Shown piece by piece: positions 1 to 51,607 of a stretch of DNA of 51,607 nucleotides. The translations under genes were made by a program, and so were the position numbers. The stretch covers positions 1 through 51,607 of the forward strand of contig WRIZ01000010.1 in the NCBI GenBank assembly GCA_009782475.1, written 5' to 3'. The stretch's first letter is position 1. Each line of letters starts with the position of its first letter. The notes under the pieces were generated by a model. That model ran no database searches and was not told where the DNA came from. It saw nothing but the letters and a program-made list of their open reading frames with translations. Origin of the DNA: Oscillospiraceae bacterium. Lineage in GTDB: Bacteria > Bacillota > Clostridia > Oscillospirales > UBA929.

Positions 1-44
1 TAATCTTACCATAGTTTGTACGCTTTTGTCAATAGTGGCAGGAC

Positions 45-91
45 GCGGAAAACCCGCCTATGGCTCATCCCCGCGAGCGGGCTGTTTCCGC
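45..91. other. Imperfect long inverted repeat
   Basis: The arms GCGGAAA (45-51) and TTTCCGC (85-91) enclose a second pair, CCCGC (53-57) and GCGGG (77-81). The structure lies just downstream of the minus-strand SLH gene. It could help end transcription, but neither strand has a clear T-run, so I do not call it a terminator. The first 116 bases contain no gene that I can recognise. Confidence 0.35.
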
Positions 92-116
92 AAGCTAGTG
101 GTACAATGGTCTATTT

Positions 117-1277
117 TTACCCGAAGTACCATTGGCACAGCTTGTTCAGCGTTGAGATCGTCTCCTGCCGGGAGATATTGTCCAGCGGCCTAAAGGTTCC
201 GCTTGCGTCTCCCGCCATGATGCGCGGGCTGCTGTAACTCATCTTCCGTATCGCCGCCGCCGTGTTTTCGGAGGTGACCAAGTGCATATCGGTAAAGGTC
301 ACGTCGGCTTCAAAAAGCTCTTTGTTCAACGCCTGTTCCCTTCGCGCGATGCGGTCTAAGATCATAGCCGCGTCCTGACGGCTGATCGGGTCGTTGGTGC
401 CGAAGGTGGTTTCGCTGTAGCCGTTAATGATGGTCAGGTGCGCCATCTTGCGGATGTTCAAGTCCCCGCCGTCGTCCGCGAACGTCCTTGTTCCGACTTC
501 CATCGTTTGGCCTGTCAGGGTTTCGATCAATGAAACGGCCAGCGCGCAGAACTCGCCGCGGGTGATGTTGTACTGATACCCGCCTTGCAGCTCGGGGGTG
601 AGGTAGCCGATCTCAATCGCGGTATTGATGACCGGGATCGCCCACGGGGAGGGGTCGTCGATGGGATCGGGGCCGGGAACAAACCCGGCGGGCGGCTGTT
701 TTACGCCGTCCGCGATTTTCTCCGGCGTATTGCAGATCAATCCCCATGTCCACAGGCTGCCGTCTGTTTTCAGCACCGACACGATATGATCTGCCGCCGA
801 GATCGCGGTCACGCCGTCCATCACCTTTTTGGGCTGCCAGCGGCTTGCCGATGATCCCCATGTCCTGTCGCCGAGCTGGCCGACACCGTTGCTGCCCCAT
901 GTCCACACACTGCCGTCTGTTTTGAGGACGGCTGAGAAATACGCGGTGCCGTATTCCCTGCCGCCGCTGATGTAGTGCTGCCCGCCTGTGACCACATCTT
1001 TCACGCCGTCCATGATTTTTTGCGGGTAATAATGCTCGTAGGTAATACTGTCGTTGATACCCAACGTCTGCCCCACGGTAAAATGCCGCCCGCCGGAGGG
1101 GGACGCAAAACCCAACCCCCACAGGCTTCCGTCGTTTTTGATGGCTAAGATAAGGGATGCGCTGCACCCCGGCATATAGTAGATGTTTCCGTCCGACATC
1201 CTCATATAGCCCTCTATATTATACTCGGCTAACTCCTCCCACACGGCTTTCAAGTGTACGCCGTATTGCTCGATCAA
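117..1277 (-). pseudogene. RCC1-repeat and S-layer-homology protein, 3' part of a split chimeric gene
   Basis: The 386 residues begin with about 45 residues typical of the N-lobe of ABC solute-binding lipoproteins (IEQYGVHLKAVWEE, then DGNIYYMPG). They then change to RCC1/BNR-like repeats: AIKNDGSLWGLG, VLKTDGSVWTWGSNG and VLKTDGSLWTWG, each with the KxDGSxWxWG core (about residues 45-190). The C-terminus has two to three SLH domains (about residues 215-386; ITRGEF, ISRQDAAMILDR, GTFRPLDNISRQE), which bind cell-wall polymers and anchor a protein at the surface. It opens with TTG and has no ribosome site. It is in the same frame as the lipoprotein fragment at 1317-1646, and 13 sense codons plus one TAA separate the two. 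The pair is therefore most simply one broken gene. The RCC1/SLH assignment is firm; whether the downstream half is translated is unknown. Confidence 0.75.
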
Positions 1278-1316
1278 ATCATTGAGCGGGATGACCGCTC
1301 CCGAATCCGCGTAGTT

Positions 1317-1646
1317 TTAGAGATTTTGACTGCTGAACAGGCTGTAAGTCCCGAAACCTATATAAGCGTCGGGCAAATCTTTGCCGGTGGTCAGCGCGAT
1401 CATCGCGCTCCGCTCGGCGTCCTCTACAGGAAGCCAAGTCATTTCGATCTTCAGCCCAGTCTGCTCCTCCAGCCACAACTTGTAGAGGTTTGTGTCAAAA
1501 TCTTCGACATAGGCGTTCTGCGGCGCGGCTAGCCGAACCGTGATCCGGTTATCTTCGGGTTCGGCAACTGCACTGTCACAAGCGGCAACCCCCGACAGAA
1601 TGGCTAGGAGGAGAGCCCCCGCCATGATTGATTTCTTCCTGTTCAT
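1317..1646 (-). pseudogene. Solute-binding lipoprotein N-terminus, 5' part of a split chimeric gene
   Basis: The 109 residues start with a lipoprotein signal peptide: a basic n-region (MNRKKS), a hydrophobic core, and the lipobox LSGVAAC. An N-lobe like that of family-1 extracellular solute-binding proteins follows (ITVRLAAPQ; LYKLWLEEQTGLKIE; TTGKDLPDAYIG). The frame stops at TAA (1317-1319) after SSQNL. Translation of the next codons gives NYADSGAVIPLNDL, exactly how such proteins normally continue, so the stop is premature. ATG 1646 is preferred over the upstream ATG at 1658 because a G-rich GGGGGTG precedes it. Its own promoter is at 1676-1704. It is either a pseudogene, a sequencing or assembly error, or a recoded stop. 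Confidence 0.7.
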
Positions 1647-1675
1647 AGGCACCCCCATGACTGTTTGCTTGCTTG

Positions 1676-1704
1676 ATTATACTTCATTTACAGGTTTTAT
1701 TCAA
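1676..1704 (-). promoter_or_regulatory. Sigma-A promoter of the chimeric lipoprotein gene
   Basis: On the minus strand, TTGAAT (1699-1704) and TATAAT (1676-1681) are separated by 17 bases, about 30 bases before the ATG at 1646. The perfect -10 box and spacing make this a strong candidate. Confidence 0.7.
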
Positions 1705-1712
1705 GGGGGAGG

Positions 1713-1737
1713 CAGTACAAGTTTGGAGTTTGTACTG
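1713..1737. promoter_or_regulatory. Dyad between divergent promoters, possible operator
   Basis: CAGTACAA (1713-1720) and TTGTACTG (1730-1737) form a perfect 8-base inverted repeat around a 9-base centre. The right arm overlaps the -35 box of the rightward promoter (1735-1740), and the dyad lies just upstream of the leftward -35 box. This is the position expected of a repressor site for the divergent pair. No regulator is visible nearby, so the role is an inference. Confidence 0.4.
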
Positions 1738-1763
1738 ACAACATCCTAGACAGGACATACTAT
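1735..1763 (+). promoter_or_regulatory. Promoter of the recombinase gene pair
   Basis: CTGACA (1735-1740) and TACTAT (1758-1763) are spaced by 17 bases and followed by GGAG and the ATG at 1782. The octamer CATACTAT (1756-1763) also resembles a sigma-E -10 element (CATACAnT), although no good sigma-E -35 box is visible. Housekeeping use is the default reading. Confidence 0.55.
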
Positions 1764-1781
1764 CATTATAGGAGAAGTAAT

Positions 1782-2111
1782 ATGATCAATATTTGCCAAC
1801 TGACCGCTCTGTCAACAATCCCATTGTCCGCCATAGACAAAACCAAGATACCCACTTTGCCGCCCGTTGATGTTAGCCTGCCCAAAGAACAGCGTATACT
1901 GCAATTCATTGACGACTGTAAAAACCCATACTGCTTACGAATCGGGAACAACTTGGTGAGAATGCAATATTCCATGAATGGGTGCGGTATTCAAGACTGT
2001 TTGGTAAAATCAACCATTGGAAAAACGCGCGGGATGGTGTATAATCAAAAGACAGACATCGCATCCCTCAAAAAACGGTGCTTTCCTGACTCGATCAGAC
2101 AGGAGAGTTAA
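1782..2111 (+). CDS. Small accessory protein upstream of the serine recombinase
   Basis: This 109-residue protein has a clear ribosome site (AGGAG, 7 bases before ATG) and ends 3 bases before the recombinase gene, so the two are co-transcribed. Its middle (about residues 33-75: LPKEQRILQFIDDCKNPYC, then GNNLVRMQYS) resembles short proteins of unknown function that commonly sit beside recombinase genes in clostridial integrative elements. I do not recognise a catalytic motif, signal peptide or membrane segment. The C-terminal 35 residues (from VKSTIGK) look less conserved and may come from a rearranged or frame-altered tail. It could assist excision, as small directionality factors do for serine integrases, but nothing in the sequence proves this. 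Confidence 0.55.
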   Translation: MINICQLTALSTIPLSAIDKTKIPTLPPVDVSLPKEQRILQFIDDCKNPYCLRIGNNLVRMQYSMNGCGIQDCLVKSTIGKTRGMVYNQKTDIASLKKRCFPDSIRQES

Positions 2112-2114
2112 ATT

Positions 2115-3797
2115 ATGGCGCGTAAAAGCAAATATGAAGAGCAATGTAAAGGTAAATCATTGACATGGAACACCGCTTTGTATATCCGCCTTTCCCGCGA
2201 GGACGGCGATAAGGACGAGAGCGACAGTATTGTCAGCCAGCGCGACCTTTTGAACGATTATGTACTAAGGATGCCGGACTTGCAGGTGGTTGACACCTTC
2301 ATCGACGATGGGTATACAGGCACAAATTTCGAGCGTCCCGGCTTTAAGAGGTTGATGGACGGCATCAGGAATAAAGAAGTCAACTGCGTCATTGTGAAAG
2401 ATCTGTCCCGGCTGGGCAGGAATTATATCGAGGTCGGCAACTATATTGAGCAGATTTTCCCCTTTCTCAATGTCCGTTTCATCTCGGTCGGCGATATGCT
2501 GGATAGCGTTCAAAACCCGGCGCAGATGAATACCGTGATGATCCCTTTCAAAAACCTGATGAATGACGAATATTGCCGGGATATTTCAAACAAAGTCCGC
2601 GCTTCTCTAGACATACGGCGCAAACAAGGCCGATTTATCGGCTCGTTCGCGTCATACGGTTACCAAAAGGATCAGGAGCAAAAAGGCCGTTTGCTTATCG
2701 ACGAAAAGGCCGCAGAAACTGTACGCGATATTTTTCGGTGGTTTATGGAAGGCAGCAGTATCATCGGTATTGCCAAACGCCTGAACGGGCTGGGGATTCC
2801 CAATCCTTCGGCGTATAAGCGGCAGCAAGGGTTAAATTATCGGCATCCGCAATTTGAAACAAACGACAACCTATGGCCGGACAGTTCAGTCCGCCGTATC
2901 CTCACCAACCGTCTCTACACAGGCGATATGGTGCAGGGAAGGAATAAGGTCAAAAGCTATAAAGTCAAGCAATCGGTAAGCGTCCCTGCCGAACATTGGA
3001 TCATCGTAGAAAACACCCACCAAGCGATTATTGACCGGGATACATTCGCAACGGTGCAGGATCTTCTAAACAGGGACACACGCGCCCCGGCGGCGCAAAA
3101 AGAGGTTTATCTGTTCAGCGGGTTTGTCCGCTGCGCCGACTGCGGCAAAGCCATGAACAGGAAGCATATTTCGCAGCCGTACGCGGAGTACAGTTATTTC
3201 CTATGCAGCACATTCAAAAAAATGTCCAAAGGGGCTTGCACCAAGCATACCATCCGCTGCGACCGTCTTGAGGAGATGGTTTTAGCGGCGGTGAAAAAGC
3301 AGATCGAGCTGGCCGTCTCGATGGACGAAGTCATCGAAGCGATTGAGGCGGCCGGACGATCCGACCGCTCTTCCCTGCTGCTTGAAACGGCACTGGCAGG
3401 ACACATGAAGGAGAAGGAGAATCTGGAGAGTTGTAAACTGTCGCTGTATACCGACTGGAAAAACGGCGACATCACCCGTGAGGAGTACCATACAATGAAA
3501 CGGCAATACGATGAACGGGTCGAATATCTGACTAAGACAATCAGCCATTTAAGTACAGAACAGCGGGAACTGCTGACACAGGGCATGGCCGGAAACCCGT
3601 ATACCGTGATTTTCCGAAAACATTGTAACATCGTATGCCTCACACGGGAGCTGGTCGCCGAGCTGATCGACATGATTTATGTCCACGAGGGCGGGGACAT
3701 CACCATTCGGTTTAAGTTTGAAGACGAATATAAAAAAGCGGTTGAGTTTATCAACAACAACCGTGATCAAGCGAAAAAGCAGAGATTGCCGGCTTAG
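2115..3797 (+). CDS. Large serine recombinase, TnpX/TndX-like
   Basis: This 560-residue site-specific recombinase cuts and rejoins DNA through a 5'-phosphoserine intermediate and would integrate or excise the element carrying it. The resolvase domain (about residues 18-165) has the catalytic motif YIRLSRED with Ser27 and Arg25, SQR at 38-40, and DLSRLGRN further on. A recombinase domain follows (about 190-310). The zinc ribbon has Cys340 and Cys343 (CADCGKAMNRKH) and Cys364 and Cys375. Next come a charged, probably coiled-coil stretch (about 380-480) and a DUF4368-like C-terminus. The size and domain order match the TnpX/TndX group of clostridial transposons. The start is ATG after AGGAG. It reads toward the spoVAD junction about 830 bases downstream. 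No residue expected for activity is visibly missing. Confidence 0.93.
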   Translation: MARKSKYEEQCKGKSLTWNTALYIRLSREDGDKDESDSIVSQRDLLNDYVLRMPDLQVVDTFIDDGYTGTNFERPGFKRLMDGIRNKEVNCVIVKDLSRLGRNYIEVGNYIEQIFPFLNVRFISVGDMLDSVQNPAQMNTVMIPFKNLMNDEYCRDISNKVRASLDIRRKQGRFIGSFASYGYQKDQEQKGRLLIDEKAAETVRDIFRWFMEGSSIIGIAKRLNGLGIPNPSAYKRQQGLNYRHPQFETNDNLWPDSSVRRILTNRLYTGDMVQGRNKVKSYKVKQSVSVPAEHWIIVENTHQAIIDRDTFATVQDLLNRDTRAPAAQKEVYLFSGFVRCADCGKAMNRKHISQPYAEYSYFLCSTFKKMSKGACTKHTIRCDRLEEMVLAAVKKQIELAVSMDEVIEAIEAAGRSDRSSLLLETALAGHMKEKENLESCKLSLYTDWKNGDITREEYHTMKRQYDERVEYLTKTISHLSTEQRELLTQGMAGNPYTVIFRKHCNIVCLTRELVAELIDMIYVHEGGDITIRFKFEDEYKKAVEFINNNRDQAKKQRLPA

Positions 3798-3817
3798 GGC
3801 GGAAGCCCGATCTTCAC

Positions 3818-3846
3818 TTGCGAAACCCCGGAACATATGGTATAAT
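3818..3846 (+). promoter_or_regulatory. Promoter of the VapBC-like operon
   Basis: TTGCGA (3818-3823), a 17-base spacer and a perfect TATAAT (3841-3846) precede the antitoxin gene by about 30 bases. The toxin-antitoxin pair therefore has its own transcription start, independent of the recombinase gene. Confidence 0.65.
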
Positions 3847-3877
3847 AACTTTATAAATTTATGGAAGAGTGATGAAT

Positions 3878-4090
3878 ATGAGCGCGATCGTTTTGAATAC
3901 AGATACATTACCGCTTCCCATCCGGGAGAGGCTGCAATCCCACAAGGTGTCGATGCAGGAACGCGACGGCGGGATCATCCTTTTACCATTGCGGGAAGGC
4001 AGCGGCCTCCGTGGGATCGCTTCACAAAGTAACCTCACAACAGATAAGTTCCGAGCGTATAAGCGTGAGGACAAGGAGTTGGATAAATGA
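3878..4090 (+). CDS. AbrB-like antitoxin of a VapBC pair
   Basis: This 70-residue protein has an N-terminal half that reads like a swapped-hairpin AbrB/MazE fold (LPIRERLQSHKVSMQERDG, then IILLPL), followed by an unstructured polar tail. Such proteins bind the operon promoter and neutralise the partner toxin. I chose ATG 3878 because GGAAGAG lies 8 bases upstream; the ATG at 3872 and GTG at 3869 are too close to that site. It overlaps the toxin gene by 4 bases, which suggests translational coupling. AbrB-family membership is inferred from pattern and context; pairing with a PIN toxin is well known for this family. Confidence 0.65.
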   Translation: MSAIVLNTDTLPLPIRERLQSHKVSMQERDGGIILLPLREGSGLRGIASQSNLTTDKFRAYKREDKELDK

Positions 4091-4497
4091 CATATGTACT
4101 GGATGCCAACGCTATTATTGCCCTGCTGAAAAATGAAGATGGTGCCGATGTCGTTGAAAATCTATTTTCTCAAGCGGCGGCTGGTAATTGCTCTGTTTGC
4201 ATGAACAAATACAACCTCTTGGAAGTCTATTATGGGTTTTTCCGAGAGGATGGAGAAGCGTTTGCGGAGGAGAAGATAAGAGCTATACGAGAAAGCCCTA
4301 TTACGATTATTGAAACGCTCTCTGATGAGGTATTCCGGCAAGCAGGAAGGTTCAAAGCAACATACAATATTTCCCTTGCGGATGCCGTCGTTCTTGGTCA
4401 AGGCGCAGCCGACGGCTTCGTTGTCGTTTCATCAGACCATCACGAGTTCAACATGGTTGAGGAAAATGAGGAGCTCACGTTTTTATGGTTTCGTTGA
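4087..4497 (+). CDS. PIN-domain toxin, VapC-like
   Basis: This 136-residue PIN-fold ribonuclease is the expected toxin of the pair. It has the acidic residues of the family: Asp6 in YVLDANAIIALL, the Glu in NLLEVYYG (about residue 44), the Asp in SLADAVVLG (about 99), and Asp in VSSDHHEF near the end. VapC enzymes use such a cluster to hold Mg2+ and cut tRNA or rRNA. The 4-base overlap with the antitoxin gene is typical. The pair lies between the recombinase gene and the spoVAD junction, so it is cargo of the element and could stabilise it. The target RNA cannot be inferred. Confidence 0.85.
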   Translation: MTYVLDANAIIALLKNEDGADVVENLFSQAAAGNCSVCMNKYNLLEVYYGFFREDGEAFAEEKIRAIRESPITIIETLSDEVFRQAGRFKATYNISLADAVVLGQGAADGFVVVSSDHHEFNMVEENEELTFLWFR

Positions 4498-4548
4498 ATT
4501 AAAAATACAGAAGATAAAGACGGAGTATAGAACACGGATTTATTTGAA

Positions 4549-4628
4549 TAACCCCATATATACGAAGCTCTGTACCCATTGACTATCAAAGGGTATGGGG
4601 CTTTCAAAAACTTTATGGGTTTATATTG
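4549..4628. repeat. Inverted-repeat-rich segment at the element/spoVAD junction (candidate attachment site)
   Basis: CCCCATA (4552-4558) pairs with TATGGGG (4594-4600), and TACCC (4573-4577) pairs with GGGTA (4591-4595). A further TATGGG (4614-4619) is complementary to CCCATA. The segment ends where homology to SpoVAD begins. Large serine recombinases act on sites of about 40-60 bases with imperfect inverted arms, so this could be one arm of the attachment site. The matching end lies outside the window. The segment is otherwise non-coding. Confidence 0.4.
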
Positions 4629-5024
4629 ACATCCACCCCGGCGGCATATGACACCATCTCGCAGCATTTCACCGACTGCGGCACAAAGCCGGAGGATTAC
4701 GACCTGATTGTCACCGGCGACCTCGGCTGCACCGGTTCGGGCATATTGCGCGATCTGTTTCAAAAAAACGGTGTGGTATTGGGAGAAAACTATAACGATT
4801 GCGGCGTGATGATCTTTGACACAACCAACGGCGACGCCGGAGACGGCGGTTCGGGGTGCGGATGCAGCGCGGTTGTGCTGTGCGGGCATATCCTCCATAT
4901 GATGAGGCAGAGAAACCTCCGCAATATCCTTTTCTGCGGAACAGGCGCGCTTTTCTCCACCATGTCGGCGCAGCAGGGCGAATCCATCCCGGGTATCTGC
5001 CACGCCGTCAGGATCGTAGTATAG
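4629..5024 (+). pseudogene. spoVAD: spoVAD 3' fragment, cut at its 5' end
   Basis: About 131 codons match the C-terminal part of SpoVAD, the thiolase-like protein that binds dipicolinic acid for uptake into the forespore. Landmarks: PAAYDTISQHF, then DYDLIVTGDLGCTGSGILRD, NDCGVMIFD, GGSGCGCSAVVLCGHI and the final GICHAVR. Intact SpoVAD has about 335-340 residues, so some 200 N-terminal residues are missing. Homology starts abruptly near 4629-4640. Upstream the frame stays open to 4548 but offers only TTG 4626 without a ribosome site. The fragment is followed 13 bases later by spoVAE in the normal order. The simplest reading is insertion of the recombinase element into spoVAD. The 5' half is not in the window, so reversible interruption and permanent loss cannot be told apart. 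Confidence 0.85.
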
Positions 5025-5037
5025 GAGGGTTATCCTT

Positions 5038-5394
5038 ATGCAATATCTCAACGCGTTTATTCTCGGCGGGTTCCTCTGCGCCGTCGGACAGGTTTTGATC
5101 GACAGAACCAAGCTCACCCCGGCGCGGATTCTTGTATGCTATGTCGTGGCGGGCGTCCTGCTGACGGCTTTGGGAGTATATCAGCCGCTGGTGGAGTGGG
5201 GCGGCGCAGGCGCGACGGTGCCATTGACCGGTTTCGGTTACGCGTTGGCCAAAGGCGTGGAAAAAGCCGTCAAAGCAGACGGCTGGATGGGGTTGTTTAC
5301 AGGCGGCATAACCGCCACGGCCGGAGGCGTCACGGCCGCTGTTGTTTTAGCCTATTTAGCGGCTCTGCTTTCAAGACCGGGCGAAAAAGCTTAA
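5038..5394 (+). CDS. spoVAE: Stage V sporulation protein AE
   Basis: This 118-residue integral membrane protein of the SpoVA channel moves dipicolinic acid into the forespore and releases it during germination. It has three or four hydrophobic segments (about residues 5-22, 30-50, 60-75 and 88-110) and the family motif PLTGFGYALAKGVEKAV. AGGAGGG precedes the ATG by 9 bases. It sits directly behind the spoVAD remnant, so its normal sigma-G-driven transcription from the head of the operon is interrupted while the element is present. Its end overlaps the convergent glycosyltransferase gene by 4 bases (shared TTAA). No spoVAF follows. Confidence 0.9.
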   Translation: MQYLNAFILGGFLCAVGQVLIDRTKLTPARILVCYVVAGVLLTALGVYQPLVEWGGAGATVPLTGFGYALAKGVEKAVKADGWMGLFTGGITATAGGVTAAVVLAYLAALLSRPGEKA

Positions 5395-6572
5395 GCCTTG
5401 CTCTTCTCCCTCTTCGCTTTGATCGCCTTGATATACGCGTTTGTTGCTTTTTGGGCGACCGCTTCGGTGGAATATAACTCGGCGTGGTGGTAGGCGTTAT
5501 CGGCCAGCCGCCGCCGCTCGTCCGGGTTGTCAAGCAACAGGGTCACCCGGCTGACCCAAGCGTCCAAATCCTCTTCAACCAAAAAACCGTTGTAGTCTTC
5601 AACGATCACTTCATCCGCGCCGCTGCAATTCACCGCCACGACCGGGCAATGCCCCGCCATCGCTTCAAACAGTGCCACACCTTGCGTTTCGGAGGTTGAG
5701 GCGAAGATAAATATATCGCTTGCCTGAACATAACTGCCGACTTCGGACGGAAGGACGCTCCCCACCAAAATGACGGTGCCGGCCAGCCCCAAGTCGCGGA
5801 TCATTCTTTGCAGATTGTCCATTTCAGGGCCGCCCCCAACGATGATGCACTTAAACGGGGTGGATGACCGTTCCTTTACCTGTTTCAATCCCTTCAGCAT
5901 AAAGGGGATGTTTTTTTCCGGCGATAAGCGCAAAACACTGCACAGCAGCACTTCGCTGCCCGATACATATTGGCTGCGAACAGCGTCCCCCGCCCCGTCG
6001 GGAATGATCTGCACCCCGGTGGGGAGGATAATCTTGGGGGTTTTGACGCCCAGTTCGTCGAGATAATTTTTCGACGTCCTGGCGGTGGAAAAAACAACGT
6101 CGCATTTCTGCGAGAACCGTTTGATGATGCTGTGGGATATGTATGATTTGAAAAAACTCTTAAAAAGAGGCACGTTTTGAGAGTATTGGCTATACATGGT
6201 ATGATGGGTATACAGCACCGGAAGACCGTGCTTTTTGCCCAGGTTCAGCCCCTTTACACCCATCCAGAAGGGGTGGTGGACATGGACGACATTGCATCTG
6301 CGCCGGAGCAGCTCGTCTTCGATCTCTTTGGCGAAAATATTGCTCACGGCGAAATCAAACATTTTGGTTTTATGGTAACGGATGAGTTTGCAGCGTATGA
6401 TGTCCGGGTCGTCGTCCGGCGTTGCGCCGGGATACCGGGGCGCGAAAATGGTGACATGATGCCCCAGCTTCCGCAGTCCCTGCGTCAAGCGGTCAATGGA
6501 AATCGGCACCCCGCCGATGAACGGATAATAGTTATCGGTAAACATGGCAATGCGCAATTTCGGCTCCGTCAC
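5391..6572 (-). CDS. Glycosyltransferase family 4
   Basis: This 393-residue GT-B fold enzyme transfers a sugar from a nucleotide donor, probably to a membrane lipid or surface polymer. The N-terminal acceptor domain starts IAMFTDNYYPFIGGVPISI, which has the glycine-rich loop of the family, and continues with HVHHPFWMG and YTHHTMYSQY (about residues 90-130). The donor domain has LRLSPEKNIPFMLKG, IIVGGGPE and the EX7E region SETQGVALFEAMAGHCPVVA (about residues 215-315). The combination resembles diacylglycerol glucosyltransferases, but family members vary in substrate. Its start overlaps the RelE-type gene upstream by 4 bases, so it is probably transcribed with the toxin pair. It is cytoplasmic or peripheral to the membrane, with no signal peptide. 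Confidence 0.85.
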   Translation of the reverse strand: MTEPKLRIAMFTDNYYPFIGGVPISIDRLTQGLRKLGHHVTIFAPRYPGATPDDDPDIIRCKLIRYHKTKMFDFAVSNIFAKEIEDELLRRRCNVVHVHHPFWMGVKGLNLGKKHGLPVLYTHHTMYSQYSQNVPLFKSFFKSYISHSIIKRFSQKCDVVFSTARTSKNYLDELGVKTPKIILPTGVQIIPDGAGDAVRSQYVSGSEVLLCSVLRLSPEKNIPFMLKGLKQVKERSSTPFKCIIVGGGPEMDNLQRMIRDLGLAGTVILVGSVLPSEVGSYVQASDIFIFASTSETQGVALFEAMAGHCPVVAVNCSGADEVIVEDYNGFLVEEDLDAWVSRVTLLLDNPDERRRLADNAYHHAELYSTEAVAQKATNAYIKAIKAKREKSKA

Positions 6573-6874
6573 TCCCGTACACCTCCCAGTATGTTTTGGA
6601 TATTTCTTGCCCCATGCAGGATTCTGTGTATTTCAACCTTGTGAGTCTCATCGAACACTTTATAAAACACGAGATAATCATGGACAACCATGCGCCGGTA
6701 TTGCGGATATGGTTCGTATGTTTCAAAAGCGTAGGGTGTGCTTTGCAGTATGGTGGTGTATTTTTCCAGCTCCGTTAAGAACCTGCCAATGGTACCCGGG
6801 TAAAACTGCGCCAGATATTCGGATATTTCATCGTAATCATCATAAGCCAATTCCATAAACACAACATTGAACAT
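6569..6874 (-). CDS. RelE/ParE-family toxin
   Basis: This 101-residue protein has the family's compact pattern: an N-terminal strand (MFNVVFMELAYDDYDEISEYL), two helices, then the strands YRRMVVHDYLVFYKVFD and VEIHRILHGARN. RelE-type toxins cleave mRNA in the ribosome and ParE-type ones poison gyrase; the sequence does not say which applies. Its start overlaps the antitoxin stop (TAATG) and its end overlaps the glycosyltransferase start by 4 bases, giving a three-gene unit. Confidence 0.85.
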   Translation of the reverse strand: MFNVVFMELAYDDYDEISEYLAQFYPGTIGRFLTELEKYTTILQSTPYAFETYEPYPQYRRMVVHDYLVFYKVFDETHKVEIHRILHGARNIQNILGGVRE

Positions 6875-7149
6875 TACAGTTTTTCACGCGCTTTTGCAAA
6901 AAACTCATCATGGGTCAGCCAGTTTACAGTCGGGTCAGCCGCCCGGGTTTCGGCCTCTTCCAGTTTTTCCTTTACATAGCGGATATGAAGGTATTCTTCA
7001 TAAGCGGCATAATCCTCCGCGTTGATTAAGACAGCTTCCCCCTTGCCGTTATTCGTTATCAAAACCTGATCATGCTCTTTCAGGGAACGGATGACGTCGG
7101 CATAGTTGTTCCGCAAATCGCGCGACGGGCGGGCTAATGTTCTATACAT
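6874..7149 (-). CDS. Phd/YefM-family antitoxin
   Basis: This 91-residue protein has the Phd/YefM DNA-binding N-terminus (SRDLRNNYADVIRSLKEHDQ, VLITNNGKGEAVLINAEDY). An acidic helical C-terminus (about residues 55-91) wraps the toxin. It binds DNA upstream of its own gene and represses it, with the toxin as co-repressor. A strong promoter lies at 7197-7225. Together with the following gene this is a complete chromosomal toxin-antitoxin pair. Confidence 0.88.
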   Translation of the reverse strand: MYRTLARPSRDLRNNYADVIRSLKEHDQVLITNNGKGEAVLINAEDYAAYEEYLHIRYVKEKLEEAETRAADPTVNWLTHDEFFAKAREKL

Positions 7150-7196
7150 AGGCGATAAACCCCTTTTACAAAATATCCGTGGTCATATATGCCTAC

Positions 7197-7225
7197 ATTA
7201 TAGCATGGCAGTATCAATTTTGCAA
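7197..7225 (-). promoter_or_regulatory. Sigma-A promoter of the Phd/RelE operon
   Basis: On the minus strand, TTGCAA (7220-7225) and TATAAT (7197-7202) are 17 bases apart. Transcription would start near 7190, about 40 bases before the antitoxin start. Confidence 0.7.
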
Positions 7226-7260
7226 GAGGATTCTTTATTTGGACACACATCAGCCGAGTA

Positions 7261-7288
7261 ACCACGCTGAACCGTTCTGCATACGATA
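7261..7288 (+). promoter_or_regulatory. Sigma-K-like promoter of the small Cys-rich peptide
   Basis: CATACGATA (7280-7288) fits the sigma-K -10 pattern CATANNNTA, and AC (7261-7262) stands 17 bases upstream, as in the minimal -35 box of this factor. No good sigma-A boxes are visible. Expression in the mother cell late in sporulation is inferred from the motif alone. Confidence 0.4.
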
Positions 7289-7319
7289 AAGCAGAATACG
7301 ACAAAGCGAGGTGACAATA

Positions 7320-7403
7320 GTGGGTTTTGGCAATTTCGGCGGTGACAACTGCTGCATTTGGATCATCCTGATCATCGTTGTACTGTGCTGCTGCTGCAAC
7401 TAA
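7320..7403 (+). CDS. 27-residue Cys-rich hydrophobic peptide, probable sporulation peptide
   Basis: GTG opens a 27-codon frame. It reads Gly/Phe/Asn-rich at the N-terminus (GFGNFGGDN), then CCIWIILIIVVL, then CCCCN. GAGGTGA stands 5 bases before the start, and a strong terminator hairpin follows the stop (7415-7446), so it is a complete one-gene unit. The layout (glycine-rich head, Cys pair, one short membrane helix, Cys cluster) resembles the tiny YjcZ-like sporulation peptides and other spore-associated micro-proteins of Firmicutes, but I cannot assign a family. The sigma-K-like promoter and the neighbouring spoIIIA operon support a spore role. The six cysteines (two plus four) could cross-link or bind metal. 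It is easily missed by annotation because it is short and starts with GTG. Confidence 0.6.
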   Translation: MGFGNFGGDNCCIWIILIIVVLCCCCN

Positions 7404-7414
7404 GCAAACGGCGG

Positions 7415-7446
7415 CAAAACCCCCCGTCTCAGGACGGGGGTTTTGC
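7415..7446. terminator. Bidirectional intrinsic terminator
   Basis: CAAAACCCCCCGTC and GACGGGGGTTTTG form a GC-rich stem (one bulged C) with loop TCAG. It ends in a T-tract on both strands because the A/T ends pair. It would stop the small peptide transcript on the plus strand and the spoIIIA operon on the minus strand. Confidence 0.8.
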
Positions 7447-7457
7447 TTTGCACGGTA

Positions 7458-8021
7458 TTATATCGCAATAGGGACAATCTTCAAATCGGCGGCTTTCAAC
7501 GCACTCTCGCTGATGACAATATCGGTGATGATGGCGGCGTCGGCAGCGGTCATACCGCCGTCCGGCTCGGCCACGATGACATTGATGCCGTCTTGGCCGA
7601 TGATGGCGACGCATTCCTCAAACCCTTTGGCGATGATGATGTTTTCAATGTTGGCTTCCATCAGGGCGTTCTGCGCCATCTTGGCGATTTCAGCCGAGGC
7701 GTTTTCGCGCACATCCTCCGAAACGCCCTCGCGGTCAACAGCGTCGGTCAGGATCGACAGAGCCGTGTCGCGCGCTTTGCGCCGGGAAAGCCTTGCTTCA
7801 TCAAAATAGGTGTTCAGCGGTGCTGTTTGGAGCTGGCTCCCGTCGCCGCCGGCATTGGCGAGCAGGTCGCCGATATTGCCGGCGTCTTCGCCCAAACCGG
7901 CAACCGGATCAAAGGTGGGAATGTCCTCGTCTTCACGCCCGTATGACCAGCTTAAGTACAGAGCGACGCAGACGAACAGGACGATGACCGATACAACGGC
8001 ATTGCGTTTCCAGATTTGCAT
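7458..8021 (-). CDS. spoIIIAH: Stage III sporulation protein AH
   Basis: This 187-residue mother-cell protein has one N-terminal membrane helix (about residues 8-26) and a YscJ/FliF-like ring domain that projects into the intermembrane space. There it binds SpoIIQ, or its clostridial counterpart, of the forespore to form the feeding-tube channel. The C-terminal domain (about residues 90-187; GFEECVAIIGQDGINVIV) is typical, and a poorly conserved linker follows the helix. It is the last gene of the operon; the ATG follows GGGAG. No SpoIIQ gene is in the window. Confidence 0.9.
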   Translation of the reverse strand: MQIWKRNAVVSVIVLFVCVALYLSWSYGREDEDIPTFDPVAGLGEDAGNIGDLLANAGGDGSQLQTAPLNTYFDEARLSRRKARDTALSILTDAVDREGVSEDVRENASAEIAKMAQNALMEANIENIIIAKGFEECVAIIGQDGINVIVAEPDGGMTAADAAIITDIVISESALKAADLKIVPIAI

Positions 8022-8051
8022 AAGATTTGCTCCCTTCTTTTATGAACCTTT

Positions 8052-8576
8052 CTAGCGGCGTCCCGCCGCCCTTTTGGCTACGGTTATGCAGTCTGCCCGC
8101 AAGCCCGTCAGCGCGGCCACGGCGTCCAGGATGGCCGAATGAATCTTCGCGTCGCCCGCGCCGTCGCATACAACCAGCGCGCCTTGATATTGCGGGTAGA
8201 TGCGTTTTTGGACGATCGGGGCATTGCCGGGAAGCACCGTTTTGGCGTGAAGCTCATCGTCCCAAGAGTTGACCGTCCCGCCTTCCGCTTCACGGCGGCT
8301 GCGGGTGTCGGTATCCTGTACGACCACCACCTCCATGTCGGTCTTCAGCGTCAGCATGACTTCGACCGCGCCCGCGCCGCTGATGGCTGAAAGGGTTTGC
8401 TCCATCTTCCGCTCCATCGCGGCGAGGTCGAACATCTCAGGAGGCCCCGTCCCCATCACTGTCTGCGGCGGTTCGCCGCCCCCTTTCGGCCAAAGCAGGA
8501 GAACCAGCCCGACCAAAATGACAAGTCCCAGCGCGCCGTATTTTTTCAGCGGTTCCGGGATGGAAGGAAGCCTCAT
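8052..8576 (-). CDS. spoIIIAG: Stage III sporulation protein AG
   Basis: This 174-residue component of the SpoIIIA channel forms a large ring in the space between mother cell and forespore. A single membrane helix (about residues 14-29, LGLVILVGLVLLLWP) is followed by a ring-building domain (AISGAGAVEVMLTLKTDMEVVV, and later GALVVCDGAGDAKI). The family's insert between these parts is present (about residues 85-110). Gaps to AF and AH are 13 and 30 bases. Confidence 0.92.
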   Translation of the reverse strand: MRLPSIPEPLKKYGALGLVILVGLVLLLWPKGGGEPPQTVMGTGPPEMFDLAAMERKMEQTLSAISGAGAVEVMLTLKTDMEVVVVQDTDTRSRREAEGGTVNSWDDELHAKTVLPGNAPIVQKRIYPQYQGALVVCDGAGDAKIHSAILDAVAALTGLRADCITVAKRAAGRR

Positions 8577-8589
8577 GGGATGATCCCCC

Positions 8590-9060
8590 TTACTTTTGTA
8601 TGTAGGACTGGCGTTCCGGCGGTATGTCCAAATCCTGCGAGATGAGCTTGCCCAGCGCGCTTTTGGCGTGTTCGGGGCGTTCGTGCCGGACGGTGACAGA
8701 CCACGGTTCGGGGTAATGATGGTCTCCTGTCCGGCATGTGACCGATACCGATACGGCCAGGCCGAGGGCTTGTGCCTTGTTCACAATATATGCTGCTGTC
8801 CGGTCGGCTATGAGTGACGAAAGCATTTTGTCTGACGCTTCGGAAAAATCTGTTTGCATGGCAGGCAAAAAACCGTCGGTGTCAAACTCCGGCAATCCGT
8901 TAAACCCTGTGAACGGGCGGAGCACGGCAATGCACAAAACCAAAGCCGAAGCGATCTGTACCACCTTTTTCGTGCTCCCCTGCGGCGTAACGGCCAGCGC
9001 GAAAACGCCGACGGCGGCCGCGCCCGCCACCCCGAAAAACCAAAAACGGAGAAAATCCAT
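8590..9060 (-). CDS. spoIIIAF: Stage III sporulation protein AF
   Basis: This 156-residue protein has two N-terminal membrane helices (about residues 5-22 and 32-50) and a soluble C-terminal domain related to the ring-forming domains of AG and AH. The motif VQIASALVLCIAVLRPF is typical of the family. It belongs to the export complex needed for sigma-G activity in the engulfed forespore. GGAGGGTGAC precedes the ATG, and the AE stop lies 1 base away. Confidence 0.88.
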   Translation of the reverse strand: MDFLRFWFFGVAGAAAVGVFALAVTPQGSTKKVVQIASALVLCIAVLRPFTGFNGLPEFDTDGFLPAMQTDFSEASDKMLSSLIADRTAAYIVNKAQALGLAVSVSVTCRTGDHHYPEPWSVTVRHERPEHAKSALGKLISQDLDIPPERQSYIQK

Positions 9061-9061
9061 G

Positions 9062-10087
9062 TCACCCTCCCGCCAAAACGGTCATCACGATCGAAATGAT
9101 GAGCAGGAAGGCCGACGCCGACACCAACCCCAGCATCATCGAATACAATCCGGCGAGTTTGTCGATGTATTTTGCGATGCCTTCCCCGCCCAGCGTTCCG
9201 GCCAGCGCGGCTCCCAGTTTGAAACAGAGCACCCTTGCCGCTATGGCGACAATGGGGCCGATCACAACGCCCAGGACGGCGAACAGGCCGAATACGCCGA
9301 TGGTATTTTTGATGACCGCCGCGCCGGACAGAAGGGTTTCCGACGCGTCGGCAATGATGCCCCCCACCACAGGAACGGCTCCGCCCAGCGCGGCTTTGGC
9401 TGTTTTGATCGAAGCGGCGTCGGCAGACCCGGAAACAGCCCCGCCGATGGTCAGATAGGCGGTGAACAGAACCAACGATATGGTGAGCAGGCCGCCGACG
9501 ATCCATTTGACAAACCCGGCCAGCCGTGTTGTCATATCGTTGGGGAGAGCCGCGCTAAAGGTGACAAGAGCCGCGTAAATATAAAGAAGCGGATAGAGCA
9601 GCCGGTCGTACATCGTCATCAGCATATCCGAAGCGAGAGCCGTTCCGGCCTGCCTGAAAATGGCCGACGCCGGTTTGCCGGACGCCGCCGAAGCCGCCGC
9701 AAGGGTGGGAAGGAGTGCTTTGGAATAGACATTCATCTGTCCCAACGCTTCACGCCCCGCCGCCAACACGCTGTTCATCCCGATGACGGCAACCGCCGCG
9801 ATGGCCAGCACCCCGGCCAGCTGGGCAACCTTGAGTGAATCCCCGTCCATAAGGCTGGACGCGACGGCGCACAGGGCGGCGATGACGAGGATGACCATCA
9901 CAACGCGCATCCCTTCGCCAAGAGACCCGGGGAAGAGAGACGTCGCCTTGCCGAATACCGAGAAGAACCCCCGCTCAAGGTTGTCCCCCGCGTTGGAAGC
10001 GTTGACGCCGCCGAGCATCTGAAGAACCTCAACCGGGGTGTTGCGCTCCAGCTCGTCGGCACCGAAATCGATGATAAACTCGTTCAT
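9062..10087 (-). CDS. spoIIIAE: Stage III sporulation protein AE
   Basis: This 341-residue polytopic membrane protein is the largest of the SpoIIIA complex. It has about seven hydrophobic segments from residue 60 to the end, with motifs typical of the family: PVVGGIIADASETLLSGA and GPIVAIAARVLCFKLGAAL. It may form the membrane gate of the channel. The usual N-terminal signal-like helix of longer homologues is absent; the chain begins with a soluble stretch (MNEFIIDFGADELERNTPVE). It overlaps spoIIIAD by 4 bases. Confidence 0.92.
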   Translation of the reverse strand: MNEFIIDFGADELERNTPVEVLQMLGGVNASNAGDNLERGFFSVFGKATSLFPGSLGEGMRVVMVILVIAALCAVASSLMDGDSLKVAQLAGVLAIAAVAVIGMNSVLAAGREALGQMNVYSKALLPTLAAASAASGKPASAIFRQAGTALASDMLMTMYDRLLYPLLYIYAALVTFSAALPNDMTTRLAGFVKWIVGGLLTISLVLFTAYLTIGGAVSGSADAASIKTAKAALGGAVPVVGGIIADASETLLSGAAVIKNTIGVFGLFAVLGVVIGPIVAIAARVLCFKLGAALAGTLGGEGIAKYIDKLAGLYSMMLGLVSASAFLLIISIVMTVLAGG

Positions 10088-10470
10088 AACATTTGTCTCA
10101 TCATACTAAAAAGAGACGAGAAGAGCGGCAGCACGACAAAGAGCCCCAAAACCGCGCCCGCCGTCTCCACCCCTGAGGCGGCGGCGTTTTCTTTGGCGTC
10201 CCGGCATAACTCGGCGGTGATTTTGGTCACGATGGCGATGACACAGGCTTTCCAAACCGGAACGACCGTCTCCCGCGCCACCCCGGTTTCGCCGAGGACG
10301 GAATCAAGGAAATCCTTGACCGAGCGGAAGGCGTCAAACCCGGCGGCGAAAATGGCGATGGCAACGAACAGCCCCAGCAAAAGCCCCATCTCGGGTGAAT
10401 GCTTTTTGACCAGAACCGTCAGGGCAAGCCCGGCGACGGCAATGGCGAATATCTTAAAAAGGGTCTCCAT
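10084..10470 (-). CDS. spoIIIAD: Stage III sporulation protein AD
   Basis: This 128-residue protein with four predicted helices is related to SpoIIIAC. Motifs are KKHSPEMGLLLGLFVAIAIF and VTKITAELCRDAKENAAASG, the latter being a hallmark of the AC/AD family. It is an inner component of the mother-cell channel. Only 2 bases separate it from spoIIIAC. Confidence 0.92.
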   Translation of the reverse strand: METLFKIFAIAVAGLALTVLVKKHSPEMGLLLGLFVAIAIFAAGFDAFRSVKDFLDSVLGETGVARETVVPVWKACVIAIVTKITAELCRDAKENAAASGVETAGAVLGLFVVLPLFSSLFSMMRQML

Positions 10471-10472
10471 AG

Positions 10473-10667
10473 CTAAAACCCGAAAAGCGACTTGACCATC
10501 TCAAAGAGGTTGTTGATCTCCCGGAGCAGGATCATCAGCACCACGATCAACCCGGCCAGCACCGTCATCATCGCCTGTTCTTCCCGCCCCGAGCGGATGA
10601 GGAGCTGGTTGAGCACCGCCACGAGGATACCGATGGCGGCAATCTTAAAAATCAAGTCTACTTGCAT
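10473..10667 (-). CDS. spoIIIAC: Stage III sporulation protein AC
   Basis: This 64-residue protein consists of two membrane helices (about residues 5-22 and 32-48) joined by the short loop LLIRSGREEQAMM. It matches the invariant small size of the family. AGGAGGATAAACTC precedes the ATG, giving it a strong ribosome site of its own. The 100-base gap before it, unusual for this operon, is filled by a REP-like repeat (10701-10766). Confidence 0.9.
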   Translation of the reverse strand: MQVDLIFKIAAIGILVAVLNQLLIRSGREEQAMMTVLAGLIVVLMILLREINNLFEMVKSLFGF

Positions 10668-10700
10668 GAGTTTATCCTCCTTTGTACTTGTGTGCTCAGA

Positions 10701-10766
10701 CTCCCTCCGGCACTTCGTGCCACCTCCCTCTATGAGGGAGGCTTCTTTGCCCTCCTCTTAGAGGAG
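10701..10766. repeat. REP-like palindromic element, copy A
   Basis: Three hairpins occur in a row: GGCAC-TTC-GTGCC, CCTCCCTC-TAT-GAGGGAGG and CTCCTCT-TA-GAGGAG. The same order and nearly the same sequence occur at 29049-29140. It lies between spoIIIAB and spoIIIAC, inside the operon, and has no T-tract that would make it an intrinsic terminator. Confidence 0.8.
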
Positions 10767-10767
10767 A

Positions 10768-11253
10768 TTAAATCATAACGACCGCCAGGATCAACCCGCC
10801 CAGCACCCCTGCCAGCGCGTAAAGCCGCCCGTATGTACCGCGTTTTTCTTTGGCTTCGGTCAGGGAAATGTCAAGCTGTTTCCGCAATGATTCAAGAGCT
10901 TTGACCTGATTGTCGGCGTCATACCGTCCCAATATCTCGCCCATATCGGTCAGCAAAGCCCGGTCAAAGACCGGCAGGTCGAGGTCGGCGACCGAACGTG
11001 ACCACGCCTCGGAATACGTCTCTTCGCCGTACGGCTGATAATCCATCTTGTCCCAAAAGGGTTTCAGCGCGGGAAACTTGTCCGGCATTTCGGGCAGCGG
11101 GGTGAGCCTGAAACCGATCTCGCCGCCCAAGCGGTTTGCCAGCATAGAAAAGGCCGAAAGCAGTTTCACCCGCGCTTCCAAGCGAAGGAAGGCAGTCAGC
11201 CCCAAGCCGCCGCATCCTACGACGATACAAACAAAGCCGATTTCGGCAGGCAT
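10768..11253 (-). CDS. spoIIIAB: Stage III sporulation protein AB
   Basis: This 161-residue protein has an N-terminal and a C-terminal membrane segment around a helical cytoplasmic domain, related to GspF-type platform proteins of secretion systems. Motifs: ANRLGGEIGFRLTPLPEM, and LTDMGEILGRYDADNQVKAL. It probably couples the ATPase SpoIIIAA to the channel. Its start lies 37 bases inside spoIIIAA, indicating coupled translation. Confidence 0.9.
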   Translation of the reverse strand: MPAEIGFVCIVVGCGGLGLTAFLRLEARVKLLSAFSMLANRLGGEIGFRLTPLPEMPDKFPALKPFWDKMDYQPYGEETYSEAWSRSVADLDLPVFDRALLTDMGEILGRYDADNQVKALESLRKQLDISLTEAKEKRGTYGRLYALAGVLGGLILAVVMI

Positions 11254-12128
11254 GGCTCGCGCACCTCCAGTATGTCGTATTTGCGCGACTGCCCGGTACC
11301 CGATATGACGACCAGCCGATCAAACGTATCCAACAGCCCGCGGTAGACAGGGCGTTGGCGCAAGTCGTCGGGGTTGGCGGCATGGGCGGTGGAGAGCAAT
11401 ACCACCCCGCAGCCTGTGCAGGCCGTCAGGACTTCGGCGTCCTCCGGCGCGGTGATCTCATCCAAAGCCAAAATCTGCGGCGCCATACCGCGCAAAAGCA
11501 TCATCGACGCCCCCGCTTTGGACAGCCCGCTCATAACGTCGGTATTCGGCCCCACATCAAGCTGCGGAGTGCCGCCGTAACAGGCGGCGATTTCGCCGCG
11601 TTCGTCGGCTACGGCGATACGCGTCCCCTGCTCGGACGTCAAGCGGATGATGTCACGAAGCAGGGTGGTTTTGCCGCCGCCGGGCGGTGATATGATGAGG
11701 GTGTTGGGCAGTTTGCCCGAACTAAGCAAAGAAGGATAAAGCCGTTCGCTGATGCCGCGCTTCTCCCGCGCGACACGGATGCAAAGCGAAGAGATGTCGC
11801 GGATATGCGAGATCACGCCGTCTTTGACCGCCGCGCTGCCGCATACCCCGAGGCGGTGACCTCCGGGCAGGATGACAAACCCGTGGCGGAGCGATTCGAG
11901 GACGGTATGCAGCGAGCCTTGCGACACGCTGTCCAGCGTCCTCGCCAAATCTTCGGCTGAAACGGTCACGGCGGCCGCGTGGGCGTCCGGGGAATGTACA
12001 GTCAGAGCCTGTCCGGCGCGGAGGCGTATTTCTTCGGCTTGCGCCCTCACCGTTTCAGGCAGAGCCAAAGCGGCCGAGCGCAAACGCTGCGGCAGGGCGC
12101 GGACGGCGGCTTCAAATCGTTGCGGCAT
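11217..12128 (-). CDS. spoIIIAA: Stage III sporulation protein AA, ATPase
   Basis: This 303-residue cytoplasmic ATPase is related to type II/IV secretion ATPases and powers the SpoIIIA complex. Walker A is SPPGGGKTTLL (about residues 147-157), Walker B lies in PQILALDEITAPED, and the region RIAVADERGEIAACYGG is typical. I set the start at ATG 12128 because AGGAGAGGTGA is placed 5-8 bases upstream of it. The frame is open further to 12164, but that extension crosses the ribosome site. It is the first gene of the eight-gene operon. Confidence 0.95.
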   Translation of the reverse strand: MPQRFEAAVRALPQRLRSAALALPETVRAQAEEIRLRAGQALTVHSPDAHAAAVTVSAEDLARTLDSVSQGSLHTVLESLRHGFVILPGGHRLGVCGSAAVKDGVISHIRDISSLCIRVAREKRGISERLYPSLLSSGKLPNTLIISPPGGGKTTLLRDIIRLTSEQGTRIAVADERGEIAACYGGTPQLDVGPNTDVMSGLSKAGASMMLLRGMAPQILALDEITAPEDAEVLTACTGCGVVLLSTAHAANPDDLRQRPVYRGLLDTFDRLVVISGTGQSRKYDILEVREPCLPKSALFVSS

Positions 12129-12177
12129 AATGCTCACCTCTCCTGTGTTACGCCTAGTGTACACTTGGCGTTGGTAA

Positions 12178-12185
12178 ACAGTATG
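12178..12185 (-). promoter_or_regulatory. Possible sigma-E -10 element of the spoIIIA operon
   Basis: CATACTGT on the minus strand agrees with the sigma-E consensus CATACAnT at six of eight places and lies about 50 bases before the spoIIIAA start. The spoIIIA operon is sigma-E dependent in studied spore formers. A matching -35 box is weak, so the call rests mostly on position. Confidence 0.35.
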
Positions 12186-12212
12186 CGAGAGGCGGACAGG
12201 TTTAGAACATAA

Positions 12213-12238
12213 AAAAAGAGCCTCTGCCGGCTCTTTTT
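12213..12238. terminator. Bidirectional intrinsic terminator after rqcH
   Basis: AAAAAGAGCC and GGCTCTTTTT flank the loop TCTGCC, so both strands end in a run of T. It ends minus-strand transcription of the rqcH cluster just before the spoIIIA promoter region. Confidence 0.85.
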
Positions 12239-12242
12239 GATC

Positions 12243-13925
12243 TCAGTCTATTCGTAAGCGTTCAACCAGTTCCTCGTTCGGCTCGGCCATTATTGTTTTG
12301 AATTTATCGTAAATCACCATACCGGGGCGGGCAGACGGCGGTTTCTTCACGTATTTGACTGATGTATAGTCCACCGGAACTTTGGGGCTGATTTTTGCCG
12401 CCGAGAACCACGCCGCTACGCAAGCGGCTTCGTAGAGAGTTTGTTCACTTGGTTCTATACCGTCCGTTTGCACTATGACATGGCAGCCGGGGATTTTTTG
12501 GGTGTGGAGCCATATATCGTTTTTAGACGCCATCTTCATGGTCAGCAGGTCGTTTTGGCGGTTGTTGCGCCCGGCGCGGAAGACAAAGCCGTCTGATGAG
12601 CGGAAGCGCATGGGTTGAGAGATTTTCGCGGGTTTAACACGATGTTGGCGGCTGGGAGCGATTTCCTCCCGTATCTCCTCAATGTCACGTTCGTTGGAAA
12701 CGCGTGACAACTGATCCAGCACGCTTTCCCAGTATTCAGCGTCGCGTTCGGCCTGTTCGATCTGTTTTGTCAACGCCGCTTCGGCGTTCTTGGCTTTGGC
12801 GTAGGATTTATACAGTGCGGCGGCGTTCTGCTGCTGGGTTTTTGATGCGTCCAGCTTGATGGTGATAAAGTTTCCGTCATTGTAAAAATCCTCAAAGGTC
12901 ACGCTCTCGGCACCGCGCTCCGCTTGATGGAGATTGGCCATCAGAATATCGGCTTTTTGCCGCAGGTGCTCGCGGTTTTGTGCGTCGTGCAGTTCCTGAC
13001 GAAGAAGCCCCGTTTTTTTGACCAGCTTGTCCCGCGTTGATTTTGCCTTCTTGTTGAGTGCCGAAGCGCGCTGCCCGATGTGCTCGGATTGGTCGCGGGA
13101 GGTGTATAGGTTATCCATTAACTGGGATATTGTGCCGTTCCATTCCTCTTGCTCAACCGTTTGGAGCGGCAGACAGAAAAAGTCGGTCTTTTTCTTGATC
13201 AATTGCTGTGTGTAGGTATTATCCTTTACATATAATAAAAGGTTACAAAAGCGTGAATACAATGTGTCGCAATCTGTTGAAGAATTAGAAAGGTCGCGGC
13301 AGAGCAAGGGAGGAAATGCTGTAAAGGTACTTCCCAGCCATTCATTAGTCGGCATTTCCGGCGGTTTTTTTCGATATAAAGCCCTGAAATCCTCCTCACT
13401 GACCGTTGTCGGGTCGGTTTTCCCCTGCCCCGGCGGGTCACGGTAAAACAGCCCGGGCAACACAGGCCGGTCGGGCGATTGTTCCGGGTCAACCTTGCGC
13501 AGAGCGTCTACGATCCGCCCTTCGGCGTCAATCAAGATGATGTTGCTGTGCCGCCCGATCATTTCGATCACCAGTTTTTTCAGGGAAATAAAACCCATTT
13601 CATCGGCGGCTTCGATGGTGAAATGCAGGACACGCTCCAAATGAGGCTGAAAGACCTCAACGAAGCGTCCGTTTGTTAAGTGCTTGCGCAGAAGCATGGC
13701 AAACATCGGAGGAGTTTGCGGGTTTTCCCGGGCAATAGCGGTCAAATGGGCGCGCGGACGCTGGGTATGAGCCGAAAGGAGCAAGCGAAAAGAGCCGCGC
13801 ACAGCGCGGCCTAGAATGTGTACTTCATTTTTGGAAGGCATATGGATTTTGTCGATCCGTCCGCCTTCCAACGCTTCCGAAAGCTCCAGCCGGAGAGCCG
13901 ATACGGCGAAGGCGTCTACAGGCAT
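12243..13925 (-). CDS. rqcH: NFACT-family ribosome quality control protein RqcH
   Basis: This 560-residue protein is of the Rqc2/NEMF family. It binds stalled 50S subunits carrying peptidyl-tRNA and directs addition of a C-terminal alanine tail as a degradation signal; earlier names are FbpA or fibronectin-binding protein. The NFACT-N domain begins with the typical GGRIDKIHMPSKNE (about residues 21-34). Long helical segments follow (about 270-430, with DKLVKKTGLLRQELHDAQN). The NFACT-R region near the C-terminus has FVFRAGRNNRQNDLLTMKMA and DIWLHTQKIPGCHVIV. I chose ATG 13925, 10 bases inside the Nif3-family gene, because the protein then starts MPVDAFAVSALRLEL, aligned with homologues. The frame is open 38 codons further upstream but without homology. 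Confidence 0.93.
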   Translation of the reverse strand: MPVDAFAVSALRLELSEALEGGRIDKIHMPSKNEVHILGRAVRGSFRLLLSAHTQRPRAHLTAIARENPQTPPMFAMLLRKHLTNGRFVEVFQPHLERVLHFTIEAADEMGFISLKKLVIEMIGRHSNIILIDAEGRIVDALRKVDPEQSPDRPVLPGLFYRDPPGQGKTDPTTVSEEDFRALYRKKPPEMPTNEWLGSTFTAFPPLLCRDLSNSSTDCDTLYSRFCNLLLYVKDNTYTQQLIKKKTDFFCLPLQTVEQEEWNGTISQLMDNLYTSRDQSEHIGQRASALNKKAKSTRDKLVKKTGLLRQELHDAQNREHLRQKADILMANLHQAERGAESVTFEDFYNDGNFITIKLDASKTQQQNAAALYKSYAKAKNAEAALTKQIEQAERDAEYWESVLDQLSRVSNERDIEEIREEIAPSRQHRVKPAKISQPMRFRSSDGFVFRAGRNNRQNDLLTMKMASKNDIWLHTQKIPGCHVIVQTDGIEPSEQTLYEAACVAAWFSAAKISPKVPVDYTSVKYVKKPPSARPGMVIYDKFKTIMAEPNEELVERLRID

Positions 13926-14686
13926 TGATAAGGCTCCGACGCGGCGCGGGAAATGTTGATGATGATGCCGGGCACATGGGTGCGTAAATAATCGGCCATC
14001 TCGGGGACAATGACGTTCTCGGTGGCGAAGTGGCCGCATTCGATCAGGTTGACGCCGCGGTTCCGGGCGGTGAGGAACGCGTGATGGCTGACTTCACCCG
14101 TGAAGAAAGTATCGCAGCCGGACATGATGGCTTCTTCCAAAACAGACCCGCCGCCGCCCGCGCCCACCGCGACGTTTTGCACCGGCCTTCCGGCGTCGTG
14201 GTAACGTGCGGCACAGGTGCCGGTGATCTTCTTGCAATGCGCCGCGAAATCCCGTACCGTTGTCGGCGCGGGCAAACGTCCCATGCGGCCTATGCCGGTC
14301 GTTTTATCGAAGACGATCACTTTCTTCAATCCGATCATTTTGGCAAGGACGTCGTTGACGCCGCCCTCGGCCGCGTCTAAGTTGGTGTGCATGGCAACCG
14401 AGGCGATCCCCGTTTGACAGAGGGTGAGCAATAGGGCACCCGCGTCGGTGTCGTCGGTCGGGCGGAAATCCCCCCGCAGGATGCCGTGGTGGCTGACAAT
14501 AACGTCGGCGCGGGCTTGGAAAATCGCCTCGTTGATAACGGCCTGCGTCACGTCGAGCGATACCAAGACACGGCGAACAGGCTTATGCCGCTCCCCCGCC
14601 TGCAAACCGACTTTATCGTCTTTCACCGCCAGCGAAAGCGGCGCCCATTCAAACAAGGCGCGTTCAATGTCGTTGACTGTCGTCAT
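13916..14686 (-). CDS. Nif3-like dinuclear metal-centre protein
   Basis: This 256-residue protein is of the Nif3/YqfO/GTP-cyclohydrolase-I-type-2 family, which forms hexameric rings with a two-metal site. The metal ligands are visible: VIVSHHGIL (about residues 65-72), AMHTNLDAAEGGVND (about 100-114), and near the C-terminus FTGEVSHHAFL and NLIECGHFATEN. The biochemical role is uncertain. It lacks the extra PII-like insert of longer YqfO proteins. ATG 14686 is chosen because GGGAG lies 6 bases upstream. It overlaps trmK by 23 bases, the usual neighbour in Firmicutes. Confidence 0.9.
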   Translation of the reverse strand: MTTVNDIERALFEWAPLSLAVKDDKVGLQAGERHKPVRRVLVSLDVTQAVINEAIFQARADVIVSHHGILRGDFRPTDDTDAGALLLTLCQTGIASVAMHTNLDAAEGGVNDVLAKMIGLKKVIVFDKTTGIGRMGRLPAPTTVRDFAAHCKKITGTCAARYHDAGRPVQNVAVGAGGGGSVLEEAIMSGCDTFFTGEVSHHAFLTARNRGVNLIECGHFATENVIVPEMADYLRTHVPGIIINISRAASEPYQCL

Positions 14687-15137
14687 AAGCAACTCCCTGC
14701 GTAAAAATCATGTACTGCCGTCTCCCTTCGGAGACGGTTATCCCCGGCATGTCCGCGAAATAGATCGTTCGCGTCTGCGGTTGTAGGATCAGGCGTTTTT
14801 CTCTTAGCCAGGGGCTTTTTTCGAGGATGGAGAGGATGGTGTCCCCGCCCATGCCGGTAATGGTGACGGCGTCGTAATCGTCCGGGTTCAGCCCAACCGC
14901 GCCGTTGTTGAGCAGGAGGGGGATTTTGCTCTCCAACCTATGCGTCCGTACGGTACGCGCCGCCCGTGCCAGCGGCCCTTCGGCAATATCGGCTGCCGTC
15001 ACCGAAGCGCACAAACCGTGCTCCATTAAATAGACTGGAAGCCGGGCGTGGTCGGTGCCGATGTCCAGCACACGGTCGGTTGGGCGGATGAACGACGCAA
15101 CAGCCAGCAGGCGCGGGGTGAGGGTTAACGGGCGCAC
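14664..15137 (-). CDS. trmK: tRNA (adenine22-N1)-methyltransferase, short form
   Basis: This 157-residue Rossmann methyltransferase resembles TrmK, which methylates N1 of A22 in tRNA using S-adenosylmethionine. The cofactor loop is VLDIGTDHARLPVYL (about residues 23-37), and TITGMGGDTILSIL and LILQPQTR are family signatures. Usual TrmK proteins have about 225-235 residues with a C-terminal helical domain. Here the chain jumps from LILQPQTR to a short IYFADMPG, TVSEGRRQYMIF end, so about 70 residues are absent. It starts 1 base after the DUF1858 gene and runs into the Nif3-family gene, so the gene neighbourhood is normal. It may be a genuine short variant or the result of an internal deletion. 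Confidence 0.78.
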   Translation of the reverse strand: MRPLTLTPRLLAVASFIRPTDRVLDIGTDHARLPVYLMEHGLCASVTAADIAEGPLARAARTVRTHRLESKIPLLLNNGAVGLNPDDYDAVTITGMGGDTILSILEKSPWLREKRLILQPQTRTIYFADMPGITVSEGRRQYMIFTQGVAYDDSQRH

Positions 15138-15326
15138 TCAGTTTCCGTTGATTTTGGCAAGCAAATCGTCGGCGTTGACATTGTGGACGGCGCAGGCTTC
15201 GGCCAGTGTCTCGCCGCGGGCGGCGGGGCAGCCGAGGCAGTGCATCCCGATCTCCATGAAAAACGGGGCGGCTTCGGGTTTGGCGTCAAGGATGTCCCCG
15301 ATGATGGTGTCTTTTGTGATGGTCAT
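15138..15326 (-). CDS. DUF1858 domain protein
   Basis: This 62-residue protein has the DUF1858 pattern: TIGDILDAKPEAAPFFMEIGMHCLGCPAARGETLAE, with the Cys pair CLGC (about residues 30-33). ATG 15326 is preferred because AGGA lies 9 bases upstream; an in-frame ATG at 15335 follows the AGGA with no spacing. The domain also occurs in hybrid-cluster and ScdA/DnrN-like iron-sulfur repair proteins, but stand-alone versions have no assigned role. It abuts trmK. Confidence 0.85.
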   Translation of the reverse strand: MTITKDTIIGDILDAKPEAAPFFMEIGMHCLGCPAARGETLAEACAVHNVNADDLLAKINGN

Positions 15327-15382
15327 TTTACCCATTCCTTTCAGTTCGCGTCATGCGTAACGCAATCATTAAGATAAACAAA

Positions 15383-15404
15383 GGAGCGGAAAGCTATGCG
15401 CTCC
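15383..15404 (-). terminator. Probable terminator of the zinc-ribbon gene
   Basis: GGAGCG and CGCTCC enclose 10 bases. On the minus strand the stem is followed by CTTTGTTTATC, a moderate T-rich tail. It lies 20 bases downstream of the zinc-ribbon gene. Confidence 0.5.
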
Positions 15405-15424
15405 CGCCCCCCGTTTGACATTAT

Positions 15425-15703
15425 TTAGCCGTTTTCCCTCATGCGGGCGAAGCAATCGCTGCAGTAAACCGGACGATCGGTTTTGGGCTCGAAAGGAACT
15501 TTGGCTTCGCCTCCGCAGGAAGCGCAAACAGCGGCAAAGTATTCTCTCGGAGCGCGGGACGCGTTTTTGCGGTTGTCGCGGCAGTTCTTGCAGCGTTGCG
15601 GCTCATTGAGGAATCCGCGTTCGTTGTAGAACTCTTGCTCGCCTGCGGTAAAGGTAAACTCCTCGCCGCATTCCTTGCACGTCAGGGTCTTGTCTTCGTA
15701 CAT
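15425..15703 (-). CDS. Zinc-ribbon domain protein
   Basis: This 92-residue protein carries two treble-clef or ribbon motifs: CKECGEEF...CKNCRD in the first half and CASCGG...CSDCFARM in the second, eight Cys in four pairs. The first half (FTFTAGEQEFYNERGF, NEPQRCKNCR) is a widespread family in Firmicutes and Chloroflexi of unknown function. ATG 15703 follows AGAGGGA by 6 bases. A consensus promoter and a 114-base leader with strong hairpins precede it, so expression may be controlled in the leader. Confidence 0.85.
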   Translation of the reverse strand: MYEDKTLTCKECGEEFTFTAGEQEFYNERGFLNEPQRCKNCRDNRKNASRAPREYFAAVCASCGGEAKVPFEPKTDRPVYCSDCFARMRENG

Positions 15704-15817
15704 TGTTTTCCCTCTTTCTGTGCCCGGCGGCAACTTGCCGCATCGATAGTCCGGGGTAGAGCCCGCTCTACGTTGGGGTGTGGCGCACAGGGCATAATTG
15801 TTCCGCTTTCACGGACA
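15704..15817 (-). ncRNA. Structured 5' leader of the zinc-ribbon gene (candidate RNA regulator)
   Basis: Read on the minus strand from the predicted start near 15817, the leader contains the hairpin GTAGAG-CGGG-CTCTAC and then GCGGC-AAGTT-GCCGC. An outer pairing of TGTGC with GCACA closes around both, and the ribosome site follows directly. The size and nested stems resemble a regulatory RNA rather than plain leader sequence. I do not match it to a known riboswitch or thermometer class. Confidence 0.45.
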
Positions 15818-15823
15818 TGCTCT

Positions 15824-15852
15824 ATTATATGGAATCAATTTTAGGTTGTCAA
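15824..15852 (-). promoter_or_regulatory. Consensus sigma-A promoter of the zinc-ribbon gene
   Basis: TTGACA (15847-15852) and TATAAT (15824-15829) match the consensus at all 12 positions, with 17-base spacing, on the minus strand. The promoter lies between the end of glmM and the structured leader. High basal transcription is expected. Confidence 0.88.
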
Positions 15853-15860
15853 GCATTTTT

Positions 15861-17198
15861 TTATTTTTTTTGCGTTTTTCTGACTGAGGCGGCAATATTC
15901 TCCGCAAACCGCTTGACGTCTTCTTCCTTTTTTCCTTCTACCATGACCCGGCAAAGCGGCTCGGTTCCCGACAAGCGCACCAGCACACGCCCGTCTTCCC
16001 CAAGGGATTCCTCCGCTCCGCCGATGGCTTCGGTCACCGCCGGATCTGACAATACGGAGTTTTTCGTGTCGGAAGAAACAACAATGTTGACCAGCATTTG
16101 CGGGTATTGCGGTATGCCGGACGTTAAATCGGCAAGGCTCTTTCCTGTTTCGGCTATAGCGGATAACAGTTTTAGAGCGGTCAGCTGGCCGTCGCCCGCC
16201 GCTGAGTGGCGCAGAAAGATCACATGCCCCGATTGCTCCCCGCCGACCAAGAAGCCGCCCTTTTGCATCTCTTCCAGCACATACCGATCCCCTACCGCCG
16301 CGCTGGCAAAATGCAGCCCTTGTTCTTTCGCCCAAACGCGCAAACCGAGGTTGCTCATCACTGTAGAGACAAAGGTACCGTGCGGTAAGTATCCTCTCTC
16401 CCGCTCCCGCATGGCGCAAACGGCCAAGATGCGGTCACCGTCGATGATCTTCCCGGTGTGATCGACGCAGAGGCAGCGGTCGGCGTCGCCGTCAAAGGCA
16501 ATGCCGATGTCGTACCCGCCGTCCGTTACCGTTTCCCGCAGTGAATCCATATGGGTGGAACCGCAGCGGTCATTGATGTTGACGCCGTTCGGCACATTGT
16601 GGATGATGCGGAGGTCTTTCGCGTTGAGGGCGGAAAAGAGCTTCTTGGCCGTGACCGACGCCGCTCCGTTGGCGCAGTCAAGGACAATGCGCAAGCGCGA
16701 GAGATCAGGTGTGTTGCAGGCGAGGAGAAAGTCTGTATACCGCTCCAGCGCGCTTTTATCCTGCCGGACGCGGCCGATGTCTTTGCCCAGCGGTATCTTT
16801 GTTTGGATCAAGGTTTCGATCTCGTCTTCCAAAGCGTCGGACAATTTATACCCGTCGCGGTTGAATGTCTTGATGCCGTTGTATTCATACGGGTTATGGG
16901 AAGCCGAGACCATAAACCCGGCGTCGGCGCGTTCGCGCGTCAGCGTTGCGATGGCCGGGGTGGGTAAAAAACCCGCCAGCAAAACGTCGGCTCCGGCCGA
17001 GGTGATCCCGGCAGCCAACGCCATTTCCAGCATATCGCTGGAGAGGCGGGTATCTTTTCCGATATAGATGACCGGTTTGTGGTGCAATGCCCCGGTCAGG
17101 ACAATGGCCGCCGCCTGACCGATCATAAACGCCTTCTGCGCCGTTAAGTCCTGATTGGCGATCCCCCGGACGCCGTCTGTTCCAAATAATCTCCCCAA
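15861..17198 (-). CDS. glmM: Phosphoglucosamine mutase
   Basis: This 445-residue enzyme interconverts glucosamine-6-phosphate and glucosamine-1-phosphate on the way to UDP-GlcNAc for peptidoglycan. It begins GRLFGTDGVRG, has the phosphoserine loop SASHNP (Ser100), the metal loop AFDGDADRC (about residue 240), the sugar loop GGEQSGH (about 325) and the phosphate loop RLSGTEPLCRVMVEG near the end. The start is TTG 17198, 7 bases after GGAGG, where homologues start. The frame continues upstream, but only through a repeat (17215-17249). It is the last gene of the long unit beginning at 28019. Confidence 0.95.
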   Translation of the reverse strand: MGRLFGTDGVRGIANQDLTAQKAFMIGQAAAIVLTGALHHKPVIYIGKDTRLSSDMLEMALAAGITSAGADVLLAGFLPTPAIATLTRERADAGFMVSASHNPYEYNGIKTFNRDGYKLSDALEDEIETLIQTKIPLGKDIGRVRQDKSALERYTDFLLACNTPDLSRLRIVLDCANGAASVTAKKLFSALNAKDLRIIHNVPNGVNINDRCGSTHMDSLRETVTDGGYDIGIAFDGDADRCLCVDHTGKIIDGDRILAVCAMRERERGYLPHGTFVSTVMSNLGLRVWAKEQGLHFASAAVGDRYVLEEMQKGGFLVGGEQSGHVIFLRHSAAGDGQLTALKLLSAIAETGKSLADLTSGIPQYPQMLVNIVVSSDTKNSVLSDPAVTEAIGGAEESLGEDGRVLVRLSGTEPLCRVMVEGKKEEDVKRFAENIAASVRKTQKK

Positions 17199-17214
17199 AA
17201 TAACCCCTCCCGTA

Positions 17215-17249
17215 ATTGTCAATTGTCCATTGTCAATTGTCCACTGTCC
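17215..17249. repeat. 14-base tandem repeat overlapping the ruvB stop
   Basis: ATTGTCAATTGTCC occurs twice in tandem (17215-17228 and 17229-17242), followed by the partial unit ACTGTCC. On the minus strand this encodes the last residues of RuvB (GQLTMDN) and provides its TGA stop. It is a low-complexity intergenic repeat that has spread into the coding end. Confidence 0.85.
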
Positions 17250-18283
17250 ATACCATATGGAATCCCCATATGAGTATATGCGCGTTCGGTCACGCATCTG
17301 CCTCGCGGGGTGCGCGCAAGAAAGCCCAGCTGCATTAAATACGGCTCATAGACGTCTTCAATGGTGACGGATTCCTCGCCGATGTTGGCGGCTAGGGTGT
17401 CCAGCCCGACAGGGCCGCCGCCGAAGTTGCGGATGATGGCTTCCAGCATACGTCGATCCACCGCGTCGAGGCCTTTGTCGTCGATGTCGAGCCGTTTCAA
17501 GGCCTCGTCGGCGACGGCGCGGGTGATGACGCCGTCGGCGCGGACTTGGGCATAGTCGCGCACCCGTTTGAGGATGCGGTTGGCGATGCGCGGTGTGCCG
17601 CGTGAGCGCGCGGCGATCTCGTGCGCGCCGTCAGGCTGTATCTCGACATTGAGGATGCCCGCGCTGCGGGTCACGATGCGCGATAATTCCTCAGGCGTAT
17701 AAAGGTCAAGCCTTGTCACCATACCAAAACGGTCGCGCAGCGGGGCGGTGATCTGCCCCGCTCTAGTCGTCGCGCCGATCAGGGTGAATTTGCGCAGGTC
17801 AACCCGTATCGAACGCGCCGCCGGGCCTTTGCCGAGGATGATGTCGAGGGCGCAGTCTTCCATCGCCGGGTAGAGCACTTCCTCCACCGCCCGGTTGAGT
17901 CGGTGTATCTCGTCAACAAAGAGAATATCCATATCGTCGAGGTTGGTCAGCAGGGCGGCCAGGTCGCCCGCTTTTTCAATGGCGGGGCCGCTGGTGATAC
18001 GGATATTGACGCCCATCTCGTTGGCGATGACCCCGGCCAGCGTCGTCTTACCCAAACCCGGAGGTCCATAGAGCAGCACATGGTCAAGAGGCTCCTGCCG
18101 CTTTTTGGCCGCCTCGATGAAAATGACGAGGTTGTCTTTCAATTTCTCCTGACCGATGTATTCGTTGAGGAAGCGCGGGCGAAGGCTTCCCTCGTTGTCG
18201 TCGGAGGAAGTCAGCGTACGCGCCAATAGGCGTTCTTCCGGTTCGGTTTGACCGTCCTCCCGATCGTCAAAATCTATGGGCAT
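17219..18283 (-). CDS. ruvB: Holliday junction branch-migration helicase RuvB
   Basis: This 354-residue AAA+ motor drives branch migration with RuvA. Walker A is GPPGLGKTT (residues 73-81), Walker B is [16 protein letters not shown], sensor 1 is GATTRAG, and the arginine finger region is PLRDRFGM. The winged-helix end has [13 protein letters not shown] and [10 protein letters not shown]. It is about 18 residues longer than usual because the last part (after MGIPY) is read from an intergenic tandem repeat. The gap to ruvA is 4 bases. Confidence 0.97.
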
Positions 18284-18287
18284 GTGT

Positions 18288-18878
18288 TCACCTCGACATT
18301 CTCTTCAACGCTTGCCGGATCATCTCTTCCAGCGGCAGGGCTTCATCCAGCCCCTTCACCGCCATGGCCGCCTCGACCGGGGTGTAGCCAAGCACACACA
18401 AAGCCGCCTGCGCCTCAGTCAGCGCGTCGCCGGGTTCAAAAGAGATGACGCCTGCTGATGACGGAGACGCTGTAACCTCGCGTGATAACTTGTCTTTCAA
18501 TTCCAGGATGATGCGCTGCGCCAGCTTTTTGCCGATGCCGGGCGCGACGGTCAACGCCTTTTCGTCGCCTGTAATGACAGCCAGAGCGATTTTTTCCGGC
18601 GTTCCGGCCGAAAGGATCGACACCGCCGCTTTGGGGCCGACGCCGGAAATTCCGATCAGCAATTTGAACGACGAAAGCTCCTCACGGGAATGAAACCCAT
18701 AGAGGTCGCAGATGCCTTCGCGGAGATAGAGGTAGGTAAACAGCCGCGCTTTTTCGCCTTTTTTGAGTCGTGAGAGGGTTTGCAGGGAGGTGTTGACCGA
18801 ATAAGAGACGCCCCCTGTATCAATCACGGCGAGATATGGTTCGGTATGCTCGACTGTTCCGTGTACGGCGTAAATCAT
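18288..18878 (-). CDS. ruvA: Holliday junction protein RuvA
   Basis: This 196-residue protein forms the tetramer that holds the four-way junction flat. It has an N-terminal OB fold ([22 protein letters not shown]), the helix-hairpin-helix pair ([14 protein letters not shown] and [18 protein letters not shown]), a flexible linker (about residues 130-150) and a C-terminal RuvB-binding domain ([12 protein letters not shown]). The length matches the family. It is separated from ruvC by the NYN-domain gene. Confidence 0.97.
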
Positions 18879-18905
18879 CCTTTTTCCTCCGTTCTGCTAT
18901 ATATC

Positions 18906-19760
18906 TCAACCATCTTCATCGTACTGACCAACCCACGATTCGTTAACAGCCTCCGGGCAGTCTTCTTGCGGTAAAACTATTTTCGCGTCTGATGGAATCA
19001 CATCTTTGTCTATCACAAAAAAGGTATCATTTATCTCCGCAACACAAAATTTGCTGTCGGACAAGACTTTTGCGAAACCAATCTGCATTTTCTTTTCGCC
19101 GCTTTGTTTGTAAGATATTTTCTTTTTCCGGGGTATATTTTGTATGTGCTGATATATAGATGATATAGATATTCCATGCGTATGTAAAACCGAATAAAAA
19201 ATTTTGCTTTTTACACATTCTTCCAAAACCGCATTTACAAGAGCACCAAATTCCTTAATATTCCCATGCTTATCAACAGATGCTTTCAAGACTCTTTTAG
19301 CGTGCGCCGATTCATTTAAGGTAGCAGCTGCCTGCGGTATGCGAAGAGTAAACTCCTCGGGCGATTTATGAATCTTATTAAAAATGATCGTCTTTTTGCC
19401 CATTTGGGTCAGTTTTTCAGCCAAAACTAAAAAATCAGAATCACAGGATACAAGCACAAAGTTTTGTATTTCAGGTCTTGTATAGGCAATATCAAGCGCA
19501 TCTATAAATATATGTAAGTCTGCAAAATTCTTTATTCTTTCATAATGCCTTGACGGCGGTTTTGTTTCAATGAAAGAAATCCCTAAACCCTGCAATTCAT
19601 ATTTTAGCTCCAGCGATTTTGGACTGCGCCATGTACAATAGGCCCGATGTTCAGCGACTTCGCCGAAATCTGAAGTATTTTCCATATATTCTATGATTAA
19701 CCTATGATATTGCTTAATCCTGCCGATGATATTTTCAATATCATAAAATACGATCGTCAT
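18906..19760 (-). CDS. NYN-domain (PIN-like) nuclease-type protein
   Basis: This 284-residue protein has an NYN/LabA-like fold with the acidic signature: Asp7 in FYDIEN, Asp in FIDALDIA (about residue 90), and VSCDSDFLVLAEKL (about 106). LabA/NYN proteins are mostly putative RNases. After residue 165 a second helical part (FGALVNAVLEECVKSKIFYSVLHTHG) could be an OST-HTH-like RNA-binding module, but this is uncertain. Codon and base use are clearly AT-richer than all neighbours, and the gene sits between ruvC and ruvA with gaps of 51 and 27 bases. This points to a late insertion into the ruvCAB cluster. No ribosome site is striking; the start is ATG 19760. Confidence 0.8.
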   Translation of the reverse strand: MTIVFYDIENIIGRIKQYHRLIIEYMENTSDFGEVAEHRAYCTWRSPKSLELKYELQGLGISFIETKPPSRHYERIKNFADLHIFIDALDIAYTRPEIQNFVLVSCDSDFLVLAEKLTQMGKKTIIFNKIHKSPEEFTLRIPQAAATLNESAHAKRVLKASVDKHGNIKEFGALVNAVLEECVKSKIFYSVLHTHGISISSIYQHIQNIPRKKKISYKQSGEKKMQIGFAKVLSDSKFCVAEINDTFFVIDKDVIPSDAKIVLPQEDCPEAVNESWVGQYDEDG

Positions 19761-19811
19761 AGCCCTTCTTCCACCACCTTATTTTTTACAGCCCGACCCG
19801 GGCTTCATAAC

Positions 19812-20291
19812 TTACACGATCCTACCCGCCGAATACGCGTGGCACAGGGCGATTGCAAGCCCGTCGGCGGCGTCGTCGGGGCGCGGCATGGCTTTGAGTT
19901 TTAAGAGCGTCCGCGTCATTTCCATCACCTGCTTCTTCTCGGCCGCGCCGTAGCCGGTGACCGCCAATTTGACCTGCTGCGGCGAATATTCGGCGACGGG
20001 AAGCCCGAAACGCTGCGCCGTCATCAGCATGACGCCCCGGCTGTGCGCTACGGGCAGGGCTGTGTTAACATTTTTCTGAAAATAGAGTTCCTCAATGGCC
20101 AGCGCGTCGGGTTTGAAGGTTTCGAGCAGTTCGGTGAAATCTTCATAAACGGTCAGAAGGCGGCTCGGCAAGGGGGTGTTCGCTGGGGTGCGGATGACCC
20201 CGTGCCGTATGTGAACGGGTTCGCGGCGGAAAAAATCCACCACGCCGAAACCGACGATGGCAATGCCCGGGTCGATCCCTAAGATTCGCAT
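19812..20291 (-). CDS. ruvC: Crossover junction endodeoxyribonuclease RuvC
   Basis: This 159-residue resolvase nicks Holliday junctions symmetrically. Catalytic residues are Asp7 (GIDPGIAIVGFG), Glu in AIEELYFQ (about residue 67) and the Asp cluster in RPDDAADGLAIALCH (about 140-148). It starts 13 bases inside the methionine-gamma-lyase-like gene, so it is translated as part of the upstream operon. Confidence 0.96.
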   Translation of the reverse strand: MRILGIDPGIAIVGFGVVDFFRREPVHIRHGVIRTPANTPLPSRLLTVYEDFTELLETFKPDALAIEELYFQKNVNTALPVAHSRGVMLMTAQRFGLPVAEYSPQQVKLAVTGYGAAEKKQVMEMTRTLLKLKAMPRPDDAADGLAIALCHAYSAGRIV

Positions 20292-21346
20292 AATGTTTCA
20301 ATCGCTTTCAAAATCCCCAATTTGCCCAGCTCAAACGTCAAACCGCCTTGCAAATAGGCCGTGTACGGCGGACGCATCGGCGCGTCGCAGGAGAGTTCGA
20401 TTGACGCCCCTTGAATGAATGTTCCGGCCGCCATGACGACCTGATGCTCATACCCCGGCATGTCCCACGGTTCGGGTGCTGCGAACGAATCGACCGGGCT
20501 GCCTCGCTGTATCCCCCGGCAGAAACGCAGCAGCGGTTCGGGCGCGCCGAAACGGATGGATTGTATGATGTCATAACGCGCTTCGTCCGGCAGCGGGTCA
20601 ACGGCGTAACCGAGGGTTTGCAGCTTTTCAGCGGCGAATACCGCCGTTTTCAACGCCTGGGCGACGGTGTGCGGAGCCATCAGAAGCCCTTGAAAGAGCA
20701 AACGGTTCCCTATGGGGTTTGCCCCCGCGTCCCGCCCGACGGCGTTGAGCTGTAAAGCGGCTTTTTCAACCAATTCACGCCGCCCGGCGATGTAGCCGCC
20801 CGAAGGAGCCAATCCCCCGCCGGGGTTTTTGATCAGCGAACCGGCAATCAAGTCGGCTTGTGACGGCTCTTCCGTCTCCACAAACTCGCAGTAACAGTTA
20901 TCGACAACTACAGGCGCGTCGGTGTATTGCCGCGCTTGCGCGATCAAAGCATTAACGCCGGCAACAGATAAGGCTTTACGGTCTGTGTAGCCGCGTGACC
21001 GCTGGATAAATACAGCGTTGATGGTTTCCGGCCTTTCGGTGCAATACGGCATAAGCCTTTGCAGCGTATCATACGGATCGCCTGTCATCGACCAATAGCC
21101 GCCGCCCGGGCAGACAGCTTTCAGCGCACAGGCGATGGTATGAGTGCCGCTGGCGAAAGAGGCGCGGACGATGGCGTCCTCCGTTCCCATGACGTCGGCG
21201 AAGATCGCGTCCAAAACCTCCCGCCCCGGGTCGTTGTAGCCGTAGCCGGTCGAAGGGGCGAAGTGGGCGTCGGACAGGCGGTGCTTTTGAAAAGCCTCCA
21301 GCACCCTTTGCGTGTTCACCAGCGCGGCCGCGTCAAAATCCCGCAT
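20279..21346 (-). CDS. Methionine gamma-lyase family PLP enzyme ('aluminium resistance' family)
   Basis: This 355-residue PLP-dependent enzyme has the Cys/Met-metabolism fold. Key parts: AIVRASFASGTHTIACAL (cofactor phosphate region, about residues 57-75), VVVDNCYCEFVE (Asp that contacts the pyridine ring), and AGSLIKNPGGGLAPSGGYIAG with the likely Schiff-base Lys (about residue 173). It is common in Firmicutes next to housekeeping genes; the substrate is unproven, and the name 'aluminium resistance protein' is historical. It overlaps the ACT gene by one base and ruvC by 13. It is somewhat shorter than the usual 400-420 residues at the N-terminus. Confidence 0.88.
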   Translation of the reverse strand: MRDFDAAALVNTQRVLEAFQKHRLSDAHFAPSTGYGYNDPGREVLDAIFADVMGTEDAIVRASFASGTHTIACALKAVCPGGGYWSMTGDPYDTLQRLMPYCTERPETINAVFIQRSRGYTDRKALSVAGVNALIAQARQYTDAPVVVDNCYCEFVETEEPSQADLIAGSLIKNPGGGLAPSGGYIAGRRELVEKAALQLNAVGRDAGANPIGNRLLFQGLLMAPHTVAQALKTAVFAAEKLQTLGYAVDPLPDEARYDIIQSIRFGAPEPLLRFCRGIQRGSPVDSFAAPEPWDMPGYEHQVVMAAGTFIQGASIELSCDAPMRPPYTAYLQGGLTFELGKLGILKAIETLCES

Positions 21347-21777
21347 TATATGCCGTATAAGTCATGGGGGTCAATGAGGGAATGACCCGCTGCCAAGAGG
21401 GTTTTCTGCGCCGCGTCGTTATCCTCGACACGCAGGATGACATAGGCGTCTTCGTCCTTGCGGGTGATGAAGGCATAAACATACTCCACCGAAATGCCCG
21501 CGTCGTGCAGGGTGTTGAGGACATGATAGAGCGAACCCGGCGTATCGGACAGTTTGCACCCTGTCACTTGCGTTTTGCTGGCCGTGACGCCTTTGCTCCG
21601 AAAGAGTTCCAGCGCGCCGTCGGGGTTGGGGACAATCATCCGCAGGATGCCGAAATCGCTGGTGTCGGCGATGGAAATGGCGCGGAGGTCTATCTTCCCG
21701 TCGGCGAGGATTTTCAAAATATCCTTCAAAGCCCCCTGCTTGTTCTCCACAAAGACGGATATTTGATCAATGAACAT
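21346..21777 (-). CDS. Tandem ACT-domain protein
   Basis: This 143-residue protein consists of two ACT domains: residues 1-70 (ISVFVENKQGALKDILKIL, with the ligand-site pattern) and 71-143 (DTPGSLYHVLNTLHDAGISVEYVYAFI). ACT pairs bind amino acids and sense their level. Proteins of this type are usually encoded beside phenylacetate-CoA ligase and iorAB genes, as here (1-base overlap with the ligase), so aromatic amino acid sensing is a reasonable inference. Confidence 0.92.
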   Translation of the reverse strand: MFIDQISVFVENKQGALKDILKILADGKIDLRAISIADTSDFGILRMIVPNPDGALELFRSKGVTASKTQVTGCKLSDTPGSLYHVLNTLHDAGISVEYVYAFITRKDEDAYVILRVEDNDAAQKTLLAAGHSLIDPHDLYGI

Positions 21778-23081
21778 CAGTTCGTCCCCTTTCGTTTATC
21801 CAGTACCCGCTTGGCTTTGAGTTCAAAACGCTCGACCGAACCGGGCGGTTTGAGCGTCACTTTAGCCGAGACGCCCAGCACGCTCAGCAGCTCGGCGGAA
21901 ATGCGGCGTTCCAGCTCTTCGACGCGGCGCACCTCGTCGAAGGGGAAATCGGCGTTGATTTCGGCTTGCACTTCCAGCGTATCGAGGTTGCTGACCCTGT
22001 CTACCACCAAAAGGTAGTGCGGCGCGGCTCCCGGTATGCCCAACAGCACCGATTCTACCTGTGAAGGAAAAACATTGACACCACGGATGATCAGCATGTC
22101 ATCGGTGCGCCCGGTGATTTTCCCCATCCGTGTAAAGTTCCGCCCGCAAGTGCAGGGCTTGCGGTCTATCGTGCAGATGTCACGGGTGTTGTAGCGGATG
22201 AGCGGCAGCGCTTCCTTTGTGATGCAGGAGAAAACAAGCTCCCCCGGCTGCCCGTCAGGCAGGGGCTTTTTGGTTTCGGGATCGAGGATTTCCACAATGA
22301 AGTGGTCTTCCATGACGTGCAGCCCATTGCGTTCGGCACATTCGCAAGAGACGCCCGGCCCCATCAGTTCGGCAGTCCCGAAGATGTCGTAGCAGCGGAT
22401 GCCAAGCCGTTCCTCAATCTCCCCGCGCATCTGCTCCGTCCACGCTTCGGCGCCGAGGACGCCGATCCGCAGCTTCAATTGATCCTTGATGCCCGCTTCC
22501 CGCACCGCGTCGCCCAAATACATGGCATAAGATGGCGTGCAGAGGAGGACGGTCGAGCCGAAGTCGGTGAACATTTGCAGTTGCCGTTTGGTGTTGCCGG
22601 TCGCGGCGGGGATGGTGGCCGCGCCGATAGTTTCGCCGCCGCCCTGACCGCCCAGCCCGCCTGTGAACAGCGCGAAACCATAGGAAACGTGAACGATGTC
22701 GGCGGCCGTCGCGCCCGCCATGGTCAGGCAGCGCGCCATACACTCGTTCCAAACATCAAGGTCGCCTTTGGTGTAGCCGACGACCGTCTGTTTCCCGGTC
22801 GTCCCGCTTGTGGCGTGAATGCGCACGACGTGGCTCATGGGGACGGCGAACATGCCGTAGGGGTAACTGTCGCGCAAGTCGTCTTTCAAGGTGAGCGGCA
22901 ATTTGGTTAGGTCATTGATTCCCTGTATGTTACCGGGCTGCAATCCGGCCTTCTCCATTTTAACGCGGTACGGGGCGCAGTGTTCCCAAGCATGTGCTAC
23001 GGTTTTGCTGAGGCGTTCGCTTTGCAGGGATTCCAGCTGATCGCGGGATATGGTTTCAATTTGTTGATTCCAGTATTTCAT
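21777..23081 (-). CDS. paaK: Phenylacetate-CoA ligase family, copy 1
   Basis: This 434-residue AMP-forming ligase makes aryl-CoA from arylacetate, ATP and CoA, or may work in reverse. It has the AMP-binding loop HATSGTTGKQTVVG (about residues 91-104), FGTAELMGPGV (about 239), and the C-terminal hinge GKITGRTDDMLIIRGVNVFPSQVE (about 325-349). The Cys set TIDRKPCTCGR marks the PaaK zinc-type insert. It overlaps iorB by 26 bases, and the two are presumably translated together. The physiological acid (phenylacetate, indoleacetate or 4-hydroxyphenylacetate) cannot be read from the sequence. Confidence 0.93.
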   Translation of the reverse strand: MKYWNQQIETISRDQLESLQSERLSKTVAHAWEHCAPYRVKMEKAGLQPGNIQGINDLTKLPLTLKDDLRDSYPYGMFAVPMSHVVRIHATSGTTGKQTVVGYTKGDLDVWNECMARCLTMAGATAADIVHVSYGFALFTGGLGGQGGGETIGAATIPAATGNTKRQLQMFTDFGSTVLLCTPSYAMYLGDAVREAGIKDQLKLRIGVLGAEAWTEQMRGEIEERLGIRCYDIFGTAELMGPGVSCECAERNGLHVMEDHFIVEILDPETKKPLPDGQPGELVFSCITKEALPLIRYNTRDICTIDRKPCTCGRNFTRMGKITGRTDDMLIIRGVNVFPSQVESVLLGIPGAAPHYLLVVDRVSNLDTLEVQAEINADFPFDEVRRVEELERRISAELLSVLGVSAKVTLKPPGSVERFELKAKRVLDKRKGTN

Positions 23082-23604
23082 TTACCTTACATCCTTCCAA
23101 AAAAGCATGATAATTGACCTCGAAAAGTTCGGGTTTCATGCTAAATCGGAAGACTTTTTTCCATTCGTCCTGGGTAAAATCCAGCATCTTTGACGCCGCA
23201 CCCAGTAAAACGGTGTTTTCACAGCGTTTGTTTCCGGCTTTTTCGGCTAACTCTAAGGCGTTGATCGTTTGGAACAGTCCGGGGTCGGCAAACACCCCCT
23301 GACCGGCGATGGAGATGGTTCTTGAAGATACAAAAGATTTGCCGTCCGGTTTGAGATAGCTCACGGCGCGCACCGCTTCGGTCAGCTCCAGCCCGATCAG
23401 CAAATCGGCTGTGCCGGGCGCGACCAGCGGGGAGTAAACCTGCTCCCCTGCCCTGACCATGGTGACGACAGTGCCGCCGCGCTGGCTCATGCCGTGTACT
23501 TCATTGACCTTGACGTCTAAACCGCGCTCCATATAGAGACTGCCCAAAATCTTGGCGGCGAGGATGCTGCCCTGACCGCCGACGCCGGCAATGACAATGT
23601 TCAT
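23056..23604 (-). CDS. iorB: Indolepyruvate oxidoreductase subunit beta
   Basis: This 182-residue gamma-domain subunit of the 2-oxoacid:ferredoxin oxidoreductase family is the CoA-binding partner of IorA. It starts NIVIAGVGGQGSILAAKIL and has EVHGMSQRGGTVVTMVR (about residues 37-53), both hallmarks. ATG 23604 overlaps the iorA TGA stop (ATGA), a coupled start; the frame extends 4 codons further, but that start would lie inside iorA without a ribosome site. Confidence 0.95.
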   Translation of the reverse strand: MNIVIAGVGGQGSILAAKILGSLYMERGLDVKVNEVHGMSQRGGTVVTMVRAGEQVYSPLVAPGTADLLIGLELTEAVRAVSYLKPDGKSFVSSRTISIAGQGVFADPGLFQTINALELAEKAGNKRCENTVLLGAASKMLDFTQDEWKKVFRFSMKPELFEVNYHAFLEGCKVNEILESTN

Positions 23605-25175
23605 AGTATGGCACACTCCCGCCTGACGATAACGACCGACGGCTCGGGAGCCGCCAGTTCCTCTTTGAGGATGGTCTCCAGTTTTTGCTGGTCTTTCGGG
23701 TCAACGGTAGAGACGCGGTTGACGCCCATTCCCTTGCAAAGGGCTTCCAAGTCGAGGATGGGAGCCTTTTCGCCTTTTAAGGTGACCCCGGTGCCGGGGT
23801 TGGGCTGGTGCCCGGTCATGCCGGTAACGGCGTTGTCGAGAATCAGTATGGTGGCGGGCGTTTGGTTATAGACGATATTCAGAAGCCCGGTCATGCCGGA
23901 ATGATGGAAGGTTGAATCGCCGATAACGGCAACGGTCTGCTTGGCCGCGTCCGGCCGGGCTTTGAGGAATCCGTGGAGCGAGGAGACCGACGCGCCCATG
24001 CAAACGCAGAAATCCATCGCGCCCAGCGGCGGCCCGGCGGCCAATGTGTAACAGCCGATGTCTCCGAGAACGGTGAGATCAAGTTTTTTCAGTACATTGA
24101 ACGTCCCCCAATGCGGGCACCCGGGACAGAGTATCGGCGGGCGGTTTGGCGGCGTGTCGCCGCTGATAGTGTCCGGGTCAGATTGCGGCAATGATGAGGG
24201 TTTTTGCCCGCTCTCTTCGTCCAGTATAACTTTTTGCAACTGTTCTACCGAATACTCGCCCAGCAGGGATAACTCGGCTTTCCCGCGTACCTTCACACCG
24301 TTTTTGACGCAATGCGTCTCAATGAAATCGTCCAATTCCTCAACGACCCACAGCTCGTCCACCGTATTGCCGAACTCTTGAATGGCCTCGACCGGGAGCG
24401 GCCAAACTATCCCCAGTTTGCAGTACGAAACACCGTCGCCCAACGCTTCCCGCGCCGTGCAATAAGCGTTGCCGGAGGAAACGACGCCGATCTTGCTCTC
24501 GCTCCCCCACTCTACAGTGTTGACCTCCGCGCCTTCGGCGTAATCGGTCAGCTCGGCCATGCGTTCTTCCACCCTTTCGTGCGCGGGGCGGGCTCCCGAA
24601 GGCGTCATGACCCATTTTTTCGGGTTTTTTACATACTCTTTCAACGGAGCGTCCTTTGGCTCCCCAATCATTACGATAGAACGGGAATGGCTGACGCGGG
24701 TGGACAGGCGGAGCAGCACAGGCGTGTCAAACTCCTCTGAAAGCTCGAAGGCTAGTTTGGTAAAGTCAAGGCACTCCTGAGAGTTGCACGGTTCCAGCAT
24801 GGGCAGTTTCATCGCCCGGGCGTAGTGGCGGCTGTCCTGTTCGTTTTGAGAAGAATGGCAGCCCATATCATCGGCTACGGCGATGACCAAACCGCCGTTG
24901 ACCCCGGTATAGGAAGCCGTGAAAAGCGGGTCGGCGGCCACGTTTAGTCCGACGTGTTTCATGCCGGTAAAGGCTCTCGCGCCCGCCAGCGACGCGCCGA
25001 TGGCCGCCTCGGCGGCTACCTTCTCATTGACCGCCCACTCGGCATAAATATATTCACTTGAGAACTTCGTTATCTCGGTGCTGGGTGTGCCGGGATAACT
25101 GGAGACAAAAGAACACCCCGCCTCGTATAATCCTCTCGCAACCGCCTCATTGCCCATCATCAACCGTTTCTCCAT
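23601..25175 (-). CDS. iorA: Indolepyruvate oxidoreductase subunit alpha
   Basis: This 524-residue thiamine-diphosphate subunit oxidatively decarboxylates arylpyruvates to aryl-acetyl-CoA, passing electrons to ferredoxin. The N-terminal pyrimidine domain has MGNEAVARGLYEAG and YPGTPSTEI. The pyrophosphate domain has LCPGCPHWGTF (about residues 349-356), DIGCYTLA and IGDSTFHHSGMTGLLN (about 415-430). Family members usually have about 590-630 residues and end in a ferredoxin domain with two CxxCxxCxxxC motifs. Here the chain stops soon after the TPP domain (VIVRRECAIL), so this domain is missing. The gap to the upstream ligase gene is 2 bases. Confidence 0.94.
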   Translation of the reverse strand: MEKRLMMGNEAVARGLYEAGCSFVSSYPGTPSTEITKFSSEYIYAEWAVNEKVAAEAAIGASLAGARAFTGMKHVGLNVAADPLFTASYTGVNGGLVIAVADDMGCHSSQNEQDSRHYARAMKLPMLEPCNSQECLDFTKLAFELSEEFDTPVLLRLSTRVSHSRSIVMIGEPKDAPLKEYVKNPKKWVMTPSGARPAHERVEERMAELTDYAEGAEVNTVEWGSESKIGVVSSGNAYCTAREALGDGVSYCKLGIVWPLPVEAIQEFGNTVDELWVVEELDDFIETHCVKNGVKVRGKAELSLLGEYSVEQLQKVILDEESGQKPSSLPQSDPDTISGDTPPNRPPILCPGCPHWGTFNVLKKLDLTVLGDIGCYTLAAGPPLGAMDFCVCMGASVSSLHGFLKARPDAAKQTVAVIGDSTFHHSGMTGLLNIVYNQTPATILILDNAVTGMTGHQPNPGTGVTLKGEKAPILDLEALCKGMGVNRVSTVDPKDQQKLETILKEELAAPEPSVVIVRRECAIL

Positions 25176-25177
25176 TG

Positions 25178-26470
25178 CTACATCCCCCTTTCGTCTTTGA
25201 TCCTTTTTGCTTTGCCCATAAACCGCTCGACCGTTTGCGGAGCCACCAGCGTGACTTTCACCGTCAAGCCGAGGATATTGCGTATCTGCTCCCGGATATT
25301 GTTTTGGATTTGCTCAAGAAGATGAAAACTGTCTAAAACCGCCCCGTCGGTCAGTTCGACTTGCACTTCCAAGGTATCCATCACGCCTTCGCGGCGGACA
25401 ACCAGCATATAATGAGGCCCGATGTGCTCCTGCCGGATCAGGACGCTCTCGATTTGCGACGGATATACATTGACGCCCCGGATGATCAGCATATCGTCGC
25501 TCCGTCCCAGCGTCGGGGACATACGGGCATGGGTGCGGCCGCATTTACACGGCTCGGTTGTGATCTTTGTGATGTCTTTTGTGCGGTAGCGGATGAGCGG
25601 GAGGGCTTCCCTTGTCAGCGGGGTCACAACCAGCTCGCCCGTTTCCCCTTCGGGTAAAACCGCCCCGGTTTCGGGATTGATGATCTCGCAGAAATAATGA
25701 TCTTCGGCTATGTGCATCCCCGTTTTCAGAAGGCATTCACCTGAGATGCCGGGGCCGCCCAGCTCACAGAGGCCATAGTTGCTGGTGGCGATGATGCCGA
25801 GGTTCCGTTCGATCTGCTCGGCCATCTCCTGTGTATGCCCTTCCCCGCCAAAAAGGCCGACCCGCAGCATTAAGTCTTCCTTGATCCCGGCTTCGCGCAC
25901 CGCCTCGCTGAGATAGAGGGCATAGGACGGTGTGGCGACCAAAACGGTCGAACCCATATCGCGCATCATCATCAGCTGCTTTTCCGTTTGTCCGCCCCCC
26001 ATCGGCAGGACGCGGACGCCCATGTGTTCCAAACCGTAGTTCAGCCCGAATCCCCCGGTGAACATCCCGAACCCGAAGGCAATATGCGCCGTGTCGCGCT
26101 TGGTGACGCCCGCCATGACGCAAACCCGGGCGACAAGGTCTTTCCAGTGAACCATATCGGTATAGGTATACCCGCCCATCGAGGGTTTGCTGGTTGTCCC
26201 CGATGTGCTGTGGAGGCGCACAACGGCTTCCGGCGGTACGGCAAACAGCCCGAACGGATAGTGTTCGGTGAAAACGCTTTTATCGGTGAAAGGAAGTTTG
26301 TGTACATCATCAAGCGACCGTATGTCTCCCCGCTCCGCTCCGGCGTCGTGCAGCAGTTTGGTTTGCGCCGGGGCGTCAGCCCATATATGTCTCCAGGAAC
26401 GCTGAAAGCGTTCTTCTTGCAGCATTCGCAATTCATCGCGCGTTATCGTTTCCAGTTCAGGCTGCCACAT
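25178..26470 (-). CDS. paaK: Phenylacetate-CoA ligase family, copy 2
   Basis: This 430-residue paralogue of the other ligase shares its plan: HSTSGTTSKPSMGG (AMP-binding loop, about residues 89-102), NYGLCELGGPGI (about 233), TEPCKCGRTHARM, and SDDMLIIRGVNVYPSQIE. The two copies are clearly diverged and flank iorAB, so they probably differ in substrate or direction. It lies 7 bases after the symporter gene. Confidence 0.93.
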   Translation of the reverse strand: MWQPELETITRDELRMLQEERFQRSWRHIWADAPAQTKLLHDAGAERGDIRSLDDVHKLPFTDKSVFTEHYPFGLFAVPPEAVVRLHSTSGTTSKPSMGGYTYTDMVHWKDLVARVCVMAGVTKRDTAHIAFGFGMFTGGFGLNYGLEHMGVRVLPMGGGQTEKQLMMMRDMGSTVLVATPSYALYLSEAVREAGIKEDLMLRVGLFGGEGHTQEMAEQIERNLGIIATSNYGLCELGGPGISGECLLKTGMHIAEDHYFCEIINPETGAVLPEGETGELVVTPLTREALPLIRYRTKDITKITTEPCKCGRTHARMSPTLGRSDDMLIIRGVNVYPSQIESVLIRQEHIGPHYMLVVRREGVMDTLEVQVELTDGAVLDSFHLLEQIQNNIREQIRNILGLTVKVTLVAPQTVERFMGKAKRIKDERGM

Positions 26471-26477
26471 CGGGGCT

Positions 26478-28019
26478 TTAACCTCCTAAGTCTTCTTTGA
26501 CTTTTACATTGACCGTTTCCTCGTAACAGGAAAAGGTATGGTCTACCTTCGCTTTGTCCGGCTTACGGGTGACCGCGCTGACCAGCGGGACGATCAGAAG
26601 CCCGGCCAACATACAGAAGGCTCCGGCGTTGATGGGTGATTGCAGAAGTTTGGGGAAGGCGTCGCGGAAAAAGATGTTGAGGATCATCACCGATGTACTG
26701 AAAATGAAACAGCACCAAACAGAGGCTTTGCCGGCGCGCTTCCAATACAGCCCGTAGAGGAAGGGGGCGAGGAACGATCCGGCCAAAGCTCCCCAGGAAA
26801 TCCCCATCAGCTGGGCGATGAACGTGATCCCGCTTTTGTATTGATAAACGGCAATGGTTGAGGATATGGCGATAAAAACGACGATCAGAGCGCGGATGAT
26901 CAAAAGCTGTTTTGCGTCGCCCATCTTTTTGATGATATGACCTTTGAGGAAGTCCAGCGTCAGCGTTGAGGCCGACGCCATGACCAAAGAAGACAATGTG
27001 GAAATCGACGCCGCGAAAACAAGGATGATGACAAAGCCGATCATGACCTCCGGGAAAACCGACAGAATCTCAGGGATGATGGAGTCAAATCCGTTGGCGT
27101 CCACGAAACCCTGATCCACAAACGTCCGCCCGAAACTGCCGAGGAAATAACAGCCGCCCGCCACGACGATCGCGAACACCGTGGAAACGACCGCGCCTTT
27201 GGTGATCATTTTCTCGCTCTTGATGGAATAAAACCGCGCCACCATTTGCGGGAGCCCCCACGCGCCGAAGGAGGTGAGGATGATCACACCCAACAGCATG
27301 ACCGGGTCGGGGCCGAAGAAGGATGTATAGGCTCCCGGGGAAACGGACGGGTCTTCTATGTGGGCGAGTTTACTTATAGCCTCGGAAAAGCCGCCCTGCT
27401 TGCTCAACGCCACGGCGATGACGGCGATAATGCCGATCAGCGTGATAGACCCTTGTATAAAGTCATTGACGGTGGTGGCAAAATACCCGCCCGCCACGAC
27501 GAAAATCGCCGTGATAATGCCCATCGCTATGATGCAGTAGGCGAAATCGATTTCAAACGCCATCGAGAAGAGGCGGCCAAGCCCGTTATAGAGCGAAGCC
27601 GTGTATGGGATTAAGAAGACAAAAATCAACACCGACGCGCCGATTTTCAACGCGGCAGAGGTATACCTCGCGCCGAAAAACTCCGGCATGGTGGCGCTTT
27701 TTAAGTGATTGGTCATAATACGGGTACGCCGCCCAAGAATAAACCACGCCATCAACGAACCGATGAAAGCGTTGCCGAGGCCGATCCATACAGCCGCCGT
27801 GCCGAACCGCCAGCCGAACTGTCCGGCATACCCGACGAAAACAACGGCCGAGAAATAGGACGCGCCGTAGGAAAAAGCCGACAGCCATGGGCCGACAGCC
27901 CGCCCGCCCAAAACGAAATCGTTGACATTTTTTGCCCGTTTGCGGAAATAGATCCCTATAAAGATTGTAACGGCTAAGAACAACAGAAGCAGCAAAATCT
28001 TGACGACCAAATTAACCAT
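26478..28019 (-). CDS. Sodium:solute symporter (SSS family)
   Basis: This 513-residue membrane protein has about 13 helices. Signature regions: NDFVLGGRAVGPWLSAFSYGASYFSAV (helix 1-2, about residues 33-60), GGYFATTVNDFIQG (helix 5), and FGAWGLPQMVARFYSIKSEK. The family co-transports Na+ with organic acids, amino acids or sugars. Its place as first gene of the paaK-iorAB operon suggests that it carries an aromatic acid or amino acid; the actual substrate is unknown. A consensus promoter precedes it by only a few bases. Confidence 0.9.
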   Translation of the reverse strand: MVNLVVKILLLLLFLAVTIFIGIYFRKRAKNVNDFVLGGRAVGPWLSAFSYGASYFSAVVFVGYAGQFGWRFGTAAVWIGLGNAFIGSLMAWFILGRRTRIMTNHLKSATMPEFFGARYTSAALKIGASVLIFVFLIPYTASLYNGLGRLFSMAFEIDFAYCIIAMGIITAIFVVAGGYFATTVNDFIQGSITLIGIIAVIAVALSKQGGFSEAISKLAHIEDPSVSPGAYTSFFGPDPVMLLGVIILTSFGAWGLPQMVARFYSIKSEKMITKGAVVSTVFAIVVAGGCYFLGSFGRTFVDQGFVDANGFDSIIPEILSVFPEVMIGFVIILVFAASISTLSSLVMASASTLTLDFLKGHIIKKMGDAKQLLIIRALIVVFIAISSTIAVYQYKSGITFIAQLMGISWGALAGSFLAPFLYGLYWKRAGKASVWCCFIFSTSVMILNIFFRDAFPKLLQSPINAGAFCMLAGLLIVPLVSAVTRKPDKAKVDHTFSCYEETVNVKVKEDLGG

Positions 28020-28036
28020 CCCTTCCTAACCCGGAC

Positions 28037-28065
28037 ATTATATAGTACGGTGAAAAGGATGTCAA
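28037..28065 (-). promoter_or_regulatory. Consensus sigma-A promoter of the symporter-paaK-iorAB-ruv unit
   Basis: TTGACA (28060-28065) and TATAAT (28037-28042), spaced by 17 bases on the minus strand, match the consensus fully. The transcript would begin about 11 bases before the start codon, giving a very short leader. Confidence 0.85.
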
Positions 28066-28072
28066 TCAAAAA

Positions 28073-28090
28073 GACCCGCTTACGCGGGTC
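28073..28090 (-). terminator. Intrinsic terminator overlapping the yesL-like stop
   Basis: GACCCGC-GTAA-GCGGGTC on the minus strand is followed by TTTTTGATT. The loop contains the TAA stop of the upstream gene, so coding end and terminator are merged. It lies only 8 bases from the -35 box of the next operon. Confidence 0.85.
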
Positions 28091-29042
28091 CTTTGTCATC
28101 GGTTATTTCCTCATCGTCGCCGTTCTCGGCGGCTTCGGCGGCTTTTTTTCGTTCCATCGCCGGAACAAGCATATGTTTATGAATGAGCGGGAATGTGGCG
28201 AATATAGACAAAAACCCCGTAAGCGAGAAGAAAAAGAAGGGCACAAGGATGATGTCGGCATACGGGAGGAATAAAATCGCGAACAGCAAAACCGCTTGTA
28301 CGAAGACAACGCCGATGTTGCGGAACAGACCTACAATGGCGAAAGCAAACCCGTTTTTGATGATCGCCAAGACTTTGAGGTTGAATGTCACCGCCATCGC
28401 GTAAAAATAGTTGCGCGCAAACAGCAGGAGGATGAACAGAAAGATCGAAAAATATTTGATGACCGGCATGGACGTCACGAGCCACGGAGCCGTCTCTTCG
28501 GTGACCCTGGTGGTTATGTTGAAGAGCAATGTCGTAAGTGCGGTCAGTTCAAGAATGCCGAGCGCAACGCCCTGCTTGAAGTTCTTTTTCATCTGATCAA
28601 AGAAATCACTCAGCCAGGCATGTTCCTCACGCCAGTAATTGCGGAGGATATAGGTCATGCCGCACATCATCGGGCCGTAGAGAATCACCGAAGCGATCAA
28701 CAGGATCATTGAAAGCAGCGACGGGATGGACAATGAAACACTCAACAGGATGCTTTGCAGCATTCCGAAGATCATAACGCCTTCGTCCCCGTCGATATTG
28801 CCGCCAAGTTCCTCGAAAGCCGACTCCGGCATGATGTTGTACATCCAAGTCATAAAGAAGCGGAAGATGATGGTGATGATGGGCAGAAGGAAAGCGAAGG
28901 AGAGGAGGTTTAACACAATATACTTGGAAAACTTCCGCCAATACAGCTCCCAAAAACGGAAAAATGCCTTTTTCGGCGGTTCGTCAGGGTTTACGCCCTT
29001 CCCGGGTTTGGTATAGTCAAAGAATCCGAAAAAACCTGCCAA
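28080..29042 (-). CDS. DUF624 / YesL-like membrane protein
   Basis: This 320-residue protein has about six hydrophobic segments (near residues 38-62, 95-130, 150-170, 185-205, 215-235 and 245-285). An N-terminal FFDYTKPGKGV and a Lys/Glu/Asp-rich tail flank the core. The pattern FRFWELYWRKFSKYIVLNLLSF is typical of YesL-type proteins, which are often found near carbohydrate transport genes but lack a known function. The start is TTG 29042; its ribosome site GGAGGGAGA is the last part of the REP-like repeat that fills the upstream gap. Confidence 0.65.
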   Translation of the reverse strand: MAGFFGFFDYTKPGKGVNPDEPPKKAFFRFWELYWRKFSKYIVLNLLSFAFLLPIITIIFRFFMTWMYNIMPESAFEELGGNIDGDEGVMIFGMLQSILLSVSLSIPSLLSMILLIASVILYGPMMCGMTYILRNYWREEHAWLSDFFDQMKKNFKQGVALGILELTALTTLLFNITTRVTEETAPWLVTSMPVIKYFSIFLFILLLFARNYFYAMAVTFNLKVLAIIKNGFAFAIVGLFRNIGVVFVQAVLLFAILFLPYADIILVPFFFFSLTGFLSIFATFPLIHKHMLVPAMERKKAAEAAENGDDEEITDDKGPA

Positions 29043-29048
29043 TTTATT

Positions 29049-29140
29049 CTCCCTCCGGCGCGCTGCGCCACCTCCCTCTAGGAGGGAGGCAAGATTTACC
29101 CTCCTCTTTGAGGAGGGTGCCGCCTAAAGGCGGCGGGAGG
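29049..29140. repeat. REP-like palindromic element, copy B
   Basis: The hairpins GGCGC-GCT-GCGCC, CCTCCCTC-TAG-GAGGGAGG and CTCCTCTTTGAGGAG lie in the same order as in copy A (10701-10766), plus an extra hairpin GCCGCC-TAAA-GGCGGC. The core flank CTCCCTCCGGC is identical. Here it fills the gap between the xerD-like gene and the yesL-like gene. Confidence 0.85.
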
Positions 29141-29147
29141 AGTTGCC

Positions 29148-30026
29148 TTATCTTCTAGCCTTAGGATGCGCTCTTTGGTATACGTCAGCCAGCTTGTTTT
29201 TGATCATGTTGGCATAGACCTGTGTGGAGGAGATGTCGGCGTGTCCCAGCATTTCCTGAAGCGAACGGAGGTCGGCTCCGTTTTCGAGCAGGTGCATGGC
29301 AAAGGAGTGACGCAGGGTATGCGGCGTCGTCTGCTTTTCGATTTTGGCTTTCTCCTGATAATGCTTGATGATTTTCCAAAAACCCTGCCGGCTCATCCGT
29401 CCGCCGTTTACATTGACAAAAAGGGCTTCATCATCGGGGCGGCCGATCATTTGCTTGCGGGCTTTATTCATATAGTTGGCCAAAGACTGCGCCGCCGCCT
29501 GATAGATGGGGATGATACGCTCATGCCCGGTGGCCTTGCAGCGGATAAACCGCATTTGGATGTTTACGTCTTCCATATTCAAAGAGATCAGTTCGCTGAC
29601 GCGTAAGCCGGTGGCATACAGCACCTCCAGCATGGCCTTATCCCGGAATCCTTTGGGGTCGGAGCACTTTGGTGCTTGCAGGAGCAATTCCACTTCCTGC
29701 CCCGAGAGGATTTGCGGAGCCTTGCGTTCGGCGCGAGCCGGGGCAACGCCGCGAACCGGGTTTTCCTGAACATAACCCCGGTCTAACATGAAGCTATAGA
29801 AACTTTTGAGGGAAGCGATCGAACGCATGACGGTGGAGGTGGATTTTCCGCGCTCGGCTAAAACACCGGCATAATCCGAAACGGCGCACGCGTCGGCTCT
29901 CTCCAGCGGAACGGCCAAAAACTCAGCAAATTGACGCAAATCCCTCAGATAGGAAACCTGCGTGTTTTGCGAGGCTTTCTTCTCCCCGTTCAGATACACT
30001 TGAAATTCCTGTAAGGCATCCTGCAT
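29148..30026 (-). CDS. xerD: Tyrosine recombinase XerC/XerD family
   Basis: This 292-residue recombinase has the SAM-like DNA-binding N-terminus (about residues 1-90) and the catalytic domain with all active residues: Arg142 (ATGLRVSEL), Lys164 (CKATG), His236 and Arg239 (PHTLRHSFA), His262 (LGHADISSTQVY) and Tyr271. The sequence fits the chromosome-dimer resolvase group, and the spoIIM-xerD neighbourhood is typical of spore formers. The genome may carry other Xer proteins, so the exact role is inferred. Confidence 0.9.
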   Translation of the reverse strand: MQDALQEFQVYLNGEKKASQNTQVSYLRDLRQFAEFLAVPLERADACAVSDYAGVLAERGKSTSTVMRSIASLKSFYSFMLDRGYVQENPVRGVAPARAERKAPQILSGQEVELLLQAPKCSDPKGFRDKAMLEVLYATGLRVSELISLNMEDVNIQMRFIRCKATGHERIIPIYQAAAQSLANYMNKARKQMIGRPDDEALFVNVNGGRMSRQGFWKIIKHYQEKAKIEKQTTPHTLRHSFAMHLLENGADLRSLQEMLGHADISSTQVYANMIKNKLADVYQRAHPKARR

Positions 30027-30050
30027 GGTATTTACCCACCTCTTTAGTTT

Positions 30051-30644
30051 CTACAACTTTGACGCTGCATATGTCGCCAGCAAAGGGCTAAGGTATAATT
30101 CAGCGGCGGCGGCCGCAACCAGCGTGCTGAGGGCAACGCCGAAACGCCGGAAATTCTCTTTGCCTTTTATCGAGACGTTTTGCTTCCGCAAAGCCGAACC
30201 GAGCAACTCCTTGCTATTGAGGAAACCCTGCGCGCCCAGCCAAAAGAGAGCCGGGAGGCTGAGCAGAAGCGGAAGCCCCATCAAGGAAAGGGAAAAAACT
30301 GTTCCGTTCCAAGCTCCGAAGACACGGGCGCAGGACGCGATGGCGTAGGAGACGAAAAATCCTCGGGCGCATACGGTGACCGGGATCAAAACGACGCCCG
30401 GGATGGCAAACCCGAACAGAAAACAGAGAGCCGGATACAAGACCACATCCATCAATGCTCGGCCGACCGTCGGGCCGGGTACGATGTTCCCGGCAATCGG
30501 CAGCAGGTAATCGGCAACCGCCCCGTCTGCCTCGGCACCGCCCCGCGCCGCAAAGAGGCAGCCTGCCGTGATCCCGGCGAGAAAAGCCAGCGCGACCGTT
30601 CCCAATGCGACCGAATACGAAGAAAGCGGGAATTTACGTTCCAT
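30051..30644 (-). CDS. spoIIM: Stage II sporulation protein M-like membrane protein
   Basis: This 197-residue protein has about five membrane helices (near residues 11-32, 65-95, 100-120, 125-145 and 165-190). The central VTVCARGFFVSYAIASCARVFG resembles the conserved loop of the SpoIIM/DUF95 family, whose members link the peptidoglycan hydrolase complex SpoIIDMP to the engulfing membrane. Position directly before xerD supports the name. Similarity is moderate, so a general DUF95 protein is the alternative. GGAGGGATCCCCT precedes the ATG. Confidence 0.62.
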   Translation of the reverse strand: MERKFPLSSYSVALGTVALAFLAGITAGCLFAARGGAEADGAVADYLLPIAGNIVPGPTVGRALMDVVLYPALCFLFGFAIPGVVLIPVTVCARGFFVSYAIASCARVFGAWNGTVFSLSLMGLPLLLSLPALFWLGAQGFLNSKELLGSALRKQNVSIKGKENFRRFGVALSTLVAAAAAELYLSPLLATYAASKL

Positions 30645-30690
30645 AGGGGATCCCTCCTTCGCCTAGCGTAAGCTTGGCATATAAGGAATC

Positions 30691-31494
30691 CTATGAAGAA
30701 GAGACAAGCTCTATACCTCTATTGCGGCAAGCGTCCATCCCGGCTCTGAAAGCATTGTCCAAACCGGCTTCGTCAAAAGCGCGGAAAGCCGCTTCTGTCA
30801 TGCCTCCCGGAACCGCCACCCCATTGGCCAGTTCTCCGGCCGTTTTCTTGGTTTCCATGATCATTTTTGCCGCGCCCAACATGGTTTGGGCAATGATTTG
30901 ATTGGCTTCAAACGAATAGATGCCGTTCTGCTCCGCCCATTCAGTCATAATAGAAGCTATGCGGAAAAAATAGGCGACCGCGCTTCCGCCCAAAGCGGTT
31001 GCGGCATTGATCAGTTCTTCTTTGAGAAAAACGATATTTCCCGAGCTTTTGAAAATACTGGACGCCAGCTCGAAAAAGCGGTTGGGCACATCGCTTCCGG
31101 GGAGGGCAAATACCGTTGAACCGGCTCCGTAAGCCAAAGGCAGGTTTGGCATGGCGCGGAGTACGGCCACATTGCCCGGCAGACATTCCTTTATAGAGGA
31201 TACCGTTACGCCCGCGGCGATCGAGAGGACGCATTTCCATGCCGTTTCGGGGGCAATCTCCTCAAGGACGGTTTTAACGGTATCGGGACGCACGGCCAAG
31301 AGGATGAGGTCGGCGTTCCTGACCGTTTCCAAATTACTTGAGCTCACCTTGCAGCCCTGTTCGGCAAATGGTTCCAGTTCGGAAGGCACAGGCGAGGAGA
31401 TATGTACCTTGTCCGTCGGGAAAAGGTTGGTATTCAAAACGGCTTTCAATATGGCACTCCCCATGTGACCCGCACCGATCATACCGAACCGCAT
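30691..31494 (-). CDS. proC: Pyrroline-5-carboxylate reductase
   Basis: This 267-residue enzyme reduces pyrroline-5-carboxylate to proline with NAD(P)H. The Rossmann loop is FGMIGAGHMGSAI (residues 3-15), followed by LAVRPDTVKTVLEEI and the C-terminal signature region (VAVPGGMTEAAFRAF). ATG 31494 is chosen for GAGAGGAG 8 bases upstream; the longer open frame to 31626 crosses its promoter. It heads a unit with spoIIM and xerD. Confidence 0.93.
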   Translation of the reverse strand: MRFGMIGAGHMGSAILKAVLNTNLFPTDKVHISSPVPSELEPFAEQGCKVSSSNLETVRNADLILLAVRPDTVKTVLEEIAPETAWKCVLSIAAGVTVSSIKECLPGNVAVLRAMPNLPLAYGAGSTVFALPGSDVPNRFFELASSIFKSSGNIVFLKEELINAATALGGSAVAYFFRIASIMTEWAEQNGIYSFEANQIIAQTMLGAAKMIMETKKTAGELANGVAVPGGMTEAAFRAFDEAGLDNAFRAGMDACRNRGIELVSSS

Positions 31495-31521
31495 TCCGCC
31501 AACTCCTCTCACAATACATAT

Positions 31522-31550
31522 ATTGTACGGGATATAGACGAAAAAGACAA
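31522..31550 (-). promoter_or_regulatory. Sigma-A promoter of proC
   Basis: On the minus strand, TTGTCT (31545-31550) and TACAAT (31522-31527) are 17 bases apart. The start would lie about 20 bases before the proC ATG. The rest of the 31495-31769 gap holds only this promoter and the terminator of the upstream operon. Confidence 0.6.
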
Positions 31551-31720
31551 GAAGCAAACGGCATAATAGCTGATTTCTGTCATTATAACCAAATATTATG
31601 TAAACGGAGTTATGTAAACCACGCAACCAACGCCGCCTTTCCCCTGCTCTGCCGGTGTTTTGATGTCAAGATGTGGTATCCGCTCAAACAGATGGGTGCA
31701 GATGTGGCAAAAAATGAAAA

Positions 31721-31746
31721 AACAGACAGGGAAATCCCTGTCTGTT
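31721..31746 (-). terminator. Strong intrinsic terminator after the SCIFF maturase gene
   Basis: AACAGACAGGGA and TCCCTGTCTGTT form a near-perfect 12-base stem. On the minus strand it is followed by a run of six T and then a second T-rich stretch. It marks the end of the long nusB-to-scfB unit. Confidence 0.9.
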
Positions 31747-31769
31747 AATATTATCCAATCTTCAGCGAT

Positions 31770-33089
31770 TTATTCCGCCATTTCCGCCGTTTTTAGGTAA
31801 ATTGCACAGTCCAGCCTTTTTTTGCCAAGCGCGCAGCCAAGCCGGTCGGCCTTCATCATATCGCCGTTAACGGTCAAATTGGCGGCGGCGCATCCCCCGC
31901 CGCAGAAGTATTTGATGCGGCAATTTTGACATTCCTCTCTGGAATTGGCGTCCAAGGCCTTGAACAGGGATGAGACGTCTTTTGAAAATTGCCCGTCTAA
32001 AACGCTGCCCATGCGGTATTTTTCCCTGCCCACAAACTGATGACAGGGGTAGACGTCCCCTTCCGGCGTAACAGCGGCATACTCCACTCCGGCTCCGCAG
32101 CCGCGCAGTCTTTTATAAACACACGGCCCTTGCGAGAGGTCAACATTAAAGTGGAAAAATGAAAAGCTGCCGTCCTCTTCCATGAACTTGCACAATTTTT
32201 CATACTCGGCGGTCAGCTTCGGAAGGTCGCCTTCCGACAAGGCCAGCGGATGACCGGGCGGAAGGACGGCGGGTTCTAGGGAAATGTTGGCAAAGCCCAG
32301 TGAAGCGAGATGCTTTATATCCTCAGCAAAATCGAGGTTTTGCTTGGTGTATGTACCCCGGACATAGTAGTCGCCTGTCCGGGTTTCAATGACGCGTTTG
32401 TATTTTGGAATCAAAGAGTCGTATGATTGTCCCCGGTGCCTATCGTTGACCTCTCTGCGACCGTCAAGGGAAAGGACAAGGTTGTCCATTTCGGCGTTCA
32501 GATACCCGATCGTTTCTTCGTCCAGCAATAAGCCGTTGGTGGTCAGGGTGAAACGGAAGTGTTTTTCCGGGGCTTTCTTTTTGGCGTATGCAACGGTATG
32601 TTTCACCGTATCTAGCGCAAGAAGGGGTTCGCCGCCGAAGAAATCGATTTCGAGATTTTTCCGCCCGCCGCAGCGTTCCAGCAGGTAATCCACGGCGCGT
32701 TCGGCGATTTCCGGTGCCATGACCGAGCGCGACCCGGTGCCGAAGTCGCCGGTTTGGGCAAAGCAATAGGCGCAGCGCAGATTGCAGTCGTGCGAGACGT
32801 GCATACAGAGAGCTTTCAAGGGAAGGTCTGCCGTTCTGCCCGATGGCTGCTCCTGTTCCGGCTCGGTGAAGAGCAGCCCTTCGGCTTGCAAGGTTTGCAG
32901 TTCCTTCCATGCCTCCGCCTGCTCTGGCAGCGTGACGCTGCACCCAATGGCGGCTGTGGCCGCAGGACTGGGGTTTTGCTGTCCTACAAGCTGTAAAACA
33001 TCGAAAGCGGCGCGATCCAACTCGTGTACCGCGCCGCTCTCTACGTCTAAAACGATATATCGCCCGTGTAACTCGTATGCGTGGATCAC
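31770..33089 (-). CDS. scfB: SCIFF peptide maturase (radical SAM/SPASM)
   Basis: This 439-residue radical SAM enzyme installs thioether cross-links in the SCIFF peptide. The SAM cluster motif is CNLRCAYC (Cys102, Cys106, Cys109), with GGEP in DFFGGEPLLAL (about residue 150). The C-terminal SPASM domain binds auxiliary clusters (CGAGVEYAA, CHQFVG, CQNCRIKYFCGGGCAAAN, then a late Cys). The N-terminal 85 residues form the peptide-binding RRE-like part (MIHAYELHGRYIVLDVESGA). The start is GTG 33089, which overlaps the TGA of the peptide gene (GTGA), so translation is coupled. Confidence 0.96.
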   Translation of the reverse strand: MIHAYELHGRYIVLDVESGAVHELDRAAFDVLQLVGQQNPSPAATAAIGCSVTLPEQAEAWKELQTLQAEGLLFTEPEQEQPSGRTADLPLKALCMHVSHDCNLRCAYCFAQTGDFGTGSRSVMAPEIAERAVDYLLERCGGRKNLEIDFFGGEPLLALDTVKHTVAYAKKKAPEKHFRFTLTTNGLLLDEETIGYLNAEMDNLVLSLDGRREVNDRHRGQSYDSLIPKYKRVIETRTGDYYVRGTYTKQNLDFAEDIKHLASLGFANISLEPAVLPPGHPLALSEGDLPKLTAEYEKLCKFMEEDGSFSFFHFNVDLSQGPCVYKRLRGCGAGVEYAAVTPEGDVYPCHQFVGREKYRMGSVLDGQFSKDVSSLFKALDANSREECQNCRIKYFCGGGCAAANLTVNGDMMKADRLGCALGKKRLDCAIYLKTAEMAE

Positions 33090-33259
33090 CGCGCCGCCGC
33101 CGTCGGCCGCTTGCCTGTGCGGGGATTCTCACATTTTTGGTTGGCGACGGTGCAGGAGGTTTTGCAGGCCGACTGGCAGGATGTGCGGCATTCGCCGCAG
33201 CCGCCGTGCGGGACGGTCTGTGTTAAAGTCTTGCGGTTGACCGTTTTGATATGCTTCAT
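33086..33259 (-). CDS. scfA: SCIFF peptide (six cysteines in forty-five)
   Basis: This 57-residue ribosomal peptide is too short for most gene finders. It begins MKHIKTVNRKTLTQTV and has Cys at 21, 24, 28, 32, 36 and 43 in the invariant core GGCGECRTSCQSACKTSC. This is the substrate of the adjacent maturase. SCIFF peptides usually end at the CEN after the sixth Cys (about 45 residues). Here 12 more residues (PRTGKRPTAAAR) follow up to the TGA that overlaps the maturase start. Its own ATG overlaps the stop of the membrane-protein gene upstream (ATGA). SCIFF is nearly universal in Clostridia, but the role of the mature peptide is not known. Confidence 0.95.
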   Translation of the reverse strand: MKHIKTVNRKTLTQTVPHGGCGECRTSCQSACKTSCTVANQKCENPRTGKRPTAAAR

Positions 33260-33651
33260 GACCTATGGACACCCTTTCGTACTTTTGGCTTTTGAAACGC
33301 TCCGGCCATCGCGGGCAGAACAGCCATCAGGAAGATGAGCAATCCGTGCCTCGCGGGCGGGAATGCGAACAGAAAACCAAGAATCAGCAAAACAAGGAAA
33401 AGACAGCTTCCGGTCAGCGCGGCAATGGGCAGTTTGCGGCTTTCCGAACGACGCGAAGCCATCCGTCCGCCCAAGAATGCCCCGGCGGCTTCGGCAATCA
33501 AAACCGCCGCAATCGCTTTTTCCGGCGACAGGATGCCGCCGATGACCAGGAAAGACGCGAAAATCAGGAGTATAATGGTTACAGCCAGTGATAACAACGT
33601 ACATTTGAGGATCAGACGGCCGATCCCTTTGGCCTCTTCTTTTTGCGGCAT
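33256..33651 (-). CDS. TIGR04086-family membrane protein
   Basis: This 131-residue protein has four hydrophobic segments (near residues 14-35, 40-62, 72-95 and 98-118) and a basic C-terminus. The family is defined by its genomic position beside yajC and the SCIFF genes in Clostridia; the function is unknown. ATG 33651 is chosen for GGGAGG 8 bases upstream. It could transport or anchor the peptide, but there is no direct evidence. Confidence 0.8.
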   Translation of the reverse strand: MPQKEEAKGIGRLILKCTLLSLAVTIILLIFASFLVIGGILSPEKAIAAVLIAEAAGAFLGGRMASRRSESRKLPIAALTGSCLFLVLLILGFLFAFPPARHGLLIFLMAVLPAMAGAFQKPKVRKGVHRS

Positions 33652-33702
33652 AGTAAAACCTCCCGTTACTCTATGCCACAATGTATGCGGATAAGCCTAA
33701 GG

Positions 33703-34110
33703 TTAGTCCGAGATTTTTTGCTCGCGTGACGAAATCGCGCCGCGGACGATGGTGACGCGGGTGCGCTCGGCACTGGTTTCGATGGTGACCAAATCGTCTT
33801 TGATCTGCACGACTTTGCCGACGATACCGCCGATCGTTGTCACTTCATCGGAGACGATCAGGTCGCTGCGGAGTTTGGCCGCCGCTTTCTTCCGTTTGCT
33901 CTCCGGCCGGATGATCATAAAGTAAAATACGGCTACCAGCGGAATGAGCCAAATGAAGGTTGACATCAGCGCAAGAGGGCCGGGTGATGGCTGTTCGCCG
34001 CCCTCGCCGCTCTCTCCTGCGCCGTCTTCGGCAAGCACGGCCGGAGCCAGCAGCAAAGCAAGAACCAGTATAATGGCTAAGGGTTTTGAGAGTTTTTTCA
34101 TCGTTTTCAT
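33703..34110 (-). CDS. yajC: Preprotein translocase subunit YajC
   Basis: This 135-residue SecDF-associated protein has a core of the single helix STFIWLIPLVAVFYFMIIRPE (about residues 50-70) followed by the basic KRKKAAAKL and the conserved domain DEVTTIGGIVGKVVQIKDD. Unlike short YajC proteins it has an extra N-terminal signal-like helix (PLAIILVLALLLAPAVLAEDG) and an acidic linker. The start is ATG 34110 after AGGAGGTGA; the frame is open further upstream but overlaps the HIT gene and lacks homology. Confidence 0.88.
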   Translation of the reverse strand: MKTMKKLSKPLAIILVLALLLAPAVLAEDGAGESGEGGEQPSPGPLALMSTFIWLIPLVAVFYFMIIRPESKRKKAAAKLRSDLIVSDEVTTIGGIVGKVVQIKDDLVTIETSAERTRVTIVRGAISSREQKISD

Positions 34111-34148
34111 GGGTTCACCTCCTAGCATAACTTGTCCATTATAAACCA

Positions 34149-34466
34149 CTATTTCGGAGATTGCAAGTGGAAATGCAGATGGGCGACCGTTTGCCCCGCG
34201 TCCGCCCCTGAATTGGTGACGACGCGGAACCCTTCGGCGACGCCGAGCTGTTCCGCCAGTTTGGGAATGACCGTCCAAATATGCCCCAGCAGGGCGGCGT
34301 GGTGTTCGGTTATCGCGGCGGCAGAAGGGATATGCTCGCGCGGCACGATCAGCGCGTGAACCCGGGTTTGCGGCTCTATGTCATAGAAAGCAACGCACAA
34401 ATCATCTTCATAGATTTTTTCCGAGGGGATCAGCCCTTCGATGATCTTGCAGAATATGCAATCCAT
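34149..34466 (-). CDS. HIT-family protein (HinT-like)
   Basis: This 105-residue nucleotide-binding protein hydrolyses purine phosphoramidates. It has CIFCKII (metal-binding Cys pair at 3 and 6) and the histidine triad AHLHFHL (His96, 98 and 100). The C-terminus is about 8 residues shorter than usual, ending LQSPK right after the triad. It lies 5 bases after alaS, a common pair in Firmicutes. Confidence 0.92.
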   Translation of the reverse strand: MDCIFCKIIEGLIPSEKIYEDDLCVAFYDIEPQTRVHALIVPREHIPSAAAITEHHAALLGHIWTVIPKLAEQLGVAEGFRVVTNSGADAGQTVAHLHFHLQSPK

Positions 34467-34471
34467 ATCTG

Positions 34472-37054
34472 TTACCCCTTCCCGTTTAACAATGCGGCAA
34501 TCTGTTTTTCAGCTTCATTCAAGCGGCTGGCGTCTGTTCCCCCGCCCATGGCGACGTCGGGGCGTCCGCCGCCGTTGCCGCCGCATACGGAGCAAGCTAT
34601 TTTCACAATGTCACCCGCTTTGATGCCCTTGTTCATCGCGTCTTTACCGCACACCGCGCAAAAGGTGATTTTACCGTCTTCCACCGCGTATAAAACGGCG
34701 ATAATATCTGCTTGTTTATCACGCAGCTTTGCGCCGGTGTCACGCAGAGCCGCGGCATCCTGACATTGTGCGAACAACCATGTAAAGCCATTGACTTGAC
34801 GGGACTGATGCAGCATCTCATCAACCGCTCCGCCCGCCAGCTTGCTTTGCAGCGCTTCGTTTTCCTTCTTCAGCCGTTTATGCTCGGCCATAAACAACGA
34901 GATACGCTCGGCAAACTCGCCCGGTGCGGCTTTGAACTGCTCGGCGGCCGCCCGCAGGCGTTCATCGGTCATTTGCGCGAGTTCTAAAGCGACAAGCCCG
35001 GTGACGGCCTCGATCCGGCGCACCCCGGCCGCGATGGAGCTTTCGGTTGTGATGCGGAACGACCCTGCTTTGGCGGTGTTGTCCAAATGCGTCCCGCCGC
35101 ACAGTTCCATGCTGTAACTCCCCATCGACACAACGCGGACAGTCTCTCCGTATTTTTCAGAGAAGAGTGCCATCGCGCCGCGTTCCTTTGCCTCGGAGGG
35201 AGACATGGTTTCAACGGAAACGGGATGACCCAAAAGGATATGTTCGTTGACTTCCCGGTTGATCTGTTTGATTTGCTCGGGCGTCAGGGCGGAAAAATGG
35301 GTGTAGTCAAAGCGGAGGTGGTCGGGTTCGACTTGGGAACCGGCCTGTTCGACGTGATCGCCCAAGAGTCCGCGCAATGCTTTTTGCAGAAGATGGGTCG
35401 CGCTGTGGGCGCGCATGACGGCGGCGCGGCGTTCGGCGTCAACCGCCGCGATGGCGTATTGACCTTTTTTTATCTCCCCTTCGGTTGTTTCGCCGATATG
35501 CAGTATCTTGCCGTCCGCCAGTTTTTTCACGCCGTCTACACGGAAAACACCGTCCGGGCCGGTGATGGTTCCCGTATCGGCGCATTGGCCGCCGCTTTCG
35601 GCGTAGAATGGGGTCTTTTCCAGCACAAGCACATCGTCGGACACCGCTAAGACGGCCTCTTTGGAGGATAAAACGTCATATCCGATAAATTCTGTGACAA
35701 CATCTTTATCAAGCCCCAAATCGAGCGTCGCCCAGTTGGAGATGCCCAGTTGGGCGCGTGCTTCGCGCGCCCGTTTACGCTGCTGCGTCATCAGTTCGTC
35801 AAACCGCTCCCGGTCAAATTCCAAACCTTGCTCCCGCAATATCTCGAGCGTCAAATCAACCGGGAAACCATAGGTGTCGTATAGCAAGAACACCTCGTCG
35901 CCGCTGAGTTTCTTATCCTGCATATGACGGACAATCTCTCCCTGAAGCAGGGAAAGCCCGGCGTCTATCGTCCGCTGAAAACGTTCCTCTTCAATGCGGA
36001 TGACCGTTTTGATCGTTTCGGCGCGCTGGAGAAGCTCGGGATAGGCTTCCCCGCTTTCCTGAATGACCGTTTCGGCCAAGTCGCATAAAAACGGTTTGGT
36101 AACGCCCAGCAGCCGCCCGTGGCGGGCGGCGCGGCGCAGCAAGCGGCGCAGGACATAGCCGCGTTTTTCGTTGCTCGGCTGTACGCCGTCGCAAATCAGC
36201 ATAACGGTGGAACGGATGTGATCGGTGACGATGCGGAGGGATTCGCCGCTTTTTTCACTCCGGCTATACTCCACACCGCATATTTGACTCATATGCCGGC
36301 GTATCCGAGTGATGGTGTCCACCTCGAAGACGTTGTCCACTCCCTGCACCACGCAGGCAAGCCGTTCCAGCCCTCCGCCGTAGTCGATATTCTTCTGTGA
36401 GAGTTCGGAATAATTACCCTGCCCGTCGTTGTTGAGCTGGGTGAAAACGTTGTTGCCGACCTCGATAAAACGATCGCAGTCGCACCCCGGCTTGCAATCG
36501 GGGCTGCCGCAGCCGTTCTCCGCGCCGCGGTCGAAATATATCTCGGAACACGGGCCGCAGGGGCCCGAGCCGATTTCCCAAAAGTTGTCTTCCTTGCCCA
36601 GCCGAACCACGCGGGATTCGGGGACGCCGATCTCTTTCACCCAGATGTCCCACGCTTCGTCGTCCTCAAGATAGACCGAGGGATAGAGCAGCTCCAGGTC
36701 AATCCCCATCACCCGGGTCAAAAGTTCCCACGTCCACGCGAGGGCCTCGCGCTTGAAATAGTCGCCGAACGAAAAATTTCCCAGCATCTCAAAAAAGGTG
36801 CAGTGGCGGCTTGTCTTCCCGACATTTTCAATGTCGATGACCCGGACGCATTTCTGACAGGAAGTGATCCGTTTGGACGGGGGTTTGGCGTCTCCTGAAA
36901 AGTAGGGCTTCATGGGAGCCATGCCGCTGCTGACCAGCAGCATCGAAGCGTCCCCTTCGGGGATGAGGGAGAACGAGGGCTGGCGCAGGTGATCTTTGGA
37001 TTCAAAAAAGGAGAGGTATTTTTCGCGGATTTCGTTGAGTCCCATCTTTTGCAC
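34472..37054 (-). CDS. alaS: Alanyl-tRNA synthetase
   Basis: This 860-residue class II synthetase has the catalytic domain (about residues 1-400, with motif 1 SGMAPMKPYFSGD and motif 2 TSRHCTFFEMLGNFSFGDYFKREA). The editing domain carries the zinc ligands HSATHLL and, later, CGGTHLD (about residues 560-670). The C-terminal Ala domain ends with GGGGRPDVAMGGG-like repeats (NGGGRPDVAMGGG). The length is about 20 residues below the usual. No T-box leader is visible; it is in the middle of the long operon, 33 bases after mltG. Confidence 0.97.
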   Translation of the reverse strand: MQKMGLNEIREKYLSFFESKDHLRQPSFSLIPEGDASMLLVSSGMAPMKPYFSGDAKPPSKRITSCQKCVRVIDIENVGKTSRHCTFFEMLGNFSFGDYFKREALAWTWELLTRVMGIDLELLYPSVYLEDDEAWDIWVKEIGVPESRVVRLGKEDNFWEIGSGPCGPCSEIYFDRGAENGCGSPDCKPGCDCDRFIEVGNNVFTQLNNDGQGNYSELSQKNIDYGGGLERLACVVQGVDNVFEVDTITRIRRHMSQICGVEYSRSEKSGESLRIVTDHIRSTVMLICDGVQPSNEKRGYVLRRLLRRAARHGRLLGVTKPFLCDLAETVIQESGEAYPELLQRAETIKTVIRIEEERFQRTIDAGLSLLQGEIVRHMQDKKLSGDEVFLLYDTYGFPVDLTLEILREQGLEFDRERFDELMTQQRKRAREARAQLGISNWATLDLGLDKDVVTEFIGYDVLSSKEAVLAVSDDVLVLEKTPFYAESGGQCADTGTITGPDGVFRVDGVKKLADGKILHIGETTEGEIKKGQYAIAAVDAERRAAVMRAHSATHLLQKALRGLLGDHVEQAGSQVEPDHLRFDYTHFSALTPEQIKQINREVNEHILLGHPVSVETMSPSEAKERGAMALFSEKYGETVRVVSMGSYSMELCGGTHLDNTAKAGSFRITTESSIAAGVRRIEAVTGLVALELAQMTDERLRAAAEQFKAAPGEFAERISLFMAEHKRLKKENEALQSKLAGGAVDEMLHQSRQVNGFTWLFAQCQDAAALRDTGAKLRDKQADIIAVLYAVEDGKITFCAVCGKDAMNKGIKAGDIVKIACSVCGGNGGGRPDVAMGGGTDASRLNEAEKQIAALLNGKG

Positions 37055-37087
37055 GTTTGACAGTCCTTTCTATTTGTAACCGCCCTT

Positions 37088-38173
37088 TTAGAAGGGTGCG
37101 GCGTCTTTGCTGTTGATAAAATTGAGGAATTCCTTTTCGGTATTGAAAAAGCGGTGGGTGCGGTCGACATGCAGCGCGTAGTACAGATATTTTTCACTGC
37201 CAGGATACATGGCGTCGTTGATGGCTTGGTTACCGGCCGAACAGATGGGGCCCGGCGGAAGCCCGGTATGCAGGAAGGTGTTGTACGGGCTGTCGATTGT
37301 CCTGCCGATCAATACATCCTCCTGAGATTGAATGTTGTCTTTCCCCATCAGGTAGACCGATGTGGCGTCGACTTGCAGCGGCATATTGTTTTTCAGCCGG
37401 TTCCAAATGACGGTGGATATATTTTTCATTTCGGCGTCGTTGGCCGCCTCCATTTGGATGAGCGAGGCGATGGTGAGAATCTCGTTGAGGCTGTAATCAA
37501 TATTGCTCAACCGGGTCTTCTTTGAATTGGGGATTTGCGCGTTGAATTTATCGAGGAGTTTCAGCAATGCCGAACGGGGATTCCAATCTGTGTAGAAGGA
37601 GTATGAATCCGGGAAGAGGTATCCTTCCAGCCGCCCGGGAGCCATCGGCACATCCTCGAGAAACCAATAGCCAAACTCCTCTTCATCGGCTGTTTCCAAC
37701 AACCGCTCCAAATCGCATACCCCCGCGTCGGCAAGGATGGTCAGCGTCTCCAACAACGTCTTGCCCTCGGGAATGACGACCCATACCTCTTCCCGGATGG
37801 TTACGGTGACAAAACTTTTCACAATGGCGTTATAATCGAGGGTACTGCTAATGAGATACTCTCCCGGCTCTATCTTTTCCTCGGCATGGGAAAAGTCACA
37901 ATATAACTTAAATAGCCAGGCATGGTTGATGATGCCGAGGTCGGCCAGCTCGCGCGAAAGCTCCCGAATGGTAAATTCCTCAGGGATGGTGATGACCGCT
38001 TCTTTTTCCTGCTTTGTCAAGGAGAGAACATCGTTGATGCAGTTCCATCCGAAAATAGCCAAGAAAAGCGAAACACTGGCGATCAATAAAAAATAAAGAA
38101 TCCCTCGCAGGCAGCCTGTGTTGGCCTGCGGTTTGGCCTCAAACTCTACCTTGTTGTACCCTTCCTCCGGCAT
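37088..38173 (-). CDS. mltG: Endolytic transglycosylase MltG (YceG-like)
   Basis: This 361-residue membrane protein has one N-terminal helix (about residues 24-45) and an outer LysM-like part, then the YceG catalytic domain. It cuts nascent glycan strands and so sets their length. Motifs are LEGYLFPDSYSF, ILTIASLIQMEAANDAEM and LQVDATSVYLMG, then NTFLHTGLPPGPICSAG. In the second motif the position that is Glu in E. coli-type ASIVEKE is Gln, while the later Glu is kept. ATG 38173 is used because AAGGAGG is 5 bases upstream. It overlaps the formyl-THF cyclo-ligase gene by 35 bases. Confidence 0.9.
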   Translation of the reverse strand: MPEEGYNKVEFEAKPQANTGCLRGILYFLLIASVSLFLAIFGWNCINDVLSLTKQEKEAVITIPEEFTIRELSRELADLGIINHAWLFKLYCDFSHAEEKIEPGEYLISSTLDYNAIVKSFVTVTIREEVWVVIPEGKTLLETLTILADAGVCDLERLLETADEEEFGYWFLEDVPMAPGRLEGYLFPDSYSFYTDWNPRSALLKLLDKFNAQIPNSKKTRLSNIDYSLNEILTIASLIQMEAANDAEMKNISTVIWNRLKNNMPLQVDATSVYLMGKDNIQSQEDVLIGRTIDSPYNTFLHTGLPPGPICSAGNQAINDAMYPGSEKYLYYALHVDRTHRFFNTEKEFLNFINSKDAAPF

Positions 38174-38723
38174 TGTACCCTCCTTCGCCAAGCAAAAAAC
38201 CTGTTTTTAACGTAACGACCTCATCGATCGGAACATCCCAAGCATCGCGGGGCAGCCGTTCCAGCAGCCGTTCCGGGCGGCAAAGCCCGATTGTTCTACA
38301 CCTTTTTCCGCTAAGCCAGCGGTCGTAATACCCTCCGCCCCTGCCCAAACGGAACCCGTCACGGTCAAAGGCAATGCCGGGGACGATCACAACCGCCGGA
38401 TTGTTCACAATCTCCGCTTCACCGGGCGGTTCCCATAAGCCGAACCGTCCGCGCCGGAGTTCAGAAAAACCTGTTATCCTCCGTGCCGTCATCACACCGT
38501 TCGCCCCGCAGAGCGGCACGGCCAGCGGGATACCGCGTTTCAAGCAAGTACACAGGATAGGGATGGTGGAGCATTCATCGATCCCGCTGATATAGCAAAA
38601 CACGCTTTCCGGCAGTCCACTGGATTCCCAAGACATAACGACCGACCGCGCGGCGGCACCGTCATCGGCAAGCGGCGGTGTCAGACGCCGCAATTCCGCC
38701 TTGGTCAAACCGGATTGCGCCAT
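38139..38723 (-). CDS. 5-formyltetrahydrofolate cyclo-ligase
   Basis: This 194-residue enzyme turns 5-formyl-THF into 5,10-methenyl-THF with ATP. The signature GRGGGYYDRWL (about residues 125-135) and FGLWEPPGEAEIV are typical, with VVIVPGIAFDRDGFRLG in between. Its start lies 19 bases inside the DJ-1 gene. The length is normal for the family. Confidence 0.92.
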   Translation of the reverse strand: MAQSGLTKAELRRLTPPLADDGAAARSVVMSWESSGLPESVFCYISGIDECSTIPILCTCLKRGIPLAVPLCGANGVMTARRITGFSELRRGRFGLWEPPGEAEIVNNPAVVIVPGIAFDRDGFRLGRGGGYYDRWLSGKRCRTIGLCRPERLLERLPRDAWDVPIDEVVTLKTGFLLGEGGYNAGGRVQQGRV

Positions 38724-39262
38724 GGGGTTAAAAGCTCTTCGCTCAATGCGTCGGCTTTGACTTCACCGAGCAGTGCCGAAACCAAAGTGATCCCGAATAC
38801 GATGGAAGCCCCCGGCCCCCGCCCCGTGATCAAAGTCCCTTCGCGTACCCAAGGGCGGCCGAGCACATAGGCTCCGCCCTGTTTTACCCGCTCCGCCACC
38901 GACGGATGACAGGTAACGGTGCGGTCTTTGAGCAAACCCATATCCGAAAGCATCATCGGCGCGGCGCAGATGGCTCCAAGCGGCGTTTCGTCCCGGAAAG
39001 CGGCTTCAACCAAAGAACGGACGCCCGGCGAAGCGGACAGGTTTTCAACGCCTTTCAGCCCGCCCGGCAAAACAATCATCTCCGCTCCGGTGCTGATTTC
39101 ACCAAGCGGAATATCGGCTTCCAGCTTCATGCCTCGCGCGCCTGTCACCGTCATACCGGTGACCCCGACGGTTTTGGTATCGACACCGGCTCTGCGCAAA
39201 ACCTCTGTGACGGTGACGGCTTCCATTTCCGCCAAACCATCCGCAAGAAAGACAAAGACCAT
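38705..39262 (-). CDS. DJ-1/PfpI family protein
   Basis: This 185-residue protein of the DJ-1 clade has the nucleophile Cys99 in the elbow GAICAAPMML and the acidic partner at EMEAV (about residue 14). Members act as glyoxalase or deglycase-type stress proteins or have unknown roles. ATG 39262 is where homologues begin (MVFVFLADGLAEMEAV); the open frame upstream has no homology. It overlaps the following cyclo-ligase gene. Confidence 0.9.
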   Translation of the reverse strand: MVFVFLADGLAEMEAVTVTEVLRRAGVDTKTVGVTGMTVTGARGMKLEADIPLGEISTGAEMIVLPGGLKGVENLSASPGVRSLVEAAFRDETPLGAICAAPMMLSDMGLLKDRTVTCHPSVAERVKQGGAYVLGRPWVREGTLITGRGPGASIVFGITLVSALLGEVKADALSEELLTPWRNPV

Positions 39263-39275
39263 AAACCTTTTCCCC

Positions 39276-39968
39276 CTAGGTATACAGTAAATTGATATAC
39301 GGCGGCGGCTGAATGCCGGCGGTGAACGGTTTGATGCAAGCGGCGCGTTCACAATCGGGCGTACCGGGCGGCACAGGGACACGCTCCAACAGCCCGCGCT
39401 CGTCCCCCGCTGTGTAACCGTTCAATCCGATCATAACGGTATAACCGAGCAATATCGTCTCCCACTCATACCCATCGCGTTCGGCGCGGTGCGGGAAGGC
39501 TTCGTTGTACCATGCGGAGAGTACCGGAATATCGTTGTTCGACGCCCGCCGAGGGGAATATAGCGGCTCGCTTTCGGCCACCGGCATGGAGCCGCGCATG
39601 GTCAGGCCGAATTTGGCGTAATACCGCGCCAGCTCCGCCGAAGCGGGGATCAGCATGGCGCAATCATACTCTTCTTCTTCAATCGTTTTCACAGCCTGCT
39701 TTAATAACTGTGCGGCCAGCCCTTGCCTCCGGCAGGCCGGGTCGGTCGCCACCCCCATGATGTAACCGGCTTTGTAAACCGCATCCCCCAGCCGCAGGGA
39801 TCGCGGCAGGATGTGCAGCATGGAGACAGGTTTTTGGCTGTCGGTAACGATCAAGGCTTGTTCCGGGCGGTAATCGCGGCTGAAGAAGGCTTCATCCGGC
39901 AGAAAAGCGGTCTCCCAAAGGGGGCGCAGATCGTCGGTTTCCCGCGCCTGCCGTATGTCAAACGCCAT
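39276..39968 (-). CDS. GNAT-family N-acetyltransferase, two-domain type
   Basis: This 230-residue protein has an N-terminal GNAT domain with IMGVATDPACRRQGLAAQLL (acetyl-CoA loop, about residues 70-90) and ARYYAKFGLTMRGS. The C-terminal part resembles the second domain of Eis-like acetyltransferases. The substrate is unknown. It begins 11 bases inside thyX. Confidence 0.82.
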   Translation of the reverse strand: MAFDIRQARETDDLRPLWETAFLPDEAFFSRDYRPEQALIVTDSQKPVSMLHILPRSLRLGDAVYKAGYIMGVATDPACRRQGLAAQLLKQAVKTIEEEEYDCAMLIPASAELARYYAKFGLTMRGSMPVAESEPLYSPRRASNNDIPVLSAWYNEAFPHRAERDGYEWETILLGYTVMIGLNGYTAGDERGLLERVPVPPGTPDCERAACIKPFTAGIQPPPYINLLYT

Positions 39969-40659
39969 CCCGGAACCTCTTCCGCACCTCCGCCGCCTCC
40001 CCGCAGCTCATTGTCCCCTCGCCGCAGGAACCCCATACGCAGGCAGGCCCCGCTTTGGCAAAGAGGATAGGGGTGTTTTCCCGCGCCAGCGCAAGCATCT
40101 GTCCGGCGACCGAGCGAATCTCCCACTGGGCGCGGCGGCAGCAGCGCAGTTTGACAAAATGCAGCAGCTCCCGGGCGTTCATGGTGACGACAATGTGGGT
40201 GCAGCAGGCGTTGGGCAGAACGAAACGGGCGTCTTCAGGCGGTATGCCGCGTTCCAGCAGGGCGTTGTACGCCTCCCCCGCCGCTTCCATTGCTCTTTCA
40301 AATATCAGATCGGCTTCCCCGTCGGCCTTGACGGTGGGCGGCCGGATGTGGTCGAACTGTTTTTCTTTGACGTAACGCTGGCTTTTCACTGAGAAAGAGG
40401 CGATGCGGTGGCGTGTGATCTCGGCCAGCAACGAACGGGATACATTTTCCAGCGTAAAGGTAAACGAAGCGTGCTCCCAAAGGCTGGCGTGACCCAGCGA
40501 CGCAACCTTTTCCAGCAATTCTGAAACCGCGGCGGCGTCCATTTCATCCAATAGCGCGTTGGGGCCTTTGCTGGAATAACAATTGCGGGCCGCCGCCGCG
40601 ATCAAACGCTGGGCGTCCGGCGTGGAGGCGATCAGGCGCACAATGGGTTCTTTAACCAT
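39958..40659 (-). CDS. thyX: Flavin-dependent thymidylate synthase
   Basis: This 233-residue enzyme makes dTMP from dUMP with FAD and methylene-THF. The ThyX motif RHRIASFSVKSQRY (from residue 83) carries the RHRx7S pattern, and SLWEHASFTF precedes it. A long Cys-containing C-terminus follows (CVWGSCGEGTMSCGE). ATG 40659 follows AGGAG by 7 bases; the frame is open 12 codons more. No thyA is in the window. Confidence 0.95.
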   Translation of the reverse strand: MVKEPIVRLIASTPDAQRLIAAAARNCYSSKGPNALLDEMDAAAVSELLEKVASLGHASLWEHASFTFTLENVSRSLLAEITRHRIASFSVKSQRYVKEKQFDHIRPPTVKADGEADLIFERAMEAAGEAYNALLERGIPPEDARFVLPNACCTHIVVTMNARELLHFVKLRCCRRAQWEIRSVAGQMLALARENTPILFAKAGPACVWGSCGEGTMSCGEAAEVRKRFRDGV

Positions 40660-41371
40660 GCTTTTTCTCCTGTTTCTTTTGCTTGCGGACGGCACGTTGA
40701 AACTTTGGTATGACGAAAAGTCTTTTGATCCGTGACGGCTGGCGCAATGCCCGGTAGAGCCATTCCATGCCGATTGTTTGAATCCATTTCGGAGCCCGTT
40801 TCACCGTTCCGGCCAATACGTCTAAAGAACCGCCCAGCCCCGCCATTAAAATGCCGCTCAATGCCTCGCGGTTCCGCTTCATCCAAAGTTCTTGCTTAGG
40901 CGTCCCCAAACAAACGGCCAAGAAGTCCGGTTTGGCGTCTTTGATGAGCTGCAGCACCAGTGTATCGCCTTTGAAATACCCGTCATGGGTTCCGCAGACA
41001 TTCACATTAGGGCAATTTTCCGCCGCCTTTTCCGCGACGCCGGGTTTGCCGCCCAAAAAGAAAACACGCTTACCGTTTTCGGCGCAAGCCGCAAGCATGG
41101 CGGAAAACCAATCGGCTCCGGTCACCCGGCAGGGCAGCTCCCGCCTCAGCTTTTTGGCCGCCTTGATAATGCCGATCCCGTCCGCTAAAATCAGATCCGC
41201 GCTTGCAACGGCTTCCATGACCGCCGGGTCGGTTCGGCATCCCCAAACGATTTCGGGGTTAGGGGTCACCACAACGCCGCCTGTTTCCATCAGCGTCAGA
41301 GCTTTCCGCACCGCTTCCTCCGGCGTGACGGCGTCGAACGGCACGCCCAGTATATCACACCGGGCATTCAT
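40652..41371 (-). CDS. WecG/TagA/CpsF glycosyltransferase
   Basis: This 239-residue GT26-fold enzyme adds N-acetylmannosamine-type sugars to undecaprenyl-PP-GlcNAc in the synthesis of wall teichoic acid or other polymers. Motifs are VVTPNPEIVWGC, LILADGIGIIKAAKKL (with the catalytic Asp, about residue 65), FFLGGKPGVAEKAA and LAVCLGTPKQELWM. The C-terminus is basic and probably membrane-associated (QKKQEKKHG). Neighbours do not show a teichoic acid cluster. Confidence 0.9.
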   Translation of the reverse strand: MNARCDILGVPFDAVTPEEAVRKALTLMETGGVVVTPNPEIVWGCRTDPAVMEAVASADLILADGIGIIKAAKKLRRELPCRVTGADWFSAMLAACAENGKRVFFLGGKPGVAEKAAENCPNVNVCGTHDGYFKGDTLVLQLIKDAKPDFLAVCLGTPKQELWMKRNREALSGILMAGLGGSLDVLAGTVKRAPKWIQTIGMEWLYRALRQPSRIKRLFVIPKFQRAVRKQKKQEKKHG

Positions 41372-41874
41372 AAGTCCATACCGTATATCACAGGGCGGCT
41401 CATGCGGTAATCATCCATGAAAAACCCTTCGCCTATATCGGTAACAACCTCGTCTTCTATGGTAAAGCCCATCCTTTTATAGGATTCAATGGCGGTTTGG
41501 TTCCCTTTGTTCACCGTCAGCCATATCCGTTTTGCCTTCGGATGCTCGTCGGCGGCGCGGCGGAGAAGGAAACGGGCGATGCCTTTTTTCCGGTATTCCG
41601 CGCGGACATATACCTTGCTGATAAAGAGCGAATCGGCTTCCGGCAATGCCCCGCAGTAGGCGACATCATGCTCACCGTCCATCGTCATGTTATAAAAAAA
41701 GCCTTTGTTGTGTATATCGTCGGCAATGGCTTCCGGCGACTGAAAGTTTTTGACCATATAGGCGGTCTGTTCCGCTCCGATCAGCGGCGGATAGTATTCC
41801 GTCCAAATGTCGGCCGCCAGTGCCGAAAGGCGGTTGATCTCATGGTGGGAAATGACCCTTATCGTTTCAAACAT
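41368..41874 (-). CDS. GNAT-family N-acetyltransferase
   Basis: This 168-residue acetyltransferase has ISKVYVRAEYRKKGIARFLL (acetyl-CoA loop RxxGxA, about residues 85-105) and NKGNQTAIESYKRMGFTIEDE. It resembles spermidine/small-amine acetyltransferases. It overlaps recN by 8 bases and the glycosyltransferase by 4. Confidence 0.88.
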   Translation of the reverse strand: MFETIRVISHHEINRLSALAADIWTEYYPPLIGAEQTAYMVKNFQSPEAIADDIHNKGFFYNMTMDGEHDVAYCGALPEADSLFISKVYVRAEYRKKGIARFLLRRAADEHPKAKRIWLTVNKGNQTAIESYKRMGFTIEDEVVTDIGEGFFMDDYRMSRPVIYGMDL

Positions 41875-43531
41875 GTTTCTTGACCTCCTCGGCTTGAACC
41901 AGCAGTTCCTCCGCCGTTTTGCGCGTGGTGTCGGTCACGGACGAGCCCGCCATGATGCGCGCCAGCTCCTCGATCCGCTCCTCACGGCTGAGTTTTTGAA
42001 CCCGTGTGACGGTGCGCCCGCCTTCCACCGCTTTTTCCACATGGAAATGCGAATCGGCAAAAGCGGCGATCTGCGGCAGGTGGGTGACGCACAGCACCTG
42101 CTTGCGCCGCGAGACTTCGCAGAGCTTTTGCGCCACCCGCTGTGCCGCCCGGCCCGACACGCCGCTGTCCACTTCGTCGAACACCAGCGTTTGCACATCG
42201 TCCCCTTCGGCCAAAAGGTTCTTTAACGCCAGCATGATCCGCGCCATCTCACCGCCCGAGGCGATCTTGTTGAGCGGCTTTAACGGTTCGCCGACATTGG
42301 CGGCGATCAGGAACCGCAATTGGTCGCAGCCGTCTTCTTTCGGCTCCGTCAACGTAAATTCAATGCTGAACCGCACCTTGCCCATATCCAGCCCAGCCAG
42401 TTCTTCGGCCAAACGCTCCTCCAGCTGCCCCGCCGCTTTGACCCTCTGCGCCGTCAGTTCTCCCGCCTCTTTGCGAAGTGATTTTTCAGCGCGGGTGATT
42501 TCACTGTCCAGCCCGGCCAAGCGTTTGTCGGCGGTTTCGAGCGATTCAAGCTCGGCTTCCCAAGCCTCCCCGGCTTTGATGACGCCGGAGATGTCCATAT
42601 TGTGTTTCCGGCACAATTTATTTAGCGCGTCGAGCCGTGTTTCGATTCTTTCGAGTTCTTCTTCCGACTCTTCCATATCGTCATAAAAGCCCCTCGCCTC
42701 TTCGGCGCAATCTTTCAGCGCGTATTGCAAATCGTTCAGCCGTTCCGCCAACCCTTCCATCTCTTCGGAGCGACGCGCCGCCTGACTGAGCGAACCGGCG
42801 GCATCGGCGGCGAGGTCGCAGGCTCCCCGTGTCTCCTCGTCGCCGTAGAGGGCGTGATAGGCTTCATTGAGAGATTGCCTGATCTGCCCCGCGCTGCGCA
42901 GCGTTTTTCTCCGCGCCGACAATGCTTCGTCTTCTCCCGCTTTTGGAGCCAACTCGCGCAGTTCTTCGAGCCTGTGCGTGAGGATGTCGATGCGGGCGGT
43001 TTTCTCGTCCTCGGCCATCGAGAGCGTTTTCCGCTCGTCCAGCAATTTGCGGTATGTTTGATACAGAACACTGTAATGTTCCAAGCTGCATCCGGCAAAG
43101 GCGTCCAGATACCGGATATGCGTCTCCTCGCGCAGCAAAGCCTGACTGTCGTGCTGGCCGTGGATATTGACTAGATTGTCGCCCATTTCGCGCAGGGCGG
43201 ATAGTGTGACCGGCTTGCCGTTGACCCGGCAGAGGCTGCGCCCGTCTTCTCGCAGCTCTCGTTGAATCTGCAATTCCTCTTCTTCGTCCTGCGCGCCGCG
43301 CGCGCCATTGGATCCAGCGTCACGCTGGAATATGCCGCTGACTTCGGCTGTGTCATGGCCGGAACGGATCAGGTCACGGGAAGCGCGCTGCCCTAAGAGG
43401 GCACTCAGGGCGTCGATCACGATCGACTTACCCGCGCCTGTTTCGCCGGTCAAGACGTTCAGCCGCGCGTCGAAGGCGATGTCGCCCAGCTCGATGACGG
43501 CAATATTCTCAATGTGCAGAAGGGAGAGCAT
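41867..43531 (-). CDS. recN: DNA repair protein RecN
   Basis: This 554-residue SMC-like ATPase is recruited to double-strand breaks. Walker A is GETGAGKSIVI (residues 29-39). Two long coiled-coil arms (about 150-230 and 270-380) follow. The C-terminal head has the signature KIASGGEMARIMLALK, Walker B TLVFDEVDSGVSGRAAQ and the His loop VTHLPQIAAFA. It lies 12 bases after argR, the normal order. It is not followed by spoIVB and spo0A, which commonly come next in spore formers. Confidence 0.97.
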   Translation of the reverse strand: MLSLLHIENIAVIELGDIAFDARLNVLTGETGAGKSIVIDALSALLGQRASRDLIRSGHDTAEVSGIFQRDAGSNGARGAQDEEEELQIQRELREDGRSLCRVNGKPVTLSALREMGDNLVNIHGQHDSQALLREETHIRYLDAFAGCSLEHYSVLYQTYRKLLDERKTLSMAEDEKTARIDILTHRLEELRELAPKAGEDEALSARRKTLRSAGQIRQSLNEAYHALYGDEETRGACDLAADAAGSLSQAARRSEEMEGLAERLNDLQYALKDCAEEARGFYDDMEESEEELERIETRLDALNKLCRKHNMDISGVIKAGEAWEAELESLETADKRLAGLDSEITRAEKSLRKEAGELTAQRVKAAGQLEERLAEELAGLDMGKVRFSIEFTLTEPKEDGCDQLRFLIAANVGEPLKPLNKIASGGEMARIMLALKNLLAEGDDVQTLVFDEVDSGVSGRAAQRVAQKLCEVSRRKQVLCVTHLPQIAAFADSHFHVEKAVEGGRTVTRVQKLSREERIEELARIMAGSSVTDTTRKTAEELLVQAEEVKKHV

Positions 43532-43543
43532 ACGGCACCTCTC

Positions 43544-44002
43544 TTATGATTGTCCCAAAATAACCCGCAGCTGTTCCAGCAGCCCCTTGGCCGACGATTC
43601 ATTGCGCAGGGCGATAAAGGCTGTGTCATCCCCCGCCAGTGTGCCCACAACCATCGGCGACGGCATGGTGTCCAGCGCGGCGCAAGCCGCTTGTGCCATA
43701 CCGGGCAGCGTTTTGATCACAACAAGGTTTTGCGCGGCGTCGATATTGACGACGCTCTCGCGGAAGATGGTGCGGAGCCGTGTTGAAAACGCGTTGTCGG
43801 GCGGTTCGGACGGCAGCGCGTAGCGGTAGGTTCCCCTATCGGAAAGGGTTTTGTGGATACGCAGGGATTTGATGTCGCGGGAAATGGTTGCCTGTGTGAC
43901 AGGATACCCCTCCTTTTCCAATAAGGTTTGGAGTTCCTCCTGTGTTTCCACAGCCTGCCTGCCGATGATTTCTGCCAGCTTGGCCTGACGAAGGTTTTTC
44001 AT
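43544..44002 (-). CDS. argR: Arginine repressor
   Basis: This 152-residue hexameric regulator of arginine metabolism (ArgR/AhrC) has the winged helix (QEELQTLLEKEGYPVTQATISRDIKSLRI, about residues 19-48) and the arginine-binding domain GTLAGDDTAFIALR (about 120-133). No arginine genes are in the window; its place before recN is conserved. Confidence 0.96.
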   Translation of the reverse strand: MKNLRQAKLAEIIGRQAVETQEELQTLLEKEGYPVTQATISRDIKSLRIHKTLSDRGTYRYALPSEPPDNAFSTRLRTIFRESVVNIDAAQNLVVIKTLPGMAQAACAALDTMPSPMVVGTLAGDDTAFIALRNESSAKGLLEQLRVILGQS

Positions 44003-44015
44003 GTGCTGTCACTCC

Positions 44016-44786
44016 TTAAAGTCTGTGTAATCGTACATTGTCTATGAAACTGTGTTCATCCGGCTCCAAACATAGAAGCGGGTGGTTAGAAACGCGTATC
44101 TCAATGCGTTCGTCTTGTTCCAGGCGGCGCGGCGCGCATCCGTCTGCCGACAGATATATATGACGGCGTTCGGTAAACGAAGGCGTCACCGTGACAACTC
44201 TGTCCGGCGCGATGACAAAGGCGTGCGCGTGCGATGTATGGGCGCAGATGGGCGTGATCAGGGTGGCATTGAGGTCGGGGTCGACCACCGGCCCGCCCGC
44301 CGAAAGGGCATATCCGGTCGATCCGGTCGGGGTGGAAATGATGACCCCGTCACCGAGAAATGACCCCAAAGGACGGCCGTCCACCCCAATATCCAATGAG
44401 ACGGTCTGCACCGTCATACCGCGCGAAAAGGTAAAGTCGTTGACAGCTATGCCGTTTTCCATTTGCAGAACCGGGCGTTTTTTCACCTTGAAGGAAGCGA
44501 TGTCTTTCAAACGGCCTAGGTTATCGGGGTCTATATGCGCCAAATATCCCGTATGCCCGAGGTGTATGCCCAAAACCGCCGCGCCGTGAAGAAAGGCCGC
44601 CTTTGCACAGCGCAGTAATGTTCCGTCGCCGCCTAGAGACAGCGCGGCATACGCGCCGTCGAAAACGCTTTCGTCCCCGTCAAAGACAACACAGGAAACC
44701 CCGGCTTCCGCCAAAACGGACATGGCCGCTTTGGTCACAAGCCCTTCAGGGTCTTTATTCTGATTGACGAAGAGTACGATTTTCAT
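44016..44786 (-). CDS. nadK: NAD kinase
   Basis: This 256-residue enzyme phosphorylates NAD to NADP. It has the conserved GGDGTLL (residues 52-58), the HxGHxGYLA region (IHLGHTGYLAHID) and the second signature STPTGSTGYALSAGGP (about residues 150-165). The C-terminal loop is typical. It overlaps tlyA by 4 bases. Confidence 0.96.
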   Translation of the reverse strand: MKIVLFVNQNKDPEGLVTKAAMSVLAEAGVSCVVFDGDESVFDGAYAALSLGGDGTLLRCAKAAFLHGAAVLGIHLGHTGYLAHIDPDNLGRLKDIASFKVKKRPVLQMENGIAVNDFTFSRGMTVQTVSLDIGVDGRPLGSFLGDGVIISTPTGSTGYALSAGGPVVDPDLNATLITPICAHTSHAHAFVIAPDRVVTVTPSFTERRHIYLSADGCAPRRLEQDERIEIRVSNHPLLCLEPDEHSFIDNVRLHRL

Positions 44787-45589
44787 ACAAGCTCCTTATG
44801 CGCGTTGTTTACGATTTCTTCGATCACATCATCCGTTATAGAGGATTCAGCTCCGGCTTGAAGAAAGGATAAAAATTCGATGTTGCCTTTCGGCCCTTTG
44901 ATCGGTGAAAAGGTAATCCCCTTTACGCCACATCCCGCTTCATCCGCTATGCGGACATGCTCCTGCAAAACCTCGGTATGCGTCTCCGCCCCGCGCACCA
45001 CGCCGCCCTTCCCCACCTTTTCACGCCCGGCCTCAAACTGCGGTTTGACCAGGCATACCACCGGCGCGCCGTCTCGCAAGACCGTTCTCACAGCGGGCAG
45101 CACCAGCGAAAGCGAGATAAACGAAAGATCGAGGACTGCCATATCTGCGGCTTCGCCGCCGAGCAGTTCTTTGGTCACATTCCGCAGGTTGCACCGTTCG
45201 GAGCATGTCACACGCGGGTCGTTCCGCAATGTCCACGCCAACTGCCCGTAACCCACGTCAACAGCCCAAACATGAGCCGCGCCGTGTTTCAAGAGGCAGT
45301 CGGTAAACCCCCCGGTGGACGCGCCGCCGTCGAGGACGCGCAAGCCGGACACGTCAATGGAAAACGCGCGCAGCGCTTTCTCCAGCTTAAACCCTCCGCG
45401 GCTGACATAAGGGCAATCCTTCTCCCGAACCTCGATTTCGCTGTCCGGGGCGATCCCTGTGCCGGGTTTGTCCTCTTTTTGCCCGGAAACATAGACGCCG
45501 CCGCTCATAATGGCGGAGCGGGCGCGTTCCCGCGTTGCAAAATACCCTTTCCGTACAAGCAAAACGTCCAGCCGTTCCTTCTCAGCCAT
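44783..45589 (-). CDS. tlyA: TlyA-family rRNA methyltransferase
   Basis: This 268-residue protein has an N-terminal S4 RNA-binding domain (RLDVLLVRKGYFATRERAR, about residues 5-60) and an FtsJ/RrmJ-type methyltransferase domain. The SAM loop is VLDGGASTGGFTDCLL (about residues 83-98), and AVLDLSFISL and VCLVKPQFE complete the catalytic site. The family makes 2'-O-methyl cytidines in 16S and 23S rRNA. It overlaps dxs by 8 bases. Confidence 0.94.
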   Translation of the reverse strand: MAEKERLDVLLVRKGYFATRERARSAIMSGGVYVSGQKEDKPGTGIAPDSEIEVREKDCPYVSRGGFKLEKALRAFSIDVSGLRVLDGGASTGGFTDCLLKHGAAHVWAVDVGYGQLAWTLRNDPRVTCSERCNLRNVTKELLGGEAADMAVLDLSFISLSLVLPAVRTVLRDGAPVVCLVKPQFEAGREKVGKGGVVRGAETHTEVLQEHVRIADEAGCGVKGITFSPIKGPKGNIEFLSFLQAGAESSITDDVIEEIVNNAHKELV

Positions 45590-47366
45590 ACAGCCGACCC
45601 GCGTTTAACGCCGCCGATATGGTTCCCGCGATGGAAACGGCGTCAAGGCCGCAGTATGTGAGGAGTTCCTCGGCCGACCCGTGCGGGATGAAGCGATCCC
45701 CGGTATTCAACGGGACTCCGCCGATCAAACGGCATACGTATCCGGGGTTGTCTTCTAAAATAAAGACCGAGCCGGAGCAAAGCGATTCGATGTCCTCCAG
45801 CGGTTTCAACGAGGAAACCTTTACAACGCCTGTGGATACGCCCTGTTGTTCCAACAATTCGGCGGCTTCCAAGGCAATATGCGTCATCATGCCGTAGGTG
45901 ACAATGGTGGCGTCGCGCCCGGCCGGGAGAACCCCGATTTCCTCCCCCTCACAGCCTTTCGGGTAACGGATGGCGACAGGGGTACCCAGTTCCAGCGCGC
46001 CGGATAACATTTGACCCAATTCGGCGAAAGAAGCCGCCGCCCACAGCGTCATGTTGGGGATGCCGGAAAGGAAAAGCGGGTCGAAAACGCCGTGGTGGGT
46101 TTCCCCGTCCTCGCCGGACAGCCCCGCATGGCTGACCGCAAAGACCACCGGAAGGTTTTGCAGGGCAACGTCGTGGACGATTTGGTCATATGCCCGCTGC
46201 AAAAAGGTAGAGTACAACGCGACGACAGGGCGCAACCCCTGTTTTGCCATCGCCGCCGCCATGGTAACAGCGTGGCTTTCCGCGATGCCAACGTCGAAAA
46301 ACCGCTTCGGGAAGCGTTTGGCGAACAGATCAAGCCCGCAGCCCGACTGCATGGCGGCTGTAACAGCGACGACGCGGGGGTCGGCTTCGGCCAATTCAAC
46401 CAGCTTTTCGCCGAAGCAGCGGGCGAAAGAAGGTTCTTCGCCGTTGACCGCTTCTCCTGATTTGATATGGAATTGCTTTACGCCGTGGTAGGCACCGGGG
46501 TTGCGTTCCGAAAATGGGTACCCGCGCCCTTTTTGGGTGACCAAATGGATCAGCACGGGCTTTTTCATGGCCGCCGCCCGGCGCAGCAGATAGGCAACGG
46601 TTTTGACGTCATGCCCGTCGGCCGGGCCGAGGTACTCAAACCCCATTTGGGAAAACATCGACCCGGGGATAAGCGCGTCTTTGAGCATCGCTTTTCCCCG
46701 GCGGATGGCCTTGCCGACCATCTTGCCGCCCGGCAGCGGGTCGAGGACTTTGTGGGTAAAGCGTTTTGCCTTGAAATACTGCGGTTTTAAGCGCAACCGT
46801 GCCAAATGGCGTGCCACGCCGCCGACGTTTTTACGAATCGACATACCGTTATCGTTGAGGACGACGATCAGCGGTTCGCCGCTCTGCCCGGCGTCGTTCA
46901 ACCCTTCGTAAGCCAATCCCCCGGTCAAGGCTCCGTCACCCAAAACGGCGACGCATCTGTAAGTTTCACCCAGCAAAGACCGCGCCCGCGCCATCCCCAA
47001 AGCGGCCGACACCGAAGTGGAGGCGTGCCCGGCGATAAACGCGTCGTGGCCGCTCTCCGAAGGCTTGGGGAACCCCGACATTTCGCCGAGGGCCCGCAGC
47101 GAGGCAAAACCGTCTTTCCGCCCGGTCAGGAGTTTGTGGGTGTAGCACTGATGCCCGACGTCGAAGACAATGCGGTCGAGCGAAGTGTCAAAAACACGGT
47201 GCAGGGCGACCGTTAACTCAACCACGCCGAGATTGGACGCCAAATGCCCCCCTGTTTTCGAGATGTTTGTAATCAGGAAGCGGCGTATATCGGCGCAAAA
47301 ACGCTCCAGCTCATGTGCGGGCACCTTCTTCACCGACCCTATATATTTTTCAAAGAGACCCTTCAT
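45582..47366 (-). CDS. dxs: 1-Deoxy-D-xylulose-5-phosphate synthase
   Basis: This 594-residue thiamine-diphosphate enzyme catalyses the first step of the MEP pathway to isoprenoids. The cofactor motif is VLGDGALTGGLAYEGLNDAG (about residues 140-160). FDVGHQCYTHKLLTGR and GYLAPSD-equivalent elements precede it, and AGLSGEDGETHHG (about 415) is the transketolase motif. The C-terminal domain is complete. Slightly short, but within the range for the family. It overlaps ispA by 4 bases. Confidence 0.96.
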   Translation of the reverse strand: MKGLFEKYIGSVKKVPAHELERFCADIRRFLITNISKTGGHLASNLGVVELTVALHRVFDTSLDRIVFDVGHQCYTHKLLTGRKDGFASLRALGEMSGFPKPSESGHDAFIAGHASTSVSAALGMARARSLLGETYRCVAVLGDGALTGGLAYEGLNDAGQSGEPLIVVLNDNGMSIRKNVGGVARHLARLRLKPQYFKAKRFTHKVLDPLPGGKMVGKAIRRGKAMLKDALIPGSMFSQMGFEYLGPADGHDVKTVAYLLRRAAAMKKPVLIHLVTQKGRGYPFSERNPGAYHGVKQFHIKSGEAVNGEEPSFARCFGEKLVELAEADPRVVAVTAAMQSGCGLDLFAKRFPKRFFDVGIAESHAVTMAAAMAKQGLRPVVALYSTFLQRAYDQIVHDVALQNLPVVFAVSHAGLSGEDGETHHGVFDPLFLSGIPNMTLWAAASFAELGQMLSGALELGTPVAIRYPKGCEGEEIGVLPAGRDATIVTYGMMTHIALEAAELLEQQGVSTGVVKVSSLKPLEDIESLCSGSVFILEDNPGYVCRLIGGVPLNTGDRFIPHGSAEELLTYCGLDAVSIAGTISAALNAGRLYG

Positions 47367-48154
47367 CGTGTATCCTCCAGGGATCGAACCAACTCTTCCA
47401 TGAAAGAAGTCTCCTCAAAAATAGATAAATGGCGCAACGCTTTTTGATAGGTATCCCGCGCTGTTTGCTTGTCATTGATCTCTCCGTCGGCATAATCGTC
47501 GGCGTATTGGAACGCCAGCCCAAAGTCTCTTCCAAACAGGCGGGCGGCGTCCTCTTTCTCCGGCGAAGCGTCCGCAATGATACAGCCTGCCGCCGCTGCC
47601 GCGATAAACAACGCCGCTGTTTTATAGCGGTAAATCTCTTCCAATGTAACAGCTGGGTTCCGATGGAGGTCAAGCTCCTGCCCGCCCGCGATGCCGTAAA
47701 CCCCGGATGCATAGGCAATCGTATAAGCCGCGCGGTTGACTCTTTCGGCGGGGATGGTTTCCGATTGCCGGAGCATCAGCTCAAAGGCCGATGACAGAAG
47801 CGCGGAACCTGCCAAAAGGGCGGTTGATTCGCCGAAAACTTTATGACAAGAGGGTTTGCCGCGCCGGACATCATCGTTGTCCATGCAGGGGAGGTCGTCG
47901 TGAATGAGCGAATAGACATGCACCATTTCCAAAGCGCAGGCAAACGGCAAAGCCTCCCGCCAACGTCCGCCGCCCATCCGGCAGAACTCCAGCAGCATCA
48001 CCGGGCGCAGACGCTTCCCGCCGTCTAACAGGTTGTACCGCATGGCCTCAACCAGCCTCTTTTGCGGCAGCGCGGACATGGGAAGGGCTTCTTCAAGCGT
48101 TTTTTGGATGGCTTCTATATACTCACACAGCAACGCTTCATTCTGTTGGTTCAA
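47363..48154 (-). CDS. ispA: Polyprenyl diphosphate synthase (IspA-like)
   Basis: This 263-residue prenyltransferase condenses isopentenyl-PP with allylic diphosphates. The first Asp-rich motif is IHDDLPCMDNDDVRRGKPS (about residues 86-104) and the second is QYADDYADGE (about 217). These sit in the FPP/GGPP range; the chain length cannot be told from sequence alone. The region after the second motif is shortened: DGEINDKQTARDTYQ instead of the usual longer DxxG loop. The start is TTG 48154 with AGGAAGTG upstream, inside xseB. Confidence 0.93.
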   Translation of the reverse strand: MNQQNEALLCEYIEAIQKTLEEALPMSALPQKRLVEAMRYNLLDGGKRLRPVMLLEFCRMGGGRWREALPFACALEMVHVYSLIHDDLPCMDNDDVRRGKPSCHKVFGESTALLAGSALLSSAFELMLRQSETIPAERVNRAAYTIAYASGVYGIAGGQELDLHRNPAVTLEEIYRYKTAALFIAAAAAGCIIADASPEKEDAARLFGRDFGLAFQYADDYADGEINDKQTARDTYQKALRHLSIFEETSFMEELVRSLEDTR

Positions 48155-48368
48155 ATGTCACTTCCTCCACTTGATCGGCGGTTTTGACCAGTTTGGTCAC
48201 CCGCTGTTCGGCTTTTTGCAGAAGGGTTTGGCAATGCCCGGCCAGCTTCGCCCCTTCCTCAAAGAGCTTGATCGAATCCTCCAGCGGGGTGTCACCCCGT
48301 TCGAGGTCACGGATGATCTCATTGAGCCGGTTGACCGATTGCTCGAAATCCAATTTCTTCTCAGCCAT
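48138..48368 (-). CDS. xseB: Exodeoxyribonuclease VII small subunit
   Basis: This 76-residue protein has the typical FEQSVNRLNEIIRDLERGDTPLEDSIKLFEEG (about residues 8-40) and forms two helices around the large subunit. It abuts xseA directly and overlaps ispA by 17 bases. Confidence 0.95.
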   Translation of the reverse strand: MAEKKLDFEQSVNRLNEIIRDLERGDTPLEDSIKLFEEGAKLAGHCQTLLQKAEQRVTKLVKTADQVEEVTFEPTE

Positions 48369-49490
48369 TTATCCAATCCCCTCCACGCGGCTTTTGAGAA
48401 AACCGTCGCTTAACCGTATGTTTAGCAGTTCGCCATTCGCGGTATCGTTCACCGAACGGACGGGGATGCCGCGTTCGTTCTCCGCGACGGCGTAACCGCG
48501 CGCCAGCACTTTGAGCGGGCTGAGGGCGTCCATCCTTGCCGCCAGTGCCGCCAATGCCTTACCCCGGGGCGACGAGCCCCGTTCCCAACCGTTCATCAGG
48601 CGTTCGGACAATCTGTCGAGCTGCTGCCGTTTATCGCTGAAATAACGGTCGGGAGACAGTTTTCGGCGGGTCTCCCCTATTCGGGAAAGCCACTCTTCAC
48701 AGTCCGGCGCGATGATCTCAGCGGCGTGGCTGGGCGTCGCAGCCCGCACATCGGCAACGAAATCGGCGATGGTGACGTCCGGCTCATGCCCGACCGCGCT
48801 GACCACCGGAAGGACGCTTGCGAAAATGGCGCGCGCCACCCGTTCGTCGTTGAACGCCCACAAATCTTCCAAAGAACCGCCGCCCCGCCCGGTGATGATA
48901 ACGTCGGCGACATTGTGTTTATTGCAATACCGCAACGCGGAAACGATCTCACCCGGGGCTTCTTCGCCCTGCACCCGCACGGGAGCGACGATCAGCCGGC
49001 ATAACGGCCAGCGGTGGCCGAAAACGCGGATCATATCCCGCACGGCGGCTCCGGCCGGGCTGGTGACCAACGCGACGCGGCGCGGAAAAAACGGCAAAGG
49101 CTTTTTATGGCGGGGATCGAACAACCCCTCGGCTTCCAGCTTCTTTTTCAGTTCCTCGAACGCCAGCGTCAGCGAACCCGCGCCGTCCGGCGTTAACTTG
49201 CGGCAATAGAGCTGATACTGTCCGTCGCGGGGATAGACCGAAACCCGCCCCGCCGCCAGCACCGACATGCCGTCCGATGGCTGAAAAGAAAGCGATTGCG
49301 CGTCGCCTTTGAACATGACCGAACGGAGGACGCTGCCCGCGTCTTTGAGGGTAAAATAGTGGTGCCCCGACGGGTAACGCTTATAATTGGAGATTTCCCC
49401 GCGCACCAAAACGCTTTCTAAAATCTCGTCAAACTCAAAAAGACGGCGGATATGCTCAGTTAGTTCGGATACGCTGACAGCTTCCCTCAT
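48369..49490 (-). CDS. xseA: Exodeoxyribonuclease VII large subunit
   Basis: This 373-residue nuclease degrades single-stranded DNA. It has an N-terminal OB domain (LVRGEISNYKRYPSGHHYFTLKD) and the catalytic region with TSPAGAAVRDMI, IITGRGGGSLEDLWAFNDE and SAVGHEPDVTIADFVAD (about residues 130-260). The C-terminal coiled coil is shorter than in the 450-residue E. coli protein, which is common in Clostridia. It overlaps nusB by 4 bases. Confidence 0.95.
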   Translation of the reverse strand: MREAVSVSELTEHIRRLFEFDEILESVLVRGEISNYKRYPSGHHYFTLKDAGSVLRSVMFKGDAQSLSFQPSDGMSVLAAGRVSVYPRDGQYQLYCRKLTPDGAGSLTLAFEELKKKLEAEGLFDPRHKKPLPFFPRRVALVTSPAGAAVRDMIRVFGHRWPLCRLIVAPVRVQGEEAPGEIVSALRYCNKHNVADVIITGRGGGSLEDLWAFNDERVARAIFASVLPVVSAVGHEPDVTIADFVADVRAATPSHAAEIIAPDCEEWLSRIGETRRKLSPDRYFSDKRQQLDRLSERLMNGWERGSSPRGKALAALAARMDALSPLKVLARGYAVAENERGIPVRSVNDTANGELLNIRLSDGFLKSRVEGIG

Positions 49491-49930
49491 CCAAGCTCCT
49501 CCCGGATAAAGCTCCCCAATATACCATTCACAAATGCGGCGGTCTCAGCTGTTTCGTATTTTTTAACGATCTCGACCGCCGCGTTGATGGCCGCGGCATT
49601 CGGCACATCGGGGCGATAAAGGATTTCATACATGCAAACCCGCATAACGGCGACCGCGACGCGTGATATACGGCCGAAACTCCAGCCGGACGCGTGTTTT
49701 TCAATGTAACCGTCCAATTCGGCCAGGTGTTCGCCCACCCCTTCGGCCACCGTTCTGATATACTGCGCCGATTCACCGTCCGGCGGGTTACTGAACAGTT
49801 CGTCCTCTTCCGTCAACCCTTTATAGTAATCAGGGTCTATCCGTTCGTCGATCAGTTCTGCCAAATTGAAGGTAAAATCCTGCGTATATACCGTGTGAAC
49901 AACAATCTCGCGCGCGGTAATGCGTGTCAT
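49487..49930 (-). CDS. nusB: Transcription antitermination factor NusB
   Basis: This 147-residue all-helical protein binds boxA RNA with NusE (S10) and helps rRNA antitermination. It has the typical TRITAREIVVHTVYTQDF N-terminus and the C-terminal RPDVPNAAAINAAVEIVKKYET (about residues 107-128). ATG 49930 is chosen because GGAGG is 6 bases before it; an in-frame ATG 6 bases upstream overlaps the ribosome site. It is the first gene of the long unit. Confidence 0.93.
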   Translation of the reverse strand: MTRITAREIVVHTVYTQDFTFNLAELIDERIDPDYYKGLTEEDELFSNPPDGESAQYIRTVAEGVGEHLAELDGYIEKHASGWSFGRISRVAVAVMRVCMYEILYRPDVPNAAAINAAVEIVKKYETAETAAFVNGILGSFIREELG

Positions 49931-49962
49931 GGCCATCCTCCCGCCGAATTATTCCAGTTTAC

Positions 49963-49991
49963 AGTATACATGATGGCTGTATAAAAATCAA
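49963..49991 (-). promoter_or_regulatory. Sigma-A promoter of the nusB operon
   Basis: TTGATT (49986-49991) and TATACT (49963-49968) are 17 bases apart on the minus strand. They are placed about 30 bases before the nusB start. No other promoter as good is visible down to 31770. Confidence 0.7.
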
Positions 49992-50034
49992 CAGCAAAAA
50001 CCCCCGCCTTGCCTTTCGCCGCTTTTTGATATAC

Positions 50035-50211
50035 TTGATAGCAGGAACGAATGAAGCAATACCGAAAGGCGATATTAAGCCGCTCCGCGGTTACACAGGG
50101 CTTTACCGCCTGCGTGTTGGAGACTGGCGCATCGTATTTTCCTATCCCGGCAACGACACGGTTCTTATTGAAAGAATCTCCCCGCGAGGAGATGTTTATA
50201 AGGGGGTATAA
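50035..50211 (+). pseudogene. N-terminally truncated RelE-family toxin
   Basis: The last 55 or so codons match the C-terminal half of RelE/YafQ-type toxins: PKGDIKPLRGYTGLYRLRVGDWRIVFSY and then ERISPRGDVYKGV. The N-terminal helices (about 30-35 residues) are missing. The open frame reaches upstream to 49924, but that part has no similarity and runs over the nusB promoter. TTG 50035 is the nearest plausible start. It is probably inactive. Confidence 0.7.
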
Positions 50212-50214
50212 CTA

Positions 50215-50412
50215 ATGAACAATGTAAAAAAACAAGCCTTTACGGCATTCGACCTTTTGACTGAGCGGGAGCAAACCCTCGTGTTTGAGCTTATCAAAAG
50301 CCTTGCGCCTGACGATAAAGCCACGCCGGAAGACATAGCCGCGCATAAGGCCGCTATGAACGACTACCAGCGCGGGGAAGCCATTCCTATCAACGAAATC
50401 AACTGGAACTAA
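50215..50412 (+). CDS. Antitoxin of the truncated RelE pair
   Basis: This 65-residue protein has an N-terminal helical part (FDLLTEREQTLVFELIKSL) and the tail ATPEDIAAHKAAMNDYQRGE, followed by INEINWN, a C-terminus seen in small antitoxins of RelE-type pairs in Firmicutes. It starts 3 bases after the toxin remnant. The gene seems intact even though its toxin is broken. Confidence 0.72.
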   Translation: MNNVKKQAFTAFDLLTEREQTLVFELIKSLAPDDKATPEDIAAHKAAMNDYQRGEAIPINEINWN

Positions 50413-50438
50413 TCAATGGTAAAAGGAGATGCCATACC

Positions 50439-51607
50439 ATGAAACGATTTATCAGCGCGGCCCTCACCGCCGCCATCATCCTCGCGTTCATCCCCGGCAT
50501 GACCCTTATGGCAAGAGCGGAGGATAAAAGTTGGAATGAAGAAACAGGGGAGGGGTGGGAGAACGATTTTGTATATCTTGTCAAAAACGGAAAGGCTACT
50601 ATTACGGGATACTACGGCTCTGGTGGCAATGTCACAATACCGTCCGAAATCAACGGCTTTCCTGTTGTAGCTGTTAATAAATTTGGATATAACAACCATT
50701 CCATCGTGACGAGCGTTATCATCCCCGACAGTGTGACCTCGTTCGATGGGTTCGCAGGTTTTACCGCGCTTACAAGCGTGACTATTGGCAAAGGTGTGAC
50801 CTTAATTAACGATGGTGCATTCGAGAATTGCACCTCGCTATCAAGCGTAACCATCCCAAACAGTGTGACCACGATTGGCTTTTTTGCGTTCAAAGATTGT
50901 ACCTCGCTGGCAAATATGACCATCCCCAACGGCGTGACCAAGATTGAACAGGAGACGTTCGAGAATTGCACTTCGCTATCAAGCATAACCATTGGCAACG
51001 GCGTGAAAGAGATTCGCAGTAGTGCGTTCAAAAATTGCACGTCGCTAAAAAGCGTGACCATTCCAAATAGTGTGACTGAGATTCACAACGAGGTATTCAC
51101 TGGTTGCACATCGCTAAAAAGCGTGACTATCGGCAACGGTCTGACCGAAATTAGCAATTCGGCGTTCTCTAACTGTACTTCACTGACAAACGTAGCTATC
51201 GGCAACAGCGTGCAGGTGATTGCAGCGCGGGGGTTTGAAGGATGCACCTCGTTAACAAGCGTGACCATCCCAGACAGCGTGACCGTTATTGTTAGTTCTG
51301 CTTTCGCTAATTGCACCTCGCTGACGAGCATTACAATACCGAAAAGTGTGACAAACATCCATGAAGAAGTATTTGTCAGTACGCATAAAGACATTACCAT
51401 TAGTTGTTACACAAATTCTACAGCGCATACTTACGCAAAAAACAACGGCTTAAAATTTAAGTTGCTTGACAGCACGACCACCGACCCCGACCCGAAGCCC
51501 GACCCGTCACCAAGCGGCGGTGATACGCCGGAAACCACCCCGTCCGCCGACGGCGGACACCCCTCCCCGGAGGGGAATGAGACTCCCTCGCCGTCCCGCG
51601 AGGAAAC
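50439..51607 (+). CDS. BspA-like leucine-rich-repeat surface protein, 5' part
   Basis: The frame is open from ATG 50439 (AAAGGAG 10 bases upstream) to the end of the window, at least 389 codons, with no stop. A signal peptide (basic start, hydrophobic core AALTAAIILAFIPGMTLM, cleavage near ARAED) is followed by a short domain. About ten TpLRR-type repeats of 23 residues then follow (pattern FxNCTSLxSVTIPNSVTxIxxxA, about residues 90-310). A proline/aspartate- and serine-rich linker begins near residue 345 (DPDPKPDPSPSGG). Such proteins are exported and bind host, fibre or other cell surfaces. The cell-wall anchor is beyond the window. Confidence 0.9.
   Translation, partial: MKRFISAALTAAIILAFIPGMTLMARAEDKSWNEETGEGWENDFVYLVKNGKATITGYYGSGGNVTIPSEINGFPVVAVNKFGYNNHSIVTSVIIPDSVTSFDGFAGFTALTSVTIGKGVTLINDGAFENCTSLSSVTIPNSVTTIGFFAFKDCTSLANMTIPNGVTKIEQETFENCTSLSSITIGNGVKEIRSSAFKNCTSLKSVTIPNSVTEIHNEVFTGCTSLKSVTIGNGLTEISNSAFSNCTSLTNVAIGNSVQVIAARGFEGCTSLTSVTIPDSVTVIVSSAFANCTSLTSITIPKSVTNIHEEVFVSTHKDITISCYTNSTAHTYAKNNGLKFKLLDSTTTDPDPKPDPSPSGGDTPETTPSADGGHPSPEGNETPSPSREE
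50740..51410 (+). repeat. Tandem 69-base repeats encoding leucine-rich repeats
   Basis: About ten degenerate units of 69 bases share the core TGCACCTCGCT, then AGCGTGACCATCCC, with a change of about one base in five between units. The regular length and identical phase show growth by unit duplication. Confidence 0.85.

Follow-up and report, generated by a model that had tools for sequence, protein, structure and literature searches.

In Escherichia coli the operator of thrS, an mRNA leader close upstream of the ribosome site, mimics tRNA, and its autoregulatory logic is known: what it copies is the anticodon arm of the tRNA belonging to the encoded synthetase. In T-box leaders control is also tied to tRNA, and the tRNA-like domain of tmRNA provides a case of tRNA-body mimicry without an anticodon. 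The raiA RNA (ModT), a structured RNA of other Clostridia, works in trans in C. difficile, and when it is deleted 75 of 90 tRNA loci go up while 18 of 40 sigma-H genes go down (PMC11706538). Here we report that the mRNA of a zinc-ribbon gene in Oscillospirales and other Clostridia carries a tRNA-like structure (TLS) directly before the ribosome site, and we compare it with the leader of the orthologue in the window (the whole stretch of 51,607 nt that was analysed), whose closest named relatives are Oscillospiraceae metagenome-assembled genomes.

In the window, leader and zinc-ribbon gene stand together behind their own promoter, between a phosphoglucomutase-family gene upstream (presumably glmM-like) and a DUF1858 gene downstream. 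An earlier note on this DNA, made from the sequence alone, had described a perfect sigma-A promoter, a 114-base leader running straight into the ribosome site and an eight-Cys zinc-ribbon product, and all of this holds. Both promoter hexamers on the minus strand are at consensus, as they are (12/12) upstream of the orthologue in the relatives L061, L062, L063 and L116; the leader measures ~114 nt and ends in AAAGAGGG, the last base of which lies 7 nt before the ATG; and the protein, with 8 Cys by our count, matches PF13451 zf_Tbcl (81.8 bits, cut-off 24), PF23477 zf_Tbcl_2 (66.6 bits, cut-off 27) and TIGR04272 (NCBIfam CxxC-x17-CxxC; 66.8 bits, cut-off 36). Foldseek returned no match for the protein at E 0.001 or better, the best VIA-align hit (Z 3.4, residues 5-52) was uninformative, a sequence search of the PDB found no close relative (unrelated zinc fingers and paxillin at E >=0.011), and a literature search on the zf_Tbcl names found nothing relevant to this family. 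A short open frame of ~16 codons (15818-15768, minus strand), with its ATG at the expected transcription start 15818, probably occurs by chance.

The hairpins of the window leader had been taken for strong structure, which folding does not bear out: the minimum free energy (MFE) of -37.1 kcal/mol is no better than that of shuffled sequence (mean -33.1 kcal/mol, z -1.21), and 23 of 200 shuffles fold as well. The two hairpins within an outer UGUGC/GCACA stem that the earlier note had drawn do appear in the MFE fold, as a 5' hairpin, CUGUGC/GCACAG and inner hairpins, but the outer stem is not conserved in the nearest relative, L063, where GCACA is replaced by GCAAU and the MFE fold closes with UGCCC/GGGCA instead. 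The latter stem also closes the fold of L061. The window holds both stems, and the energy model pairs CUGUGC/GCACAG with a probability of 0.59-0.85 versus about 0.1 for UGCCC/GGGCA. The exact UGCCC/GGGCA stem occurs in 9 of the 15 leaders examined and in 4 of 5 within the window's genus (L116 of this genus lacks it), while shuffling produced it in none of 300 window shuffles and in <=1.3% of shuffles for any leader. Leader comparison therefore favours UGCCC/GGGCA over CUGUGC/GCACAG as the stem of the window.

Rfam, with its riboswitch and thermosensor classes, recorded no family at the gathering threshold over the window, which agrees with the proposal that the leader lies outside the familiar riboswitch classes; a below-threshold snoRNA match near the leader was at chance level. 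ARAGORN called 0 tRNA genes in the window leader, the Rfam tRNA model matched nothing there, and the raiA RNA model (RF03072) had no match in the window or in its genome. Nothing was found in favour of a zinc-, redox- or temperature-responsive leader, a suggestion that thus remains unsupported.

Features of the zinc-ribbon locus in the window (positions are those of the whole stretch)
Feature	Position	Strand	Basis or remark
Promoter TTGACA-17-TATAAT	15852..15824	minus	TTGACA 15852-15847, TATAAT 15829-15824; 12/12 consensus matches
5' hairpin of leader	15799..15817	minus	MFE fold; also folds in L063
Closing stem UGCCC (15794-15790)/GGGCA (15725-15721), putative remodelled tRNA-like element	15721..15794	minus	Leader comparison
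Rival stem CUGUGC (15790-15785)/GCACAG (15723-15718)	15718..15790	minus	Energy model preference
Hairpin GCGGCA-AGU-UGCCGC	15727..15741	minus	MFE folds of window and L063; adjoins 3' strand of closing stem
Ribosome site AAAGAGGG	15710..15717	minus	Read from sequence
Zinc-ribbon gene	15425..15703	minus	ATG at 15703; 92 aa + stop; 8 Cys; zf_Tbcl and zf_Tbcl_2 (TIGR04272)
Terminator-like hairpin 3' of gene	15381..15412	minus	Consensus scan; 4 such sites vs 3.1 expected by chance

The TLS spans 58-93 nt shortly upstream of the start codon of zinc-ribbon orthologues in Oscillospirales and eight other Clostridia families. It is composed of acceptor, D and T arms and of an anticodon arm that is shrunken and variable, an example reading UGCCC-AUG-UAGCUUAA..AGAGCG..(short arm)..AGGU-GUCGG-UGCAAAU-CCGUC-CACGGGCA. 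Many relatives have a sigma-70-family gene, which we take to be sigH, upstream of the zinc-ribbon gene (domains tested in three loci), and in many the TLS sequence stands between the two; in one locus (L350) a YacP-type NYN gene accompanies the sigma-70-family gene upstream of the TLS. L070, L075, L088, L116 and many other Oscillospiraceae loci share a further recurrent hairpin, GGCG..CAG..CUG..CGCA and then AAUA, just after the sigma-factor gene; it precedes the TLS or the ribosome site and persists in loci that have no TLS.

A covariance model built from five TLS (R1) matched 22 of 50 sources. The 97 TLS that were collected by means of R1 served to train a second model (R2), so that R2 alignments are biased towards the R1 structure. 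In the structure-aligned set of 97, whose alignment was fitted to the structure, 90.1% of pair cells are paired and 18 of 21 pairs show two-sided changes, amounting to 242 two-sided cells; shuffling yields 83 (sd 7) such cells, and sliding the 3' partners yields no more than 50. RNAalifold, run on this alignment with its bias to the fitted structure, recovered the four helices, in which 12 of 15 pairs carry compensatory changes. Taken singly, three TLS gave MFE folds no better than those of shuffles. The earlier note had proposed a covariance model of orthologue leaders as a check and a structured leader outside the named riboswitch classes as the expectation. The gene family does have a covarying shared structure of this kind, but the conserved fold is tRNA-like, the stem that had been named is either wrong or limited to the window's lineage, and the window leader fails the model.

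Contacts typical of tRNA are maintained across the 97 sequences: U8-A14 in 91, A15-U48 in 73 and U54-A58 in all 97, which also keep C61. By contrast, the anticodon arm measures 5-26 nt (commonest 11) and never the normal 17, and the D-loop GG occurs in 13/97. Position -1 pairs with 73, as U-A in 76/97. The Rfam tRNA model, which was not trained on TLS, matched one of 12 loci in a first test (37.8 bits) and the TLS of 15 of 20 loci in a second set, 11 of them at or above the cut-off, whereas ARAGORN called no TLS in the loci that it was given.

When R1 was run on 394 Oscillospirales genomes, true tRNAs were also matched, more weakly. From at least about 150 R1 matches we inspected the 30 best loci and 60 further ones, mostly the next best by score, passing over places already included and weaker matches of tRNA length. 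Of these 90 inspected matches, to which the count refers rather than to all matches, 88 stand upstream of the zinc-ribbon gene: 29 of the 30 best (the other lies at a contig end) and 59 of the 60 further regions (one of them assigned by eye, at a contig end), the last being a tRNA-Ile. The distance from TLS end to ATG is 23-45 nt (median 31, n=58). By hand tally, the TLS is present in 18 of the 26 Oscillospirales families met (f1-f26), leaving out f5 with only a weak R1 match of 19.6 bits, and in eight families outside the order. The latter derive from eight matches of a class search and from 12 of 75 upstream regions, taken outside Oscillospirales as one or a few per family from 194 genomes with a match. 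In one leader (L160, G025) apparently only the T arm and the 3' half of the acceptor are left of the TLS, and a genome with further zinc-ribbon paralogues (L157, G024 C1:2384256-2384576) has one whose leader is without a TLS. In several families a tRNA-Gly gene lies directly upstream of the TLS. A tRNA-Gly-like gene between the sigma-factor gene and the TLS or zinc-ribbon start was seen in L261, L262, L269, L274, L276, L278, L280, L296, L327, L330 and L331, called as tRNA-Gly(ccc) by ARAGORN in the first three and read from R2 matches in the others.

How does the window leader relate to this element? R1 has no match in the window, and against R2 the leader reaches 2.5 bits with filters off and fails, as do the leaders of relatives in genera g1, g2 and g4. 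Of the TLS it keeps only the terminal stem; the hairpin GCGGCA-AGU-UGCCGC sits in the place of the T arm but is without the T-loop sequence. On the other hand, genera g3 (L025) and g5 (L013, L015) of the window's family carry a full TLS at 46-54 bits (R1). Because two genera of the same family still possess the complete element, we consider it probable, from place, gene and terminal stem, that the window leader is a remodelled TLS descendant in which the acceptor-type closing stem and the location have been kept. It is unlikely that the TLS is simply gone from this lineage, with a leader that is ordinary or independently evolved and UGCCC/GGGCA as a leftover: such a loss would fit the 2.5 bits, a fold no better than shuffles and the lack of the exact stem in L116, but it accords poorly with the recurrence of this stem well beyond chance within and outside the genus and with its closing the folds of both L063 and L061.

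On the basis that the TLS is strictly linked to one gene, lies a short distance from the ribosome site and has a related leader behind the gene's own promoter, we argue for an action in cis. Our joint proposal, which is tentative and which we hold at somewhat less than even confidence, is that the TLS is a cis-acting control element recognised as a tRNA body and that the window leader is its remodelled descendant. The reader of the TLS would most likely be the encoded zinc-ribbon protein itself, or else another factor that binds the tRNA body. When free, this reader could sit on the leader and hinder ribosome entry, and when occupied by tRNA or the ribosome it would allow translation of the zinc-ribbon mRNA to proceed. 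Autoregulation of this kind predicts that tRNA, or a ribosomal tRNA site, is a ligand of the zinc-ribbon protein, a prediction that the slightly acidic pI of the protein (5.5) and the fold searches neither help nor exclude. Pairing of the Shine-Dalgarno (SD) sequence (mean probability 0.56) gave no clear sequestration. A switch between D arm and SD was considered since the conserved AGCUUAA shows partial complementarity to the UUAAGCGAGG that certain ribosome sites contain, yet in 58 leaders this motif pairs with sequence beyond the TLS at a mean probability of 0.03, and this candidate was rejected.

The TLS could instead be a tRNA-type processing signal cut by RNase P and/or RNase Z, which would release the zinc-ribbon mRNA from the upstream transcript of the sigma-factor gene (and tRNA-Gly), with a defined 5' end close before the ribosome site. 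Both enzymes read the acceptor and T arms, which are the best-kept parts of the TLS while the anticodon arm is lost, and the gene order is suitable, with the zinc-ribbon gene often downstream of a sigma-70-family gene and tRNA-Gly directly before the TLS in several families. We nevertheless judge this quite unlikely. In the window and in L061, L062, L063 and L116 a separate promoter stands immediately upstream of the leader, which leaves nothing for processing to separate; the pairing of -1 with 73 should hinder cutting at +1; no CCA follows the TLS; and the D arm is strictly kept as well.

The slot upstream of the zinc-ribbon gene can also be held by the raiA RNA. Of 20 other upstream regions, 13 gave an Rfam match to it, 4 of these scoring above the cut-off; each of the 13 is truncated at the 5' end by the limit of the stretch taken. 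Among whole genomes Rfam detected it in 78 of 391, in at least 28 of which (hand tally) it ends 31-121 nt before the zinc-ribbon gene. This search, whose 78 finds serve as positive control, detected it in none of 295 Oscillospirales genomes; similarly, none was found in 20 TLS genomes outside Oscillospirales, and none of the 75 regions surveyed holds both RNAs. In L348 and L354 the order is raiA RNA, zinc ribbon and hibernation factor (S30AE). Loci of other Clostridia in which the raiA RNA was seen directly before the zinc-ribbon gene are L348, L354, L346, L292-L295, L313, L319-L322, L325, L326, L341 and L344. These distributions, and the action of ModT in trans with a rise of tRNA levels on its loss (PMC11706538), would fit a TLS that is excised and works in trans as a small RNA, as a stand-in for the raiA RNA. 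We regard this as improbable, since all inspected TLS stay with the zinc-ribbon gene while most genomes with the raiA RNA have it elsewhere, the mutual exclusion may reflect only shared ancestry, and the two RNAs have no demonstrated structure in common.

That the TLS is a decaying, functionless tRNA pseudogene, as its tRNA-Gly neighbours and the resemblance of its halves most of all to tRNA-Thr(GGU) in 4 of the 7 TLS scored (another being tied three ways) might suggest, appears highly implausible and is disfavoured by the covariation, with pairing maintained through all those two-sided changes in 97 sequences and the element kept in most of the Oscillospirales families met. An origin from tRNA-Gly, considered because tRNA-Gly genes adjoin the TLS, gained no support: half-by-half scores favoured tRNA-Thr(GGU) in 4/7, tRNA-Phe in 2 and a three-way tie in 1.

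Our literature search, which covered leaders resembling tRNA, pseudogenes, novel classes of RNA and cleavage by RNase P, found no paper describing the TLS; the neighbourhood of raiA RNA and zinc ribbon may have been noticed earlier. With a confidence somewhat short of even, we suggest that the TLS represents an unreported RNA class, an anticodon-less tRNA body in zinc-ribbon mRNA leaders of Clostridia that occupies the raiA RNA slot, with a protein tied to tRNA, ribosome hibernation and the sigma-H growth transition and with the window leader as an eroded form. If this is true, leaders that mimic tRNA gain a class modelled on its body and not on its anticodon, and a widespread uncharacterised zinc-ribbon family acquires a testable function, namely binding of tRNA or of a ribosomal tRNA site. 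The puzzling raiA RNA would also share its slot with another RNA, the TLS, and because loss of the former raises tRNA levels in C. difficile (PMC11706538), the TLS offers a new way into that question.

Among known systems, the raiA RNA (RF03072) resembles the TLS by location, since in other Clostridia it too is a structured RNA immediately upstream of the zinc-ribbon gene, but it has about 209 positions, a different fold and its own Rfam family, and in C. difficile it acts in trans (PMC11706538). By structure, the TLS shares with tRNA (RF00005) the cloverleaf with acceptor, D and T arms and the U8-A14, R15-Y48 and U54-A58 contacts; it differs in an anticodon arm that is not the usual 5 pairs and 7-nt loop, in the lack of CCA, in the scarcity of the D-loop GG, in its location 23-45 nt before an ATG and in escaping ARAGORN. 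The thrS leader is similar in imitating tRNA just before the ribosome site, but the TLS is without an anticodon and its mRNA encodes an uncharacterised zinc ribbon. Unlike the tRNA-like domain of tmRNA, the TLS possesses a complete D stem, and it is known here only within an mRNA leader. Finally, T-box leaders bind tRNA, whereas the TLS imitates it.
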